Assembly: GCA_011526365.1 (NCBI GenBank)
Contig: WTIO01000016.1
Location: 1-64,000, forward strand
Direction: 5' to 3'
Length of the DNA stretch: 64,000 bases
From: Flavobacteriales bacterium
GTDB lineage: Bacteria > Bacteroidota > Bacteroidia > Flavobacteriales > Flavobacteriaceae
In this document: positions 1 through 64,000 of the stretch, in pieces
Numbering within the stretch: position 1 is the stretch's first letter
Layout of the letters: each line of letters starts with the position of its first letter
The notes under the pieces: model-generated
The model's input: only the letters and a program-made list of their open reading frames with translations
What the model was told of the DNA's origin: nothing
The model's database searches: none
Made by a program: the position numbers and the translations under genes

Positions 1-1
1 C

Positions 2-1675
2 CCCCATTACCAGTTTGAAGTTGGAAACCTCGAGTTATTTCAGCGCAAATTGGAAAAAGCCGAAAACAATGGGGTGGCCTTTCGCTATGAATTCCGAACT
101 ATTGAAAACCGATGGATGGACGTGCTGGTGAGTTTCTTACCCATTATTGTCATCATTGGAATTTGGATTTTTCTCATGCGAAGAATGTCGGGCGGTGGCG
201 CCGGAGGCCCTGGGGGACAAATATTTAACATCGGAAAATCAAAAGCCAAGCTCTTTGATCAAAACACCGATGTTAAAATAACCTTTAATGATGTTGCAGG
301 CTTAGAAGGTGCCAAAGAAGAAGTACAAGAAATTGTGGACTTCTTAAAGAACCCTAAAAAATATACTACCCTTGGAGGAAAAATTCCTAAAGGAGCCTTA
401 TTGGTAGGGTCACCAGGAACAGGAAAAACCCTTTTAGCAAAAGCAGTTGCTGGAGAAGCAAAAGTGCCGTTTTTCTCCCTTTCAGGTTCCGATTTTGTGG
501 AAATGTTTGTTGGGGTTGGGGCTTCGCGAGTACGCGATTTGTTTAAACAAGCCACGGAAAAATCTCCCTCCATCATATTTATTGATGAAATTGATGCCAT
601 TGGACGCTCCAGGGGTCGCAGTAATTTCACGGGCTCTAACGACGAACGCGAAAACACCCTTAACCAACTCTTGACGGAGATGGACGGCTTTGGAACTGAT
701 ACCAATGTTATTGTGCTTGCCGCAACCAACCGCGCAGATGTATTGGACAAAGCACTAATGCGTGCAGGGCGTTTCGACCGTCAAATTTATGTGGACCTAC
801 CGGACCTCAACGAACGTCGTGAAATTTTTAAGGTACACCTCAAACCATTGAAGGTGATTAAAACCCTAGACATTGATTTTCTTGCCAAACAAACTCCAGG
901 ATTTTCAGGAGCAGACATTGCCAATGTATGTAATGAAGCAGCCTTAATTGCTGCGAGAAAAAACAAAAAATCTGTAGGGAAACAAGATTTTTTAGATGCT
1001 GTTGATCGTATCATTGGCGGGCTTGAAAAGAAGAATAAAATTATCACCGATGAAGAGAAAAAAACCATTGCTTTTCACGAAGCAGGGCATGCATTGGTGA
1101 GCTGGTTACTGGAGTTTGCCGCACCACTGGTAAAGGTAACTATAGTACCTCGAGGGCAATCCCTGGGCGCTGCATGGTATCTTCCTGAAGAGCGCATGAT
1201 TGTTAGAACAGAACAAATGCTGGACGAAATGTGCGCTACCCTCGGTGGACGTGCAGCCGAAAAAGTAATATTTGATAAAATTTCCACTGGTGCATTGAGT
1301 GACCTCGAGAAGGTCACCCGACAAGCGCGGGCTATAGTATCTGTATATGGATTAAACGACACCCTTGGAAATATCACGTATTATGATTCTTCGGGGCAAA
1401 CAGATTACAATTTCACCAAACCTTACTCCGAAGAAACAGCGCAAGTTATAGACAAGGAAATTTCTAGCCTTATTGAAAGTCAGTACGAACGCGCATGTGC
1501 TATTATTGAAAAAAATAAAGCAAAACTTACTACATTGGCAGAACGTCTTTTAGAAAAAGAAGTTATTTTTAAGGATGACTTGGTGAAGATTCTTGGGGAT
1601 CGCCCTTTTGAAAAGAAAAAAGAAGCACCCAAAAAAAGAAAAACTAAGACCTCAAGTGAAAACAGTGAAACATAA
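2..1675 (+). CDS. ftsH: ATP-dependent zinc metalloprotease FtsH (5' partial)
   Basis: Membrane-anchored AAA+ protease that extracts and degrades membrane and short-lived proteins. The reading frame is open to the left edge (frame from base 2), so the N-terminus and first membrane helix lie outside the window. Visible in order: the end of the periplasmic domain, a second membrane helix around 118-185 ending in basic residues, Walker A GSPGTGKT near 409-432, the second region of homology with an arginine finger (AGRFDRQ), the zinc site HEAGH at 1076-1090, and the third ligand Asp in GALSDLEKVT. The tail is Lys-rich. Walker A has Ser where GPPGTGKT is usual; the P-loop is otherwise intact. It leads a cluster with LUD, cdsA and psd that is common in Bacteroidota. 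Identification is secure. Confidence 0.96.
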   Translation, partial: PHYQFEVGNLELFQRKLEKAENNGVAFRYEFRTIENRWMDVLVSFLPIIVIIGIWIFLMRRMSGGGAGGPGGQIFNIGKSKAKLFDQNTDVKITFNDVAGLEGAKEEVQEIVDFLKNPKKYTTLGGKIPKGALLVGSPGTGKTLLAKAVAGEAKVPFFSLSGSDFVEMFVGVGASRVRDLFKQATEKSPSIIFIDEIDAIGRSRGRSNFTGSNDERENTLNQLLTEMDGFGTDTNVIVLAATNRADVLDKALMRAGRFDRQIYVDLPDLNERREIFKVHLKPLKVIKTLDIDFLAKQTPGFSGADIANVCNEAALIAARKNKKSVGKQDFLDAVDRIIGGLEKKNKIITDEEKKTIAFHEAGHALVSWLLEFAAPLVKVTIVPRGQSLGAAWYLPEERMIVRTEQMLDEMCATLGGRAAEKVIFDKISTGALSDLEKVTRQARAIVSVYGLNDTLGNITYYDSSGQTDYNFTKPYSEETAQVIDKEISSLIESQYERACAIIEKNKAKLTTLAERLLEKEVIFKDDLVKILGDRPFEKKKEAPKKRKTKTSSENSET

Positions 1676-1688
1676 AAATTAATACCAT

Positions 1689-2279
1689 TTGAATCTTTGG
1701 CGCAATCTTTTGGGCAAAAAGGACCCTCAAAAAAAAGAGGAAGCACAAAGCCCCTTTTTGCCTAAACAAAAAGATCTCATTGAAATTGAATTTGTAAAGA
1801 ATTTTACCCGCCACGGAGGACGATTCATCTTTGTGGAATCCCAAGAAATGTTATTCAATAGTTTTGAGAATATTCTAAAAGAAAACACTTGGGAACCCAA
1901 ACACATCTGCTGCCTTCACAAAGATTTGGCCCAGTATTTTAATATTTCGACTTCTGAGGAGTTCACAAACCGGCAACAATACAGCGCACTTTTGACCACC
2001 TGCGAAAGCCTTATTGCAAACAAGGGGGGCTTTTTAGTGTGTCAGTACCAAATCAAAAACATTAAACTCAAAGAATTACCAGAATATATTATCGTGTTTG
2101 CTACGCTCAATCAATTAACTTCCGATGTGAGTGAAGCCATGTCTATTTTAAAACAAAAATACGACGGAGCGCTCCCAACCAACATCACCAATCTGAGTGT
2201 GAAAAATGAAACTAAAGATAAGCAGTCATTAACACAAGGGAGTAACGCAAAAAACATATATTTACTGCTACAGGAATAA
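1689..2279 (+). CDS. LUD-domain (LutC/YkgG-like) protein
   Basis: A 196-residue protein resembling the LUD domain of lactate-utilisation proteins LutB/LutC. In Bacteroidota a short stand-alone LUD protein commonly sits between ftsH and cdsA; its role there is not established. Visible: a charged N-terminus, a central region (QYSALLTTCESLIANKGG) matching the LUD core, and the hydrophobic strand EYIIVFATLNQL. The only start compatible with the upstream in-frame stop is TTG at 1689, 13 bases after ftsH ends; no in-frame ATG precedes the conserved region. It is probably cotranscribed with ftsH. The domain call is fairly secure; the biochemical function is unknown. Confidence 0.75.
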   Translation: MNLWRNLLGKKDPQKKEEAQSPFLPKQKDLIEIEFVKNFTRHGGRFIFVESQEMLFNSFENILKENTWEPKHICCLHKDLAQYFNISTSEEFTNRQQYSALLTTCESLIANKGGFLVCQYQIKNIKLKELPEYIIVFATLNQLTSDVSEAMSILKQKYDGALPTNITNLSVKNETKDKQSLTQGSNAKNIYLLLQE

Positions 2280-2288
2280 TATACCCCT

Positions 2289-3092
2289 ATGAATGAATTG
2301 GTGCTCAGGACAATTTCTGGCCTACTTTATGTTGGACTTATTGTAACGGCTTTATTGACGCACCCCCTCTTTGCCAGTAGTGTTATTTTTATTTTTTCTG
2401 CCCTTGCCCTTTTGGAATTTCAAAAACTAAATCAGCACCTGAGTCCTTTCCCAATACTATTTTTGGCAGTATTATTTTATGGCCATTATAAAGACCTATT
2501 GAGTATCCCGCTACTTTTGAGCTTACTTGTGTTAAGCGCAGTAACAAACACTCTTTTAACACTAAAATTATTTAGTAAAAATAAAAAACCCATTACTGGA
2601 GGGTTCTCTAAGGTTATTACCTATACTTACGTAGTATTTTCATGCTTTTGCATCCTTGCGTTAACGGGTCCCTACAACGATTTCACACCTAAATATTTGC
2701 TCATTACCTATGTATTGATTTGGTGCAACAACAGTTTCGCCTATTTTGTAGGGAAAACCTTTGGCCGCAGAAGGTTATTAGAGCACATTTCACCAAAAAA
2801 AAGCTGGGAAGGGTTTTTTGGAGGGGCGGCCTTTGCTGTATTTGCCGCTGTAGTATTGTGGTATTTTTTTAGACCACTGCCCTTAGGAACCTTACTCCTT
2901 TTAGGAGGGCTCATCCCCATTTTAGCTACCCTTGGAGATTTGGTAGAATCACAGTACAAAAGATATTCAGGAGTAAAAGACAGTGGAAATCTACTTCCAG
3001 GGCACGGAGGCTTTTACGATCGCATGGATAGTATTATTTTTACTGCACCATTTGTTTGGGTGATATTACAAACTATAGGATATGTTTCATAG
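2289..3092 (+). CDS. cdsA: Phosphatidate cytidylyltransferase
   Basis: Integral membrane enzyme converting phosphatidic acid and CTP to CDP-diacylglycerol, precursor of all phospholipids. The 267-residue length is normal for the family. Several hydrophobic helices fill the first 200 residues. The CdsA signature follows: SPKKSWEGFFGG, then GDLVESQYKR and the C-terminal metal-binding stretch KDSGNLLPGHGGFYDRMDS. It starts 9 bases after the LUD gene and overlaps the next gene, psd, by 11 bases, so the two lipid genes are probably translationally coupled. Secure. Confidence 0.96.
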   Translation: MNELVLRTISGLLYVGLIVTALLTHPLFASSVIFIFSALALLEFQKLNQHLSPFPILFLAVLFYGHYKDLLSIPLLLSLLVLSAVTNTLLTLKLFSKNKKPITGGFSKVITYTYVVFSCFCILALTGPYNDFTPKYLLITYVLIWCNNSFAYFVGKTFGRRRLLEHISPKKSWEGFFGGAAFAVFAAVVLWYFFRPLPLGTLLLLGGLIPILATLGDLVESQYKRYSGVKDSGNLLPGHGGFYDRMDSIIFTAPFVWVILQTIGYVS

Positions 3093-3738
3093 AGAAGGAT
3101 TTACCATAATCATTGTTAGTTTTTTAATTGCTACACTAGTTGCTGTTTCTGCAGAGTACTTTATTGGCCAGTATTGGATAAAAAAAGGATTACAAGTAAT
3201 CGCCTTGGCGCTATTGATCTTAATTCTTCAATTCTTTAGAAATCCTAAACGCGTGACCGAAAAAAACGATCAACACATTGTTTCGCCTGTAGATGGTAAA
3301 GTTGTGGTTATTGAAAAAGTATATGAAAAGGAATACTTTAAAGACGAGCGTTTACAGGTTTCCATTTTTATGTCACCGCTTAATGTTCATGTTACTCGTT
3401 ATGCCTTAGGTGGTGAGGTCACCTTTAGTAAATACCATCCCGGAAAATATTTGGTGGCCTGGCATCCAAAATCTTCAGAACTCAATGAACGTACTACCGT
3501 AGTTGTAAAAAATCCTGTGTTTGGAGAAGTGCTTTACCGGCAAATTGCTGGTGCCCTTGCACGACGCATTGTCAACTATGCTACAGTAGGAGATCAAGTA
3601 GAACAAGGTACCGATGCAGGTTTTATTAAATTTGGCTCTCGGGTAGATGTGTTTTTACCTGTTGATACCCCTATAGATGTAGTCCTCAATCAAACTGTAC
3701 GCGGAGGGGAAGATGTTATTGCCCACCTGAAAAAATAA
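3082..3738 (+). CDS. psd: Phosphatidylserine decarboxylase
   Basis: Makes phosphatidylethanolamine from phosphatidylserine at the membrane. At 218 residues it belongs to the short form found in Bacteroidota and archaea. Two hydrophobic segments lie in the first 50 residues, followed by the SPVDGKV motif and the conserved FMSPLNVHVTR stretch. The self-cleavage site is GSR in KFGSRVDVFLP, about residue 184; cleavage there generates the pyruvoyl cofactor. It is the last gene of the ftsH-LUD-cdsA-psd run, converges on valS with an 11-base gap, and no clear terminator lies between them. Confidence 0.95.
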   Translation: MFHREGFTIIIVSFLIATLVAVSAEYFIGQYWIKKGLQVIALALLILILQFFRNPKRVTEKNDQHIVSPVDGKVVVIEKVYEKEYFKDERLQVSIFMSPLNVHVTRYALGGEVTFSKYHPGKYLVAWHPKSSELNERTTVVVKNPVFGEVLYRQIAGALARRIVNYATVGDQVEQGTDAGFIKFGSRVDVFLPVDTPIDVVLNQTVRGGEDVIAHLKK

Positions 3739-3749
3739 ACCTCAACAGT

Positions 3750-6395
3750 TTACTCCCCGTTTAAAGCTGCCAAGTTTTCTTGCAGTACTTTAATTTTTGC
3801 TTGCGCATCCTCAGCCTTTTTACGCTCTAAGGCAATCACCTTTTCTGGTGCATTAGCAACAAAACGCTCGTTGCTCAGCTTCTTTTCTACCGAAGCTAAA
3901 AACCCTTGGGTGTAGTTTAGTTCCTCCTCAATTTTTTTGCGTTCTGCGGCAACATCAACACGTTGCGCTAAGGGTATAAACAGCGAAAGTTTCCCCACGC
4001 GAATGCGGCCCCCTTGAGCGTCGGATGCGACATCTTCGTGGATTATTTTTTCTACAAACCCCAAGTGAGAGATGATGCTAATGAAGGGCAGTGGGCTGCT
4101 GCTATTGGTAACGTACAATTCTACAGGGGCTTTAAACCCTAGCTGATGCTGTGTTCTAAAATTGCGGAGTGCAGCAATGACTTCTTGGACAAAAGTGAAA
4201 TCTTCTAAAATTGTAGTATCTACTGTGATTTCTTCTGGCCATGAAGAAACAATTAATGCTTCTTCGGTACTTCTTTCGGTAATGCTTTGCCACAACTCTT
4301 CCGTGAGGAAGGGCATAAATGGATGCAACAACCTTAGGTTATTTTCAAAAAGGGCAATCAGTTGGTTGTAGGTAGTGGTATCTATGGGTTTGCCGTAGGC
4401 AGGCTTTACAATTTCCAACAACCAAGAGCAAAAGTCATCCCACACCAAACGGTAGGCGCTCATTAAGGCATCTGAAATACGGTATTTAGAAAAATGATCA
4501 TTTATAGTGGCCACTGCCTGCGCAAATGCGTTCGTATACCATGCAATTGCCTTTGCACTGGCTTCGGGTTGAGTTAGGCTAGCGTTTTGCTCCCATCCTT
4601 GAACCAAACGGAAAGCATTCCATATTTTGTTGCTAAAGTTTTTTCCTTGTTGACATAAACTTTCATCAAACAACAAATCATTTCCTGCAGCAGTACTCAA
4701 CATTAATCCCACTCGAACGGCATCGGCGCCATAGGTGTCAATTAAGCCTACCGCATCGGGAGAATTGCCTAATTGCTTAGACATTTTTCGTCCCTGTTTA
4801 TCGCGGACTAAACCGGTGAGGTATACATTTTTAAATGGCGGTGCTTGTCGTAATTCATAACCTGAAATTATCATTCGGGCAACCCAGAAAAATAAAATAT
4901 CGGGCCCTGTAACCAAGTCTTGTGTTGGGTAATAGTATTGGATTTCTTCGTTTTCGGGCGCTAATACTCCATTGAATACACTTATGGGCCACAACCAAGA
5001 GGAAAACCAAGTATCTAGTACATCTTCTTCCTGTCGAAGGTCGGCTAGCGTTAGTGTTGTATTTTGTGTTTTCTCCTGCGCTTTTTCCAAGGCTTCTTCT
5101 GGGGTTGCTGCCACCACAAAAGCGCTATTGTCTTTGCCATAGTAATACACGGGAATACGTTGCCCCCACCACAATTGACGAGAAATGTTCCAATCCCGAA
5201 TATTTTCCATCCAGTGACGGTAGGTATTTTTAAACTTTGCTGGAAGCAGCGCTACATCCTCAGATGCAAGCACGGCTTCAATTGCAGGTTGGGCCAATTG
5301 CTCCATTTTTAGAAACCACTGTTCTGATATACGCGGCTCAATAACTGCTTTGGTGCGCTCAGAGGTTCCTACTTTATGGTTGTAGTCTTCTTTTTTTACC
5401 AAAAAGCCCTTTTCCTTGAGCTCTTTGCCAATGGCTTTTCGGACAGCAAAACGGTCTTGGCCTTCGTAGTGCAATCCTGCACTATTTAGGGTACCATCAG
5501 GATTGAAAATATCAATAAATTCCAATTGGTGCTTTTCGCCCAATTCTTTATCGTTGAGATCATGGGCAGGGGTTACTTTTAAACATCCCGTTCCAAATTC
5601 CTGCTCCACGTAGGTATCAGTGATAATGGGGACTGTTCTTCCAGTCAAAGGAACCGTAACCGACTTCCCGTGCAAATGGGTGTACCGCTCGTCCTCAGGG
5701 TGTACACAAACGGCCGTATCTCCCAAGAGGGTTTCGGGGCGTGTGGTGGCAATCACAACAGCGGTATCTTCTCCAACCACTGGGTATTCAATATGATATA
5801 AATGCCCTGGTTTTTCTTCGTAAATAACTTCCTCATCAGACAAGGTAGTTTGAGCTTCAGGGTCCCAATTCACCATACGATAGCCTTTATAAATAAGCCC
5901 CTTTTCGTAGAGGTCAACAAAAACTTTCAACACCGACTGGGACATGTTGTCATCTAAAGTAAACTTAGTGCGTTCCCAGTCACAAGAGCACCCCAAGCGT
6001 TTGAGCTGTTCTAAAATAACTCCACCGTATTCATGGGTCCATGCCCAAGCGTGGTCTAAAAAAGCTTCCCTACTAAGCGATTTTTTGTCGATCCCTTCTG
6101 CTTTTAATTTGGCCACTACTTTGGCTTCGGTAGCAATGGAGGCATGGTCAGTGCCGGGCACCCAACAGGCATTGTAGCCTTGCATGCGCGCCTTTCGTAT
6201 TAAAATATCTTGCAGGGTGTTGTTTAGCATATGCCCCATATGTAGCACCCCTGTTACATTGGGCGGAGGAATCACTATAGTATAGGGCTTTTTGTCATTG
6301 GGTTCAGAATGAAAATAATTTTTCTCCTGCCAGTAACTGTACCATTTACTCTCAACATGTGCAGCCTCAAATTTTGCGGGAAGTTCCACAGCCAT
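3750..6395 (-). CDS. valS: Valyl-tRNA synthetase
   Basis: Class I aminoacyl-tRNA synthetase charging tRNA-Val, with an editing domain against mischarged Thr. The 881-residue length is normal. The HIGH-equivalent PPPNVTGVLHMGH is near residue 50, the CP1 editing domain occupies about 200-350, and the KMSKS-equivalent is KMSKQLGNSPD near 530, a form usual in this phylum. The anticodon-binding domain and the C-terminal coiled-coil arm (about 810-875, rich in E/K/A) follow. A TAnnTTTG-type box lies 25 bases upstream of the start on this strand. Divergent from the DUF1573 gene. Confidence 0.98.
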   Translation of the reverse strand: MAVELPAKFEAAHVESKWYSYWQEKNYFHSEPNDKKPYTIVIPPPNVTGVLHMGHMLNNTLQDILIRKARMQGYNACWVPGTDHASIATEAKVVAKLKAEGIDKKSLSREAFLDHAWAWTHEYGGVILEQLKRLGCSCDWERTKFTLDDNMSQSVLKVFVDLYEKGLIYKGYRMVNWDPEAQTTLSDEEVIYEEKPGHLYHIEYPVVGEDTAVVIATTRPETLLGDTAVCVHPEDERYTHLHGKSVTVPLTGRTVPIITDTYVEQEFGTGCLKVTPAHDLNDKELGEKHQLEFIDIFNPDGTLNSAGLHYEGQDRFAVRKAIGKELKEKGFLVKKEDYNHKVGTSERTKAVIEPRISEQWFLKMEQLAQPAIEAVLASEDVALLPAKFKNTYRHWMENIRDWNISRQLWWGQRIPVYYYGKDNSAFVVAATPEEALEKAQEKTQNTTLTLADLRQEEDVLDTWFSSWLWPISVFNGVLAPENEEIQYYYPTQDLVTGPDILFFWVARMIISGYELRQAPPFKNVYLTGLVRDKQGRKMSKQLGNSPDAVGLIDTYGADAVRVGLMLSTAAGNDLLFDESLCQQGKNFSNKIWNAFRLVQGWEQNASLTQPEASAKAIAWYTNAFAQAVATINDHFSKYRISDALMSAYRLVWDDFCSWLLEIVKPAYGKPIDTTTYNQLIALFENNLRLLHPFMPFLTEELWQSITERSTEEALIVSSWPEEITVDTTILEDFTFVQEVIAALRNFRTQHQLGFKAPVELYVTNSSSPLPFISIISHLGFVEKIIHEDVASDAQGGRIRVGKLSLFIPLAQRVDVAAERKKIEEELNYTQGFLASVEKKLSNERFVANAPEKVIALERKKAEDAQAKIKVLQENLAALNGE

Positions 6396-6420
6396 GGTTT
6401 TGGTCTAATTTTTGTATCAA

Positions 6421-6428
6421 CAAAAGTA
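6421..6428 (-). promoter_or_regulatory. Candidate -7 promoter box for valS
   Basis: Read on the minus strand this is TACTTTTG, a full match to the Bacteroidota TAnnTTTG -7 consensus, with a 25-base leader to the valS ATG. No convincing -33 TTTG was found at the ideal distance. Confidence 0.4.
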
Positions 6429-6489
6429 AGAACCCCATTTGGACTGTTAAAAATTTTTATTCTTTTCTTTAACCTTATATATTCTAAAC

Positions 6490-6879
6490 ATGAAAAATTT
6501 AACCACATTTCTCTTACCACTTCTAATTTTTGTTGCCTTCACCGCCCAGGGGCAAACTACTTCAAACGCTGCTGAAATCAGTTTTGAAGAAAAAGTTTTT
6601 GATTACGGCACTATAACAAAGGGGGCTGATGGCAATCATACCTTTACGTTTACCAACACTGGCAATAGCCCACTAATTATTGAAAGCGTAAAATCTTCCT
6701 GTGGCTGCACGGTACCCAAAAAACCCGAAGCGCCAATTGCACCCGGAGCTTCGGGAAGTATTCAAGTGCGTTACGACACCCAACGGCTTGGCGTATTCCG
6801 CAAAACCATTACAGTAACAACTAATGCTGGAACTAATAGTGTTGTGGCTTTAAAAATAAAAGGAACTGTAGTCGAATAA
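6490..6879 (+). CDS. Secreted DUF1573 (ASH-like) protein
   Basis: A 129-residue exported protein of the DUF1573 family, common and usually multicopy in Bacteroidota; function unknown. Residues 1-20 form a signal peptide (MKNLTTFLLPLLIFVAFTAQ). The rest is one immunoglobulin-like beta domain with the family pattern FDYGTITKGADGNHTFTFTN, then SSCGCTVPKKP and QVRYDT near the end. The CGC motif is characteristic of the family. Transcribed divergently from valS and followed by an 89-base AT-rich gap. The family is secure, the role open. Confidence 0.88.
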   Translation: MKNLTTFLLPLLIFVAFTAQGQTTSNAAEISFEEKVFDYGTITKGADGNHTFTFTNTGNSPLIIESVKSSCGCTVPKKPEAPIAPGASGSIQVRYDTQRLGVFRKTITVTTNAGTNSVVALKIKGTVVE

Positions 6880-6968
6880 ATTTTATTTAAACAACTCTTC
6901 TAAATAAAATTCATTCCAAACTGTGTGGAAATGATTGAAATTTCTCAATTTTGGATAATTTTTAACAA

Positions 6969-8162
6969 ATGCCACAACTCTCAGCACACAGTCAAGGACT
7001 GCCCGCTTCTTCCATTCGAAAACTCAGTGGTTTGGCAGAAGACACCAAAAAAAGGGGGATAGACGTAATTCATTTAAACATTGGACAACCGGATATAGCA
7101 GCCCCAAAAGCTGCACTTGAGGCTGTAGAAAAGAGCACTTTAGACCTTCTGCCTTATGGCCCTTCTCAAGGAACAGAAGAACTCCGGACACTATTTTGTG
7201 TATATTATGCGCAACATCAAGTGGCGGTTGCCCCTGAAGATATACTAGTGACCCAAGGCGCAAGTGAAGGAATTCAATTTGTGTGTGCCGTGTTGTGTAA
7301 TCCTGGTGATGAAATCATTGTTCCAGACCCTTCTTATGCCAATTATTATGGCTTTGCAGCCGCTAGTCATGTTACCATTACACCGGTGCTTTCTACCCTA
7401 CAACAAGGATTTCAACTTCCCCCAATAGAAAATATTAAGGCGGCATTCACACAGAAAACTAAGGCCATTCTCATTTGTAATCCCAGCAATCCTACAGGCT
7501 ATGTGTATAGTAAATTTGAGATTGAACAATTGTGTGCCCTAGCTTATGAGCAGGATTGCTTTTTAATTGTTGATGAAGTATACCGCGAGTTTATTTACGA
7601 CGCCAGTGAACATTACTCAGTACTTCGAGATCCCAAATGGGCAGCACACACCATAATGCTTGACTCCGTGTCAAAACGCTACAGCATGTGTGGAGCACGT
7701 GTGGGGTGCATTGTTAGTCGGAATAAAGAATTTATGGCTACAGCGTTAAAATTTGCTCACTTAAGGCTGTCCACACCTACCTATGCCACATTGGCTACCG
7801 CAACAGCACTCAAGGCCCCACAAACCTATTTTGATAGTATACTGGAAGAATACCAAAAACGAAGGGCTGTACTTATTGAGGGCTTAAACCGTATTCCAAA
7901 AATTGAATTTTCCCAACCCAAAGGTGCTTTCTATTGTATGGTTGCACTGCCCGTAGATGATGCCGAGTACTTTGTCCGCTTCTTGCTGACTTCATTTCAC
8001 CTCAACAATACTACCGCAATGTTTGCCCCAGCAGCAGGATTTTACGCCCAACCAGCGGTGGGAAAAAACCAAATTCGCATTGCGTTTATCCAAAAGGAAG
8101 CCCGCCTAAAACAAGCTATTGAAATCCTTAAAAAAGGGTTGGAGGCCTACTGCAATTCCTAA
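6969..8162 (+). CDS. Class I/II PLP-dependent aminotransferase
   Basis: A 397-residue fold-type I aminotransferase close to the aspartate aminotransferase group. Visible: NIGQPDI near the N-terminus, the substrate loop YGPSQGTEELR, the cofactor-binding NPSNPTGYVYS, the Asp of IVDEVYREF, and the Schiff-base Lys in DSVSKRYSMCGARVG near residue 237, with the C-terminal Arg in NQIRIAF. Substrate cannot be deduced. It is followed 21 bases later by murB on the same strand, an arrangement that suggests cotranscription. Three other class I aminotransferase-like genes or remnants are not its duplicates: the Phe/Tyr operon enzyme and the gene at 44857 differ clearly in sequence. Confidence 0.85.
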   Translation: MPQLSAHSQGLPASSIRKLSGLAEDTKKRGIDVIHLNIGQPDIAAPKAALEAVEKSTLDLLPYGPSQGTEELRTLFCVYYAQHQVAVAPEDILVTQGASEGIQFVCAVLCNPGDEIIVPDPSYANYYGFAAASHVTITPVLSTLQQGFQLPPIENIKAAFTQKTKAILICNPSNPTGYVYSKFEIEQLCALAYEQDCFLIVDEVYREFIYDASEHYSVLRDPKWAAHTIMLDSVSKRYSMCGARVGCIVSRNKEFMATALKFAHLRLSTPTYATLATATALKAPQTYFDSILEEYQKRRAVLIEGLNRIPKIEFSQPKGAFYCMVALPVDDAEYFVRFLLTSFHLNNTTAMFAPAAGFYAQPAVGKNQIRIAFIQKEARLKQAIEILKKGLEAYCNS

Positions 8163-8183
8163 GAGTTTCCTACCTTGTAGCCT

Positions 8184-9191
8184 ATGAACGCCTTAGTGCA
8201 CAACTACACCATCACACCACACACCACCTTTGGCGTGGCCGCCAAAACCGCCGGGTTTTTGACAGTAGATTCTACCGCAGCACTTCAAGAGGCTTTAGCA
8301 CTAAACACATTTTCAAAATTGCGAATCCTTGGTGGAGGAAGTAATATGCTTTGGACGAAAGACTTTGAAGGCTTAACCCTTAAAATAGGCATCAAAGGGA
8401 TTTGTGTGGAATCTGAAAATGCAACTACAATAACTGTTGCCGTTGGAGCAGGAGAAAACTGGCACAACTTTGTGCTTTGGACTTTAGCCAACAACTATGG
8501 CGGTGTTGAAAACTTGGCACTCATTCCAGGGAACATGGGTGCAGCACCCATTCAAAATATTGGGGCGTATGGAGTGGAACTTAAAGACAGTTTTGTGTGT
8601 TGTGATGCGTTAGAAATTAGTACAGGAGCCCTAAAACGCTTTACCGCCAAGGATTGCAAATTTGGCTACCGCGAATCCGTATTTAAAAATGACCTCAAGG
8701 GGCAATACATCATTACTTCGGTACAACTCCAACTGCAAAAGCCTCCCCATCAGCTCAACACTTCTTATGGCCGCTTGGAGGAAGCATTGCAAGGAACACC
8801 CCCTACAATACAAAATGTAGCAAATGCTGTTATTGCCATCCGACAATCCAAACTACCTAATCCCAATGAAATTGGAAATTGTGGGAGCTTTTTTAAAAAC
8901 CCCATTATTTCTAAACAACACTACAACCGCTTGGTGGAAAACCATCCTAAACTTCCCCACTATACTGTGGACGATGTGAAGGTGAAAGTACCTGCAGCCT
9001 GGCTGATTGATACCTTAGGTTTTAAGGGCTATCGCAAAGGGGATGCCGGAGTGCACCATTCCCAACCGTTGGTTTTAGTGAATCATGGAAACGCTAGCGG
9101 AAAGGAACTCCATGCGCTTTCACAGGAAATTAAAGCTGCTGTAGCAAAAACGTTTGCTATTCATTTAGAGGAAGAAGTAAATATTTATTAA
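8184..9191 (+). CDS. murB: UDP-N-acetylenolpyruvoylglucosamine reductase
   Basis: FAD enzyme reducing UDP-GlcNAc-enolpyruvate to UDP-MurNAc, the second committed step of peptidoglycan synthesis. The 335-residue length fits the type I (E. coli-like) form. Visible: HTTFGV at the N-terminus, the FAD-binding ILGGGSNMLWT, the NLALIPGNMGAAPIQNIGAYG signature, the Tyr of FGYRESVFK, and the catalytic Ser in GNCGSFFKNPI near residue 233. A conserved C-terminal Glu sits in the final HLEEEVNIY. It follows the aminotransferase by 21 bases and converges on dtd with only 6 bases between stops. Confidence 0.97.
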   Translation: MNALVHNYTITPHTTFGVAAKTAGFLTVDSTAALQEALALNTFSKLRILGGGSNMLWTKDFEGLTLKIGIKGICVESENATTITVAVGAGENWHNFVLWTLANNYGGVENLALIPGNMGAAPIQNIGAYGVELKDSFVCCDALEISTGALKRFTAKDCKFGYRESVFKNDLKGQYIITSVQLQLQKPPHQLNTSYGRLEEALQGTPPTIQNVANAVIAIRQSKLPNPNEIGNCGSFFKNPIISKQHYNRLVENHPKLPHYTVDDVKVKVPAAWLIDTLGFKGYRKGDAGVHHSQPLVLVNHGNASGKELHALSQEIKAAVAKTFAIHLEEEVNIY

Positions 9192-9197
9192 CCCCCT

Positions 9198-9650
9198 TTA
9201 TTCCCGGGCTCTAGAATCAATATGAAGTGTAACAGGGCCATCATTCACCAAACTGACTTCCATATGTGCTCCAAAAACTCCGCGTTGAACGGTTTGTCCC
9301 AAAAGTGTTTCTGCTTTAGCTAAAAAACTTTCGTATAAAGGGATGGCTGTTTCGTGTTTTGCCGCCCGAATATAGGAAGGCCTATGGCCCTTTTTTGTGG
9401 CTGCCAACAATGTAAACTGCGAAATAATGAGCAGGTCTCCTTGAACATCTTGTACCGAATAATTCATTACTCCTCCTTCGTCGTCAAAGATGCGTAAATT
9501 AAGTAGTTTATGTACCAACCAATCAACATCGTCTTCCGTATCATCGGTAGCAATTCCTAAAAGGACCAACAGCCCTTTGCCTATTTTTCCCACTACTTTG
9601 TTGTCCACAACCACTTGAGCCGATTGTGCTCTTTGAATTACTAATCGCAT
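9198..9650 (-). CDS. dtd: D-aminoacyl-tRNA deacylase
   Basis: Hydrolyses D-aminoacyl-tRNAs and Gly-tRNA-Ala errors, protecting translation from D-amino acids. The length (150 residues) is standard. Both family motifs are present: SQFTL (LIISQFTLLAAT, about 76-87) and NxGPVT near the C-terminus (VNDGPVTLHIDS). It lies 4 bases downstream of rsgA on the same strand, so the two are likely one operon. Confidence 0.97.
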   Translation of the reverse strand: MRLVIQRAQSAQVVVDNKVVGKIGKGLLVLLGIATDDTEDDVDWLVHKLLNLRIFDDEGGVMNYSVQDVQGDLLIISQFTLLAATKKGHRPSYIRAAKHETAIPLYESFLAKAETLLGQTVQRGVFGAHMEVSLVNDGPVTLHIDSRARE

Positions 9651-9654
9651 AAAC

Positions 9655-10578
9655 TTATCGGTATGAGGTTTCTTCTTCTAATAGTTGTTTGTAACTACGG
9701 TAACGTGAGGCGGCAATTTCTCCGTCATCAACCGCAGTTCTAACAGCACATTGAGGTTCTTTTGTGTGCAAGCAATTGTTAAACTTACAGTTATTTTTAA
9801 GCGCAAAAATTTCAGGAAAATAATCCCCCAATTCCTCTGGGCTCATGTCCACTACGCCAAAACCTTTGATCCCGGGGGTGTCCACAATCCGCATATTGTC
9901 TTCCAAATCAAACATTTGTGCAAAGGTTGTGGTGTGCTGCCCTTGTTGGTGTTGTGCAGAAATTGGGGCTGTAAGTAACTCCAAATTGGGGGATAGCGCA
10001 TTGGCAAGTGTCGATTTTCCCACGCCACTATGACCTGCAAACATACTCACCTTGTTTTGCATCATTTGACGTACCTCGGCAACACCGGTGCCATTTTTAG
10101 CAGAAATAATTAGTGATGTATATCCTATGGCCTCATAGACGGCTTTTATTGCTGAAACGGCTTCAGTGGCTGCTTGGTCAAATACATCAACTTTATTAAA
10201 CAACAAGACCACTGGTACCCTATAGGCCTGGGCAGTAGCCAAAAACCGATCGATAAACGCCAAATGCGTGATGGGCTGTTGCAAGGTAACAAGCAAAAAT
10301 ACCTGGTCAATATTGGCAGCAATAATGTGGGTTTGTTTCGAAAGGTTTACGGATCGTCGGACGATGTAATTCTTACGTTCTTCAATGGAGGCTATTACCC
10401 CCTTCATGGGATCCTTTTCCAAAAGTTCAAACTGTACATGATCTCCAACTGCAACGGGATTAGTACTCTTAATACCCTGAAGTCGTAATTTGCCTTTAAT
10501 AATACATTCGTAAAATTGGGCCCCCGATTTCACCAAATACCAGCTTCCTGTTGATTTATAAACGACTCCTTTGCGCAT
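9655..10578 (-). CDS. rsgA: Ribosome small-subunit GTPase RsgA
   Basis: Circularly permuted GTPase acting in late 30S maturation. An N-terminal OB domain is followed by GTPase motifs in permuted order: G4 NKVD near residue 127, then G1 GHSGVGKST near 182, then G3 DTPG near 233. The C-terminal zinc site is C-x5-C-x-H-x5-C (CKFNNCLHTKEPQC). Length 307 is normal. Just upstream of the ATG a TATTTTTG box leaves only 6 bases to the start codon, suggesting a very short or absent 5' leader. Divergent from gpmI; followed by dtd. Confidence 0.97.
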   Translation of the reverse strand: MRKGVVYKSTGSWYLVKSGAQFYECIIKGKLRLQGIKSTNPVAVGDHVQFELLEKDPMKGVIASIEERKNYIVRRSVNLSKQTHIIAANIDQVFLLVTLQQPITHLAFIDRFLATAQAYRVPVVLLFNKVDVFDQAATEAVSAIKAVYEAIGYTSLIISAKNGTGVAEVRQMMQNKVSMFAGHSGVGKSTLANALSPNLELLTAPISAQHQQGQHTTTFAQMFDLEDNMRIVDTPGIKGFGVVDMSPEELGDYFPEIFALKNNCKFNNCLHTKEPQCAVRTAVDDGEIAASRYRSYKQLLEEETSYR

Positions 10579-10584
10579 AGGCTA

Positions 10585-10592
10585 CAAAAATA
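10585..10592 (-). promoter_or_regulatory. Candidate -7 box for rsgA-dtd
   Basis: TATTTTTG on the minus strand fits TAnnTTTG. It ends 6 bases before the rsgA ATG, so the transcript would start at or next to the start codon. No strong -33 element at 17-23 bases was found. Confidence 0.4.
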
Positions 10593-10639
10593 ACAACAAT
10601 TTATCCATTTGAGGCGTTCCCAAAACTTTGTGGATTAGC

Positions 10640-10647
10640 TATCTTTG
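10640..10647 (+). promoter_or_regulatory. Candidate -7 box for gpmI
   Basis: TATCTTTG fits TAnnTTTG and ends 6 bases before the gpmI ATG at 10654. This again implies a transcript beginning at or beside the start codon. A -33 TTTG at good spacing is not evident. Confidence 0.42.
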
Positions 10648-10653
10648 TACGAT

Positions 10654-12177
10654 ATGGAAGGACACAAAGTTTTACTAATGATACTTGATGGCTGGGGAAA
10701 ATCTCCAGATCCAAAAATTTCAGCTGTTGATCAGGCACAAACCCCAACTATAGATGGTTTGTACCAAACTGCTGCACATGCCGAACTGCGAACAGACGGC
10801 CAATTTGTAGGCTTGCCCGAAGGACAAATGGGGAACAGTGAAGTAGGACATATGAATTTAGGAGCTGGACGCATAGTATATCAGGACTTGGCCCGAATTT
10901 CAAATGCTGTAAATGAAGGGAAGCTCGGCGAAGAAAGTACTATTCAAAAGGCCATATCTTACGCGCAACAAAACAATGCTAATATCCATTTGATGGGGCT
11001 GCTTTCAGATGGCGGCGTACACGCACATATTGATCACCTCGAGGGACTTTTAGACGTCGTTACCAAAGGACAACAAAAAGTATTTCTCCATGCCTTTACC
11101 GATGGGCGGGATGTGGATCCCCATTCTGGTGCAGGGTTTTTGGAACAGATTCAGAAAAAATTAAATCAAACTGGGGCACAATTAGCTTCCTTCATAGGGC
11201 GCTATTATGCCATGGACCGCGACCAACGTTGGGAGCGCGTTAAAAAAGTATATGACCTGATCACTAAAGGCGTGGGTACGCCTACCCAAGACAGTGTGGC
11301 AAGCATTAAAAAATGCTATGCTGAAAATATCACAGACGAGTTCATTACACCCCACGTGCTAGTAGATGCCAACGAAGAACCTGTAGGGATCCTAAAAGAA
11401 AATGATGTCGTGTTGTTTTTCAACTTTAGAACTGACCGCGGACGTCAATTGACCGCAGTACTCTCACAAAAAAGTATCCCAGAACACGAGATGAACCCCC
11501 TCCCCTTGCATTTTGTGACCCTCACCAATTACGATGCTGCTTTTAATGGCGTGCATGTAGTTTTTGACAAAGAAAACATTAAAGATACCCTTGGAGAAAC
11601 CCTCGCCAAGGCGGGCAAAACTCAAGTGCGTATTGCAGAAACTGAAAAATACCCCCATGTCACCTTCTTCTTTAACGGTGGAAGAGAAGCACCCTTTGAG
11701 GGTGAAGATCGCATCCTTTGCCCCTCACCAAAAGTGGCTACCTATGACTTAAAACCCGAAATGAATGCATACGAAGTTCGGGATGCTATTGTAGCACGTA
11801 TTGAGCAAAATCCCCCTGATTTTATTTGCTTAAATTTCGCCAATCCTGATATGGTGGGACATACAGGAGATTTTCAGGCAGCCATTTCTGCCTGTGAAGT
11901 GGTGGACAGTTGTGTGCATGAGGTGCTGGAGGCCGCCAAGGCCCAAGATTATGTTAGCATTATTATTGCCGACCACGGGAACTGTGAAACCATGATCAAT
12001 CCCGATGGATCACCAAACACAGCACACACCACCAATCCTGTGCCCCTAATAGTAGTAGATCCCAAAAAAAGAACTATCCAAAACGGTATTCTTGGAGCCA
12101 TTGCCCCCACGGTATTGCATTTGATGGGAGTTCCAATTCCCAAAGCCATGACTGAAAAATCTTTAATTACCTCCTAA
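10654..12177 (+). CDS. gpmI: 2,3-bisphosphoglycerate-independent phosphoglycerate mutase
   Basis: Glycolytic and gluconeogenic enzyme interconverting 3- and 2-phosphoglycerate with two Mn ions. About 507 residues, as expected. Visible: LMILDGWG with the metal Asp, the phosphoserine nucleophile in GNSEVGHMNLGAGR near residue 64, FTDGRDVDPHSG, the Arg pair region DRDQRWERV, and C-terminal metal ligands NPDMVGHTG and ADHGNCE. The start was set at ATG 10654 (MEGHKVLLMILDGWG) rather than an upstream TTG, because the family begins just before this stretch. The following lipoprotein gene overlaps the stop by one base. Confidence 0.97.
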   Translation: MEGHKVLLMILDGWGKSPDPKISAVDQAQTPTIDGLYQTAAHAELRTDGQFVGLPEGQMGNSEVGHMNLGAGRIVYQDLARISNAVNEGKLGEESTIQKAISYAQQNNANIHLMGLLSDGGVHAHIDHLEGLLDVVTKGQQKVFLHAFTDGRDVDPHSGAGFLEQIQKKLNQTGAQLASFIGRYYAMDRDQRWERVKKVYDLITKGVGTPTQDSVASIKKCYAENITDEFITPHVLVDANEEPVGILKENDVVLFFNFRTDRGRQLTAVLSQKSIPEHEMNPLPLHFVTLTNYDAAFNGVHVVFDKENIKDTLGETLAKAGKTQVRIAETEKYPHVTFFFNGGREAPFEGEDRILCPSPKVATYDLKPEMNAYEVRDAIVARIEQNPPDFICLNFANPDMVGHTGDFQAAISACEVVDSCVHEVLEAAKAQDYVSIIIADHGNCETMINPDGSPNTAHTTNPVPLIVVDPKKRTIQNGILGAIAPTVLHLMGVPIPKAMTEKSLITS

Positions 12178-12728
12178 TGAAAAAAATAATACTACTTATC
12201 GCATTTTTAGCAGCAGCCTGCCAATCAACTCCCAAAAAGGATACTGTACCACTTCCTGTAGAAATTCAAACCGCTAGTGATGGGGAACAATACATTGAGG
12301 GCCCCATCAACAGGCAAAACCTCCTCACCTCCCCCCTAAGCACTTGGTTTGAGGAAGAATACAACAAGTTTTACGTAAACCCGCAATGGGTAGCAGACCA
12401 CCAAGGACTGTTAGAAGGCGTGCACCTAAAACTCTTTTTAGGCACCTGGTGTGAAGACAGTGAGCGCGAAGTTCCCGGAATGTTTAAACTATTGGATGCC
12501 CTGGGAATGGAAGACGACCAAATTGAAGTTTACGCCATGAATAAGGATAAAATTACCACGGCGAATTACGAAAAAGACCTCGACATCTTTAATATTCCTA
12601 CACTGATAGTTTATAAAAACGATAAAGAAATGAATCGATTTGTGGAGCTCTCTGTGGTTTCACTTACCGATGATCTTTCTAAAATCTTAAAAGGGCAGCC
12701 CTATGAGCATGCCTATTATGGATTCTAA
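12177..12728 (+). CDS. Thioredoxin-fold lipoprotein with a single active-site Cys
   Basis: A 183-residue predicted lipoprotein: signal peptide MKKIILLIAFLAAAC with the lipid-acceptor Cys at residue 15. The mature part looks like a thioredoxin fold: strand KLFLGTWCEDS near residue 90, helix, strand EVYAMNKDK, then the cis-Pro loop FNIPTLIVYKN near 141. Only one Cys is present at the position of a CxxC motif (WCEDS), so a classical dithiol oxidoreductase is unlikely. Its start codon overlaps the gpmI stop, and map begins 5 bases after it, so it is embedded in that transcription unit. Function unknown. Confidence 0.72.
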   Translation: MKKIILLIAFLAAACQSTPKKDTVPLPVEIQTASDGEQYIEGPINRQNLLTSPLSTWFEEEYNKFYVNPQWVADHQGLLEGVHLKLFLGTWCEDSEREVPGMFKLLDALGMEDDQIEVYAMNKDKITTANYEKDLDIFNIPTLIVYKNDKEMNRFVELSVVSLTDDLSKILKGQPYEHAYYGF

Positions 12729-12733
12729 ATTTT

Positions 12734-13549
12734 ATGGTGCTTAAAACAGCTGAAGAAATCGCTTTAATGCGCGAAAGTGCACAAATTGTTTCCAAAACGT
12801 TGGGGATGTTGGCTTCTGAAATTCGCCCAGGAGTAAGCAGTCTTCATTTGGATCAGCTGGCTGAAACTTTTATTCGCGATCACGGAGCCGAACCCGGATT
12901 TTTAGGGCTCTATGATTTTCCCAACACCCTATGTGTGAGTCCAGATGCACAAGTAGTTCATGGTATTCCCACCAATACCCCACTGGAAGAGGGTAGCATT
13001 TTATCCATTGACTGTGGTGCCTTAAAAAATGGATTTTATGGAGATCATGCCTATACCTTTGCCATCGGGGATATTGCTCCCGAAACGCAACAATTGTTGG
13101 ACACTACAAAAGCCTCCCTGTACAAAGGCATTGCAGCCTTCCAAAAAGGGAACCGCGTAGGCGATGTAGGGCACGCCATTCAGTCCTATTGTGAGGCGGC
13201 CGGCTATGGGGTGGTCCGTGAGCTGGTAGGCCACGGCCTTGGACGCGAAATGCACGAAGCCCCTGAGATGCCTAATTACGGGCGGCGTGGGCGTGGCAAA
13301 CGCTTTCAAGAAGGTTTGGTTGTAGCCATTGAGCCCATGATCAATCGTGGGACAAAAAGAATCAAACAACTTAAGGACGGCTGGACTATTCTTACCGTAG
13401 ACGGACAACCCAGTGCCCATTTTGAACACAACGTTGCCTTACTCAATGGACGTCCACAACTCTTGTCTACGTTCCAATTTATTTATGAGGCCCTAGGCAT
13501 TGAAAGTGACGAAGAAACTCCTTTCGAATATACTGGTGCTGCACCATGA
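12734..13549 (+). CDS. map: Type I methionine aminopeptidase
   Basis: Removes the initiator methionine from nascent proteins. 271 residues. Metal ligands can be seen in order: Asp in SIDCGALKNGFYGDHAYTF (two Asp), His in GHGLGREMHEAP, Glu in AIEPMIN and Glu in HFEHNVAL. The C-terminus has an extension of about 20 residues after the catalytic domain (ESDEETPFEYTG), which is seen in this phylum. It sits between the lipoprotein gene and a methyltransferase gene whose start overlaps its stop by 4 bases. Confidence 0.96.
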   Translation: MVLKTAEEIALMRESAQIVSKTLGMLASEIRPGVSSLHLDQLAETFIRDHGAEPGFLGLYDFPNTLCVSPDAQVVHGIPTNTPLEEGSILSIDCGALKNGFYGDHAYTFAIGDIAPETQQLLDTTKASLYKGIAAFQKGNRVGDVGHAIQSYCEAAGYGVVRELVGHGLGREMHEAPEMPNYGRRGRGKRFQEGLVVAIEPMINRGTKRIKQLKDGWTILTVDGQPSAHFEHNVALLNGRPQLLSTFQFIYEALGIESDEETPFEYTGAAP

Positions 13550-14301
13550 AACTCTTGCTAAAACTTTTCCCAAGACCCCTCTTAATACGGCTGAGTATCT
13601 TCTTTCGCCCCTTATTACAACTATGGTTTGCAGGAAACCGTTTGGAGGACCCCATTGACGGTAGCTGCTACCGAAAATTTTTGCCCTATGGTTATGGCAA
13701 ACAACTTCGCCCCAATGCCCTTTGCCCGGGAACACTTTCCCTGGAGCGTCACCGTTTGTTGTGGATTTATCTCACGCGCAATACCAAGCTGTTGCAACAA
13801 CCACAAAAAGTACTGCATGTGGCGCCAGAACAAGTGTTTTATAAAAAATTTAAAGCCCTCCCACATTGGGACTATACAACTACTGACCTCAACTCCCCAC
13901 TAGCAGATATACAGGCAGATTTACGTGCCCTACCTTTTGAATCCGAGCAGTTTGATGTTGTTTTTTGCAACCACGTATTAGAACACATCCCAGAGGATCA
14001 CAAGGCCTTAAAGGAAATTTTTAGAGTGCTTAAAACGGGAGGAATTGCCTTTTTGCAAACTCCCATCAATCAAGAGGCTGCTACAACCGATGAAGACCCC
14101 AGTATTACAGATCCCAAGGAGCGCAGCAAACGCTTTGGACAGTATGACCATGTGCGCTATTACGGCCGTGATTTTCTGGATCGTATTGCTGCGGTAGGGC
14201 TACGCCCAGAAGCGGTGGATGTATGTGCAGCATTAAGCAGTACAGAAATCGCTCGCTATGCCTTACCCAAAGGAGAATGGCTCCCCATTGGATGGAAATA
14301 A
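13546..14301 (+). CDS. SAM-dependent class I methyltransferase
   Basis: A 251-residue protein with a Rossmann-type methyltransferase core. Visible: LHVAPEQVFYKKF (variant motif I), TTDLNSP with the acidic residue for the SAM ribose, FDVVFCNHVLEHIPED (motif IV plus post-helix) near residue 145, and ALKEIFRVLKTGGIAFLQTP (motif VI). The N-terminal 50 residues are basic and hydrophobic and may bind a membrane or substrate. It overlaps map by 4 bases and is likely cotranscribed. The acceptor is unknown. Confidence 0.82.
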   Translation: MKLLLKLFPRPLLIRLSIFFRPLLQLWFAGNRLEDPIDGSCYRKFLPYGYGKQLRPNALCPGTLSLERHRLLWIYLTRNTKLLQQPQKVLHVAPEQVFYKKFKALPHWDYTTTDLNSPLADIQADLRALPFESEQFDVVFCNHVLEHIPEDHKALKEIFRVLKTGGIAFLQTPINQEAATTDEDPSITDPKERSKRFGQYDHVRYYGRDFLDRIAAVGLRPEAVDVCAALSSTEIARYALPKGEWLPIGWK

Positions 14302-14356
14302 GCCGCGCAACAGTTGTAAATCAAAAAAGGAGAATTAATATCTTTAGACTGCAATT

Positions 14357-15253
14357 ATGGGACTGGAAATTCAAAACCTTACAAAATCCTACGGGGCAAC
14401 CCCAGTTTTAAAAGGCATCAACCTTTCACTTAATGCAGGTGAAATTGTTGGCTTTTTGGGACTAAATGGGGCGGGAAAAACCACCCTGATGAAAATTCTT
14501 ACCGGCGCCCTAACGCAATGGGAAGGTGAAATAAAATTTAATGGAAAAAACCTAAAGGAACACCCCACCTCCATCCAACAAAACATTGGCTATTTACCTG
14601 AAAACAACCCCTTGTATGGAGAAATGTATGTGTTAGAATACCTGCGGTTTACGGCGCAAATCTATGGGGCACCGCAAAGCAATTTGAAGGAAGTACTCCA
14701 AAAAACAGGGCTTGAACTGCACACCACAAAACAAATTAAAACCCTTTCCAAGGGCTACAAACAACGTGTGGGAATGGCAGCGGCGTTGTTGCACCACCCT
14801 GAGTTTTTAATTCTTGATGAACCTACCACAGGATTGGATCCCCAACAGTTGGTTGAAATCCGCAAGCTGATTAAAACTATTGGAAAAACCACCACGGTGT
14901 TTTTATCTACCCACATCATGCAAGAGGTGGAAGCCCTTTGCGACCGCGTACTGATTTTGCACCACGGTAAAATAGTGTTAGACAGCCCCTTAACAGCGCT
15001 AGCTGCCAACCAGCAGCAGGTCATTAAAGTAAGCTTTAATTATCGGGTTGAAACGGAAGCCCTAGCCCTAATTCCCAGGGTAGAACGCGTGGTGAACACC
15101 TTTGACTTTGATTATGAAATTTACTGCTCCACCGATGCAGATATGCGGCCTGCCATTTTTGATTTTGCCCACGATAACGACTTAAAAATTAGAAATCTTC
15201 AACACAAAATTGAAGACCTCGAAAAAAAGTTTCGTGCCCTAACACAGGACTAA
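14357..15253 (+). CDS. gldA: Gliding-type ABC transporter ATP-binding protein (GldA-like)
   Basis: ATPase subunit of an ABC exporter. Walker A GLNGAGKT at residues 35-42, signature LSKGYKQRVGMAAALLH near 131-147, Walker B FLILDEPTTGLDPQQ and the switch His in FLSTHIMQEVEALCD. At 298 residues with a C-terminal domain ending EKKFRALTQ it matches GldA, which in Flavobacterium works with the permease proteins GldF and GldG and is needed for gliding. Neither partner gene is in the window, so the symbol is a homology call. Its stop overlaps the stop of metF by 4 bases on the opposite strand. Confidence 0.75.
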   Translation: MGLEIQNLTKSYGATPVLKGINLSLNAGEIVGFLGLNGAGKTTLMKILTGALTQWEGEIKFNGKNLKEHPTSIQQNIGYLPENNPLYGEMYVLEYLRFTAQIYGAPQSNLKEVLQKTGLELHTTKQIKTLSKGYKQRVGMAAALLHHPEFLILDEPTTGLDPQQLVEIRKLIKTIGKTTTVFLSTHIMQEVEALCDRVLILHHGKIVLDSPLTALAANQQQVIKVSFNYRVETEALALIPRVERVVNTFDFDYEIYCSTDADMRPAIFDFAHDNDLKIRNLQHKIEDLEKKFRALTQD

Positions 15254-16206
15254 AATACTTCCGCCGCAATTTGTTCTATGGCGGTAGATTTTCCCATAGA
15301 ATAATAATGCAAGAAGGGAACATTTGCCGCCATTAGTTCCTTGCTTTGCGCAATGCACCATTCAATGCCCACCTGACGAATTTCGGTATTGTCCTTACAC
15401 TTGACTACAGCTTTAATCAACGCCTCGGGCAAATCTACATGAAAGCGGTGGGGAATTAAATTCAACTGCTTTCTAGTAGCCAGTGGCTTTAAACCAGGGA
15501 TGATGGGAACTGTAATTCCAGCGTCTCGGCATTTTTCTACAAATTCAAAAAACTTAGTATTATCGAAAAACATTTGGGTGACTATATAATCGGCACCAGC
15601 AGCAATTTTCTTTTTTAAAAAATGAATATCGCTGTCTAAACTAGGGGCTTCCATATGCTTTTCAGGATACCCTGAAACCCCAATGCAAAAATCGGTAGGA
15701 GCGGAGTATTCCACTTCATCGTCCAAATAGCTGCCTTGGTTTAAGTCTTTAATTTGCTTTACCAAATCCACGGCATACAAGTGGCCATCTTGTGTGGGCT
15801 TAAAATACGTTTCAGACTTTACTGCATCCCCGCGAAGGGCTACCACATTATCAATGCCTAAAAAGTCTAGATCAATAAGAAAATTTTCGGTGTCCTCCTT
15901 CGTAAACCCGCCACACAAAATATGTGGAATAGCATCCACTTTGTAGCGGTGCTGAATGGCAGCACAAATTCCTACGGTCCCGGGACGCTTTCGAATGATT
16001 CGTTTTTCTAACAAACCGTTGTCATGCTCTTTGTACACATACTCCTCACGGTGATAGGTGACATCAATAAATGGTGGCTTAAACTCCATTAAAGGAGTAA
16101 TATTCTCAAATAAAGAGTCAATGTGTTGTCCTTTTAAGGGCGGGAGAATTTCAAAGGTAAATTGGGTTTTGCCTTTACTTTTTTCTATGTGTTCCAGTAC
16201 TTTCAT
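15250..16206 (-). CDS. metF: 5,10-methylenetetrahydrofolate reductase
   Basis: FAD enzyme making 5-methyl-THF, the methyl donor for MetH. TIM-barrel of 318 residues: FEILPPLKG with the N-terminal catalytic Glu near residue 19, DVTYH, the folate/NADH region GDAVKSETYF (equivalent of the GD dipeptide), FCIGVSGYPEKH, and AGADYIVTQMFFDN near 205. Last gene of the methionine operon, 6 bases downstream of metH. Its presence beside metH supplies methyl groups in the same transcript. Confidence 0.97.
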   Translation of the reverse strand: MKVLEHIEKSKGKTQFTFEILPPLKGQHIDSLFENITPLMEFKPPFIDVTYHREEYVYKEHDNGLLEKRIIRKRPGTVGICAAIQHRYKVDAIPHILCGGFTKEDTENFLIDLDFLGIDNVVALRGDAVKSETYFKPTQDGHLYAVDLVKQIKDLNQGSYLDDEVEYSAPTDFCIGVSGYPEKHMEAPSLDSDIHFLKKKIAAGADYIVTQMFFDNTKFFEFVEKCRDAGITVPIIPGLKPLATRKQLNLIPHRFHVDLPEALIKAVVKCKDNTEIRQVGIEWCIAQSKELMAANVPFLHYYSMGKSTAIEQIAAEVF

Positions 16207-16212
16207 AGTAGT

Positions 16213-18891
16213 TTATGTCAAATTGGGATTAAGCCATTTACGACCCTCTGCTTCGGGTAGCACTCTTCGGCTGCAATAGTCTAACAATTGATCGTCTTTA
16301 ATTTTTCCAAGTCCAAAATAGCGGGCCTCGGGATGGCCAAAATAATAGCCAGAAACAGAAGCCGCAGGCCACATGGCGAGGCTATCGGTGAGTTGAACCC
16401 CTATGGTTTCTTCTACATCAAGTAGCTTCCAAAGGGTTTTTTTCTCCAAATGATCGGGGCAGGCAGGATATCCTGGGGCCGGACGAATACCCTTGTACTG
16501 TTCTCCAATTAGCGCATCATTGTCTAAATTTTCTTCAGGACTATAGCCCCAAAAATGGGTGCGTACCTGTTGGTGGAGATATTCTGCAAAGGCTTCTGCC
16601 AAACGATCGGCGAGGGCTTTAAGCATAATGGAATTGTAGTCGTCATTTGCTGCTTCAAAAGCCTTGGCACGGGCATCGGTTCCAAAACCGGTGGTAACAC
16701 AAAAGCAGCCCATGTAATCAGTGATGTTATGGGCTTTAGGTACTATGAAATCGGCCAATGCCAAATTGGGTTCGCCTGCTCTTTTTTGGAGCTGCTGACG
16801 CAGGGTAATCCATTTTGCCAGTACGGTATTACGCTCAGAGTCTGCATATACTTCAATATCATCATCAACACTGTTTGCCGGGAAAAGACCAAAACGAGCT
16901 TTGGCGGTAAGCCACTGCTCTTTTATAATAGTTTCCAACAAAGCTTGGGCGTCATCGAACAGTTCTCGTGCTTGTGAGCCCACCACCACATCGGTTAAAA
17001 TGTTGGGAAATTTTCCATGCAAGTCCCAGGATCTAAAAAACGGCGACCAATCGATATAGGGCAACAACAGCTCTAAATCCATATCGTTAATGGTGTGGGT
17101 ACCCAAATGCTGCGGAACTACGGGGGTGAAATTTTCCCAGTTCAATTGGAGTTTGTTTTCTCGAGCGGCAGGAAGCGACAGGTAGCTTTTTTTACTGGTT
17201 CGGTCTAAAAATTTATCGCGGAAGCTGTCGTAATCTTCACGGATTTGGAGTTTGTATTTTGGCCCTGTTTTTTCGTTGAGTAATTGACTGAGAACATTTA
17301 CTGCTTTAGAAGCATCGTTAACATGAATAATAGCATCTAAGCCTTCGGGAGCAATTTTAACTGCCGTATGGGCTTTAGAGGTAGTTGCGCCACCGATAAG
17401 CAAGGGAATTTTAACTTCTTGGCGTTTCATTTCCTGGGCCACATAAATCATTTCGTCTAAGGATGGCGTAATTAAGCCCGAAAGTCCAATGACATCCACT
17501 TGTTCTTGCCGAGCAGTTTCAATAATTTTTTCAGGAGGTACCATCACCCCCAAATCGATAATTTCAAAATTATTACAGGCCAAAACAACACTCACAATAT
17601 TTTTCCCGATATCGTGCACATCACCTTTTACTGTGGCCATTAGCACCTTCCCGGCGGAGGGAGCTACCTCATTTTTTTCAGCATGGATGAAGGGTTGCAA
17701 ATACGCCACAGCCTTTTTCATCACCCGGGCTGATTTCACAACTTGTGGCAAAAACATTTTCCCTTCACCAAATAAATCCCCCACCACATTCATACCGTTC
17801 ATCAAGTGGCCCTCAATCACCTCAATGGGTCGATCGACTTCTAAACGGGCAGCTTCAACATCTTCAATAATATATGCATCAATCCCTTTAATAAGAGCGT
17901 GGGTGATGCGGTGTTGCAATGGTTCTTGTCGCCAAGTAGCTTCTTCTTTAGCTGTTTTTGTGCTGTTGCCTTTTACGCCTTCTGCAAAATCCAACAAGCG
18001 TTCTGTAGCATCGGGGCGACGATTGAGCAAAACATCCTCTACATATTCCAGTAAATCTTTGGGAATTTCGTCATATACTTCGAGTAAGGTAGGGTTCACT
18101 ATTCCCAAATTCATCCCGTGTTGAATCCCGTGGTAAAGAAAAGCCGCATGCATGGCTTCACGCACGCGATTGTTTCCACGGAAGGAAAAAGACACGTTGC
18201 TCACCCCTCCACTCACATTGGCGTAGGGGAGGTTTTTCCGTATCCAGGCTGTGGCCTTAAAAAAGTCTACAGCATTGGTTTTGTGTTCTTCCATCCCTGT
18301 AGCTACAGGAAAAATATTTGGATCAAAAATGATGTCCTGAGGGGGAAACTGTACTTCGTTTACGAGGATGTCGTAAGAACGTTTGCAGATCTCAATACGG
18401 CGGTCCAAGGTGTCTGCCTGGCCTTTTTCGTCAAAGGCCATAACTACTACTGCCGAGCCGTAGCGTCTTATTTTTTTAGCGGTAGCAATAAATTCTGCTT
18501 CCCCTTCTTTTAAACTAATGGAATTCACCACGCATTTGCCCTGAACTACTTTTAGGCCTGCTTCAATGATTTCCCATTTCGAGCTATCAATCATTACGGG
18601 AACTCGAGCAATATCGGGCTCCGCAGCTATAAGATTCAGGAAGGTGGTCATTGCCTCTACACCATCAATCATTCCTTCGTCCATATTGACATCGATGATT
18701 TGTGCGCCCCCCAACACCTGCTCACGGGCAATTTCTACGGCCGCATTAAAATCCCCAGCCTGAATCAACCGAAGAAACTTACGAGAACCGGTGACATTGG
18801 TGCGTTCTCCAATATTTACAAAGTTGGTCTGGGGTGTCACATGAAGCGCCTCAAGACCGGAAAGCATTAAGTGGGGAGTGGTCCTAGGCAT
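16213..18891 (-). CDS. metH: Methionine synthase, C-terminal part (folate, B12 and reactivation domains)
   Basis: 892 residues holding three of the four modules of cobalamin-dependent methionine synthase. Domain order: pterin-binding domain ([13 protein letters not shown] at the N-terminus, about 1-290), cap domain (about 320-410), B12-binding domain with the cobalt-ligating His in DVHDIGKN near 440, and the SAM-binding reactivation domain ([12 protein letters not shown] near 835). The homocysteine-binding domain is encoded separately by the next upstream gene, which overlaps this one by 8 bases. This split is usual in Bacteroidota and is not a frameshift artefact, since both parts have proper ends. 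Confidence 0.96.
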
Positions 18892-19891
18892 GGGTGTTGA
18901 TTTTTATATTTCTGGGCGTAAAGTTTTTTGCTGCTTGAGCAATTTTTTCGATATGTGCTGGGGTTGTCCCGCAACAACCGCCAATGATGTTTACCACGGC
19001 ATCCTTTAAATAGGGCTCTAAGAGGGCTAGCATTTCTTCGGGGGATTGATCATATGCTCCAAAAGCATTGGGCAAACCTGCATTTGGATGGGCAGAAACA
19101 CAAAATGGAGCGATAGCATCCAAGCGTTTTACGTAGGGGTACAACTGGTCGGCACCCAAGGCACAGTTAAATCCTACACTCAGTAAAGGCAAGTGTGCAA
19201 TGGACACCAAAAAAGCCTCCACTGTTTGGCCCGATAGTGTGCGTCCACTAGCATCGGTAATGGTACCACTTATCATCACTGGATGGTTCCAGCCTTTTTC
19301 TTGTTTTAAGGATTCTATAGCAAACAGCGCAGCCTTCGCATTCAGGGTGTCAAAAACAGTTTCAACCAATAAGATGTCTACCCCACCGGCAACTAGGCCT
19401 TCTACCTGTTCGGCATAGGCGGCTACCAAAGCATCAAAAGTAATGGCTCGATAGCCCGGATCGTTCACGTCGGGAGACATACTTGCCGTTTTGTTGGTAG
19501 GCCCAATGGAGCCAGCTACAAAACGGGGTTGCTTGGGGTTGGCTGTGGTAAATTCATCGGCTGCCTCACGAGCAATTTTAGCAGCAGCATAGTTTAAATC
19601 ATACACCGCGTCTTCCATGGCATAGTCAGCCATTCCGATTGAAGTAGAAGAAAACGTATTGGTTTCAATAATATCGGCTCCTGCTTCCAAATAGCTGCGG
19701 TGGATGTCTTTAATGGCCTGAGGTTGGGTAATGCTCAACATGTCGTTGTTTCCTTTCACAGGGCAATGATGGTCTTTAAATTGGGTGCCACGGTAGTCTT
19801 CTTCTTCAAAACCATAGGCTTGAATCATGGTTCCCATGGCGCCGTCCAAAACCAAAATACGCTCTTGCAATTGGGCTGTTATATCACTCAT
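18884..19891 (-). CDS. metH: Methionine synthase, N-terminal homocysteine S-methyltransferase subunit
   Basis: 335-residue zinc-dependent homocysteine-binding module of the split methionine synthase. Visible: [10 protein letters not shown] near residue 16, the first zinc Cys in [10 protein letters not shown] near 240, and the Cys pair in [10 protein letters not shown] near 306. It must act with the folate/B12 protein encoded directly downstream (8-base overlap, likely coupled translation). Upstream its start overlaps the metZ stop by 4 bases. An alternative, a stand-alone betaine- or SAM-homocysteine methyltransferase, is unlikely given the adjacency. Confidence 0.94.
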
Positions 19892-21057
19892 AGTGCTTCT
19901 AAGGCATTAAATAAATCTTCTTTAATATCATCGACGTGTTCTAAACCAACAGATAAACGAATTAACCCATCGGTTATGCCTACGGCCAACCGGTCTTCAG
20001 GTTCCAGCTTACTGTGCGTAGTGGAGGCCGGATGGGTTACTATAGTTCTGGTGTCTCCCAAATTAGAGGACAGCGAACACATGCGAATGGCATTTAAAAA
20101 TTGCTTCCCTTTTTGCAGTCCCCCCACGAGTTCAAAGGAAATAATATTCCCCCCTTTAAGCATTTGCTTTTTGGCAATGTTGTACTGCGGATGACTGGAT
20201 AAAAAGGGATATTTCACCCAATTAATTTTGGGGTGTTGTTCTAAGGCCGTTGCGAGTTGCAGTGCATTTTCACAATGCTTTTCTACACGTACGGCTAGGG
20301 TTTCTAAACTTTTGGAAAGCACCCAAGCATTAAAGGGGGACATGGCGCTTCCTGTATTTCGCGCAAATAAGTAAAGGGTCCTGATTAAATCCTTGTTCCC
20401 CACGGTGACACCCCCCAACACTCTGCCCTGGCCATCCATCAACTTGGTTGCTGAATGAATCACTAAATCGGCACCATATTTTATGGGCTGTTGTAAATAG
20501 GGGGTGGCAAAACAGTTGTCGATCACCAAAATCAGCTGGTGCTTTTTTGCCAATGCTCCCAAGGCTTCCAAATCAATGAGATCTACTCCAGGGTTGGTTG
20601 GGGTTTCGGCATAAATAATTTTGGTATTGGGTTGAATTGCAGCTGCTGCTGTCTCTGGTTGAGAAACATCAAAGTAGGAAGTGGTAATGTTCCATTGGGG
20701 TAAAAATTTGGTAAAAAGGCTATGGGTAGACCCAAAAACGGAACGTGCAGAAACGATGTGGTCGCCACTTTTTAACAAGGCAGCAAAGGTGCCAAAAACA
20801 GCACCCATCCCTGTGGCATAGGCCACACCTGCAGCAGCTCCTTCCATAGCACAAACCTTTGAAATAAATTCTGAAGTGTTGGGATTTGTAAACCGACTGT
20901 AGATATTACGATCCTTTTCTTCAGCAAAAGCAGCGCGCATATCCTCATCGTCCTCAAAAACGAAACTTGAGGTGAGGTAAAGCGGACTGGAATGCTCTAA
21001 ATATTGACTACGTTCCAGTTGGTCGCGTATCGCTTTTGTTTCGAACTTTTTGCTCAT
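19888..21057 (-). CDS. metZ: O-succinylhomoserine sulfhydrylase-type Cys/Met metabolism enzyme
   Basis: PLP enzyme of the Cys/Met metabolism family, 389 residues. It incorporates sulfide into an O-acylhomoserine to give homocysteine. Visible: YSRFTNPNTSEFISKVCAME (PLP phosphate-binding Tyr/Arg), ATGMGAVFGTFAALLKSGD, the Asp of VIDNCFATPYLQ, and the Schiff-base Lys in SATKLMDGQGRVLGG near residue 209. The sequence is nearer MetZ than MetY; acyl preference (acetyl or succinyl) cannot be read. Since metY upstream is broken, this is the only intact sulfhydrylase in the operon. Start and stop both overlap neighbours by 4 bases. Confidence 0.88.
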   Translation of the reverse strand: MSKKFETKAIRDQLERSQYLEHSSPLYLTSSFVFEDDEDMRAAFAEEKDRNIYSRFTNPNTSEFISKVCAMEGAAAGVAYATGMGAVFGTFAALLKSGDHIVSARSVFGSTHSLFTKFLPQWNITTSYFDVSQPETAAAAIQPNTKIIYAETPTNPGVDLIDLEALGALAKKHQLILVIDNCFATPYLQQPIKYGADLVIHSATKLMDGQGRVLGGVTVGNKDLIRTLYLFARNTGSAMSPFNAWVLSKSLETLAVRVEKHCENALQLATALEQHPKINWVKYPFLSSHPQYNIAKKQMLKGGNIISFELVGGLQKGKQFLNAIRMCSLSSNLGDTRTIVTHPASTTHSKLEPEDRLAVGITDGLIRLSVGLEHVDDIKEDLFNALEAL

Positions 21058-21479
21058 ATCTTTTTACCGTTCAAATACACGGTAGATTCAATTTTTGCAG
21101 TGTGTTCTAAGGTTTTTGATACCGAGCAGTACTTTTCAAATGAAAGGTCAACGGCACGCTGTGCTTTTTCAGGAGTAAAATCTCCTTCGAGATAAACGTT
21201 GACATGAATACCGGTAAACAATGAGGGCACCGCTCCATCAATACGACTTCCTTCCACTTCCATACGTAGGGAAGTAGGGTTAATTTTTTGCTTTTTTAAA
21301 ATGGCTACAACATCTATACTGCTACAGCCAGCAAGGCCCATTAGTAAAAGTTCCATGGGACTAATTCCCTTTACACTGCCCTCTGTTTTGGACTTGTTGT
21401 CCAAAAATACACGGTGGCCGTTGGGATTGGTGACTTCAAATAAATAATCACTGTTGATGCGTTCGAGTGCTACTTTCAT
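21054..21479 (-). CDS. OsmC/Ohr family protein
   Basis: 141 residues with the OsmC fold; many members are thiol peroxidases. Visible: SPMELLLMGLAGCSSIDVVAILKK with one conserved Cys near residue 54, and SFEKYCSVSKTLEHTAKI with the second near residue 117. Both redox cysteines are therefore present. It overlaps metX upstream by 32 bases and metZ downstream by 4, so it is locked into the methionine operon. The operon position suggests a role linked to sulfur or methionine oxidation, but this is inference. Confidence 0.87.
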   Translation of the reverse strand: MKVALERINSDYLFEVTNPNGHRVFLDNKSKTEGSVKGISPMELLLMGLAGCSSIDVVAILKKQKINPTSLRMEVEGSRIDGAVPSLFTGIHVNVYLEGDFTPEKAQRAVDLSFEKYCSVSKTLEHTAKIESTVYLNGKKI

Positions 21480-22461
21480 ACGTTGTTTTGGGTATTGGTT
21501 TAGAAAAAATTGAGGTTAATAAAGCCTTCATCTTATCGTGTTCTATAAGAAAGGCGTCGTGACCGTGCAAGGAACTAATTTCATGGAAATAGATGTTTTC
21601 CTTGTTGGGTTTTACTAGGGCATAGGTTTTTTGGTCCTGATGGGGTGTAAAAAATATATCGCTGTCGATGGCAATCAAATGAATGTTTGCGGAGATCGCA
21701 CTAATTAAGCTGATGGGATTTTCACCTCCACGGGCAATATCAATAGTACTCAAAAGGTGATTCATGGTTTTATAGGCCTGCAATTGAAACCTGCGATACA
21801 ATTTTTCCCCATGATGGTGCAACCAGCTTTCTACATTGGAGCAGTTTTTTTCTTCATTAAAACTGCGATTGAAACGCCACTCTAAAGATTCTGGATTGCG
21901 GTACAATAGCATAGCATGTTGGCGAGCGTCACGCAGGGGGTTCGAAGAGTGTTCTAAAATTTGCTTTTGAATGTAGGTATTGGCCAAAATCCAGTCCGAT
22001 GCTTTCCAATCGGCAGCAATGGGAATTAAACGTTCTGCAAGCTTAGGGGCTTGGGCAGCCATTTCCCAGGCAATGCCTCCCCCTATGGAACCACCAATGA
22101 GGGCAAACAATCGTTGCACACCCAATTGCTTTAGGGCTTGTAAAAAGATGGCGGCAATATCCCCAGTGTGTAATCCTTGGTAATCTTCAATTAAGGCATT
22201 ATTGCTTCCATTACCGGGAATATTGAAAGCTAACACTGTGTATTTAAGAGTATCTATTACTTTTCCTTCTCCAACCAATTCTTGCCACCACCCTTGCGGC
22301 CCAGTCAACTGGGCGTTACCTGTAAGGGCATGATTCACGAGTATAACAGGGGCTTTTCCAATAGCTTTCCCATAGTGGTAGTAGCTGAGGCCATGTCCCC
22401 TGAATGACACTCCAGCAGGAGTGGAATACGTATCAATTATTAAGGTTTGAAAAGGTGTCAT
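21448..22461 (-). CDS. metX: Homoserine O-acyltransferase (alpha/beta-hydrolase type)
   Basis: Activates homoserine for transsulfurylation. Alpha/beta-hydrolase fold, 337 residues. Visible: NHALTGNAQ oxyanion region near residue 44, nucleophile Ser in IGGSIGGGIAWE near 125, catalytic Asp in IAIDSDIFF near 275 and His in LHGHDAFLIE near 306. MetX proteins use acetyl-CoA or succinyl-CoA; the sequence alone does not decide. The start lies 8 bases after the stop of the metY remnant, and the 3' end overlaps the osmC-like gene by 32 bases. Confidence 0.9.
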   Translation of the reverse strand: MTPFQTLIIDTYSTPAGVSFRGHGLSYYHYGKAIGKAPVILVNHALTGNAQLTGPQGWWQELVGEGKVIDTLKYTVLAFNIPGNGSNNALIEDYQGLHTGDIAAIFLQALKQLGVQRLFALIGGSIGGGIAWEMAAQAPKLAERLIPIAADWKASDWILANTYIQKQILEHSSNPLRDARQHAMLLYRNPESLEWRFNRSFNEEKNCSNVESWLHHHGEKLYRRFQLQAYKTMNHLLSTIDIARGGENPISLISAISANIHLIAIDSDIFFTPHQDQKTYALVKPNKENIYFHEISSLHGHDAFLIEHDKMKALLTSIFSKPIPKTTYESSTRTHQQ

Positions 22462-22469
22462 ACCAAGGT

Positions 22470-22812
22470 TCAGAGTGTATTAAATGCGGCTTCAAGGTCT
22501 TGAATCAAGTCCACTATGGCTTCTAGCCCTACAGATTAGCGTAGTGGCAATTGCTGCGGTACCCGATGCAGTAACTACAGCAGCAGTACCTCCTTCTAGG
22601 GTGACTAAACGCTGTTCTAACTCATCATTAGTGGGATTGTTCAAACGGGTGTAAATGTACCCTGACTCGGCCAATAAAAATAAATTGGCTGCATGATCTG
22701 TGTCCTTAAGCACATAGGATGTTGTTTGATTGATGGGAACTGCTTGGGTGTTTTGTGATTCTTCGGGATCGTAACCAGCGTGCAGCGCTAAGGTTGATTT
22801 TTTGGGATTCAT
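22470..22812 (-). pseudogene. metY: metY remnant: O-acetylhomoserine sulfhydrylase with large internal deletion
   Basis: The first ~90 codons read as a normal N-terminus of O-acetylhomoserine sulfhydrylase (STLALHAGYDPEE, TTSYVLKDTDHAANLF, YTRLNNPTNDELEQRL, TASGTAAIATTL). The sequence then jumps, near 22540, directly to the last ~20 codons of the same family in another frame: VGLEAIVDLIQDLEAAF and a TGA at 22470-22472. About 300 codons, including the PLP-binding Lys, are missing. The surviving frame ends early at 22492 after a short tail of unrelated residues. The start overlaps the metK stop as ATGA, preserving operon coupling. It cannot encode an active enzyme. Confidence 0.85.
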
Positions 22813-24065
22813 AATTTAAAGGCTTTCTTAATTGGGGTTACATAATCTAATTTTTCCCAGGTAAAGAGTTCCACATCGAGTGTTACTTTCCCGTTGTATG
22901 GCGACTCAAAAACTTTGGTTATGGTTTTTGGACTGCGGCCCATGTGACCATAGGCGGCAGTTTCAAAATAAATGGGGTTACGCAGTTTTAAACGAGTTTC
23001 AATCCCAAAGGGACTTAAATCAAAAAGCTGTTGAATGACAGCAGCAATCTCTGTATCGGTCTTATCTACTTTTACTGTTCCAAAGGTGTTTACAAAAACA
23101 GAGGTAGGTTGGGCCACCCCAATAGCGTAACTCAATTGCACCAGCATTTCGTCTGCTACTCCTGCAGCTACCATGTTTTTTGCAATATGTCGGGAGGCAT
23201 AAGCCGCACTTCGATCTACCTTGCTAGGATCTTTTCCACTAAAAGCACCGCCGCCATGTCCACCCTTTCCGCCATAGGTATCTACAATAATTTTACGCCC
23301 TGTTAGGCCGGTATCCCCATGGGGACCACCGATTACAAATTTTCCGGTTGGGTTAATATGATAGATTATTGCATCATCAAACAAGGCCTGAAGTGCCTCT
23401 GGCAGCTGTGCTTTAACACGAGGAATTAAGATGCTAACCATATCGGCTTTGATTTTTTCGAGCATGGCTTGATCATTGTCATCAAAAGGATCGTGTTGGG
23501 TAGAAATCACTATGGTATCTATCCGCTGTGGTCGGTGATTTTCGTCATAAGCAATGGTGACCTGCGATTTTGCATCAGGGCGCAGGTAGGTGATGTCTTT
23601 GTTTTCACGTCGTAAGACTGCAAGCTCCTTAAGCAAACGGTGAGAAATATCGAGTGCTAAGGGCATGTAGTCCTCGGTTTCGTTATTGGCATAACCAAAC
23701 ATTAGGCCCTGATCCCCTGCACCCTGTTCTTTCTTTTCTTTTCTGTCTACCCCTTGATTTATATCGGGGGACTGTTCGTGAATAAGTGACACCACACCAC
23801 AGGAATCTCCGCTAAACTGATAGGCCCCACGAGTATAGCCAATCGTATTGATTGTTTTGCGAGCAATGTCTTGTACATCTAAATAGGTATTACTTTTTAC
23901 TTCTCCTGCCAACACGACTTGCCCTGTAGTCACAAGGGTTTCACAAGCAACTTTACTTTCCGGGTCAAAAGCTAAAAAATTGTCTAAAAGGGCGTCACTA
24001 ATTTGATCCGCTACCTTATCTGGATGGCCTTCACTAACAGATTCTGAGGTAAACAAATAGGTCAT
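22809..24065 (-). CDS. metK: S-adenosylmethionine synthetase
   Basis: Makes SAM from methionine and ATP. 418 residues. Visible: [21 protein letters not shown] at the N-terminus (ATP site), [10 protein letters not shown] (methionine loop) near residue 118, [16 protein letters not shown] and [19 protein letters not shown] (phosphate-binding loop). First gene of the methionine operon and directly behind the SAM-II riboswitch, so its product is the ligand of its own leader. Confidence 0.98.
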
Positions 24066-24070
24066 TTATA

Positions 24071-24113
24071 AATTGCTTTGTGGTGGGATCTGACGTAGCG
24101 TCTCAAAGCAATT
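24071..24113 (-). promoter_or_regulatory. Inverted repeat covering the metK start region (putative expression platform)
   Basis: AATTGCTTTG (minus strand, 24113-24104) and CAAAGCAATT (24080-24071) are a perfect 10-base inverted repeat with a 23-base loop, ending 5 bases before the metK ATG. Folding would hide the initiation region. The left arm can alternatively pair with AAAGCA (24121-24116), part of the 3' strand of the SAM-II aptamer, giving two exclusive folds. Confidence 0.5.
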
Positions 24114-24166
24114 ACTGCTTTAGCATTTTTTTTTCGAGGTTGCAATCAGTCAAATCCCTCCTCGTT
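24114..24166 (-). promoter_or_regulatory. SAM-II riboswitch aptamer
   Basis: On the minus strand the segment has all recognisable SAM-II elements in order: P1 stem CGAGG (24164-24160) with CCTCG (24139-24135), an enclosed conserved stretch GATTTGACTGATTGCA, an A-rich linker, and the conserved 3' strand TGCTAAAGC that forms the pseudoknot. SAM-II is a known SAM-sensing class of Alphaproteobacteria and Bacteroidota, placed before methionine and SAM genes. Here it precedes metK, the head of the methionine operon, fitting repression by SAM. Confidence 0.85.
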
Positions 24167-24172
24167 TAAAGT

Positions 24173-24205
24173 GCAAATATATGGATTTTTTTAAAAATCA
24201 AACGT
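24173..24205 (-). promoter_or_regulatory. Promoter of the metK operon
   Basis: Minus strand: -33 TTTG (24202-24199 region, in AACGTTTGATTTTT), a 17-base AT-rich spacer, and -7 box TATATTTG (about 24180-24173), a full match to TAnnTTTG. Transcription would start just before the SAM-II aptamer, leaving a leader of about 100 bases before the metK ATG. Confidence 0.65.
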
Positions 24206-24261
24206 TGCTAGTGAAAATTGGTATGGGAATGTAATAAATGGTGGTTGGGGGTTTCTTTCTT

Positions 24262-24342
24262 GTTCCTTTCGACAGGATCAAGGAACTGTTGGGACGGCTC
24301 AGGAAACTTGGGTGGGTGGCTGAGCGGAGTCGAAGCCACCCA
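24262..24342. repeat. Palindromic intergenic repeat cluster
   Basis: Three hairpin-forming units: GTTCCTT (24262-24268) with AAGGAAC (24280-24286); GCTCAG (24297-24302) with CTGAGC (24320-24325); and TGGGTGGCT (24313-24321) with AGCCACCCA (24334-24342). The loops carry related TCGAC/GTCGA cores. This style of CTGAGC..GTCGA repeat is typical of dispersed intergenic elements in Flavobacteriia. No second copy was seen in this window. Confidence 0.6.
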
Positions 24343-24475
24343 AAGCTAAAAATTGAGGCCACTTATATATTTTTCATTTATTCCTAGAAAATATATAAGA
24401 GGTTTTTATGTTAATAAAAAACCCCTTATTTTGCATAGCCTTGAGCAGAACACTAATATTGAATACTACTACACT

Positions 24476-25090
24476 ATGCACATTGCTATTGCCGGCAATA
24501 TAGGCGCTGGTAAAACCAGTCTTACAGAATTACTCGCGCAACATTACAAATGGGAAGCGCACTTTGAGGAAGTGATTGACAACCCTTACTTGGACGATTT
24601 TTACAATCATATGGAACGCTGGTCCTTTAACCTCCAAATCTTTTTTCTAAAAAGTCGTTTTGCACAACTCATCTCCATACATGAAGAAAAGAAGAACGTA
24701 ATACAAGACCGCACCATATACGAGGATGCCCATATTTTTGCACCCAACCTACATGCTATGGGATTAATGACTAAGCGCGATTTTGACAACTACATTTCGC
24801 TGTTTGAAATGATGGAAAATTTAATTCAAGGCCCCGATGTGATGGTGTATCTCCGTTCAACTGTTCCAAACTTGGTCAATAAAATTCAAAAACGTGGTCG
24901 TAGCTTCGAGAACTCTATCAGTATTGATTATCTAAGCCGTTTGAATGAACGCTACGAAGCTTGGATATCTAAATACGACAAAAGCAAATTGCTGATTATT
25001 GATGTGGACTCTTTGGATTTTGTAAATAACAAGGAGGACCTGGGCGTTATTATTGAGCGGTTGGACGCTGAAATCAACGGTTTATTCTAA
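24476..25090 (+). CDS. Deoxynucleoside kinase
   Basis: 204-residue P-loop kinase that phosphorylates deoxynucleosides for salvage. Walker A GNIGAGKT at residues 7-14, the catalytic base region FEEVIDNPYLDDFY, the DRT motif in IQDRTIYEDA (Arg that contacts substrate), and the lid KRGRSFENSISIDYL. The start is ATG 24476, immediately before the P-loop as in the family; an upstream TTG-initiated frame adds 41 residues unlike the family and was not used. Substrate (dA/dG/dC) cannot be assigned. Ends at a bidirectional terminator shared with the pyrophosphatase gene. Confidence 0.92.
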   Translation: MHIAIAGNIGAGKTSLTELLAQHYKWEAHFEEVIDNPYLDDFYNHMERWSFNLQIFFLKSRFAQLISIHEEKKNVIQDRTIYEDAHIFAPNLHAMGLMTKRDFDNYISLFEMMENLIQGPDVMVYLRSTVPNLVNKIQKRGRSFENSISIDYLSRLNERYEAWISKYDKSKLLIIDVDSLDFVNNKEDLGVIIERLDAEINGLF

Positions 25091-25097
25091 TAAAAAA

Positions 25098-25120
25098 AAG
25101 CAGCCCTTAGGCTGCTCTTT
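25098..25120. terminator. Bidirectional intrinsic terminator
   Basis: Stem AGCAGCC (25099-25105) with GGCTGCT (25110-25116), loop CTTA, preceded by eight A and followed by CTTT. It lies between the convergent deoxynucleoside kinase and pyrophosphatase genes and can serve both, with the stronger U-tract in the minus direction. Confidence 0.75.
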
Positions 25121-25142
25121 ATCTTCGGTATAAAAAAGAAAT

Positions 25143-27524
25143 TTACTTTTTAATTTCTAGTGTTACCCCTTCCATATTTTTTAGGGCCTCTTGCACTTCT
25201 GCTTCTGTCCCTTCAATTTGGATTTCTTCGTTAACGGTTTTACCGTTTTCTTCTGTTTGGGTAATAATAACCGCTTTTACTTGTGTGGTTTCACCTTCGG
25301 TAGTAGCTGGTGTCACAGTAACTTGCACAACTTTATCGTTATCGGCAAGAGCGGTTGTGGCTTCTCCATGGTTTCCTAATAGTGGTGCGATAACCAATCC
25401 TACCAAACAAGTAAGCTTAATTAAAATATTCATCGAAGGTCCAGAAGTATCTTTGAATGGATCCCCAACAGTATCTCCAGTTACAGCGGCCTTGTGAGCG
25501 TCTGACCCTTTGTAGGTCATTTCGCCATTAATTTCAACCCCTGCTTCAAAAGATTTTTTAGCGTTGTCCCAAGCGCCACCGGCATTGTTTTGGAAAATGG
25601 CCCATATTACACCAGATACCGTTACCCCTGCCATATAACTTCCCAAAGCTTCTGGTCCCATAAGGAAGCCCATAACTACTGGGGTTATGATGGTAATAAA
25701 CCCGGGTAATAGCATTTCGCGTAAAGCTGCTTTGGTGGAAATATCCACACATTTCCCATATTCTGGTTGGCCTTTACCTTCCATGATACCAGGAATTTCT
25801 TTAAACTGGCGACGTACCTCTTCTACCATTTCCATGGCAGCACGTCCAACGGCTTTCATGGCTAAGGCTGAAAATACAACAGGAATCATTCCTCCAATAA
25901 AAAGTGCCGCTAATACATCGGCTTTAAAGATGTTGATACCATCTATGCCTGTAAAGGTAACATAGGCGGCAAAAAGTGCTAGGGCTGTAAGTGCAGCGGA
26001 GGCAATGGCAAAACCTTTACCAACAGCGGCGGTAGTGTTTCCTACAGAATCTAAAATATCCGTACGTTCACGAACCTCATCGGGGAGTTCACTCATTTCT
26101 GCTACTCCTCCTGCATTGTCCGCAATAGGCCCAAAGGCGTCAATTGCCAACTGCATGGCTGTTGTGGCCATCATGGCTGAAGCAGCAAGAGCAACACCGT
26201 AAAACCCAGCAAAGCTGTACGATCCCCAAATGGCTAGCGCAAACAATAGTACGGAACTCGCTGTAGAAATCATCCCGGTGGATAATCCAGCAATGATGTT
26301 TGTTGCTGCACCCGTTGAGGAATTTTTAACGATTTCCAATACAGGTTTCTTGCCCAGGGCGGTATAGTATTCTGTAAAGTATGAAATTAAATATCCTACC
26401 GCTAAACCTACTAGTGTAGCATAGAATACCTGGATAGCGGGGATGTCTTTAGGGCCTTCGCCAAAAAACTGCATTCCCGTAATAGTTTCTGGCAACATCC
26501 ACTGAATGAGAAAATATCCTGCAACTGCAGTAATAAGAATAGAAGTTATATTTCCAATGTTTAGCGCACGCTGAACCTCAGCTTCTTTAGCTTTGTTGTC
26601 CTTAATTCTAATTAATAGTGTTCCAATAATAGAAGCTATAATTCCTACTCCAGCAATAATTACTGGCAAAAGAATAGGCCCCATACCTTGGAAAGCATCG
26701 GTAAACTGAGCTCCGTTGGCATCGGTCATATCTTTAATTATGTAGTTTCCTAGAACCATAGAGGCCAAAACTGTGGCTACATAACTTCCAAAAAGATCAG
26801 CTCCCATACCAGCAACATCACCCACATTGTCACCAACGTTGTCGGCAATAGTAGCAGGGTTTCTAGGGTCGTCTTCTGGAATTCCAGCTTCCACTTTTCC
26901 AACCAAATCCGCACCTACGTCGGCGGCCTTAGTATAAATACCACCACCCACACGAGCAAATAAGGCAATAGATTCTGCACCTAGGGAGAATCCTGCAAGT
27001 GCTTCTAGTACTACAGTCATATTATCGTAAAACGATCCGGGGTTCCCCATAAAGAGGTTGGTAAAAAATAGGAAGAATAAGGACAGTCCCAAAACGGCTA
27101 GTCCTGCAACCCCTAGTCCCATTACTGTTCCACCACCAAAGGAAATCTGAAGGGCTTTTGGCAAACTCTCCCGAGCAGCTTGTGTTGTTCGGGCGTTGGC
27201 TTCTGTAGCAATACGCATTCCAATATTTCCTGCTAAAGCGGAAAATACAGCCCCAAAAATAAAGGCTGGAATAATTAAGATACTTGTGGTTTCTACCACA
27301 GATGCAACACCAAACAAAGCTCCTGATGCTAAGAGGACAAAAATCAGAAGTAAGCGGTACTCAGCATTGAGAAATGCGAGTGCACCTTCCTTGATACTTC
27401 CTGAAATAGATTGCATTTTTTCGTTACCAGCTTCTTGTTTACGTACCCAAGCAGCACGTACAAACATATAAGCAATCCCAACTATGGAGAGTACTATGGG
27501 TAAAAAGATGATATTTGATTCCAT
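25143..27524 (-). CDS. hppA: K+-stimulated membrane pyrophosphatase (H+ or Na+ pump)
   Basis: Integral membrane enzyme coupling PPi hydrolysis to ion export. 793 residues, about 16 helices. Substrate motifs: DVGADLVGKVE near residue 215, DDPRNPATIADNVGDNVGDVAGMGADLF, and C-terminal GDTVGDPFKDTSGP. In GNTTAAVGKG the second Ala occupies the position that is Lys in K+-independent enzymes, so it belongs to the K+-dependent group, which includes Na+ pumps. After the last helix a tail of about 75 residues (from NHGEATTALAD) forms a Thr/Glu-rich soluble extension, beyond the usual end. No neighbours in an operon are evident. Confidence 0.95.
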   Translation of the reverse strand: MESNIIFLPIVLSIVGIAYMFVRAAWVRKQEAGNEKMQSISGSIKEGALAFLNAEYRLLLIFVLLASGALFGVASVVETTSILIIPAFIFGAVFSALAGNIGMRIATEANARTTQAARESLPKALQISFGGGTVMGLGVAGLAVLGLSLFFLFFTNLFMGNPGSFYDNMTVVLEALAGFSLGAESIALFARVGGGIYTKAADVGADLVGKVEAGIPEDDPRNPATIADNVGDNVGDVAGMGADLFGSYVATVLASMVLGNYIIKDMTDANGAQFTDAFQGMGPILLPVIIAGVGIIASIIGTLLIRIKDNKAKEAEVQRALNIGNITSILITAVAGYFLIQWMLPETITGMQFFGEGPKDIPAIQVFYATLVGLAVGYLISYFTEYYTALGKKPVLEIVKNSSTGAATNIIAGLSTGMISTASSVLLFALAIWGSYSFAGFYGVALAASAMMATTAMQLAIDAFGPIADNAGGVAEMSELPDEVRERTDILDSVGNTTAAVGKGFAIASAALTALALFAAYVTFTGIDGINIFKADVLAALFIGGMIPVVFSALAMKAVGRAAMEMVEEVRRQFKEIPGIMEGKGQPEYGKCVDISTKAALREMLLPGFITIITPVVMGFLMGPEALGSYMAGVTVSGVIWAIFQNNAGGAWDNAKKSFEAGVEINGEMTYKGSDAHKAAVTGDTVGDPFKDTSGPSMNILIKLTCLVGLVIAPLLGNHGEATTALADNDKVVQVTVTPATTEGETTQVKAVIITQTEENGKTVNEEIQIEGTEAEVQEALKNMEGVTLEIKK

Positions 27525-27597
27525 AAAAACGTTTGAAAAATTTCGGCGTAAAAGTACACAAACGCCAAGGATTAGAAAAATAGTTTATAAATCGTTG

Positions 27598-28581
27598 TTA
27601 TTGCTTTTGATACAGCACTTTACGCACCGCTTTAATTACGTCCTCACTGTTGGGCAACCACTCTTTCAACAGCACAGGAGAATAGGGTGCAGGAGTATCT
27701 GCAGTATTTATTTTTTCTACTGGTGCATCTAAATAATCAAAAACAGTGTTTTGTACCTGATAGGTTATTTCTGTAGCAACATTACCAAAGGGCCAGGCTT
27801 CTTCTAAAATTACCAATCGGTTGGTTTTCTTTACGGAAGTAAATATAGTTTGATAGTCCAATGGACGTACCGTACGTAAATCAATTACTTCACAGCTAAT
27901 ACCTTCTTCAGCCAACTGATCTGCTGCTTTGTAAGCTTCTTTAATAATTTTACCAAAAGAAACGATGGTTACATCGTCTCCAGTTCTTTTGATGTCTGCT
28001 ACTCCAATGGGTAGGGTATATTCTCCTTCGGGCACTTCGCCTTTGTCTCCATACATTTGCTCCGACTCCATAAAAATTACGGGGTCATTGTCGCGAATAG
28101 CAGATTTCAACAGCCCTTTAGCATCAAAGGGGTTTGAGGGGACTACAACTTTCAAACCTGGGCAGTTGGCATACCAGTTTTCAAAAGCTTGAGAGTGGGT
28201 TGCTGCCAGTTGTCCTGCAGAACCTGTTGGGCCTCTAAATACAATAGGGCAAGGAAATTGCCCGCCAGACATTTGCCGAATCTTAGCCGCATTGTTGATG
28301 ATTTGATCAATCCCTACCAAGGCAAAGTTGAAGGTCATAAATTCAATAATAGGTCGGTTTCCTGTCATGGTAGATCCCACACCAATCCCTGCAAAACCCA
28401 ATTCTGAAATGGGCGTATCCCAAACGCGTTCGGGACCAAATTCATCTAACATTCCTTTGGAGGCTTTGTATGCACCGTTGTACTCGGCCACCTCTTCTCC
28501 CATTAGGTATATGGTATCATCACGTCGCATTTCTTCCGACATGGCTTGGGCAATCGCTTCTCTAAATTGAATAGTTTTCAT
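27598..28581 (-). CDS. pdhB: Pyruvate dehydrogenase E1 component, beta subunit
   Basis: Thiamine diphosphate-dependent E1 beta of the pyruvate dehydrogenase complex (acetyl-CoA from pyruvate). 327 residues. Visible: REAIAQAMSEEMRRDDTIYLMGEEVAEYNGAYK split over the N-terminus with the ThDP-activating Glu in EEV, DTPISELGFAGIGVG, the FRGPTG(S)AGQLAATHSQ loop, and EEAWPFGNVATEI. A branched-chain keto-acid E1 beta is a close alternative, but the sequence reads as PdhB. The alpha subunit gene is not adjacent. A TAAATTTG box lies 20 bases upstream of the ATG. Confidence 0.92.
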   Translation of the reverse strand: MKTIQFREAIAQAMSEEMRRDDTIYLMGEEVAEYNGAYKASKGMLDEFGPERVWDTPISELGFAGIGVGSTMTGNRPIIEFMTFNFALVGIDQIINNAAKIRQMSGGQFPCPIVFRGPTGSAGQLAATHSQAFENWYANCPGLKVVVPSNPFDAKGLLKSAIRDNDPVIFMESEQMYGDKGEVPEGEYTLPIGVADIKRTGDDVTIVSFGKIIKEAYKAADQLAEEGISCEVIDLRTVRPLDYQTIFTSVKKTNRLVILEEAWPFGNVATEITYQVQNTVFDYLDAPVEKINTADTPAPYSPVLLKEWLPNSEDVIKAVRKVLYQKQ

Positions 28582-28601
28582 TGTCTTCCGTCAAATTGCT
28601 G

Positions 28602-28609
28602 CAAATTTA
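28602..28609 (-). promoter_or_regulatory. Candidate -7 box for pdhB
   Basis: TAAATTTG on the minus strand, a full TAnnTTTG match, 20 bases upstream of the ATG. No good -33 element was found. Confidence 0.38.
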
Positions 28610-28734
28610 ATTAATTCTAGTGGATTGTCGCCTACTTTCACAGGGCGCATTTTGTCAAAAAAGTTGCAAAAATTGCCTGTAGGATGCACTATTTTTAAGT
28701 AATTTACGTTATAAAGTTCCTATGTATTGAGGCT

Positions 28735-29352
28735 ATGAAGCTTGTTGAATTAGAAATAAAAGGAATATCCTATAGCGAAACCCAATCGGGTACCTATGCA
28801 CTAATCCTCCAAGAAATTGAGGGGAATCGCAAATTGCCTATTGTTATTGGTGGATTTGAGGCACAGTCCATCGCTATTGCATTGGACGATGACATTAAGC
28901 CGGCACGTCCTTTGACACACGATTTATTCAAGTCGTTTGCAGAACATTTTGAAATCACTGTAAAACAAGTAATCATCCACAAACTGGTAGATGGAGTGTT
29001 TTATTCTAGTATGATTTGCGAACACAACAAAATTGAAGAAATCATCGATGCCCGAACTTCAGATGCCGTAGCCATGGCCCTTCGTTTTGGTGCCCCCATA
29101 TACTCTTATGACACCATTTTAAAACGCGCAGGATTCAACACCACAGTAAGTACTTCCAAAACACTAAGCACCGAAGACGAAAACTGGTCACAGGATTGGA
29201 AAAAAAGCCCTACCACCCAAAATGAATTGCCCACCAGTTTAAAACGCATTTCTACCTCGAAGTTAAAATCGTTGCTTAAAAAGTTTGTAACCGCTGAAGA
29301 TTATGAGAAAGCAGCTGTTATTCGTGATGAAATCACCAAACGTGAAGCCTAG
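28735..29352 (+). CDS. Bifunctional nuclease-domain (DUF151) protein with UVR motif
   Basis: 205 residues. The first ~135 form a BFN/DUF151 domain (LPIVIGGFEAQSIAIAL near 36-52; ARTSDAVAMALRFGAPIY near 103-120). The last ~35 (KLKSLLKKFVTAEDYEKAAVIRDEI) form a UVR motif, which in UvrB/UvrC mediates protein contact. Homologues are widespread in Bacteroidota as single genes; nuclease activity has been reported for a plant BFN protein, but the bacterial role is unclear. Divergent from pdhB, followed by thyA on the same strand after 88 bases. Confidence 0.87.
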   Translation: MKLVELEIKGISYSETQSGTYALILQEIEGNRKLPIVIGGFEAQSIAIALDDDIKPARPLTHDLFKSFAEHFEITVKQVIIHKLVDGVFYSSMICEHNKIEEIIDARTSDAVAMALRFGAPIYSYDTILKRAGFNTTVSTSKTLSTEDENWSQDWKKSPTTQNELPTSLKRISTSKLKSLLKKFVTAEDYEKAAVIRDEITKREA

Positions 29353-29440
29353 GTTGTTAATCTTTTTTTGAAAACTATTCCCTGAGATTTCTGCTTTGGA
29401 AGTGGAAGTGATTTATTTTCGTTTATAGAAGATCAATTAC

Positions 29441-30265
29441 ATGAAACAATATTTGGATTTAATCCGTCATATTCAAGCGGAAGGTATAACAAAATCAGAC
29501 CGAACTGGAACAGGAACCAAAAGTATTTTTGGGCATCAAATGCGCTTTGATCTTCAAGCGGGTTTCCCCTTGGTGACAACAAAAAAAATCCATTTAAAAT
29601 CTGTGATTTATGAACTCCTTTGGTTTTTAAAGGGCGACACCAACATTAACTATTTGCAAGAAAACGGTGTGCGAATATGGAATGAATGGGCAGATGCCAA
29701 TGGGGATCTTGGACCCGTATATGGGCATCAATGGCGAAATTGGAACAGCGAAGGTATTGACCAGATTCAGAATGTTATTGATACACTAAAAACCAATCCT
29801 GACAGTAGGAGAATGCTTGTTTCTGCCTGGAACCCAAGTGTGTTGCCAAATACCGCTGTTTCCTTTGCAGAAAATGTAGCTAACAATAAAGCAGCATTAC
29901 CGCCCTGTCATGCCTTTTTTCAATTTTATGTGGCTGACAACAAACTCTCATGCCAACTGTATCAACGTAGTGCCGATGTATTTTTAGGCGTGCCCTTTAA
30001 CATTGCCTCCTATGCCCTACTTACGATGATGGTAGCACAGGTGAGTAGCTTTGCCCCTGGTGACTTTATACACACGCTTGGAGATGCACACATCTACAGC
30101 AACCATCAAGAACAAATTGAAACACAATTGTCTCGCGACCCTAAGCCACTGTCGACCATGCACCTCAACCCTGAGATTAAAAATATTTTAGATTTTACTT
30201 TTGAGGATTTTAGGCTTGAGAATTACGACCCACACCCGCTGATTAAGGGAAAAGTTGCCGTTTAA
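29441..30265 (+). CDS. thyA: Thymidylate synthase
   Basis: Converts dUMP and methylene-THF to dTMP and dihydrofolate. 274 residues. Visible: [19 protein letters not shown], the phosphate-binding [12 protein letters not shown], the catalytic Cys in [12 protein letters not shown] near residue 158, the [20 protein letters not shown] signature, and [10 protein letters not shown]. Dihydrofolate reductase lies about 1.2 kb downstream, separated by an opposite-strand gene, so the usual thyA-folA pairing is interrupted. Confidence 0.98.
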
Positions 30266-31281
30266 AGCAATTGCAATAATTGCTCAATTTCTTCCTCGGT
30301 ATTGTAAAAATGCGCTGACAGTCGAATGCCCGTTCCACGATACGAGCAATGCACTCCTTTTTTCTGCAAATTAGCCACGTCCTCTTCGGTCCCCGAAATA
30401 TTAAAAATTCCAGAGTGTGCTTTCCGTTGCAGCGTTAATGGCCATAAACGCCCACTAGCCTCCAAGCCCTTTTGCAATTGTGCATCCAGCGCGTGTTTTT
30501 GAATCATAAGTTGTTCAAAATCCCATTGTTGAAGTTGTTGCACTGCAAACGCAAGAGATGCCGCGCCCAAATAATCAAAATGGCCTACAAAAATACGTTC
30601 CCAAAGGACTGTAGGATCTAATTTAAAACGCTCAAAGAAGAATGCAGAACAATACAAATAACCCGAACTAAACCCCGCTAACAACCATTTGTAACCGCTT
30701 CCAACCAGGATATCTATAGGACTGTTTTGGACATCAATGGCTTCAGTTCCTACCCACTGGGTGCCGTCTACTATAATTAAGAGTTCTGGATGTGCTTTTT
30801 TAATGGCTTCTAATGCCTTCATATTAAACTTTAAGCCCGTAGTATAATTTACCATACTTATTACCAACACATCAAAATGTGCTTGACGGAGGGCTTCTTG
30901 AACCCGTGCTTCCACATCCACTGTTACTGGCACAGTCGTAACATTCAACTGTCGCTCTTCTAAAGCATTTAGTAGTGAAGGGTAATCCTCCTTTAGAGTA
31001 AGTACACGAGTTCCTTTAGGAAGGTACTCCAAACAATAGCGCACCCCTATAGAAAAATTATGCACCAAAAATGTTTGTGACAACGGAGCGTTTAAAAAGT
31101 CAGCTACTGTTTTTGTGGAGGCCTCTAATCGGGCTATGGCATTTCTTTTATAAGCGTCTGCTTCATTAAAAAACTCCTGTTCTAGAGATGCTCGGTAGTC
31201 CATCAACGGTTTTGACGCCAAACCAACATAAGCGGTATTAAAGTACAAAGCGCGATGAAGAAGGGGAAAAAGCTGCCGCAT
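30262..31281 (-). CDS. Class V PLP-dependent aminotransferase-like protein
   Basis: 339 residues of the aminotransferase class V / cysteine desulfurase superfamily. Visible: [18 protein letters not shown] at the N-terminus, [27 protein letters not shown] with the PLP Asp near residue 173, and the Schiff-base Lys in [18 protein letters not shown] near 195. The GYKWL form resembles kynureninase or isopenicillin-epimerase-like members rather than IscS/SufS, and no catalytic desulfurase Cys loop is obvious. It sits on the opposite strand between thyA (4-base overlap of stops) and folA. Substrate unknown. Confidence 0.8.
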
Positions 31282-31445
31282 TTAAGGGATAAAAGTGTAA
31301 ATTTGACCACAAAAATACCCCATTTCTCAAGCAAATAATACAAAAAAGAAAGAATTAACAAACTTAAAATTGATTCCCTCTTTTGACACCACAAGATCAA
31401 AACAAACACCTGCTGGAGGCTCAAGATGAATGGCCCTTAAGTGAA

Positions 31446-31961
31446 ATGAAAAAAACCGAAGAACACCCCAATATCACCATCATAGCAGCAGCGTCCACCA
31501 ATAATGCGTTAGGAAAGGACAACGACCTTATTTGGCACATACGAGAAGACCTTTTACGCTTTAAGCAGCTTACCCAAAGCCATGCGATTATTATGGGACG
31601 CAAAACTTTTGAGTCCCTCCCAAAGGTATTGCCCAATAGGAAAAACATAATCATCACACGAAACCCTAACTACACTGCTGAAGGGGCATTTGTTTGTGAT
31701 AGCTTAGAGGCTGCTTTAGCATTAGCAGAAGACGATCCACAGCCCTTTATAATTGGTGGGGGTGAAATTTATCGCCTGGGTATGGCAGTGGCCAACACCA
31801 TTGAACTGACCCGTGTACACCAACATTTTGAAGCCGATACTTTTTTTCCAAAAATAGACACTGCACTTTGGGAAGAAACCCATCGTGAAGAAGTTCCCAA
31901 ATCGGAAACCCAAACACTGGCCTACGCATTTATTACCTATAAAAGAAAAGAAAACTTATGA
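31446..31961 (+). CDS. folA: Dihydrofolate reductase
   Basis: Regenerates tetrahydrofolate, needed after the ThyA reaction. About 171 residues. Visible: IAAASTNNALGKDNDLIWHIREDLLRFK with the Met20-loop equivalent and active-site Asp/Glu, IIMGRKTFESLP, NIIITRN and FIIGGGEIYRLGM. The start is placed at ATG 31446 (MKKTEEHPN); a TTG at 31383 would add 21 residues unlike the family. Its stop overlaps the fabD start by 4 bases. Confidence 0.95.
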   Translation: MKKTEEHPNITIIAAASTNNALGKDNDLIWHIREDLLRFKQLTQSHAIIMGRKTFESLPKVLPNRKNIIITRNPNYTAEGAFVCDSLEAALALAEDDPQPFIIGGGEIYRLGMAVANTIELTRVHQHFEADTFFPKIDTALWEETHREEVPKSETQTLAYAFITYKRKENL

Positions 31962-32836
31962 CCGCTTACATTTTCCCTGGACAAGGATCACAATTTCCCG
32001 GTATGGGGCAAGATTTGTATGAAAACTCTAGTCTTGCACGCGATCGCTTTGAACAAGCCAATGCTATTTTAGGGTTTAACATTACCAACATACTTTTCGA
32101 AGGCAGCAAAGAAGACCTCCAGCAAACAAGTGTGACTCAACCTGCGTTGTTTTTGCACGCCGTAATTTTAAGAGAAGTCATGGGAGATCAGTTTCAACCT
32201 GCTATGGTAGCAGGCCACTCCCTTGGAGAATTTTCTGCACTTACTGCAGCAGGAGCACTGAGCTTTGAAGACGGTTTGCGATTGGTTCGTGCTCGAGCAA
32301 CTGCCATGCAAGAGGCTTGTGAACTTCAACCTGGGAGTATGACCGCAGTATTAGGCTTGGAAGATGCAGCAGTAGAAAAAATTTGCAGTCAGCACGAGGG
32401 TGTAGTAGCCGCAAACTTTAACTGCCCGGGACAGGTGGTTATTTCAGGAGAAAAAAAGGCCCTAGAAAATATTTCGGCTGCACTTGAGGTAGCTGGTGCC
32501 CGACGTGTAGTTCCCCTACCCGTGGGAGGTGCCTTTCACTCGCCACTAATGGAACCTGCGCGAGTTAGTTTGGCTGCTGCCATAGAAGCCACCACCTTTA
32601 GCACCCCCGTTTGCCAGGTATATCAAAATGTATCTGCACAAGCCGAGCAAGAAGCCCAAAAGATAAAAGCTCAACTCATTGCACAGCTTACCGGTGCTGT
32701 ACGCTGGACACAAACAGTAGAACAAATGATTGCTGATGGCGCAAAAGAATTTATTGAAGTAGGTCCTGGGAAAGTACTCCAAGGATTGGTGCGAAAAATA
32801 AATCGTGAGGTGGCTGTTGGCAGTGCAGCGGTATAA
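31958..32836 (+). CDS. fabD: Malonyl-CoA:ACP transacylase
   Basis: Loads malonyl groups onto acyl carrier protein for fatty acid synthesis. 292 residues. Visible: YIFPGQGSQFPGMG at the N-terminus, nucleophile Ser in AGHSLGEFSALTAAG near residue 88, the carboxylate-binding Arg in RLVRARATAMQ, the catalytic His in VGGAFHSPLM near 197, and the C-terminal GPGKVLQGLV. Overlaps folA by 4 bases (ATGA), so the two are cotranscribed. Converges on the amidohydrolase gene with 2 bases between. Confidence 0.97.
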   Translation: MTAYIFPGQGSQFPGMGQDLYENSSLARDRFEQANAILGFNITNILFEGSKEDLQQTSVTQPALFLHAVILREVMGDQFQPAMVAGHSLGEFSALTAAGALSFEDGLRLVRARATAMQEACELQPGSMTAVLGLEDAAVEKICSQHEGVVAANFNCPGQVVISGEKKALENISAALEVAGARRVVPLPVGGAFHSPLMEPARVSLAAAIEATTFSTPVCQVYQNVSAQAEQEAQKIKAQLIAQLTGAVRWTQTVEQMIADGAKEFIEVGPGKVLQGLVRKINREVAVGSAAV

Positions 32837-32838
32837 GC

Positions 32839-34122
32839 TTATTCCTGCTTATACACTACTCCTGCTTTCATAACAAAACGAACAGTATTTAGGGTTGCAA
32901 TATTTTCAATAGGATTTTCATCTACCGCAATAATATCGGCCTGAAAGTTGGGCTGCAACTGACCAATTTCGTTTTCTAAGTTTAAAATTTTGGCATTGGT
33001 AATAGTAGCACTCTGAAGGGCTTTCACTGGGGGTACCCCCGACTCCACCATATATTCAAACTCATGCGCGTTTTCTCCGTGAGGAAAAACCCCTGCGTCT
33101 GTTCCAAAGGCAATGGGTACCCCTTTCCTATAGGCTTTAGCAAAGTTGGCCTGATGCTGTGGGCCAATTGCTAAGGCTTTTGGCACAACAATCTCTGGTA
33201 GGTAGCCCTTGATTTTAGCCAATTTCGCCACGTGCTTTCCTGCTGAAATTGTAGGAACCAAATAGGTGTTTTTTTCAGCCATAAGCGCAATGGTACGGTC
33301 TTTTATGAGTGTTCCGTGTTCAATGGTGGTAACCCCTGCATACACTGCGCGATACATTCCCTCATCACCGTGGGCGTGAGCAGCCACGTGCATACCATAA
33401 TCGTTAGCTGTTGCAACTATGGCTTGAATTTCTTCAATAGTAAATTGTGGATTCTGGCCGTTTTTCGTTACGCTTGTCACTCCTCCTGTGGCAGTAATTT
33501 TTATACAATCAGCACCATTTTTATAGCGTTGACGCACGGCTTTTTTAGCATCGTCAACAGAGTTGATGACGCCTTCTGCGGGACCGGGGTCCCCCATTAA
33601 ACTTTTTCGTGAACCATTAGTAGGATCGGCATGTCCTCCAGTAGTTCCAATGGCCTTTTCAGCGGTAATAATCCGAGGGCCAGGCACCTTGGCTGCGGCA
33701 ATAGCATTACGCAAAGCTACATTTACCCCAGAGCCGCCCATATCGCGAACTGTAGTAAACCCTGCTAGTAGGGTTTTTTTTGCGTTTTGAGCCGCATCAA
33801 AAGCGGTATCGGCTTCATTGTCCACAAAGCGTTTGAGCAATCCCATTTTGCTGGTTTCCCCTTCAATATGAACGTGCATATCGATAAAACCTGGCAATAC
33901 AGTCTTTGCACTCAAATCAATGAGTTGGGCGTTTGAAGGTGGAGCTACAAAGCCATTTTGAATGTCTACTATGCTAGTCCCTTCTACAATTAGCGTCTGC
34001 TTGGCTTTAAGTTTTCCTTTTTCTGCATCAAATATATGCCCACAATGCAAATAGGTTTGTTGTGCTTGCAATGGGAAAACAACACACATTACAACGAGTA
34101 AAAAATAGTGGGTGACTTTCAT
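32839..34122 (-). CDS. Secreted metal-dependent amidohydrolase
   Basis: 427 residues with an N-terminal signal peptide (ending near LQAQQ, residue 22). Imidazolonepropionase/Xaa-Pro dipeptidase-like branch of the amidohydrolase superfamily: metal His pair in PGFIDMHVHIEGE near residue 83, a Lys in CIKITATGGV that may be the carbamylated bridge, His in VAAHAHGDEG and TTIEHGT, and the catalytic Asp in FGTDAGVFPHG. All metal-site residues appear intact, so it should hydrolyse a cyclic amide or dipeptide outside the cytoplasm. It follows a DegT-type aminotransferase gene by 5 bases. Confidence 0.85.
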   Translation of the reverse strand: MKVTHYFLLVVMCVVFPLQAQQTYLHCGHIFDAEKGKLKAKQTLIVEGTSIVDIQNGFVAPPSNAQLIDLSAKTVLPGFIDMHVHIEGETSKMGLLKRFVDNEADTAFDAAQNAKKTLLAGFTTVRDMGGSGVNVALRNAIAAAKVPGPRIITAEKAIGTTGGHADPTNGSRKSLMGDPGPAEGVINSVDDAKKAVRQRYKNGADCIKITATGGVTSVTKNGQNPQFTIEEIQAIVATANDYGMHVAAHAHGDEGMYRAVYAGVTTIEHGTLIKDRTIALMAEKNTYLVPTISAGKHVAKLAKIKGYLPEIVVPKALAIGPQHQANFAKAYRKGVPIAFGTDAGVFPHGENAHEFEYMVESGVPPVKALQSATITNAKILNLENEIGQLQPNFQADIIAVDENPIENIATLNTVRFVMKAGVVYKQE

Positions 34123-34127
34123 AATGA

Positions 34128-35261
34128 TTAAGAATTTATGGCATCCATAAGATGCGTGCAGATATAATCGATTTGTGCTGTACTTAGTTCGGTGTGCATA
34201 GGCAAAGAAATCACTTCCTTGGTCATTTGTAGGGTAACAGGAAAATCTTCGGGGCGGTACCGTGGGTCTTTATACGCTTTTTGCGCATGGAGGGGAATGG
34301 GGTAATACACTCCGGTAGGGATATTCTTTTCTCCCATTTTTTTTACTACAGCATCCCGATCCGTATCCAGCAAACGCAGGGTATATTGGTGGTACACATG
34401 AGAATCGCAATCGCCCTCCCGGAAGGGGGTTACTATTTTTTGGTGACCACTTAGGCGGGCGTTGTATTGCAAGGCAGCTGCTTTTCGGGCTTCATTATAG
34501 CTGTCGAGATACGAAAGTTTAACATCTAAAATGGCCGCTTGCATAGCGTCTAAGCGAGAATTTACCCCTACCACGTCGTGATGGTAACGTTGGTACATTC
34601 CGTGGTTGACAATACCGCGTAGGGTGTGGGCCAAATCATCGTCGTTGGTAAATAGTGCTCCACCATCACCATAGGCCCCCAAATTTTTGGAAGGAAAAAA
34701 AGAAGTGGTTCCAACATGCCCTAAAGTCCCTGTTTTTTGCTTCCGTCCATCGGAAAAGGTGTAGGTAGCACCAATGCCTTGGGCATTGTCTTCTACAACA
34801 AATATTTTGTGTTCTTCTGCCAACTGTAGCAAGGCTTCCATGGGGGCAGCTTGCCCAAACAAATGCACAGGTATAATTGCTTTTGTTTTTGGTGTAATTG
34901 CACGTGCTACCGCATCAACAGCAATGTTAAATGTCTTGAGATCAATGTCCACTAAAACGGGAGTAAGACCCAATAGGGCAATCACTTCTGCTGTGGCAGC
35001 AAAGGTAAAATCGGCAGTAATCACTTCGTCCCCCGGCTGAAGGCCTAAACCCATAAGGGCTACTTGTAGGGCATCGGTACCATTAGCGCAAGGAATAACG
35101 TGTTTTACGTCTAAATAATTTTCTAAGTGGTGTTGAAAACGCTGCACTGCAGGACCGTTGATGAAAGCGGTGCTTTGCAGCACTTCTTGAAGCGCCGTTT
35201 GTACCTGATTGTCTATTTTTTCATATTGACCCTTGAGGTCAACCATTCTGATGGGTTCCAT
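34128..35261 (-). CDS. DegT/DnrJ/EryC1-type sugar aminotransferase
   Basis: PLP enzyme of the family that aminates nucleotide-linked keto sugars for surface polysaccharides. 377 residues: MVDLKGQYEKI at the start, FINGPAVQRFQHHLENYL, CANGTDALQVALM, VVEDNAQGIGATY with the PLP Asp and Gln, and the Schiff-base Lys in TSFFPSKNLGAYGDGGALF near residue 190. YYPIPLHAQKAY is the C-terminal substrate region. The first gene of a two-gene minus-strand unit and only 320 bases from a Stealth-type phosphotransferase, so it may feed surface glycan synthesis. Confidence 0.9.
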   Translation of the reverse strand: MEPIRMVDLKGQYEKIDNQVQTALQEVLQSTAFINGPAVQRFQHHLENYLDVKHVIPCANGTDALQVALMGLGLQPGDEVITADFTFAATAEVIALLGLTPVLVDIDLKTFNIAVDAVARAITPKTKAIIPVHLFGQAAPMEALLQLAEEHKIFVVEDNAQGIGATYTFSDGRKQKTGTLGHVGTTSFFPSKNLGAYGDGGALFTNDDDLAHTLRGIVNHGMYQRYHHDVVGVNSRLDAMQAAILDVKLSYLDSYNEARKAAALQYNARLSGHQKIVTPFREGDCDSHVYHQYTLRLLDTDRDAVVKKMGEKNIPTGVYYPIPLHAQKAYKDPRYRPEDFPVTLQMTKEVISLPMHTELSTAQIDYICTHLMDAINS

Positions 35262-35405
35262 AGCAAAAAGCCCAAATTTAAAAATTCCCTGCGTAGTTTA
35301 TATCCTCTTAATGAAAAAAGAATTTCCCATACCCGCTATACCACTCTTCTGATTGTAGGTGCTTCCCCTAGGGAAATAAAAAACCCGCTGTAGATCAACA
35401 CTAGT

Positions 35406-35432
35406 TTTGTTCACTATTAATTCGTTATTTTG
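35406..35432 (+). promoter_or_regulatory. Possible promoter before the structured RNA
   Basis: TTTG (35406-35409) and TTATTTTG (35425-35432, one mismatch to TAnnTTTG) with a 15-base spacer, slightly short. Transcription from here would run into the nested inverted repeat that follows. Confidence 0.3.
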
Positions 35433-35540
35433 CGCACGAACTTAAAAACCCTTAATGCCTTGGGGCAGTGTTGTTCCCCATTTTCAAAGGGTTTTATGTA
35501 AAAGTTCAAAAACTAATGCGGCTAGTGTTTTTCTTTTTAG
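35433..35540 (+). ncRNA. Candidate rod-like structured RNA
   Basis: The gap between the DegT and Stealth genes (322 bases, no convincing gene) holds a set of nested inverted repeats in register: CGCA (35433-35436) with TGCG (35517-35520); GAACTT (35438-35443) with AAGTTC (35502-35507); AAAACCCTT (35445-35453) with AAGGGTTTT (35487-35495); TGGGG (35461-35465) with CCCCA (35476-35480), closing a 10-base loop. A 7/6-base internal bubble separates the last two stems. A short ACTA/TAGT stem with a U-rich tract follows at 35512-35538. The shape recalls 6S-type RNA, but it could equally be a leader of the Stealth gene. Strand assumed from the promoter-like boxes. Confidence 0.45.
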
Positions 35541-35584
35541 CATTTGGTTACTAAGAATAGTACAGCAAATAAATTGTAGTTTTT

Positions 35585-36505
35585 ATGGATATGAATATTG
35601 ACTTGGTGTATATGTGGGTGGACGGCAGTGACCCCAAATGGCTGCAAAAAAAGCAGCAGTATATTAACCAAAAAATAAATACTACAGGGCGTTTTCAAGA
35701 TAATAGCGAGTTAAAATACTCCCTGCGTTCCATTGACAAGCACATTCCTTGGATCCGAAAAATATTCATTGTCACAGACAATCAGGTACCAAAATTTTTA
35801 GACACCAAACATCCAAAAATTGTAATTGTAGACCATACTGAAATTATTCCTAAGGAATATCTCCCCTCCTTCAACTCTAGTGTCATTGAACATTTTATTC
35901 ACAATATCCCCAATTTGTCCGAACACTTTCTTTTTTCCAACGATGATATGTTTCTAAATGCCGATGTTGCTCCCGATTTCTTTTTTCAAAACGGCTTGCC
36001 CATAATGAGAATGTTACATGACCCCATCATTCGGGAAAAACTTTTTATGAAGCGGTTGTTGAACCTAAAAATAAACACCTACCGACTGGCCATTGAAAAT
36101 GCGTACAAATTGTTTCAAAAAAAGTTTAACATCTTTTATCCGGTGAAAGAACATCACAATATTCATGCATTTTTAAAAAGCGATTATAAAGTCGTTATGG
36201 ACGAGGTGTTTAAAAAAGAATTGAAACATATGTATGCCAATCGTTTTCGGCATAGGTCTGATATACACAGAATTCTGGTAAACTATTATGCAATAAAAAA
36301 TAATACTGGAATCCTAAAAAACCCCGACCGCTACGAATCCTGTCGTTTACGCGTGCAACAAACCAACTACCAAAAGTATATAGACAAATACAACCCTAAA
36401 ATGTTTTGTTTAAACGACACCGAGCATGCTACTGATGACCACAGAGCACACATAGAACCCTTTTTAAAGCAGCTGTTTCCCCAAAAAGCGTCGTTTGAAA
36501 AGTAG
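35585..36505 (+). CDS. Stealth-family capsular polysaccharide phosphotransferase
   Basis: 306 residues with all four conserved regions of Stealth proteins, which transfer hexose-1-phosphate in surface polysaccharide synthesis. CR1: NIDLVYMWVDGSDPKW near residues 3-18. CR2: SELKYSLRSIDKHIPWIRKI followed by FLFSNDDMFL with the acidic pair. CR3: AFLKSDYKVVMDEVFKKEL and NRFRHRSDIH. CR4: FCLNDTEHATDD near 277 and the ending FPQKASFE. No membrane segment is seen. Start: ATG at 35585 or 35591 are both possible. It is tail-to-tail with a second, divergent-sequence Stealth gene, 18 bases apart. Confidence 0.88.
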   Translation: MDMNIDLVYMWVDGSDPKWLQKKQQYINQKINTTGRFQDNSELKYSLRSIDKHIPWIRKIFIVTDNQVPKFLDTKHPKIVIVDHTEIIPKEYLPSFNSSVIEHFIHNIPNLSEHFLFSNDDMFLNADVAPDFFFQNGLPIMRMLHDPIIREKLFMKRLLNLKINTYRLAIENAYKLFQKKFNIFYPVKEHHNIHAFLKSDYKVVMDEVFKKELKHMYANRFRHRSDIHRILVNYYAIKNNTGILKNPDRYESCRLRVQQTNYQKYIDKYNPKMFCLNDTEHATDDHRAHIEPFLKQLFPQKASFEK

Positions 36506-36523
36506 TTAAAGTAGTTGGCGTAC

Positions 36524-37516
36524 TTACACTTCAAAAGAAGATTTTTCTGGTAAAATCGTTTCAAAAGCAGCGCTTATGCTTTCCATCGTTTGCTGGTAAT
36601 TCCGGATGTGAATGTTGTCGTTTAAACACACCAAACTATAGGATTGCTCACGTACTGCCTGGATTGCTTTTTTAGACTTTATCATTAGCGGAAACATTTT
36701 TGTGTCCTGATAGGTGTTGTAGGGCAAAAAATTTGAGCTACAAATTTGCCAGGTCCTAAAAAGTTCTGGGGTGTAATCATCGTCACTTCGAAACCTGTGC
36801 TTTGACATGCCCTCCAATTCTTCACCAAACTGTTCCCATACGGCTTCAAAAGTTTGTTTTAAAAATGGTTGGGCGTTGTGAGGCGTCCGCAGGGTTACAA
36901 ACTTATTGTAGTATTTGAGCAAATGGTTTAATCGCCCCCTACTGCCGTAGGACGGATCAAACCATTTCCAGCCATCCCTTTTAAACACCTCTTTTTTATC
37001 AAAGTGCTGGTTGATCAACCGAATGTTGTTTTTAAGCATTTTTTCAAACTGTGACACCCCAGTATTCATGCGAAAAGCAGCAATATCTTTGGGCAAGCCT
37101 TTTTCAAAAAAACGCGTGGGTGCTAGCTTGTTTATAATAAAGAAATCATCATTAAAATACACAAACTGCTCAGATAAGCCCGGAATTTTGTGCATGTAGA
37201 TTTCTATTAGGTTAGAATTAAAAACAGGGAGATACTGTTTGGGAATATAATCGCTATGGCTTACCATATTGAGCTTTGGATGTTTGTTATTGAGCCAATT
37301 GGGCTTTTGCCCCGAAGTGACAAAATGAATTTTCCTAACCCAGGGCACAAAGGTGTCTACGCCGCGAAACCAGTATTTTAAAAATCCATAATCGCGAAAG
37401 CGCGCTTCGGACAATGCGTTTACGCTGTTGTCAATTTTTCCAGAAAATTTAAAGAATTCTGCTTTCCATTTAGGATCATCCATATCCACCCAGGTAACCA
37501 CAAAGTCTATTTCCAT
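36524..37516 (-). CDS. Second Stealth-family phosphotransferase
   Basis: 330 residues. CR1: EIDFVVTWVDMDDPKWKAEF; CR2: FLKYWFRGVDTFVPWVRKIHF and FVYFNDDFFII; CR3: QPFLKQTFEAVWEQF with HRFRSDDDYTPELFR; CR4: LVCLNDNIHIRNYQQ and the ending LPEKSSFEV. The family architecture equals that of the neighbour, but CR1 has MDD in place of GSD and overall identity looks low, so the two probably transfer different sugars or build alternating linkages. Convergent with the first Stealth gene. No other glycosyltransferase genes lie nearby except the DegT aminotransferase. Confidence 0.86.
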   Translation of the reverse strand: MEIDFVVTWVDMDDPKWKAEFFKFSGKIDNSVNALSEARFRDYGFLKYWFRGVDTFVPWVRKIHFVTSGQKPNWLNNKHPKLNMVSHSDYIPKQYLPVFNSNLIEIYMHKIPGLSEQFVYFNDDFFIINKLAPTRFFEKGLPKDIAAFRMNTGVSQFEKMLKNNIRLINQHFDKKEVFKRDGWKWFDPSYGSRGRLNHLLKYYNKFVTLRTPHNAQPFLKQTFEAVWEQFGEELEGMSKHRFRSDDDYTPELFRTWQICSSNFLPYNTYQDTKMFPLMIKSKKAIQAVREQSYSLVCLNDNIHIRNYQQTMESISAAFETILPEKSSFEV

Positions 37517-37867
37517 ACGTCAGTAACTGTTTAGTACACCGCGCCAAAAATTAATAAACCAATTTAGTTGCAATGCATCTAGGAAGAAACCCTCAGTATG
37601 GCAAATGATTCATCAATTATGTGCTCACCTAAAGATAGGTATTAAGGAATTTACAACTACTAACATAGCCTAATTATATTTTGTTAAAGCGTGTAACTGA
37701 CACCCAAAAACAAAGCATACCCTCATATAAGAAAAACGCTAACTCGTCCATTAAGTTAGCGCGCTAACACCCCATAACGACAATTCCACTGTTATTTTCA
37801 GTGGGGGATACGATTTTTTAAGTAATTGCTTTTGATTTTCCTACATTTGCTGTAATTGCTCATTAAC
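37517..37867. other. Intergenic region with repeated CGCTAAC heptamers and hairpins
   Basis: 351 bases without a gene. It holds three copies of a heptamer: CGCTAAC at 37737-37743, its complement GTTAGCG at 37755-37761, and CGCTAAC at 37762-37768. The first two give an 8-base stem (CGCTAACT/AGTTAGCG); the last two form the 14-base perfect palindrome GTTAGCGCGCTAAC. A further hairpin is CCACTG (37786-37791) with CAGTGG (37799-37804). The left 200 bases show nothing else recognisable. Confidence 0.55.
37842..37849 (+). promoter_or_regulatory. Candidate -7 box for the alkaline phosphatase gene
   Basis: TACATTTG is a full TAnnTTTG match, 18 bases before the ATG at 37868. The -33 element is weak. 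Confidence 0.42.
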
Positions 37868-38917
37868 ATGAAAAAATTATTTGTAGCCCTTCTCGTTTTT
37901 AGTTCTTCGATTTTTGCACAGCAACAAGACCCACCCAACATTATTTTAATGATTGGTGATGGAATGGGGCTCGCACAAATAACTGCTGGGATGTACAGCA
38001 TGGACACTCCTACGGCGCTTGAAGACTTTCCCATTACAGGCCTGTCAAAAACACACTCCTACAATCAATTTATAACCGATTCTGCAGCGAGTGGAACTGC
38101 TTATGCCTGTGGCGAAAAAACCTACAACGGCGTATTGGGTATCGACCCAAAAAACAACAAGTTAGAATCCATCATGGAGTACTGCCAATCCAAAGGCTAT
38201 CAGTCTGCATTACTGGCAACTTCTTCTATAGTTCATGCCACTCCTGCGGCTTTTTATGCAAACGTCCCTTCAAGAAAACAATACCAAGACATTGCCTTAC
38301 AACTGAGTGAAAGTGCTGTAGACTTCTTTATTGGTGGAGGCAAAAAACATTTCAATATGCGGGAAGACAAGCGCAACCTGATTAGAGAAATGGAAAAAAA
38401 TGATTTTGAAGTTGTAAAAAACTTAGACGACTATGTGGCTTCCACTGCAAAACGCGTGGGCCTGTTTACAAACAATGATGAGCCTCAACCCATTGCAATG
38501 GGACGCCAGCCCAATCTTGCACCGGCAGTAAATGCAACACTTAAAAAATTAAATCAAAAAGAAGTGCCTTTCTTTATGCTTGTAGAAGGCTCTCAAATTG
38601 ATTGGGGTGGGCACGATAATAACCTCAGCTACATTCTTTCTGAATTTGAAGACTTTAATGGGGCCGTTGCCGCCGCACTTGCCTTTGCAAAAGAAGATGG
38701 AAACACGCTTGTAATTGTTACGGCAGACCACGAAACTGGAGGGCTTTCTTTAACCAAAGGAAATATGAAGAAAAAACGAATTTCAGGAGAATTTTCAACC
38801 AAAGGCCATTCTGGTATTTTGGTTCCTGTGTTTGCCTTTGGACCTAATAGCGAAAGTTTTATGGGCATATACGACAACACCTCCATTTTTAAAAAAATGA
38901 AGGCGTTGGTAAACTAA
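37868..38917 (+). CDS. Secreted alkaline phosphatase
   Basis: About 349 residues, exported (signal peptide MKKLFVALLVFSSSIFAQ). PhoA superfamily: metal Asp in NIILMIGDGMGLAQI, nucleophile Ser in TDSAASGTAYACGEKTYNG near residue 76, SQIDWGGHDNN with metal Asp/His, TADHETGGLSL near 285, and the last metal His in KGHSGILVPVFA. All zinc-site residues are present. Shorter than E. coli PhoA, as usual for this phylum. The start was moved from a TTG at 37856 to ATG 37868 because the signal peptide begins there. Phosphate release in the periplasm is likely. Confidence 0.93.
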   Translation: MKKLFVALLVFSSSIFAQQQDPPNIILMIGDGMGLAQITAGMYSMDTPTALEDFPITGLSKTHSYNQFITDSAASGTAYACGEKTYNGVLGIDPKNNKLESIMEYCQSKGYQSALLATSSIVHATPAAFYANVPSRKQYQDIALQLSESAVDFFIGGGKKHFNMREDKRNLIREMEKNDFEVVKNLDDYVASTAKRVGLFTNNDEPQPIAMGRQPNLAPAVNATLKKLNQKEVPFFMLVEGSQIDWGGHDNNLSYILSEFEDFNGAVAAALAFAKEDGNTLVIVTADHETGGLSLTKGNMKKKRISGEFSTKGHSGILVPVFAFGPNSESFMGIYDNTSIFKKMKALVN

Positions 38918-38929
38918 AAGGTTACTACC

Positions 38930-39949
38930 CTATTTTGTCCGAACTTTTTCTACAATTTGCTTGGTAAATTTTTTATCGTCACCCAACACTTCGTAAAAAC
39001 TGGAAACAAATTCCTTTGTGGAATTCAATTCTTTACTACTGTCGAATTCGGGCGCCATGGCATCAACTGCAGCCATCATCTCGTTCTTTTTTGAAATATA
39101 GTGCTCACGCACAGCGTTCATTACGGCTTCATCACGCTTAAAACCTCTATATACTCTATCTGTAACCGATTTAATACCCAAAGTAGTATTAACCGTTGCG
39201 TAGCTGGCATCTACCAAACCTGACATGTCGAAGTCATACGGAAGTGGTATAATTTTTTTATCGATGTATAATAATTTTCCATTGTGCTGATAGGCTACAG
39301 AAAAGTCGGTATTTCCAATCAAATATTGGAAGAAAGCATTTTCTACAGAACTTTGAGCGTCCATGGCTAAAGGATGGATAAAGCGCTCAAAAACCTTCCC
39401 GTCGAAACGTTTGGCCACAAGCTTATCATCTTCAATCAAAAAGCCTTCTAGTTCGTGGGTTTTAATTTTTCTTCCCTTCTTTTCTTCAAAATTTATTTTT
39501 ACACGGCGTGTTTTAAAATGATAGGGGGAAATAACTTCGTATAGTTTATAAGCAAGATACTCCTGAAGAATATTGTCGTTTTTGTTAGGTTCTAACATAC
39601 ACGGCAGTACTAATTTTAGACTTTTATTTCCCTCAAAAAGGCTTCCCTTAGCTACAGATTTTTTAATTTTCATCTTTACGGGGGGGAAGTAACATTCTGC
39701 ACGACGAAAATTTCCTCTAGCACGCAGTCTTACTGACAATTGTTCCCATTTCCCGTTGTGCATATATTTGAGATCGGTATCAATGAATGTGCTGTCATTG
39801 GTATCTTTACGAAGCTCTTTGTTAGAATAACTTAATTTTATTTCCAATGGAGTGGTATCCTGGAATAACTGACTCACCTTTCCATTTCCTTGGGCGTTCA
39901 GCACAAAACTGAAGACCAAGAACAATAGCGTTGTAATTTGTTTATTCAT
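38930..39949 (-). CDS. Secreted CotH-like protein
   Basis: 339 residues with a signal peptide (MNKQITTLLFLVFSFVLNAQ). The mature part has features of the CotH kinase-like group: an early RLRARGNFRRAE strand (CotH proteins have an RGNSS-like element), YLIGNTDFSVAYQHNGKLLYI near residue 210, and PLPYDFDMSGLVD near 235, a candidate metal-binding DFD. A kinase-like fold is therefore plausible but activity is unproven. The rest is Lys-rich and lacks known repeats. Convergent with the phosphatase gene and divergent from the bestrophin-like gene. Confidence 0.55.
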   Translation of the reverse strand: MNKQITTLLFLVFSFVLNAQGNGKVSQLFQDTTPLEIKLSYSNKELRKDTNDSTFIDTDLKYMHNGKWEQLSVRLRARGNFRRAECYFPPVKMKIKKSVAKGSLFEGNKSLKLVLPCMLEPNKNDNILQEYLAYKLYEVISPYHFKTRRVKINFEEKKGRKIKTHELEGFLIEDDKLVAKRFDGKVFERFIHPLAMDAQSSVENAFFQYLIGNTDFSVAYQHNGKLLYIDKKIIPLPYDFDMSGLVDASYATVNTTLGIKSVTDRVYRGFKRDEAVMNAVREHYISKKNEMMAAVDAMAPEFDSSKELNSTKEFVSSFYEVLGDDKKFTKQIVEKVRTK

Positions 39950-39991
39950 AATATAGTTAATAGATTTACGTATTAAAGTTAAGAATATATT

Positions 39992-40729
39992 TTGAAAAGT
40001 TATTTATCAATACTCAACTCTAGGACATTGCTTACAATTGTGATTTCTGTAGCAGTTCCTTACTTGTATTATTTTCTGGACCTTCATTACAATTTAGACC
40101 TAACTTTAGTGAGTATTGCGATAATCTTCCCCCTTGTGTTTACTATTCGTGGAGCCTTTAGACGACGCGAAAAAGCCATGGAGCACTTAAGTAGATTTCG
40201 AAGTGGTTTATTGAGTATCAGCTATATCCTTACCTTGAATGACAAATTAGAATCTGCAGAGAAATCTAAAGGGGTGGACCTGCTTGAAACAATTAGCAAC
40301 GCTTTTTTGGATTATTTAAATGGAAAAAACAACGACCTAAAGACAGTAGATCAAAACGTAAACAGTTTTATAACTTATATCGAAGGTGTTCGTGAACAAG
40401 TTTCTAATGGCGTACGACAAAAAATCTTTGGGCATCTAAAGGATGTTAATATTGGGCAAGAAAATTTAGTGGCCATTCACACCCACAGAACCCCGATTAG
40501 CCTCAAAGCCTATTGTTTGGTTTTCATTTATATTTTTCCAATTATATATACCCCAACGATAATTAATAAAATTGGTGACGACAGCCCACAATGGTTGACC
40601 TATTTTATAGTTGTTTTAAGTGAATTCATCTTAATTTCACTCTACAACATTCAAGATCAAATGGAGCATCCTTTTGATGCAGATGGTCTGGATGACATCA
40701 AATTAGACACTTTCCGCCTCAAGCGTTAA
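39992..40729 (+). CDS. Bestrophin-like membrane protein
   Basis: 245 residues with four hydrophobic segments: about 10-28, 36-53, 172-190 and 200-222. After the last segment comes DQMEHPFDADGLDDIKLD, similar to the bestrophin/UPF0187 C-terminal pattern (E-x-PFG-x2-x-NDLPLD). Bestrophins form pentameric anion channels. The start is TTG at 39992, the only one after an upstream in-frame stop that keeps the first hydrophobic segment; the next ATG is 60 codons in. Divergent from the CotH-like gene, 42 bases away. The bestrophin relation is a pattern match, not proven. Confidence 0.55.
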   Translation: MKSYLSILNSRTLLTIVISVAVPYLYYFLDLHYNLDLTLVSIAIIFPLVFTIRGAFRRREKAMEHLSRFRSGLLSISYILTLNDKLESAEKSKGVDLLETISNAFLDYLNGKNNDLKTVDQNVNSFITYIEGVREQVSNGVRQKIFGHLKDVNIGQENLVAIHTHRTPISLKAYCLVFIYIFPIIYTPTIINKIGDDSPQWLTYFIVVLSEFILISLYNIQDQMEHPFDADGLDDIKLDTFRLKR

Positions 40730-40760
40730 TTGTTTATAACAAAAAAATTTCAGCTTAAAG

Positions 40761-40791
40761 TTTGTTTTTTTGTGCAGGAGAACTAATTTAG
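40761..40791 (+). promoter_or_regulatory. Candidate promoter of the Phe/Tyr operon
   Basis: TTTG (40761-40764), 19-base spacer, TAATTTAG (40784-40791; one mismatch to TAnnTTTG). The expected start of transcription is only a few bases before the leader-peptide ATG at 40799, implying an almost leaderless leader peptide. Confidence 0.42.
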
Positions 40792-40798
40792 CACCCTG

Positions 40799-40852
40799 AT
40801 GAAATCAAATAACACGTATTATCAAAGCTTCTTTTACTTCTACACCAGTTAG
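40799..40852 (+). CDS. Phe/Tyr leader peptide
   Basis: A 17-codon ORF reading MKSNNTYYQSFFYFYTS and TAG. Seven of its residues are Phe (3) or Tyr (4), five of them consecutive (FFYFY, 40829-40843). It sits directly before a terminator and the operon for Phe and Tyr synthesis, the arrangement of a ribosome-mediated attenuator such as the enterobacterial pheA leader. It was found by reading the gap, not by homology. The bias toward exactly the two end products makes chance unlikely. Confidence 0.8.
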   Translation: MKSNNTYYQSFFYFYTS

Positions 40853-40855
40853 AAG

Positions 40856-40899
40856 CAGGGCTTTATAATACCTTTTCAATAAGAATAATTTGAGTCCTG
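40856..40899 (+). promoter_or_regulatory. Antiterminator pairing of the Phe/Tyr attenuator
   Basis: CAGGGCT (40856-40862) can pair with AGTCCTG (40893-40899), the left arm of the terminator: seven pairs, one of them G-U. The segment begins 4 bases after the leader stop codon. A ribosome at the stop would cover it, while one stalled in the Phe/Tyr codons would leave it free. The pairing is inferred from sequence only. Confidence 0.6.
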
Positions 40900-40920
40900 A
40901 AATTTCAGGACTTTTTTTTT
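40893..40920 (+). terminator. Attenuator terminator before pheA
   Basis: AGTCCTGAAATTTCAGGACT (40893-40912) is a perfect 20-base palindrome forming a strong hairpin, followed by an unbroken T tract to 40920. It lies between the leader peptide and the pheA start at 40924, only 3 bases away, so it must be bypassed for operon expression. Confidence 0.88.
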
Positions 40921-40923
40921 GTA

Positions 40924-41751
40924 ATGAAAAAAATAGGCATACAAGGGATAAAAGGTTCTTTCCATCATGAGGTGGCTGAACTACTTTATAAAGAGACTTC
41001 TTTTGAAGTTATCCCTTTTCACACCTTTGATGAACTTGCTAAAGCTGTCGTTAATGGCTCCATTGCTGAAGCCGTAATGGCCATAGAAAATTCTATTGCG
41101 GGCTCCATTTTACCCAATTATGCACTTTTAGACCGCCACGATTTGGCCATTGTTGGAGAACATCATTTGGGAATACACCACCAATTAATGTGTTTGCCCA
41201 ATCAAAACCTGGCACAGCTACAAGAAGTGCACTCCCACCCTATGGCATTGCTTCAATGTGCGCGCTTTTTTGATGCACACCCCCACATACGCTTAGTGGA
41301 GGCTTTTGATACCGCTGCTATGGCAAAGGAAATTATGGAGAAACAACTCCACGGAGTTGGGGCAATTGCCAGCATACAAGCGGCAACACTCTACGAACTA
41401 AATATTGTAGCTCACAGCATACAAACCATACAAGACAATGTCACACGATTTGTGAGGGTTACCCAGCAACAGCATGTAAAAGAAAACCAGGAGGCTAGCA
41501 AGGCGGCACTTAAATTTATACTCGATCACCAAAGAGGGAGTTTGGCCACAGTACTAAATGTAATGAGTGACTGCCAACTGAATCTTACAAAAATTCAATC
41601 CCTCCCGGTAATTGAAACCCCAGGGAAATACGCCTTCTTTGTGGATGTTACCTTTGACAGCATAGCACAATATGAAAAAGCAGCAGCCGTTTTAAAAATT
41701 ATGGCACAACAATTTAAAGTATTAGGAGTTTATAAAAACGGCCAACGATGA
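40924..41751 (+). CDS. pheA: Prephenate dehydratase
   Basis: Converts prephenate to phenylpyruvate, the Phe branch. 275 residues. Catalytic part: GIQGIKGSFHHEVA at the N-terminus, AVMAIENSIAGSILPNY (ENS motif near residue 59), and the TxRF-equivalent DNVTRFVRV near 176. An ACT regulatory domain follows from about 192 (ALKFILDHQRGSLATVLNVM, LTKIQSLPV), so Phe may also inhibit the enzyme directly. No chorismate mutase part is fused here; that domain sits on the DAHP synthase at the end of the operon. Overlaps the aminotransferase start by 4 bases. Confidence 0.96.
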   Translation: MKKIGIQGIKGSFHHEVAELLYKETSFEVIPFHTFDELAKAVVNGSIAEAVMAIENSIAGSILPNYALLDRHDLAIVGEHHLGIHHQLMCLPNQNLAQLQEVHSHPMALLQCARFFDAHPHIRLVEAFDTAAMAKEIMEKQLHGVGAIASIQAATLYELNIVAHSIQTIQDNVTRFVRVTQQQHVKENQEASKAALKFILDHQRGSLATVLNVMSDCQLNLTKIQSLPVIETPGKYAFFVDVTFDSIAQYEKAAAVLKIMAQQFKVLGVYKNGQR

Positions 41752-42893
41752 GTATTCCAGCACAACGATTAGCAACGGTTCAAGAGTACTACTTCTCAAA
41801 AAAACTACGAGAAGTAGGCCAGCGCATTGCTGCCGGTCAAGAGATTATCAATATGGGCATTGGCAGCCCCGATTTGGCACCTCCTGAAGGAGTGGTAGCT
41901 GCCCTTCAAGCCGGATTTTCTCACCCTAAGGCACATCAATACCAAAGCTATCAGGGGCTCCCAGAATTACGGGAAGCCATAGCACATTTTTACCATTCCC
42001 ATTTTAAGGTAACCCTAAATCCAAACACACAAGTACTTCCGCTTATGGGGTCCAAGGAAGGGATTATGCATCTGTCCATGGCTTTTTTAAATCCTGGAGA
42101 TCAAGTGTTGCTCCCCAATCCTGGTTACCCCACCTATGCTGCAGTCACCAAACTGGTAGAGGCTGAAGCCATCAATTATCCGCTAACAGCAGCCACCAAC
42201 TGGCAGCCAGACATGAACTATTTAGAAGCCTTAGACACTTCTAAAATTAAATTAATGTGGTTGAACTATCCACACATGCCCACAGGTACCAAAGCTCAAG
42301 CTGGACTATTTAAATCTTTAGTGGACTGGGCAAAAAGAAATGAGGTGCTGTTAATTAATGACAACCCCTACAGTTTTATTCTTAATGATGCCCCACAGAG
42401 TATCCTGCAAACCCCCGGGGCTCTAGATACCGCAATTGAATTTAATTCATTGAGTAAAACCTTCAATATGGCGGGTTGGCGCGTGGGGATGGCCCTGGGC
42501 CACGAACGTTTTATTACTGACCTATTAAAAGTAAAAAGCAATATGGATTCGGGGATGTTTTACGGCATCCAAAAAGGGGCTGTTGCGGCCTTACATGCAA
42601 AAGCAAACTGGTTTACGCAACTCAACACCACCTATACCAACAGAAAAAAAGTACTGCTGCAATTAATTGAAAAACTCGGGCTTAGTACCGCCGCAGATCA
42701 AGTAGGGCTCTTCCTTTGGGCTAAACTCCCGGAAGGAGCAGCTTCGGCCGAAGAATACATCGACACCTTGTTAGACGAAAAACACATTTTTATTGCCCCA
42801 GGAACCATTTTTGGGAGTGAAGGTGAAGGCTATGTTCGCTTTTCACTTTGTCTTGACGAAGCCACCATTGAAAAAGCACTTACACGATTATGA
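41748..42893 (+). CDS. Class I aminotransferase of the Phe/Tyr operon
   Basis: 381 residues, fold-type I. Visible: INMGIGSPDLAPP, YQSYQGLPELREAI, LNYPHMPTGTKA (variant of the NPTG motif), INDNPYSFI with the PLP Asp, and the Schiff-base Lys in FNSLSKTFNMAGWRVGMALG near residue 233. Some relatives are called LL-diaminopimelate aminotransferase, but its place between pheA and tyrA argues for transamination of phenylpyruvate and hydroxyphenylpyruvate (or prephenate). Start and stop overlap the neighbours by 4 bases each. Confidence 0.85.
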   Translation: MSIPAQRLATVQEYYFSKKLREVGQRIAAGQEIINMGIGSPDLAPPEGVVAALQAGFSHPKAHQYQSYQGLPELREAIAHFYHSHFKVTLNPNTQVLPLMGSKEGIMHLSMAFLNPGDQVLLPNPGYPTYAAVTKLVEAEAINYPLTAATNWQPDMNYLEALDTSKIKLMWLNYPHMPTGTKAQAGLFKSLVDWAKRNEVLLINDNPYSFILNDAPQSILQTPGALDTAIEFNSLSKTFNMAGWRVGMALGHERFITDLLKVKSNMDSGMFYGIQKGAVAALHAKANWFTQLNTTYTNRKKVLLQLIEKLGLSTAADQVGLFLWAKLPEGAASAEEYIDTLLDEKHIFIAPGTIFGSEGEGYVRFSLCLDEATIEKALTRL

Positions 42894-43765
42894 AACACGT
42901 AGGTATTGTTGGACTTGGACTTATAGGAGGCTCCCTAGCCCTAAATGCAAAAAAACACTTTGCCAACTGCATTACCTATGGTACAGATTTAGATTCTACT
43001 CACCTAAAAGAAGCCCAAGAATTGGGGTGGATCGACAAGGAATTAACAACCGCTAATTTCCCGCAACTCAATCTTTTACTGCTGGCAATTCCAGTGGATG
43101 CACTCCAAGAACAACTCGCAAACTACCTCGATCTCTTAGGTCCGCAAGGACTACTCATTGATTTTGGATCTACCAAGGCCGCTTTGTGCCAGCAGCTTAA
43201 AAATCATCCCAAGCGCCACCAATACCTAGCCACTCACCCCATTGCAGGAACTGAATTTTCTGGACCCCAAGCAGCTTTTACAAGCCTTTTTGAACACAAA
43301 ACACAAATTCTTTGTGAAACCGAAAAAACTGCTGCCGACCTCCTCGATCATGCCGTAAGCTGGTTTAAAAAAATGAAGATGCAATTGATAGTGATGGATC
43401 CCGAGGAACACGACAAACACATTGCCTATGTGTCCCACCTTTCGCACATTAGCTCCTTTATGCTAGGAAAAACGGTGCTGGAAAAAGAAACTGACCAATC
43501 TACCATTTTTGAGCTAGCCGGAAGTGGGTTTGAATCTACCGTTCGTTTGGCTAAAAGTTCTCCAGAAATGTGGACCCCTATCTTTAAAGTAAACAAGCCC
43601 TACATATTAGAAACCTTAAAAGAATACATCAATAACCTTAAAAACTTTCAAAACTTAATTGAAGACGATAACTTTGACGCGGTTTTTCAAGAAATGAAAA
43701 CGATCAATTCAATCCGTGGAGTTTTGGAAGGAATAACCAACAAAAATTCAACTTATGGAAAATAA
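42890..43765 (+). CDS. tyrA: Prephenate dehydrogenase
   Basis: Oxidative decarboxylation of prephenate to 4-hydroxyphenylpyruvate, the Tyr branch. 291 residues. NAD-binding GIVGLGLIGGSLALNAKK at the N-terminus, LAIPVDALQE, FGSTKAAL, the catalytic His in THPIAGTEFSG near residue 114, and HDKHIAYVSHLSHISSFML near 182-200. An arogenate enzyme cannot be excluded. The stop overlaps the DAHP synthase start by 11 bases. Confidence 0.95.
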   Translation: MKHVGIVGLGLIGGSLALNAKKHFANCITYGTDLDSTHLKEAQELGWIDKELTTANFPQLNLLLLAIPVDALQEQLANYLDLLGPQGLLIDFGSTKAALCQQLKNHPKRHQYLATHPIAGTEFSGPQAAFTSLFEHKTQILCETEKTAADLLDHAVSWFKKMKMQLIVMDPEEHDKHIAYVSHLSHISSFMLGKTVLEKETDQSTIFELAGSGFESTVRLAKSSPEMWTPIFKVNKPYILETLKEYINNLKNFQNLIEDDNFDAVFQEMKTINSIRGVLEGITNKNSTYGK

Positions 43766-44837
43766 CCCCACCATGCGCGAATGGATAAATGCCTTTGGCT
43801 TAGATCACCCTCTTGTAATTGCAGGACCCTGTAGCGCCGAAACCGAAGAACAAGTAATCAAAATTGCACACGAACTCAAGGATACTGATGTGTCCGTTTA
43901 TCGTGCCGGTATTTGGAAACCCCGAACCCGCCCAGGAATGTTTGAAGGGGTGGGCGCCATTGGACTAAAATGGCTGGCCAAAGTAAAAGAAGAAACGGGG
44001 CTAATGATTGCTACCGAAGTCGCCAACGCCAATCATGTGAAACTGGCTTTGGATTACGACGTGGATGTATTGTGGATTGGTGCACGATCTACTGTAAGTC
44101 CTTTTATTGTTCAAGAAATTGCCGACGCACTTGAGGGAACAGATAAAATTGTTTTGGTAAAAAACCCTGTTAACCCCGATTTGGCGCTATGGCTAGGAGG
44201 TATTGAACGTTTGTACAGTGCAAACATCAAAAAACTCGGTGTCATCCACCGTGGGTTTTCTACCTATGATAAATCGAAGTACCGTAACAATCCCGAGTGG
44301 CAAATTCCTATTGAGCTGCAAAACCGCTTCCCCGATTTACCCCTTATTTGCGACCCATCACATATTGCCGGACGTCGTGATTTGATTTTTGACCTAAGTC
44401 AAACCGCACTGGATTTAAATTTCGATGGCCTTATGATTGAATCCCACTGGGATCCAAACAACGCTTGGAGTGATGCCAAACAGCAAGTAACGCCAACCCG
44501 TTTGGTGGAAATTATGAAAGATTTAAAAATTCGAAAAGAAACTACTGAAGAGGCGAATTTCCAAAATCAGTTGCAACAATTGCGTACCCAAATTGATGTT
44601 GCCGATCAAAATCTTTTAGATATACTGGGCAAGCGTATGAAAGTAGCCGAAGAAATCGGACTCCTAAAAAAGAAAAACAACGTAGCGGTATTGCAAAGTA
44701 AGCGCTGGAATGAAATTTTAGGGAAAATGATCCTCGATGGTCAAGAACGCGATTTAGGAGAGGAATTTATTCTACGCCTGTTTAAAGCTATTCACCAAGA
44801 ATCCATCAATCACCAGGAACACATTCTAAAAAATTAG
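43755..44837 (+). CDS. Bifunctional DAHP synthase / chorismate mutase
   Basis: 360 residues with two enzymes of aromatic synthesis. Residues ~1-260: type I-beta (KDO8P synthase-like) DAHP synthase with VIAGPCSAE near 20, the AGIWKPRTRPGMFEG loop, LWIGARSTVSPF, KNPVNPDL, and CDPSHIAGRR with a metal residue. Residues ~275-360: AroQ-type chorismate mutase, helical, with LRTQIDVADQNLLDILGKRM and VAEEIGLLKKK. In related Bacteroidota and Bacillus enzymes such a mutase domain carries feedback inhibition by chorismate or prephenate. Last gene of the operon, giving committed entry plus the branch step under Phe/Tyr attenuation. Confidence 0.94.
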   Translation: MENNPTMREWINAFGLDHPLVIAGPCSAETEEQVIKIAHELKDTDVSVYRAGIWKPRTRPGMFEGVGAIGLKWLAKVKEETGLMIATEVANANHVKLALDYDVDVLWIGARSTVSPFIVQEIADALEGTDKIVLVKNPVNPDLALWLGGIERLYSANIKKLGVIHRGFSTYDKSKYRNNPEWQIPIELQNRFPDLPLICDPSHIAGRRDLIFDLSQTALDLNFDGLMIESHWDPNNAWSDAKQQVTPTRLVEIMKDLKIRKETTEEANFQNQLQQLRTQIDVADQNLLDILGKRMKVAEEIGLLKKKNNVAVLQSKRWNEILGKMILDGQERDLGEEFILRLFKAIHQESINHQEHILKN

Positions 44838-44856
44838 AATTTCTTTTTACAGTCTA

Positions 44857-46047
44857 CTAGGCCGTTGCCAGCGCTTTTTGGATGCGGCCTATTGCTGTTT
44901 TTATTTCTTCTTGTGAAGCTGCATAGGAAATACGAATACAATTTGGTGCTCCAAAAGCCGCTCCGCTTACAGTAGCCACATGGGCTTTTTCTAAAATGTA
45001 TAACGCAACATCATTGGCGTCATTAATGGGGGTGCCTGCCAAGGTTTTTCCAAAATAAGCTGAAACATCTGGAAAAACATAAAAAGCACCTTCAGGGCGA
45101 TTGAGCTTTAAACCGGGAATTTCTCCCAATAATTGAAGTATTAAATCGCGGCGTTGTTCAAATTCTTCCACCATATATTTAATTTCACTGGGAGGCGCTT
45201 GCAAGGCTGCAATTGTAGCCCGTTGTGCAATACAGTTGGCACCACTGGTAATTTGCCCTTGCATTTTATTGCAGGCCTTGGCTATCCATTCCGGAGCTCC
45301 AACATAACCAATACGCCAACCCGTCATGGCAAATGCCTTAGCCACGCCATTCACCGTAATGGTTCTGTCGTACATGGAAGGTATTGTTGCAAAACTAAAA
45401 TGGGGAGTACCGTAGTTAATGTGCTCATAGATCTCATCGGTAAGTACATAAATGTTAGGGTAATTTTCCAATACTGCGGCTAGGGCTCTAAATTCTTCTT
45501 CGGTATATATGGTACCGCTGGGGTTGTTGGGGGAATTAAACATCACCAATTTGGTTTTGGGTGTAATGGCCGCCTCTAACTGCTCGGGGGTAATTTTAAA
45601 ATCTGTTTCAATACTACTGGGAATTAAAACCGATTGGGCCTCGGCTAGAGTCACAATAGCCGAATAACTTACCCAATAAGGTGCTGGGAGCAGTACCTCA
45701 TCGCCAGGATTGAGCAATACCATACAAACGTTTGCAATGGATTGTTTTGCTCCTGTGGAAACCACCACTTGATTGGGTGTGTAGGTAATGTTGTTATCGC
45801 GTTGAAACTTTTCACAAATCGCTTCTTTCAACTCGGCATAGCCGTCCACTGGCGTGTAGGAATTGTAGTTGTCTTCTACGGCTTGTATGGCAGCTTTTTT
45901 GATAAATTCGGGAGTATTAAAATCGGGTTCGCCCAAACTTAATCCAATAACGTTAATCCCTTGATTTTTTAATTCACGGGCTTTCGCCGCCATTGCTAAG
46001 GTTGCAGAAATGGGTAAACTGTTGATGCGATTTGAAAGTTCCTTCAT
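44857..46047 (-). CDS. Aspartate aminotransferase-like class I aminotransferase
   Basis: 396 residues of the I-gamma aspartate aminotransferase group. Visible: GLSLGEPDFNTP near residue 36, YTPVDGYAELKEAI, STGAKQSIANV, MFNSPNNPSGTIYTEEE, the Asp of YVLTDEIYEHI, the Schiff-base Lys in TVNGVAKAFAMTGWRIGYVG near 240, and the substrate Arg in NCIRISYAAS near 377. Annotation as aspC or as aspartate/prephenate aminotransferase is common; both are possible next to the Phe/Tyr operon. Convergent with that operon, divergent from rsmG. Confidence 0.88.
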   Translation of the reverse strand: MKELSNRINSLPISATLAMAAKARELKNQGINVIGLSLGEPDFNTPEFIKKAAIQAVEDNYNSYTPVDGYAELKEAICEKFQRDNNITYTPNQVVVSTGAKQSIANVCMVLLNPGDEVLLPAPYWVSYSAIVTLAEAQSVLIPSSIETDFKITPEQLEAAITPKTKLVMFNSPNNPSGTIYTEEEFRALAAVLENYPNIYVLTDEIYEHINYGTPHFSFATIPSMYDRTITVNGVAKAFAMTGWRIGYVGAPEWIAKACNKMQGQITSGANCIAQRATIAALQAPPSEIKYMVEEFEQRRDLILQLLGEIPGLKLNRPEGAFYVFPDVSAYFGKTLAGTPINDANDVALYILEKAHVATVSGAAFGAPNCIRISYAASQEEIKTAIGRIQKALATA

Positions 46048-46170
46048 GCCTAAAATTTTTATTCCATTGTGCTAAAGGCATAAAAATACTTCTCCCCGTG
46101 CATCCTTACAACATATTCCTCAAATTCTTAACAAGAATTGTGAATTTCGTAAGGATTAGTTGGATTTTAG

Positions 46171-46178
46171 TAGGTTTG
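46171..46178 (+). promoter_or_regulatory. Candidate -7 box for rsmG
   Basis: TAGGTTTG matches TAnnTTTG and ends 4 bases before the ATGATG at 46183, so the mRNA would start at or within the first codons. Confidence 0.42.
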
Positions 46179-46182
46179 CAGC

Positions 46183-46818
46183 ATGATGGAATGCGAACAG
46201 TTGCTCAAACTACATTTTGACACTTTAAGTGCTCAACAAAAACAACAATTTGCTGAACTTAAAGCGGTGTACACCCACTGGAATCAGCAGGTAAATGTGA
46301 TTTCCAGAAAAGACATGGAGCAATTTTATGTGCACCATATGCTGCACAGTTTAGCGATTGCAAAACTGCATCAGTTTCTTCCGGGCAGCGTAGTCATGGA
46401 CGTGGGAACGGGGGGTGGTTTTCCAGGTATTCCCCTAGCTATTTTTTTCCCTGAAACACGGTTTCTTCTGGTGGACAGTATAGGCAAAAAAATACGGGTG
46501 GTGGACGCTGTAACTGCCGCCTTAGGGTTAATTAATGTAACCACCTACAATGCGCGTGTAGAAACCTTAGATCTTAAGGTTGATTTTATTGTGAGTAGGG
46601 CTGTGGCACAGATGCGCACCTTTGTTCACTGGGTAGATGGAAAAATTTCCAAGGACCACAAGCACGAACGCCGCAATGGAATACTCTATTTAAAAGGCGG
46701 TGATTTAACAGAGGAACTGGCAGCTTTCCCACAGGCGGAATGCTTTCCCCTTGCTCCGCTGTTCTCACAGCCTTTTTTTGAAACCAAAACCTTGGTGTAC
46801 ATGCCCGTTGAGAATTAG
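46183..46818 (+). CDS. rsmG: 16S rRNA (guanine-527-N7)-methyltransferase
   Basis: Methylates G527 of 16S rRNA; loss gives low-level streptomycin resistance in other bacteria. 211 residues. Visible: NVISRKDMEQFYVHHMLHSLAI, SAM-binding VMDVGTGGGFPGIPLAIFFPE near residue 70, LLVDSIGKKIRVV, and DFIVSRAVAQM near 132. Two consecutive ATG codons (46183, 46186) are equally possible starts. The stop overlaps the stop of the next gene, on the opposite strand, by 4 bases. Confidence 0.95.
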   Translation: MMECEQLLKLHFDTLSAQQKQQFAELKAVYTHWNQQVNVISRKDMEQFYVHHMLHSLAIAKLHQFLPGSVVMDVGTGGGFPGIPLAIFFPETRFLLVDSIGKKIRVVDAVTAALGLINVTTYNARVETLDLKVDFIVSRAVAQMRTFVHWVDGKISKDHKHERRNGILYLKGGDLTEELAAFPQAECFPLAPLFSQPFFETKTLVYMPVEN

Positions 46819-47297
46819 TTTTCTTTTTCGAGCTTATTAAAACGGACTTCCATTTCGCGTACCATTTTTTCTACCTTCTCCTTTAAAATTTCAACCTCTT
46901 TTTTAAGGGAACTGGAAAGGTGATCCTCAGTATCAACAGAGAATAGCAGTTCCGAAAGTGCATTGGAAATTTGACCGCTATAGGCATGAACGTCCACACC
47001 TTTGCTAACATAAACCTTGTCATAATCAAAAGCTGTCAAGGAATCTAAATCATCCATTGCAATGTGGAGCTGGTGGCTGTTTGGGCTGAAGGCAGCTGCC
47101 GAACCAATTAATTGAAAATCATCAAATTGCATAGTGCCTGTGGTGTTCACCATCACGGTGTCTACCGCAGTAACTTTGCCATTCTTTTCTGTGACTTTAA
47201 GGAGCACAAATTTTTCCTCTGCTACATTGGGGTTTGTTTGGGACCACGCAGCAGCAGCGATTCCAAAACTGAATAGAAGTACAAATACTTGTTTCAT
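46815..47297 (-). CDS. Secreted protein of unknown function with C-terminal coiled coil
   Basis: 160 residues. Residues 1-19 are a signal peptide (MKQVFVLLFSFGIAAAAWSQ). The centre is Asp/Ser/Val-rich with no family recognised (KVTAVDTVMVNTTGTMQFDD). From about residue 128 to the end, ELLFSVDTEDHLSSSLKKE and then KEKVEKMVREMEVRF show heptad spacing of a coiled coil. This end resembles the chaperone tail of phage or peptidase-S74-like fibre proteins only in general form. Monocistronic; function unknown. Confidence 0.6.
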   Translation of the reverse strand: MKQVFVLLFSFGIAAAAWSQTNPNVAEEKFVLLKVTEKNGKVTAVDTVMVNTTGTMQFDDFQLIGSAAAFSPNSHQLHIAMDDLDSLTAFDYDKVYVSKGVDVHAYSGQISNALSELLFSVDTEDHLSSSLKKEVEILKEKVEKMVREMEVRFNKLEKEN

Positions 47298-47359
47298 GAT
47301 AATTAGAATTTGGGATTAATATATGTTGACGACTTCTTTCAGAAATCGTGTAAAGTCTT

Positions 47360-48988
47360 TTACTCTTCTCCTAAAAACGGGTAATGGTAATTGGTGGGAG
47401 GAACAAAGGTTTCCTTAATTAACCGCGGTGACACCCAACGCAGGAGGTTTAATGCCGATCCTGCTTTGTCATTGGTGCCGGAGGCACGTGCCCCCCCAAA
47501 GGGTTGTTGTCCCACAACTGCCCCAGTGGGTTTGTCGTTGATGTAAAAATTTCCCGCAGCATTTTCCAAGGCCTCCATAGCCTCTTCTAGGGCATAGCGA
47601 TCTTGAGAATACACGGCTCCAGTAAGTGCATAAATTGAAGTACTATCAACCAATGCAAGGGTTTCAGCCCATTTATCGTCCTCGTATTCATACACGGTAA
47701 CCAGTGGACCAAAAAGTTCTGTTTCCATGGTATAGTAGTGGGGGTCTGTAGTTTCCACTAAGGTAGGCGTCACAAAATAGCCTTTTCTATCATCGTAAGT
47801 CCCCCCCTTGAGTAGCTGTGCTTCTTTATCTTGTTTCACCTTTTCAATGGCCTCTTTAAGGCGATTAAATGCCCCTTTATGAATAACAGCTGTAACAAAA
47901 TTATTCATGTCCTCAGGAGATCCCATAGTGATGGAATCCATGTCTTTCATCACCAGCTCTAGGATTTGTTTTTTAAGCGATTTGGGCAAATACACCCGTG
48001 AAGCCGCAGAGCATTTTTGCCCCTGAAATTCAAATGCCCCCCGGACAATAGCTGTTGCTACCGCTGCAGGCTTTACACTGGGGTGGGCAACGATAAAGTC
48101 TTTTCCACCCGTTTCTCCTACAATTCTGGGATACGATTTATAATGGCTTACGTTTTGTCCTATTTTTCCCCATAATTGTTTAAATATTTGAGTAGAACCG
48201 GTATAGTGAATTCCTGCAAAGTCAGCATCTGCCAAAACAGTATCGGTAATCATTTGTGGGTCACCAAACACTACATTAATTACACCGTCGGGTAGGCCAG
48301 CTTCTTTAAACACCTCTATAATCACTTGTGCCGAATACACTTGGTAATCACTGGGTTTCCAAACTACAACGTTGCCCATCATGGCAGCACTAGCAGGAAG
48401 GTTTCCTGAAATTGCTGTAAAGTTAAACGGGGTTACTGCATAAATAAAACCTTCCAAAGGTCGATAGGTCAAACGGTTCCAAACACTGCTGTCTGATGCA
48501 GGCTGCTGCTGGTAAATTTCTTGCATATAAGCCACATTAAAGCGCAAAAAATCAATGAACTCACAGGCGGCGTCAATTTCGGCCTGATGTATCGTTTTCG
48601 ACTGCGCCAACATGGTAGCGGCATTAATTTTAGCACGGTAGGGTCCTGCGAGTAATTCTGCTGCTTTCAAAAAAATAGAGGCCCGGGATTCCCAAGGCAT
48701 CTTGCTCCACTTTTTTCGTGCTTCTATTGCGGTACGAATAGCGTCTTGTACATGTTTTTCTTCTGCCAAATGATAGTGTCCCAAAATATGTTGGTGATCA
48801 TGAGGAGGCGCCATAGGCGCTAAATTTCCTGTTTTTATCGCCTTGCCATCAATGTAAAGTGGTACTTCAATTTGTTGGTTGTACAGCTCTCGATAAGTAG
48901 CTAATACGGCATCACGCTCAGCTGATCCCGGAGCATAGGATAAAATGGGTTCATTTTCAGGAAAGGGTACTTGTACTTCGCTATTCAT
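47360..48988 (-). CDS. pruA: 1-pyrroline-5-carboxylate dehydrogenase
   Basis: Oxidises glutamate semialdehyde to glutamate in proline (and arginine) breakdown. Aldehyde dehydrogenase of 542 residues, the length of the P5CDH group. Visible: TPFNFTAISGNLPASAAMMGNVVVWKPS split over residues 190-220, the general base Glu in IVGETGGKDFIV near 290, and the catalytic Cys in AFEFQGQKCSAASRVY near 325, with ELFGPLVTVYEY and GAVVGQQPFGGARASGTNDK. No proline dehydrogenase gene is adjacent. Monocistronic as far as visible. Confidence 0.94.
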   Translation of the reverse strand: MNSEVQVPFPENEPILSYAPGSAERDAVLATYRELYNQQIEVPLYIDGKAIKTGNLAPMAPPHDHQHILGHYHLAEEKHVQDAIRTAIEARKKWSKMPWESRASIFLKAAELLAGPYRAKINAATMLAQSKTIHQAEIDAACEFIDFLRFNVAYMQEIYQQQPASDSSVWNRLTYRPLEGFIYAVTPFNFTAISGNLPASAAMMGNVVVWKPSDYQVYSAQVIIEVFKEAGLPDGVINVVFGDPQMITDTVLADADFAGIHYTGSTQIFKQLWGKIGQNVSHYKSYPRIVGETGGKDFIVAHPSVKPAAVATAIVRGAFEFQGQKCSAASRVYLPKSLKKQILELVMKDMDSITMGSPEDMNNFVTAVIHKGAFNRLKEAIEKVKQDKEAQLLKGGTYDDRKGYFVTPTLVETTDPHYYTMETELFGPLVTVYEYEDDKWAETLALVDSTSIYALTGAVYSQDRYALEEAMEALENAAGNFYINDKPTGAVVGQQPFGGARASGTNDKAGSALNLLRWVSPRLIKETFVPPTNYHYPFLGEE

Positions 48989-49048
48989 TGTCCTTTAAGT
49001 TTGAGTTTGGTCTCAAATGTAAAATAAAAACAGCTTCCGAAAAAGAAA

Positions 49049-49435
49049 TCAATTCAATATGAAAGGAGCCGAAAGTTGAATGGGAGGAACAGCAACTTCA
49101 AATTTTTCTGTAGTGCTAAAATTAATCATCATAAAAATCCCCTTCATCAACCCAACAGGAGAGCACAAGTAACAATTGGAGGAGTAGGTGTGGGTTTCTC
49201 CAGGTTGGAGCACGGGCTTTTTCCCCACTATGCCCTCTCCACTTACGATAGAATTGGGATCTAGGGCTTCCTGCACTTTCCAGTGTCGTGTTAATAATTG
49301 CACTGCATTTTTTCCCTGATTTTCAATGGCTATATGATACGCAAATGCATGCCGCGTGATTTTATTGTGGAACACTGTGCCGTGATATCTGGAAGCGACA
49401 GTGACCCGTATCCCCTTGGTGATTTGCTGTAACAT
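49049..49435 (-). CDS. apaG: ApaG-family protein
   Basis: 128-residue stand-alone ApaG (DUF525) protein with an immunoglobulin-like fold. Visible: GIRVTVASRYHG, YHIAIENQGKNAVQLLTRHW, VSGEGIVGKKPVLQPGETHTY (split across 66-86) and the conserved YLCSPVGLMKGIFMM. The role is unclear; in gamma-proteobacteria the gene is linked to apaH. Here it sits between pruA and the Plug gene, same strand, 70 bases downstream of the latter. Confidence 0.93.
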   Translation of the reverse strand: MLQQITKGIRVTVASRYHGTVFHNKITRHAFAYHIAIENQGKNAVQLLTRHWKVQEALDPNSIVSGEGIVGKKPVLQPGETHTYSSNCYLCSPVGLMKGIFMMINFSTTEKFEVAVPPIQLSAPFILN

Positions 49436-49505
49436 TTTGATTTTTAATAACTTCTAGAATTTTAAAGATACTAAATTCTATCCGAAAAACGACTTTAAAA
49501 TGCAG

Positions 49506-50759
49506 CTAATTTAATAACTCAAAAGAGGAGGCCGTACCAAAACCGATCAGGGCATCGTACAAGGCCCCAAACGGGCGATAATACACGAGTACCATATAGC
49601 GGTTTTCAGTCTGTGCGTGCGTCCCCGATAGCGCATTAAACGCCACCCCGTCTTCATTGAGAACCACATAACGGTAATTGTAAAACCCCTGCTTTAACAA
49701 CAAACTCACCTCATACCCTTCTAAGGCAGGGTTGAACTTCATTTGATTGGCCGTACTGGGTTGGTAATTATTAAATTTCCCCAACACATGAAGCGATCCA
49801 CTACTGAACTCAAAGGGTGCCGACAAACTAAAATGCACCCAACTGTAGTCGGCCTCAATGGCTGCTTGTCGGGTTCCTTGAAAGGTACGTATCTCAAAAT
49901 CACCATTAATATCAGGGCCATAGGTATAGGGGTAGTTTGCACGAATGGGATCTGTATTGAGATAGGATTCGTAACGCTCGTTTAAGGCAACATAACTTAC
50001 GTTTGGGGTAGCAACACGAATGTCCTTGGTGTCAAAAAATAAATATTCGTTCCCCCCTTCAAAACGGGCTGTTTCATCGTAACGGTATTCCAAGGTGTTG
50101 CCGTTAACGTATTGTGGTACTAGGCCAGTGATTGCCGATGGCCATTGCTCATTTTGAAGCACTACCACTTTTACTAAACCCTCTGGATTCCGAAACGGGG
50201 CGCCAATAGGTTGTACCGAAAATTGCACCGACTGATGGGTTTGATAGTAATTTAAGTCTCGTGTTCGAAATACACCTGTAGCTACATTTGCCGTGCCGTC
50301 ACTAACCACAAAACGACGGCGAAGAAGCAGTTGCCCTTGCGCGCTGTAGATATCCAGGCTGTAATTCCCAGATAATAAAAAGTCTATATTTTCATTAGGT
50401 AAGCTTAAGGTGTAATGCGTGTAGGGTTGTAGGGTGTTAAACGAGGTCTCAAAATTTTCTAAGCGCAGGTTGTCATAGCCCTTTAAAAAGTCGTTTTGAA
50501 ACAGGTTTGAAAGGGTCCAGTCGTAATTGTAATAGGAAATTTTATAATAGTAATCCGACACCATTGAGGACAAATCATCAAATTCCAATTGCATTGTTTC
50601 TCCTTGTTGCAACACCGGAAATTGATAAGGTTTTCCCAGAGTTTTAAATACAATAGATTTAATAAATTCAGGGGGCTCTACTTCCGGAATTTCCTGTGCT
50701 ACAAGGTGGTGGATACAAAGCACAAAACACAAACACAAAACGGTACGAGGTGGTTTCAT
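49506..50759 (-). CDS. Type IX secretion system Plug-domain (DUF5103) protein
   Basis: 417 residues with signal peptide (ends near LVAQE, residue 22). The sequence matches the DUF5103 / T9SS plug group: EFIKSIVFKTLGKPYQFPVLQQGE, YYYKISYYNYDW near residue 75, LLSGNYSLDIYSAQG, a VVSDGTANVATGVFRTRD junction, and a C-terminal LHVLGKFNNYQPSTANQM with the ending GFYNYRYVVLNEDG. In Flavobacterium johnsoniae, a protein of this type closes the periplasmic side of the SprA translocon. Together with gldA it points to a gliding, T9SS-bearing lineage. Family call good, direct role inferred. Confidence 0.78.
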   Translation of the reverse strand: MKPPRTVLCLCFVLCIHHLVAQEIPEVEPPEFIKSIVFKTLGKPYQFPVLQQGETMQLEFDDLSSMVSDYYYKISYYNYDWTLSNLFQNDFLKGYDNLRLENFETSFNTLQPYTHYTLSLPNENIDFLLSGNYSLDIYSAQGQLLLRRRFVVSDGTANVATGVFRTRDLNYYQTHQSVQFSVQPIGAPFRNPEGLVKVVVLQNEQWPSAITGLVPQYVNGNTLEYRYDETARFEGGNEYLFFDTKDIRVATPNVSYVALNERYESYLNTDPIRANYPYTYGPDINGDFEIRTFQGTRQAAIEADYSWVHFSLSAPFEFSSGSLHVLGKFNNYQPSTANQMKFNPALEGYEVSLLLKQGFYNYRYVVLNEDGVAFNALSGTHAQTENRYMVLVYYRPFGALYDALIGFGTASSFELLN

Positions 50760-50892
50760 TTTCTAAAGGTATTAAATTTCAAAATGCACCTCCGGCTAGC
50801 CCCAAATGAAGTGGAATCCCCGACAGCTTAAAAACAACATAGGATTGTTGAAAAATCTGTTGCCAACTTTTTATAAGACCATCTTTATTTAG

Positions 50893-50900
50893 TAAATTTG
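50893..50900 (+). promoter_or_regulatory. Candidate -7 box for the nqr operon
   Basis: TAAATTTG, a full TAnnTTTG match, 30 bases upstream of the nqrA ATG at 50931. Only a partial -33 is present. Confidence 0.45.
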
Positions 50901-50930
50901 TGCGATTTTAGAATGTAATTAGGAACAACC

Positions 50931-52280
50931 ATGTCAAAAGGTTTACGCATCCGAAAAGGTGCCACAATCAAATTAGAAGGAGCTGCTGAAAAAATCATCA
51001 ACGATAACGTTTCTTCTTCCACTTATGCCTTAAACCCTGACGATTTTTTTGCCATGACCCCCAAAATGCTCCTCAAAGAGGGAGAGCAAGTGGAGGCTGG
51101 TACACCACTATTTTACGCAAAGCACGATCCTCGTATCCAATTTGTGAGTCCTGTTGCAGGAACATTGCAAGCAATTGTTCGTGGAGCTAAACGGAAAATA
51201 TTAGAAGTAGTGGTTTCTGCTGATGCTGAGGGTAAAGCCGTAAAACACAAAGTGGATACCCCCGAAAAAATGGGTCGTGAAAAAGTTATTGAACTACTAC
51301 TAAAAAGTGGTAGCTGGCCGTTTATTCGTCAACGTCCCTACAACATTGTTGCGAATCCCGATGTACAGCCCAAGGCGCTATTTATTTCTGCTTTCACAAC
51401 AGCACCTCTTGATGTAGATTTTGAATTTATTTCTAAAAACCACAAAGATTCTTTTCAATCAGGGATTGATGTTTTAAAAGTACTTTGTGAAGATATCATA
51501 CTCGGTGTTGACGCTTCCTTTTCTGGAGTATTTGAAAAAATAAATCAAATTACACGTGTCCCTATTTCTGGGCCACACCCTGCGGGCAACGAAAGTATAC
51601 AAATTCACCATGTTAACCCACTGAACAATACCGATAAAGTGTGGACCATTCGCCCGGAAGACGTAATTAATATTGGGTTACTCTTTGAAACAGGTCAATT
51701 TCAAGCACAACGCACAGTGGCTGTTGCGGGATCTCTTGTGAAAAAACCGCATTACATAAAAACAAAAATTGGGGCACAAATTGCCCCCATGCTTAAGGCC
51801 ACACACACGGAAAACTCAACCCCAGCACGTATTATTAACGGAGATGTTCTTTCTGGGAATCAAATTCATTTGGAAGGCCACCTAGGCTTTTACAATAATG
51901 TTATATCCGTTATCCCCGAAGGAAATGAATATCGCATGTTTGGTTGGATGCCATTCAAAGACAACAATGTTCCCAGCATATCAAAAACCTCTTTTTCCTG
52001 GTTGTTCAACAAACCCAAAAAGGCCAACACCAATCTAAACGGAGAAGAACGCGCCTTAGTGGTAACAGGGGAAATGGAAAAGGTTTTTCCCATGGAAATT
52101 TATCCCATGCAACTGCTGAAGGCCTGTATGGCTGGAGATATCGAAAAAATGGAGCAACTGGGAATTTATGAAGTTGTTCCAGAGGATTTTGGACTCATTG
52201 ATTTTGCTAACACCTCTAAACTAGAGGCGCAAGAAATCATAAAAGACGCCATACAATTGATGATTAAAGAAGTAGGATAA
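50931..52280 (+). CDS. nqrA: Na+-translocating NADH:quinone reductase subunit A
   Basis: Cytoplasmic-facing subunit of the sodium-pumping NADH dehydrogenase, taking part in quinone binding. 449 residues. Visible: the N-terminal domain RIRKGATIKLEGAAEK, biotinyl-like LLKEGEQVEAGTPLFYAKHD, GRKK-type helix, the Rossmann-like HPAGNESIQIHHVNP region, and a C-terminal EKVFPMEIYPMQLLKACMAGDIEKMEQLG. Cofactors are not bound in this subunit. First gene of nqrABCDEF, all on the plus strand with gaps of 1-10 bases. Confidence 0.97.
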   Translation: MSKGLRIRKGATIKLEGAAEKIINDNVSSSTYALNPDDFFAMTPKMLLKEGEQVEAGTPLFYAKHDPRIQFVSPVAGTLQAIVRGAKRKILEVVVSADAEGKAVKHKVDTPEKMGREKVIELLLKSGSWPFIRQRPYNIVANPDVQPKALFISAFTTAPLDVDFEFISKNHKDSFQSGIDVLKVLCEDIILGVDASFSGVFEKINQITRVPISGPHPAGNESIQIHHVNPLNNTDKVWTIRPEDVINIGLLFETGQFQAQRTVAVAGSLVKKPHYIKTKIGAQIAPMLKATHTENSTPARIINGDVLSGNQIHLEGHLGFYNNVISVIPEGNEYRMFGWMPFKDNNVPSISKTSFSWLFNKPKKANTNLNGEERALVVTGEMEKVFPMEIYPMQLLKACMAGDIEKMEQLGIYEVVPEDFGLIDFANTSKLEAQEIIKDAIQLMIKEVG

Positions 52281-52290
52281 AATTGAAGTT

Positions 52291-53448
52291 ATGAGTTATT
52301 TAAGAAGAAAACTTGATGAAATTAAACGCCCTTTTGCAAAGGGAGAAAAGTGGGAGCGTTTTGCCCCAGCAGTGAATGCTTTTGATACTTTTTTGTTTGT
52401 TCCCAACCACACCACATCAAAAGGAGCTCACATACGGGATGCAGTAGATTTAAAACGCACCATGATTACAGTTATCATCGCTTTATTGCCAGCCCTAGTG
52501 TATGGTATTTACAATACAGGATACCAACACTTTAGCCAACTGGGTACCGAATTTACATTTATGGATGCCTTTATCCACGGTGCATGGAAAATTATTCCAA
52601 TGATAGTTGTTTCCTATGTAGTAGGATTAACTATTGAATTTGCATTTGCCGTTTACCGCGGTCACGAAGTAAATGAAGGCTATTTGGTTACAGGACTTCT
52701 TATCCCCATGATTATGCCGGTTGATATTCCCTTATGGATGGTAGCCATTTCAGTAGCCTTTGCGGTACTAATTGCAAAAGAAGCCTTTGGAGGTACAGGG
52801 ATGAATATTTTAAATCCTGCACTTACCGCCCGAGCGTTTGCCTTTTTTGCCTATCCCACCTATATGTCGGGGAACAAAGTATGGGTTTCAGAGGCAGGTG
52901 CATTAGACGCTGTTTCTGGAGAAACTATTTTAGGATCCCTAGCAGCGGGACAATCGGTAGGCTACAGTACTTTTGAAATGTTCCAGGGAGCTATCCCAGG
53001 TTCTATTGCAGAAACATCAACCCTTTGGATTTTAGTGGGTGCCCTAATTCTCATTTTTACTGGAGTGGGCAGCTGGCGTATTATGGTAGGGGGCGTTATA
53101 GGCGCTGCTGTAATGGGCTTTTTATTTAACCTATGGGGAGCCAACGCTTTAATGAGTTTTGATTGGTTGAATCATCTGGTAGTAGGTGGTTTTGCCTTCG
53201 GTATTGTGTTTATGGCTACAGACCCTGTATCTGCTGCACAAACCCTCAAAGGAAAATGGATATACGGCATACTGGTAGGAATTTTCTGTATAATGATTCG
53301 CGTATTTAACCCTGCCTATCCTGAAGGGGTGATGCTCGCCATATTATTGATGAACGTATTTGCTCCAACCATCGATCATTACGTCGTTGAGGGAAATATT
53401 AAAAAACGCACAAAACGTTGGGCCAAAGCACAACTAAAAACTGCTTAA
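52291..53448 (+). CDS. nqrB: Na+-translocating NADH:quinone reductase subunit B
   Basis: Membrane subunit of NQR carrying covalent FMN and riboflavin, central to Na+ transport. 385 residues, about 10 helices. The flavin acceptor motif is DAVSGETILG near residue 210: the Thr keeps the position of the flavinylated Thr of DxxSGAT, but Glu replaces the usual Ala. The quinone-pocket region GTGMNILNPALTARAFAFFAYP and FMATDPVSAAQTLKGKW, rich in conserved polar groups, are intact. ApbE, encoded at the end of the operon, is the expected flavin transferase. Confidence 0.96.
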   Translation: MSYLRRKLDEIKRPFAKGEKWERFAPAVNAFDTFLFVPNHTTSKGAHIRDAVDLKRTMITVIIALLPALVYGIYNTGYQHFSQLGTEFTFMDAFIHGAWKIIPMIVVSYVVGLTIEFAFAVYRGHEVNEGYLVTGLLIPMIMPVDIPLWMVAISVAFAVLIAKEAFGGTGMNILNPALTARAFAFFAYPTYMSGNKVWVSEAGALDAVSGETILGSLAAGQSVGYSTFEMFQGAIPGSIAETSTLWILVGALILIFTGVGSWRIMVGGVIGAAVMGFLFNLWGANALMSFDWLNHLVVGGFAFGIVFMATDPVSAAQTLKGKWIYGILVGIFCIMIRVFNPAYPEGVMLAILLMNVFAPTIDHYVVEGNIKKRTKRWAKAQLKTA

Positions 53449-53449
53449 C

Positions 53450-54181
53450 ATGAATAGAGACAGCAACATATATACCTTTATTTTTGCCGCTGCTATGGTA
53501 CTCGTAGTAGCTTCTACACTGGCTTTTACGGCTTCTTCCCTACGCGATTTGCAAGCAGAGAATGTTCGTAAAGAAAAAATGCAAAACATTTTGGCAACCA
53601 TCGGAATTGAAACTGATCGAGAACAAGCTGAAACGCTCTACAAAAAGTACATTACACAGGAGCTTGCCCTTACAAGCGCGGGAAGTATCGATGAAAAAGT
53701 GAACGCTTTCACTTTAAAACTCAATAACGAAATCAAAAAGCCAGCAATAGAGCAACGCTTTCCACTTTATGTGGCAGAAGTTGAAGCCACCACTTATTAT
53801 GTGATTCCTTTACGCGGTGCCGGACTTTGGGATGCCATATGGGGATATATTGCCCTAAAAGAAGATCGCAATACCATACAGGGGGCTGTTTTTGACCACA
53901 AAGGAGAAACCGCTGGTTTGGGAGCAGAAATTACCCAGGGCTGGTTTCAGGAACGTTTTAAAAATGAAAAGATATTTAATGCCCAAGGCGAATTAGTAGG
54001 TATCAATGTATCTAAAACCAACAACGACCCCTCCAATAGCGATAAAGAAGACCACGAAGTAGATGCTATTTCTGGTGCCACTATTACAGGGGATGGCGTA
54101 ACTGCAATGATCTTGGAGCGCTTACAGCACTACCTTCCCTATTTCGACCAACAAAAAAATGCTTTAGCAGCATTAAAATAA
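53450..54181 (+). CDS. nqrC: Na+-translocating NADH:quinone reductase subunit C
   Basis: Periplasmic subunit anchored by one N-terminal helix (about 10-28), carrying covalent FMN. 243 residues. Visible: IYTFIFAAAMVLVVASTLAF, the FMN-domain GLGAEITQGWFQERFK near residue 165, and the acceptor motif VDAISGATITGDGV near 205-218, whose Thr in SGAT receives FMN from ApbE. Tight spacing with nqrB (1 base) and nqrD (7 bases). Confidence 0.96.
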   Translation: MNRDSNIYTFIFAAAMVLVVASTLAFTASSLRDLQAENVRKEKMQNILATIGIETDREQAETLYKKYITQELALTSAGSIDEKVNAFTLKLNNEIKKPAIEQRFPLYVAEVEATTYYVIPLRGAGLWDAIWGYIALKEDRNTIQGAVFDHKGETAGLGAEITQGWFQERFKNEKIFNAQGELVGINVSKTNNDPSNSDKEDHEVDAISGATITGDGVTAMILERLQHYLPYFDQQKNALAALK

Positions 54182-54188
54182 ACCAAAC

Positions 54189-54878
54189 ATGAGTTCAAAA
54201 AACAAAAATAAAAAGCCTGTTGTTCTCTTCGTTAAAGAGGAAAAGGAACCCCTTTTTTCTAAAAAAAATCGCGCCTTGTTGTCAGATCCATTGGACGACA
54301 ATAACCCAATTACCGTTCAAGTTCTTGGTATTTGCTCTGCCTTGGCCATTACGGTTCAATTGAAACCTGCCATTGTAATGAGTATTTCGGTAATGGCAGT
54401 GATGGCAGCGAGTAATGTCATTATTTCTTTACTGCGCAATCTTATCCCCAACCGTATTCGAATTATTGTACAACTGGTTGTTGTGGCTTCCATGGTAATC
54501 TTAGTAGATCAAGTACTACGAGCCTATGCCTATGACGTCAGCAAGGAACTTTCCATCTTTATTGGACTCATCATTACCAACTGTATTGTTATGGGACGTC
54601 TAGAGGCTTTTGCCCTCGGTAACGGCGTATGGAAATCCTTTTTAGATGGTGTTGGAAATGCCGCAGGGTATGGCTTTATACTTATTGTAGTTGCCTTTTT
54701 TAGAGAGTTTCTGGGTTCTGGAAAATTGTTAGGCTATCAAGTAATTCCAGACGCCCTTTATGAAATGGGGTATGAAAATAACGGATTGATGTTGCTCTCG
54801 CCCATGGCCCTTATCACTGTTGGCATCTTTATTTGGATCCAACGCGCAAGAAACCGAAAGCTGATTGAAAAAAACTAA
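54189..54878 (+). CDS. nqrD: Na+-translocating NADH:quinone reductase subunit D
   Basis: Membrane subunit of the NQR core, with about six helices. 229 residues, about 20 longer than the gamma-proteobacterial form because of a charged Lys-rich N-terminus (KNKNKKPVVLFVKEEKEP). Conserved: NNPITVQVLGICSALAITVQLK near 36-57, with the Cys that helps bind the intramembrane iron site shared with NqrE, and NCIVMGRLEAFALGNGVWKSF near 127. Paralogous to NqrE. Confidence 0.95.
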   Translation: MSSKNKNKKPVVLFVKEEKEPLFSKKNRALLSDPLDDNNPITVQVLGICSALAITVQLKPAIVMSISVMAVMAASNVIISLLRNLIPNRIRIIVQLVVVASMVILVDQVLRAYAYDVSKELSIFIGLIITNCIVMGRLEAFALGNGVWKSFLDGVGNAAGYGFILIVVAFFREFLGSGKLLGYQVIPDALYEMGYENNGLMLLSPMALITVGIFIWIQRARNRKLIEKN

Positions 54879-54884
54879 CGACGT

Positions 54885-55502
54885 ATGGAAGCGTATTTTA
54901 ATTTATTTGTAAAAAGCATCTTCATAGAAAATATGATTTTTGCATACTTCCTTGGGATGTGTTCCTATTTGGCAGTATCTAAAACAGTTAAAACGGCAGT
55001 AGGTTTAGGCTTTGCAGTAATCTTTGTTTTGGCCATCACCGTACCGATTAACTTTTTACTAGACACCTACTTACTTCGCCCCGGTGCGTTAAGTTGGTTG
55101 GGCGCAGACTATGCTTCGCTAGATTTAAGCTTTTTGAGTTTTATCATGTTTATTGCAGTTATCGCTTCCATGGTTCAATTGGTTGAGATGATTGTAGAAC
55201 GTTTTGCTCCAGCATTATACGGTGCCTTGGGAATTTTCCTTCCCTTGATTGCGGTAAACTGTGCCATCTTAGGAGGGTCACTCTTTATGCAACAAAAAGA
55301 TTTTTCTGGTGTTGGAGAATCTGCCGTTTACGGATTAGGCTCTGGAATTGGATGGTTGTTGGCCATTTTAGCCATTGCCGCAATACGTGAAAAAATCACC
55401 TATTCCAATGTACCCGCCCCCTTACGCGGTTTAGGCATCACCTTTATTATCACAGGATTAATGGCCTTAGGGTTTATGAGTTTTATGGGAATTAAATTAT
55501 AA
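54885..55502 (+). CDS. nqrE: Na+-translocating NADH:quinone reductase subunit E
   Basis: Membrane subunit pairing with NqrD in an inverted arrangement. 205 residues, six helices. Conserved: [23 protein letters not shown] near 11-33 with the iron-site Cys, [20 protein letters not shown] near 117-136 with the second Cys, and [21 protein letters not shown]. Starts 6 bases after nqrD. Confidence 0.97.
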
Positions 55503-55508
55503 TCAGAA

Positions 55509-56804
55509 ATGGATATTACTGTTATTGTTGCTAGTGTAGCTGTATTTTTAACCATCACGTTTATCTTGGTGGGAATGTTGTTGGGAGCCAAAGCAAAACT
55601 TTTGCCTTCGGGACCTGTAAACCTTCAAATTAATGGAGAAAACGATGTAGAGGTGGACTCTGGGAGCACCCTTTTGACCACGCTTGGAAACAACAAAATA
55701 TTTTTGCCCTCGGCCTGTGGTGGCGGGGGAACTTGTATCCAGTGCAAGTGCCAAGTTCTTGAAGGTGGTGGAGAAATTTTACCTACAGAGGCCCCACACT
55801 TCACACGTAAAGAAATTGCTGAAGGATGGCGTTTGGGATGCCAAGTGAAAGTAAAGCAAGACATGGTGATTACCGTACCCGAAGAAGTTTTTGGGATTAA
55901 AAAATGGGAGGCTAAGGTTGTGCGCAATTACAATGTAGCTTCATTTATTAAAGAATTTGTAGTAGAGATCCCCGAAGCAATGGACTACAAAGCAGGAGGG
56001 TACATTCAAATTGAAATTCCTAAATGCGAGGTAAATTACAAGGATATTGATATCACGGCACACCCTGAAGAACATCCTGAGAATCCCGAAAAATTCAAAC
56101 TCGAATGGGATAAATTTAACCTTTGGCCCTTGGTGATGAAAAATCCAGAAACGGTAGAGCGCGCGTATTCAATGGCCTCTTACCCAGCAGAGGGCCGCGA
56201 AATCATGTTGAATGTTCGTATTGCCACCCCACCTTGGGATCGCAATAAAAACAACTGGATGGATGTAAATCCTGGTGTTGCTTCTTCCTACATCTTTTCA
56301 AAAAAGGCAGGAGATAAAGTGACCATCTCAGGCCCCTATGGGGAATTCTTCATCAACCACTCCGAAGCAGAAATGCTCTATGTTGGAGGTGGTGCTGGAA
56401 TGGCGCCCATGCGTTCGCATTTATACGAATTGTTCCGTACCCTAAAAACAGGACGTAAAGTTACCTTCTGGTATGGTGGACGTTCCAAACGTGAACTATT
56501 TTATGTGGATCACTTTAGAGCATTAGAAAAAGACTTCCCAAACTTTAAATTCTACATCGCCTTGTCAGAACCACTAGAAGAAGATAATTGGAAGGAAAAA
56601 GAGGGGCTCGATGGCGAGGGTGACGGCTTTACAGGGTTTGTTCACCAGGTTGTTATAGACAATTACTTGTCCAAACACGAAGCTCCCGAGGATATTGAGG
56701 TGTACTTCTGTGGGCCACCACTAATGAATCAGGCCGTTGAAAAAATGGCAGATGATTTTGGAATCCCACCAGAAAATGTTCGCTTCGACGACTTTGGAGG
56801 TTAA
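55509..56804 (+). CDS. nqrF: Na+-translocating NADH:quinone reductase subunit F
   Basis: NADH-oxidising subunit. 431 residues: one N-terminal membrane helix (about 3-26), a ferredoxin domain with 2Fe-2S cysteines in [14 protein letters not shown] and LGCQ (about 70-115), then an FAD domain ([12 protein letters not shown] near 225) and an NADH domain ([30 protein letters not shown]), with the C-terminal FDDFGG. Electrons pass NADH-FAD-FeS to the flavins on NqrC and NqrB. All cofactor residues are present. Confidence 0.97.
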
Positions 56805-56821
56805 CCCCACAATCAACTCGC

Positions 56822-57175
56822 ATGATATCGGAAAAGGAAATTCATATGCTGGCCATGAACGTGGTCGGTGAAGCACTAGAAGCTTCAGGCTTTGAATTTC
56901 TCGCTGTAAACTCTAAGCTAAAAAAGGATCCGCAATTTGTTTGCTTAAAAGAAAAAAAACTACATTTTGTAGTGGTAAAAGGATGTTGCTACCCCAAAAA
57001 CCCAAAGGAATACGACACCCAACTCCTACAACAGGTTTACGAACACGGGCGAAAGTACAACGCACGAACCTATTATGCAGGGGTTGGCTTCGCCCATGCA
57101 AAAGACTATGCCCTACCCCTTAAAAAAGAAGATCCGTATGTGGTTAACTATCAAGGCTTACAAGAAATACATTAG
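56822..57175 (+). CDS. Small conserved protein linked to Na+-NQR
   Basis: 117 residues, cytoplasmic by appearance. Similar short proteins sit behind nqrF in Bacteroidota and are often mislabelled NQR subunit F, though no FeS or flavin motifs are seen here. It reads as a small restriction-endonuclease-like alpha/beta fold: GEALEASGFEFLAVNSKLKK, then FVVVKGCCYPKNPKEYD and NARTYYAGVGFAHAKDY. Two adjacent Cys (KGCCYP) are notable. Its 3' end overlaps the apbE start by 38 bases. Role unknown. Confidence 0.72.
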   Translation: MISEKEIHMLAMNVVGEALEASGFEFLAVNSKLKKDPQFVCLKEKKLHFVVVKGCCYPKNPKEYDTQLLQQVYEHGRKYNARTYYAGVGFAHAKDYALPLKKEDPYVVNYQGLQEIH

Positions 57176-58157
57176 CGGACTGGCCCTACTACTGGCCAGT
57201 TGTCAGCCGCCTCAAAAAGCATTAGTACAATTTCAAGGGAATGCCCTAGGAACCACCTATAGCATACAATACGGGCAAGAAGGTCCAAAAGCAGCGGTGT
57301 TTCAAAAGGCTTTAGATTCCATCCTTACGGTAATGAATCAGTCCATGTCCACTTACTGGCCCAATTCTACCATATCTACAATTAACAATGGAACCGAAAA
57401 TGTGGTAATAGATTCCCATTTTGAAGCAGTATTTAATAAAGCAACACAAGTTTGGAAGGCAACCGACAGTTTATTTGACCCCACAGTAGGCAATTTTGTT
57501 GAAGCCTATGGTTTTGGAAACAAGGAAAACCTCAACGTTCTAAATGCGCAACAGCGCGACAGCATTTTAGCGTTTACAGGTTGGCATTTGGTCCAATTAA
57601 AAAAAAACCCTCAACCGGTTATTGAAAAAGCAGACCCGCGAGTAGGCCTAAATTTTAATGCGTTAGCCAAAGGCTACACCATAGATGTAATTGGTTGGTG
57701 GTTGGAAGATCACGGGGTGAACAATTATATAGTTGAAATAGGAGGAGAACTCCGTGCGCGTGGAAATCGGCCAGGAAAACAACGCCCCTGGCGTGTGGGC
57801 ATAGACAATCCTAACAACCGTAAAGAAAACTACACCCAAACACTACCGCTATCCAACCGTTCCCTAGCCACTTCTGGGAACTACCGTAAATTTAATATTG
57901 ACCCCAATACCGGGAACAAATACGTTCACACCATTAACCCTAAAACAGGAAAAGCCGAAGCCTCAACGGTTCTCAGTGCCTCTGTTTTAGCCCCCGATTG
58001 TATGACTGCCGATGCCTGGGCCACTGCCCTTATGCTGCTATCCCCTGCCCTAGGACTCGAAAAAATTAATGCCAATCCAAACCTAGAAGCCTACTGGATT
58101 ATTGCTGACGGAGCAACAACAACAGATGTATTTTCTGAGGGTTGGCCCATGGAGTAG
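57138..58157 (+). CDS. apbE: FAD:protein FMN transferase lipoprotein
   Basis: Transfers FMN from FAD to Thr of the SGAT-type motifs of NqrB and NqrC, Mg-dependent, at the outer face of the inner membrane. About 339 residues. Start set at ATG 57138, giving a lipoprotein signal (MWLTIKAYKKYISGLALLLASC). Visible: NALGTTYSIQYG, NQSMSTYWPNSTISTINN, VGLNFNALAKGYTIDVIGWWLE near residue 170, IVEIGGELRARGN, and the Mg site ASVLAPDCMTADAWATALML. Its presence in the nqr operon fits its substrate proteins. Confidence 0.93.
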   Translation: MWLTIKAYKKYISGLALLLASCQPPQKALVQFQGNALGTTYSIQYGQEGPKAAVFQKALDSILTVMNQSMSTYWPNSTISTINNGTENVVIDSHFEAVFNKATQVWKATDSLFDPTVGNFVEAYGFGNKENLNVLNAQQRDSILAFTGWHLVQLKKNPQPVIEKADPRVGLNFNALAKGYTIDVIGWWLEDHGVNNYIVEIGGELRARGNRPGKQRPWRVGIDNPNNRKENYTQTLPLSNRSLATSGNYRKFNIDPNTGNKYVHTINPKTGKAEASTVLSASVLAPDCMTADAWATALMLLSPALGLEKINANPNLEAYWIIADGATTTDVFSEGWPME

Positions 58158-58207
58158 CCCTAGTAACTCCCGTTGCTTTTTGTTACATTGTAGAAAAATT
58201 ACGTACC

Positions 58208-59815
58208 ATGAAGCAACTTCTTCTTTTTAGCTTTACACTTTTTTGTGTGGGGTGCTCCTCCCCTACATTCGACTTGGTTGTCCATAACGGCATCATTTAT
58301 GACGGAACAGGAAGTCCCGGACAAGCCGGGATGGTGGGAGTAGTGGATAAAGCAATTGCCTATGTAGGCCCCGAAACAGCCTTTAACGCTACTACGGTAA
58401 TTGATGCTAAAGGAAAAGCCATCAGCCCTGGTTTTATCAATATGCTGAGCTGGGGATACAATGCCCTGCTGGAAGACGGTCGAGGATTAAGTGATCTCAA
58501 ACAAGGGGTAACCCTGGAAGTTTTTGGCGAAGGTACTTCTCCCGGACCACGGGGCAGTGAGGCCAATGGCGATGCCATAAGCTTTGGTGGGGCCATGCAA
58601 AAATTAATAGACAAAGGGGTGGCGCTTAACGTGGCCTCCTATTTGGGCGCTGCTACTGTCCGTATTCAAGCCGTAGGGTACGATAACCGTCCGGCCACAG
58701 CGGAAGAAAAAAAACAAATGGAACAAATTGTGGCACAAGCCATGGAAGAAGGGGCCCTGGGAATAGGATCCTCCTTAATTTATGCCCCTGGAGATTATGC
58801 CAATACAGAAGAATTAATCCTCCTCAGTAAAGTAGCCGCACAATACAACGGCCGCTACATATCACATATGCGGAGTGAGGGCGAAAAAGTACTGGAAGCC
58901 CTAGAGGAACTTATCACCATTGCCGAAGAAGCACAAGTCCCAGCAGAAATATACCATCTTAAAGCCTCGCGAAAATCCAATTGGCATTTGCTGGACAGTG
59001 TGATCCAACGTGTGGAAGCCGCACGCGCAAAAGGCTTAAAAATAACAGCCGATATGTACACCTATAATGCCAGTTCTACAGGCTTAACTGGAGTGATCCC
59101 TACTTGGGTTCAAGAGGGAGGACACCGGGCCTGGATGCAACGGATGCGCTCACCAAAGGTACGCCAACGTTTATTTAAAGACATCCGCAAGGAACTGTCG
59201 CAACAACCCCCGGAAGGAATACTGATGGTAGGCTTTAAATACGATAGCATGGATGCCATCTACAGAGGTAAAACCATAGCCGAGGCGGCTAAAATGCGCC
59301 GTCAAAAACCCGAAGAAGCCATAGTGGACCTTGTCCTAGAAGACGACAGTAGAATTCAGTGCATTTATTTTAGCATGTCTGAAGAAAATATCCAAAAGAA
59401 AATTCAACTGCCTTGGATGTCCTTCTGCTCCGATGCTGGTGCCTATTCTGACATCACTAAAGACTTTAGAACCCACCCCCGGGCCTTTGGGAGCTTTATT
59501 CGAGTACTCGGGAAGTTTAGTAGGGATGAACAACTGCTGCCGCTGGAAGAGGCCATAAGAAAACTCAGTGGACTACCCGCCACCAACTTAGGTTTAAACA
59601 ATCGCGGTTTCCTTAAATCAGGCTATGCAGCTGATATTGTTGTTTTTGACCCCGATACTGTACAGGATCATGCCACTTTTGATGCCCCCTTGCAATATGC
59701 CACAGGGGTAGATACTGTAATTGTTAATGGTGTTCCAGTGCTTAAAGATGGAGAACCCACAGGCGCTACGCCAGGTGAATTTATCAAAGGAAGCGGTGCT
59801 AAAACACTCCAGTAA
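58208..59815 (+). CDS. N-acyl-D-amino-acid deacylase-like amidohydrolase lipoprotein
   Basis: About 535 residues, metal-dependent hydrolase of the D-aminoacylase group. Start set at ATG 58208, giving a lipoprotein signal (MKQLLLFSFTLFCVGC). Visible: DLVVHNGIIYDGTGSPG typical of the family start, PGFINMLSWG where family members have PGFIDxHxH, EVFGEGTSPG, YISHMRSEG with a metal His, IYHLKASRKSNW, and C-terminal GFLKSGYAADIVVFDPDT. The first metal HxH is replaced by MLSWG, so the metal site may be reduced; the family often uses one zinc. Substrate unknown. Follows apbE by 50 bases. Confidence 0.83.
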   Translation: MKQLLLFSFTLFCVGCSSPTFDLVVHNGIIYDGTGSPGQAGMVGVVDKAIAYVGPETAFNATTVIDAKGKAISPGFINMLSWGYNALLEDGRGLSDLKQGVTLEVFGEGTSPGPRGSEANGDAISFGGAMQKLIDKGVALNVASYLGAATVRIQAVGYDNRPATAEEKKQMEQIVAQAMEEGALGIGSSLIYAPGDYANTEELILLSKVAAQYNGRYISHMRSEGEKVLEALEELITIAEEAQVPAEIYHLKASRKSNWHLLDSVIQRVEAARAKGLKITADMYTYNASSTGLTGVIPTWVQEGGHRAWMQRMRSPKVRQRLFKDIRKELSQQPPEGILMVGFKYDSMDAIYRGKTIAEAAKMRRQKPEEAIVDLVLEDDSRIQCIYFSMSEENIQKKIQLPWMSFCSDAGAYSDITKDFRTHPRAFGSFIRVLGKFSRDEQLLPLEEAIRKLSGLPATNLGLNNRGFLKSGYAADIVVFDPDTVQDHATFDAPLQYATGVDTVIVNGVPVLKDGEPTGATPGEFIKGSGAKTLQ

Positions 59816-59832
59816 GAACGCCGGAAATCCCT

Positions 59833-61125
59833 TTAGCGTGTTAAACGATAAATAAGTACGGCGGCACGCTGAATTAAGGCATTCATCGTGTTGAGATTTA
59901 CAGTCTCTTTGGGGGTATGTGCCCCATTGCCCATAGTACCTAAACCATCGAGCCCATCCACATAGTCAGCAACAAAAGAAATGTCCGCCGCCCCACGCCT
60001 ACTAGGATCGTAACCAGTCACAGGGCCAAACCCTAAATCGCTACTTACGTCGCTCAATACCTCCAACAGGGCTTGATTGCCTGCAGTGGGCCCCATAGCG
60101 GGGTAACTATCCGTAAAACTAATACTGGCAGATGTTTGTGGAAGATGCTGCTCAACTATAGCACGCATTTTTGCCCGAGCATTTTCTTTTTGAGCTTCTG
60201 AAATAAACCGTAAGCCTCCGTTGACTACCGCCGTTTGTGCCACTACGTTGGTTTTTCCAAAAACTTCTCCACTACTGGTTTGTTTGTCATACTCCACAAA
60301 AGTTCCTCCCAACAAAGTGCCAGGATTAAAGGTGAGGTATTCTTCTCCACGCACCTCTTCGTAAAATGCATTCAAAATTCTGCTCATTTCAAAAATGGCT
60401 CCTGCCCCCACACGTTCGTTAAACACTCCCGAAGAATGGGCGCGTTTTCCCATAGTTTCAACCCGCCAACCCGAGGCACCTCTACGCGCAATCGTAGCAT
60501 TTTCAAAACTGGTAGCAGTTTCAAAACCTAGGGCAATGTCCGCAGCTTTTCCAGCATCAATGAGTGCCTTACGCGAAATGGATAAGGGTTTTCCAGTGCT
60601 TTCTTCGTCTCCCGTAAAAGCTACTGTGATGGTTGCATTTTTGAGAAGATTTAATTCTGCAAGGGCTTTCAATGCATACAGTACAATAACATCACCGCCT
60701 TTCATATCGTTTGCCCCAGGGCCGTAGGCAATGCTATCATTAATGCGTTCAAAATTTTGAAAGGGGCTGTTTTCTTCAAAAACAGTATCCAAATGTCCTA
60801 TGAGTAGTAGTTTTTTTCCCTTGTTCCCATCGATAGAAGCAAATAAATGTCCCGCACGATTCATTGCAGCAGGCATATCAATCCACTCGGTATTGAACCC
60901 AATTTGCTCAAAAGCGCTGCCAAAAACCGCTCCAACAGCCTTCACTCCATCGAGATTTAAGGTGCCACTATTCATGTTGACCACTTTTTCCAAAAAAGCA
61001 ATGCTCTCTTGATCGAGGCTTTTTACCTTTTCTACAATTTTGCGCTCTGTTCGGTTTAGCTTTTGTGCCTGAAGCTGTTGAGATAGCAATCCAAAAAATA
61101 AAAAGAAAATTATATACCTACACAT
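59833..61125 (-). CDS. Secreted M20 metallopeptidase (glutamate carboxypeptidase-like)
   Basis: About 430 residues with signal peptide (MCRYIIFFLFFGLLSQQLQAQ) if started at ATG 61125; an upstream ATG at 61158 would add 11 residues. M20/CPG2-like: LLIGHLDTVFEE with metal His and catalytic Asp near residue 105, GPGANDMKGGDVIVLYAL with bridging Asp, AFTGDEESTGKP with the general-base Glu near 175, GFETA with metal Glu, and the terminal His in GNGAHTPKETVN. All five metal ligands are present. Likely a periplasmic carboxypeptidase. Convergent with the D-aminoacylase-like gene. Confidence 0.9.
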   Translation of the reverse strand: MCRYIIFFLFFGLLSQQLQAQKLNRTERKIVEKVKSLDQESIAFLEKVVNMNSGTLNLDGVKAVGAVFGSAFEQIGFNTEWIDMPAAMNRAGHLFASIDGNKGKKLLLIGHLDTVFEENSPFQNFERINDSIAYGPGANDMKGGDVIVLYALKALAELNLLKNATITVAFTGDEESTGKPLSISRKALIDAGKAADIALGFETATSFENATIARRGASGWRVETMGKRAHSSGVFNERVGAGAIFEMSRILNAFYEEVRGEEYLTFNPGTLLGGTFVEYDKQTSSGEVFGKTNVVAQTAVVNGGLRFISEAQKENARAKMRAIVEQHLPQTSASISFTDSYPAMGPTAGNQALLEVLSDVSSDLGFGPVTGYDPSRRGAADISFVADYVDGLDGLGTMGNGAHTPKETVNLNTMNALIQRAAVLIYRLTR

Positions 61126-61214
61126 AGATTTAAATTTATGGACGTTAAACGAATGCATAAGATAAAAAGTTTTTTGGGTCTTAAATCATCTTAAAGGATA
61201 TTGGGTTGCAAAAA

Positions 61215-61247
61215 ACAAAAAACCCCAGTAAAAACTGAGGTTTTTTA
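61215..61247 (-). terminator. Terminator downstream of tRNA-Leu
   Basis: In the minus-strand RNA, AACCTCAGT (61242-61234) pairs with ACTGGGGTT (61229-61221), with one U-G pair and a 4-base loop, followed by a U-rich run. It starts about 14 bases after the tRNA 3' end. Confidence 0.7.
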
Positions 61248-61259
61248 ACTTTCGTTGAG

Positions 61260-61341
61260 TGCGGGTGAAGGGACTCGAACCCCCACGCCGTGAAGCACTA
61301 GATCCTAAATCTAGCGTGTCTACCAATTTCACCACACCCGC
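61260..61341 (-). tRNA. tRNA-Leu (anticodon UAG)
   Basis: 82 bases on the minus strand. Acceptor stem GCGGGTG (61341-61335) with CACCCGC (61267-61261) and discriminator A at 61260. The D-arm GTGAAATTGGTAGACAC, an anticodon loop TTTAGGA with anticodon TAG, an extended variable arm (TGCTTCACGGCGT) of a class II tRNA, and the T arm GGGGGTTCGAGTCCC follow. CCA is not encoded. Reads CUA and probably other CUN codons. Confidence 0.95.
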
Positions 61342-61354
61342 GGTAAAAGTGAGG

Positions 61355-61362
61355 CAAATATA
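61355..61362 (-). promoter_or_regulatory. Candidate -7 box for tRNA-Leu
   Basis: TATATTTG on the minus strand, a full TAnnTTTG match, 13 bases before the tRNA 5' end. Confidence 0.5.
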
Positions 61363-61445
61363 ATTAAGTTTTTTAAAAAATCGTTCGCCAGATAGAACAT
61401 TTGAATCCTTTTGTTTTTGCTATTTTTAAAAAAAATTATCCACCC

Positions 61446-62828
61446 ATGATGCAGTTAAATGCACAACAGCAACAACAACTTGACGAACTCATTGCACTTT
61501 TACGAATTCCTTCCATTAGTGCCGACTCCAACTATAAAGAATCCGTTGCAGAAGCCGCCCAATGGGTTGCAGATGCCTTAACCAAGGCTGGGTGCGATCA
61601 CTGTGAAATTATTCCTACCGCAGGACACCCCATTGTTTACGCTGAAAAAATTATTGCGCCTAACCTCCCCACCGTTTTGGTGTATGGACACTATGATGTG
61701 CAACCTCCTGATCCACTAGACCTTTGGGACAGCCCCCCGTTTGAACCCGTAATTAAAACCACCCCCATTCATCCTGACGGCGCCATTTTTGCTCGCGGTG
61801 CTTGTGACGATAAGGGACAGTTTTTTATGCATGTAAAAGCCTTGGAGCAAATGATAGCCTCCAACAGTTTACCCTGTAACGTAAAAGTGATGATAGAAGG
61901 GGAAGAAGAAGTGGGCAGCGACCACCTTGAAGACTTTGTGCGTGCCAACACAGAAAAACTAAAGGCCGATGTTATCCTTATTTCCGATACGGGTATTGGA
62001 AGTATGGAGGCCCCAGCCATCACTACAGGGCTGCGTGGGTTGAGTTATATGGAAGTTACGGTTACTGGCCCAAACAGAGACCTCCATTCGGGGCTTTACG
62101 GCGGCACCGTTGCCAACCCCATTAATGTTCTGTGCAAAATGATTGCCGAACTACAGGACGACAATGGAAAAATTACAATTCCAGGCTTTTACGATGAGGT
62201 GGTTACTTATACTCTCGAGGAGCGAAAGGCCATAGAGCAGGCACCCATAGATGACGAAGCCTTTAAAAATGCACTTGATATAGCAGCCCTAGAAGGGGAA
62301 AAAGGTTTTTCTACTTTAGAGCGAAAATCTATTCGGCCGACCTTAGATGTCAATGGAATTTGGGGAGGCTATACCGGTGAAGGAGCCAAAACTGTAATTG
62401 CTAGTAAAGCACATGCCAAAATATCGATGCGTTTGGTACCCAACCAACAATGGGAAGCAATGAGCCAACTTTTTAAACAACATTTTGAAGCCATAGCCCC
62501 CAAAGGGGTACGGGTAGAAGTCACCACCCACCATGGTGGAAAACCCTATGTAACCCCCATAGATAACCACGCCTACCAGGCGGCGCATAAGGCTTATGAG
62601 GAAAGCTTTGGAAAAGCCCCTGTGGCCCTCAGAGACGGAGGAAGTATTCCAATTGTTCCTATGTTTGAAGAAGTTTTGGGCTGTAAAACCATACTCATGG
62701 GCTTTGGCCTTAACAGTGATGCCATTCATTCGCCAAACGAACATTATGGCTTGGCCAATTATTTTAAAGGTATTGAGACCATTCCACTGTTTTACAAACA
62801 CTATTGTGCTTTGGATAAAAAAGTCTAG
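61446..62828 (+). CDS. M20-family dipeptidase
   Basis: About 460 residues, cytosolic; the start is placed at ATG 61446 (MMQLNAQQ), since an earlier frame opening adds residues unlike the family. Visible: LLRIPSISADSNYKESV, VYGHYDVQPPDPLDLWDSPPFEP split near residue 80-105 with metal His, GACDDKGQFFMHVKAL with the bridging Asp near 123, EGEEEVGSDHL with catalytic Glu, ISDTG with a metal Asp, GLRGLSYMEVTV of the dimer lid, and SDAIHSPNEHYG with the final His near 435. Resembles carnosine/Cys-Gly dipeptidases. Monocistronic. Confidence 0.92.
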   Translation: MMQLNAQQQQQLDELIALLRIPSISADSNYKESVAEAAQWVADALTKAGCDHCEIIPTAGHPIVYAEKIIAPNLPTVLVYGHYDVQPPDPLDLWDSPPFEPVIKTTPIHPDGAIFARGACDDKGQFFMHVKALEQMIASNSLPCNVKVMIEGEEEVGSDHLEDFVRANTEKLKADVILISDTGIGSMEAPAITTGLRGLSYMEVTVTGPNRDLHSGLYGGTVANPINVLCKMIAELQDDNGKITIPGFYDEVVTYTLEERKAIEQAPIDDEAFKNALDIAALEGEKGFSTLERKSIRPTLDVNGIWGGYTGEGAKTVIASKAHAKISMRLVPNQQWEAMSQLFKQHFEAIAPKGVRVEVTTHHGGKPYVTPIDNHAYQAAHKAYEESFGKAPVALRDGGSIPIVPMFEEVLGCKTILMGFGLNSDAIHSPNEHYGLANYFKGIETIPLFYKHYCALDKKV

Positions 62829-63961
62829 GGCTGCAATTCTACCAAAAACAAATCAGCGGCTATCCCATCACTTAGAAAACGGGCCTTTTGAGGAATTCGT
62901 AAGGTATCCCCATCCCAAAACAAATGTTGGAGTTCTAAATGAGGAGCTACTTGCTGTTCCAAATAGGCCGCGTAGGTAGGGCCAAAAGCGGAAAAAATAT
63001 AATTGGTGTCCACCCCCCACTCTGTTCGTAAGCCGGTCATGATGTATTCGTTAAAGCGGTCCTTAGTGGATAGGGTTTCTGTGGTTAAGGGAAGTTCCCC
63101 TGCTTGAATTGCATTTACGTATTTGGTGTTTTGGGCTATGTTCCAGCTTCTTAGAAAATTCCCGTCATACGAATGGGCTGAAGGCCCTATACCCAAATAG
63201 GGCTTCCCCCTCCAGTAATTACTATTGTTTACGGCGTAATAACCGGGCTTTCCAAAGTTGGAAAATTCATAATTGGCATAGCCTACTTTTTGCAATTCTT
63301 CTACCAAATAATTGTATTGTGCTTGTACCGCTTCCTCCGGTAATTCGGTTACTGTTTTATTTTTTACCCAATGGGCTAGTGTGGTTTTAGGTTCCACCGT
63401 TAGGGCGTAGGCTGCTATATGAGGTGGGGTATAAGACAAGGCAGCAGCAATATTTTGCTGCCATGTGCTTTGGGTACTGTTGGGCATCCCATAGATAAGA
63501 TCCATAGAAAAATTATCAAACAATGTAGCTACAGTTTCAAGAACCTTATGGGATTCCACGGCCGTATGCGCCCGATGCATTAGCTGCAACTCATCATTCT
63601 GAAAGGATTGTACCCCCACACTTAATCGGTTAATACCAATGCGTTTTAATTCCTCTAAATAGGAGGTTGTACCATCGTCAGGATTTAGTTCGAGGGTAAC
63701 CTCAACCGTTTCGCTCAAACTATAATGCTTGGCCACTAAATTTAAAAAAACAGCTAACTTTTCAGGAAGTACTAAAGAAGGGCTACCCCCACCAAAATAA
63801 ATACTTTCAAGGGGGGCTTTGAGTGCTTTTTTTCGTTGTACCAATTCTTGGACCATAGCATCCAACACAGGAGTTACAGCCTTATGATTGGTAGAAAAAT
63901 GAAAATTGCAGTAGTGGCAGGCTTGCTTACAAAAAGGAATATGAAAATAAATGCCCGCCAT
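62825..63961 (-). CDS. hemW: HemW-type radical SAM heme chaperone
   Basis: Radical SAM protein related to HemN; HemW binds and delivers heme and lacks coproporphyrinogen oxidase activity in characterised cases. 378 residues. Visible: MAGIYFHIPFCKQACHYCNFHF split over the start, with 4Fe-4S cysteines C-x3-C-x2-C near residues 11-18, SIYFGGGSPSLV (SAM glycine motif), LELNPDD, INRLSVGVQSFQ, FSMDLIYGMPNST and the C-terminal HemN_C region GLRTEWGVD. The frame is open upstream to the window edge, but the family start fits MAGIYFH. An upstream gene probably ends within the last 39 bases, in another frame. Confidence 0.93.
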   Translation of the reverse strand: MAGIYFHIPFCKQACHYCNFHFSTNHKAVTPVLDAMVQELVQRKKALKAPLESIYFGGGSPSLVLPEKLAVFLNLVAKHYSLSETVEVTLELNPDDGTTSYLEELKRIGINRLSVGVQSFQNDELQLMHRAHTAVESHKVLETVATLFDNFSMDLIYGMPNSTQSTWQQNIAAALSYTPPHIAAYALTVEPKTTLAHWVKNKTVTELPEEAVQAQYNYLVEELQKVGYANYEFSNFGKPGYYAVNNSNYWRGKPYLGIGPSAHSYDGNFLRSWNIAQNTKYVNAIQAGELPLTTETLSTKDRFNEYIMTGLRTEWGVDTNYIFSAFGPTYAAYLEQQVAPHLELQHLFWDGDTLRIPQKARFLSDGIAADLFLVELQP

Positions 63962-64000
63962 GGGTGTGCAATCTAATGTTTGAATGTGTCGCTTAGGCGT

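Follow-up and report, generated by a model that had tools for sequence, protein, structure and literature searches.

The region directly upstream of pheA in a Flavobacteriales bacterium is, with high probability, a ribosome-mediated transcription attenuator of the trp/phe type which senses both phenylalanine and tyrosine. It lies in a stretch of 64,000 nucleotides (assembly GCA_011526365.1, contig WTIO01000016.1, positions 1 to 64,000 of the forward strand), hereafter called the window. A Phe/Tyr attenuator had been proposed at this site in a preliminary description. Its core is upheld by conservation, compensatory changes and simulation of the ribosome footprint, but the placement of the antiterminator by the stop codon had to be corrected, and the remark that no pause hairpin is needed found no support.

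Anatomy of the pheA leader in the window

A short ORF rich in codons for the products of the operon is located between the promoter and the first gene, and an intrinsic terminator precedes that gene (Table 1). Direct reading of the sequence bears out the ORF, the motif CAGGGCT and the palindrome with its T tract, each where the preliminary description had placed it. The ORF has 17 codons, three for Phe and four for Tyr, at codons 7, 8, 11, 12, 13, 14 and 15; a Trp codon is absent from the window leader. CAGGGCT, the antiterminator core, starts three bases past the end of the stop codon and can pair with AGTCCTG (40893–40899), the left arm of the terminator, over 7 bases including one G.U (2:3 pairing), or over 8 bases if U40863.G40892 is counted. 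The 20 bases AGTCCTGAAATTTCAGGACT (40893–40912) form a perfect palindrome, after which T runs up to 40920. Behind the terminator, the ORFs after pheA overlap head to tail; the aminotransferase gene is the next gene on the same strand after pheA in 109 of 116 relatives.

Table 1. Features of the pheA leader and of the operon behind it, in positions of the window
Feature	Position (strand)	Basis or remark
TTTG, possible −33 promoter element	40761..40764 (+)	Putative; 19 bases upstream of −7 box
TAATTTAG, flavobacterial −7 promoter box	40784..40791 (+)	Motif TAnnTT[A/T]G in 169 of 194 relatives
Leader peptide ORF MKSNNTYYQSFFYFYTS	40799..40852 (+)	ATG 40799, TAG 40850–40852; sequence, relatives
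Segment 1, GUAUUAU-C-AAAGC, over Tyr codons 7 and 8	40816..40828 (+)	Minimum-energy fold pairing; equivalent helix in relatives
Segment 2: antiterminator core CAGGGCT (40856–40862) and 1:2 partner GCUUUAUAAUAC (40860–40871)	40856..40871 (+)	Covariation with segment 3
Intrinsic terminator hairpin; segment 3 = 40893–40899, segment 4 = 40906–40912	40892..40913 (+)	Sequence, compensatory stem changes
Terminator T tract	40912..40920 (+)	Sequence
pheA, prephenate dehydratase	40924..41751 (+)	PF00800, 3e-52
Class I/II aminotransferase	41748..42893 (+)	PF00155
tyrA, prephenate dehydrogenase	42890..43765 (+)	NF006307 above cut-off
DAHP synthase fused to chorismate mutase	43755..44837 (+)	PF00793 and PF01817

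The arrangement of leader and terminator in the window is far beyond chance: among 3000 dinucleotide shuffles of 40730–40923, an equally aromatic leader appeared 30 times, an equally good terminator 6 times, and both together never. The leader RNA of the window folds 4.1 sd below shuffles.

From the anatomy, conservation, covariation, geometry and predicted folds reported here, we infer how translation of the leader ORF, stalling, termination and read-through would proceed in the cell. Transcription would start just ahead of the leader ORF, with a ribosome trailing the polymerase. If charged Phe-tRNA or Tyr-tRNA is scarce, the ribosome would stall on one of the seven aromatic codons and leave CAGGGCT, just past its leading edge, free to pair with AGTCCTG. 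This pairing would bar the terminator, and read-through into pheA, the aminotransferase gene, tyrA and the gene for DAHP synthase/chorismate mutase would follow. If Phe and Tyr are plentiful, the ribosome would pass Tyr15 toward the nearby stop codon and cover CAGGGCT, and the terminator would end transcription. A hairpin between segments 1 and 2 (1:2) is probably responsible for the default state, and it may also make the polymerase pause.

Conservation in the family

We gathered 214 pheA loci from relatives chosen by kinship, an even draw across the family, some order-level relatives and 80 named genomes. They comprise 202 distinct pheA upstream regions, nearly all from Flavobacteriaceae. 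An automatic test for an ATG-started, aromatic-rich ORF of 8–45 codons together with a terminator was passed by 194 of the 202. Among the eight failures, a leader and a terminator are nevertheless visible in three (L030, L059, L153). In another, L014 of genome G015, the attenuator is found more than 500 nt upstream of pheA behind a repeat insertion; its apparent absence is an artefact of the 400-nt upstream limit, as repeats separate the attenuator from the gene. Several repeats of about 125 bases, inserted between attenuator and pheA, are seen at about 230–640 of locus L297 of the same genome.

In the relatives, the aromatic run is kept in one frame, and one and the same position may carry Phe in one leader and Tyr in another. 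At least two Phe and at least two Tyr codons are present in 190 of 191 leaders. A covariance model of the attenuator, built from 32 diverse members, gave one convincing match per genome, always directly upstream of pheA, and no convincing match in G024, a relative without detected pheA. On inspection, ordinary terminators also accounted for the one additional match (E 2.6e-4) and for a further weak one; the genomes concerned are G011, with an apparent second copy, and G043.

Covariation of antiterminator and terminator

Across the relatives, the antiterminator core covaries with the terminator arm in at least five sequence classes (CGAGAC/GTCTCG, CGGGAC/GTCCCG, CAGGAC/GTCCTG, AGGATT/ATCCTG and CGGGAT/ATCCCG), and in one distant family GAGCGGTC is matched by GACCGCTC. 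When cores and arms were compared in a cross table, every antiterminator class scored best against the arms of its own class. On the alignment, 77% of the cells of the 2:3 helix are paired, compared with 23–43% when the helix is slid, and 19 cells are changed on both sides. The terminator stem likewise carries two-sided compensatory changes among relatives. The antiterminator pairing and the terminator exclude each other, and this pairing is conserved by compensatory change. The preliminary description would have been refuted by a lack of conservation of the ORF or of the pairing in close relatives; both proved to be conserved.

RNAalifold recovered the terminator as the sole common structure of the relatives. 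The antiterminator was missed in part because MAFFT shifts it by two columns in one clade, and class-wise pairing was used for the antiterminator in place of RNAalifold.

Spacing and simulated ribosome position

Counted from the first base of the last aromatic codon, the antiterminator of most members begins 12–16 nt downstream (median 14 nt; 15 in the window), whereas its distance from the stop codon ranges from about −20 to +8 across relatives. The preliminary description had tied the antiterminator to the stop codon; what relatives fix is the spacing from the last aromatic codon.

To simulate translation, a ribosome footprint was masked codon by codon and the RNA was folded as it stands just before segment 4 is made, so that thermodynamics stands in for what is a kinetic process. 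The predicted sequestration of segment 3 is 0.71–0.77 with the ribosome on codons of the aromatic run and drops to 0.44 one codon past the run and to 0.32 two codons past it. The window gave 0.88 on the aromatic codons, 0.32 at the stop codon, three codons on from the run, and 0.61 without a ribosome. Since segment 3 is partly sequestered without a ribosome, the untranslated state is predicted to be off less distinctly than it is in E. coli trp. Masked folding thus reproduces the expected geometry, in which a stall on the control codons frees the antiterminator and passage masks it. With the leading edge set anywhere from 9 to 13 nt, this drop occurs no more than about two codons away from the last aromatic codon; it is thus the aromatic run that acts as the ruler, not the stop codon.

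The predicted 1:2 hairpin

The minimum-energy fold of the window contains a predicted 1:2 helix of 12 bp with one bulge (40816–40828 with 40860–40871). In 191 relatives, the 1:2 helix has −18.4 kcal/mol, against −10.9 kcal/mol with shuffled partners, and lies within the top rank of 30 shuffles in 77%. When partners were swapped, the own partner was overall the best of 26 in 29% of cases, where 4% is expected, in favour of coevolution; for the window alone, its helix was no better than those with swapped partners. The coevolution signal of 1:2 is modest and weaker than that of 2:3. On these predicted folds, a 1:2 hairpin is a probable part of the attenuator, and the view that no pause hairpin is needed finds no support, given the 12-bp helix and its equivalents in most relatives.

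These results also bear on a variant of the same attenuator, in which the stop codon sets the placement and the 1:2 hairpin plays no part. It suits the window, where a ribosome at the stop codon would cover CAGGGCT three bases further on, but it is improbable, as the distance from the stop codon drifts among relatives while that from the last aromatic codon does not, and as most relatives have 1:2 helices stronger than shuffled ones.

Other possible roles of the terminator hairpin

The hairpin might instead mainly control translation of pheA and not transcription. Its stem is indeed close to the pheA start codon, 10 nt away in the window and 18 nt at the median of relatives; yet the gap is 39 nt at the upper quartile, 106 nt at most and more than 500 nt in G015, and the long T tract is invariant. 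We consider this reading very unlikely as a replacement for attenuation; control of pheA translation by the hairpin may add to it. A ligand- or protein-binding 5′ element (riboswitch, T-box-like element or repressor site) that uses the terminator, with the ORF being incidental, can practically be dismissed: although a terminator stands ahead of the operon and sequestration of segment 3 does not require a ribosome, no Rfam family matches, the common structure from RNAalifold is confined to the terminator, and the aromatic codons stay in one frame with Phe/Tyr interchange and have parallels in Trp and His leaders.

Promoter and translation signals

A sigma-70 promoter scan of the window gave nothing useful; the flavobacterial box fits instead. 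This −7 box spans −12 to −5 (PMC9723704; PMC6847099), and from this published position we place the predicted transcript start at about 40796, 3 nt ahead of the leader ATG. The −33 element is only weakly conserved in flavobacteria (PMC6847099). The predicted 5′ UTR of 3 nt is unusually short and among the shortest of the leader set. Within at most 60 nt upstream of the leader, TAnnTT[A/T]G occurs in 169 of 194 relatives (shuffled, 20 ± 4), usually in the form TACTTTAGC.

Bacteroidia lack Shine-Dalgarno initiation. An A at −3, which is a flavobacterial initiation signal (PMC6847099), is found in 74% of the leaders and, like the promoter box, indirectly favours a translated leader and starvation-dependent read-through. 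The window leader has C at this position, which, together with its very short predicted 5′ UTR, counts against this reading.

Sibling leaders and the Trp codon

The genome that contains the window has the Trp leader MLKTQKNIWWWNANQC and a terminator ahead of trpE (G000:C73, locus L287), and the GTG-started His leader MKNLHVHTHSLVLAQAR (HVHTH) and a terminator ahead of hisG (G000:C71, locus L274). Relatives likewise have WWW leaders before trpE and HHHH before hisG. The leader code therefore follows the operon within one genome, an observation that is difficult to account for unless ribosomes stall.

A Trp codon is present in 101 of 194 pheA leaders; 100 Trp codons are inside the read-through zone, with a mean predicted sequestration of 0.73. 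One may tentatively imagine a Bacteroidia-wide ancestral attenuator which integrates Phe, Tyr and Trp, with its switch set by the spacing from the last aromatic codon, and a loss of the Trp codon in the lineage of the window, but we hold this extension to be rather doubtful. The Trp codon would let many of these leaders read all three aromatic amino acids; the operon behind the attenuator in the window includes DAHP synthase. The Trp codons are suggestive only, since the relatives are not independent and the Trp codon is also part of a paired stretch.

Distribution beyond the family

The element was found in most of the class-level Bacteroidia loci examined, e.g., MKLFNTYYFGYFYYFSKSRG. It was also detected in L233, L237 and L238, loci whose genomes are assigned to other classes within the phylum. 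There, aromatic leaders with matching antiterminators precede a Bacteroidia-like pheA, and horizontal transfer of the gene together with its attenuator is possible. We did not find the element at L248–L263, 16 loci that are more distant and have a divergent pheA. In L242, a tandem pair of aromatic leader-plus-terminator units is located ahead of one pheA.

Relation to known attenuators

Enterobacterial pheA and pheST leaders consist of a short ORF with codons for the operon's amino acid, an antiterminator and a terminator. The enterobacterial Phe leader works alike but uses Phe codons only, while Phe and Tyr codons are used here. In E. coli trpL, too, a few bases separate the stop codon from the start of segment 2, and the thr and ilv leaders of E. 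coli also read more than one amino acid. The trp, thr and ilv leaders share the four-segment anatomy of 1:2, 2:3 and 3:4 pairings (model in PMC1183508). In contrast to them, the leaders described here read other amino acids, have a flavobacterial promoter box and an A-rich initiation context and, in most relatives, carry the antiterminator inside the last codons of the ORF.

Attenuation as such is a classical mechanism and not a new idea for Flavobacteriaceae. A transcriptome study of Flavobacterium psychrophilum from 2021 gives strong clues to leader-peptide attenuation before amino-acid operons, and lists a conserved 5′ element without Rfam match upstream of pheA in this species and other Flavobacteriaceae (PMC9723704). 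Gene, bacterial family and lack of an Rfam match agree with our element. Our analysis adds the anatomy with its codons and alternative pairing, evidence of covariation, a spacing measured from the last aromatic codon, the frequent Trp codon and the class-wide range; anatomy, codons, alternative pairing and a range beyond the family are not part of the main text of that study. Our literature searches found no mixed Phe/Tyr leader, and no trp leaders in Bacteroidetes. Leader-peptide attenuation is known mainly from Proteobacteria and Actinobacteria, with some cases in Firmicutes (PMC2965389). An attenuator in Bacteroidia would imply a coupling of ribosome and polymerase that is close enough to permit this kind of control in the class, and the approximately 200 natural variants lend themselves to tests of the tuning of ribosome position and antiterminator spacing.

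No Rfam family matches the window at the pheA leader, and a riboswitch or another known RNA family was rejected for this site on that account. Among the Rfam leaders, the enterobacterial Phe leader included, none matches the window up to E = 10; the Phe leader is similar in function, but not a detectable homolog. The attenuator family is a possible addition to Rfam. Elsewhere in the window, a SAM-II riboswitch at 24110–24169 (−) scored 80.8 bits, against a cut-off of 44; it lies a short way upstream of an S-adenosylmethionine synthase ORF (22809–24065, −).
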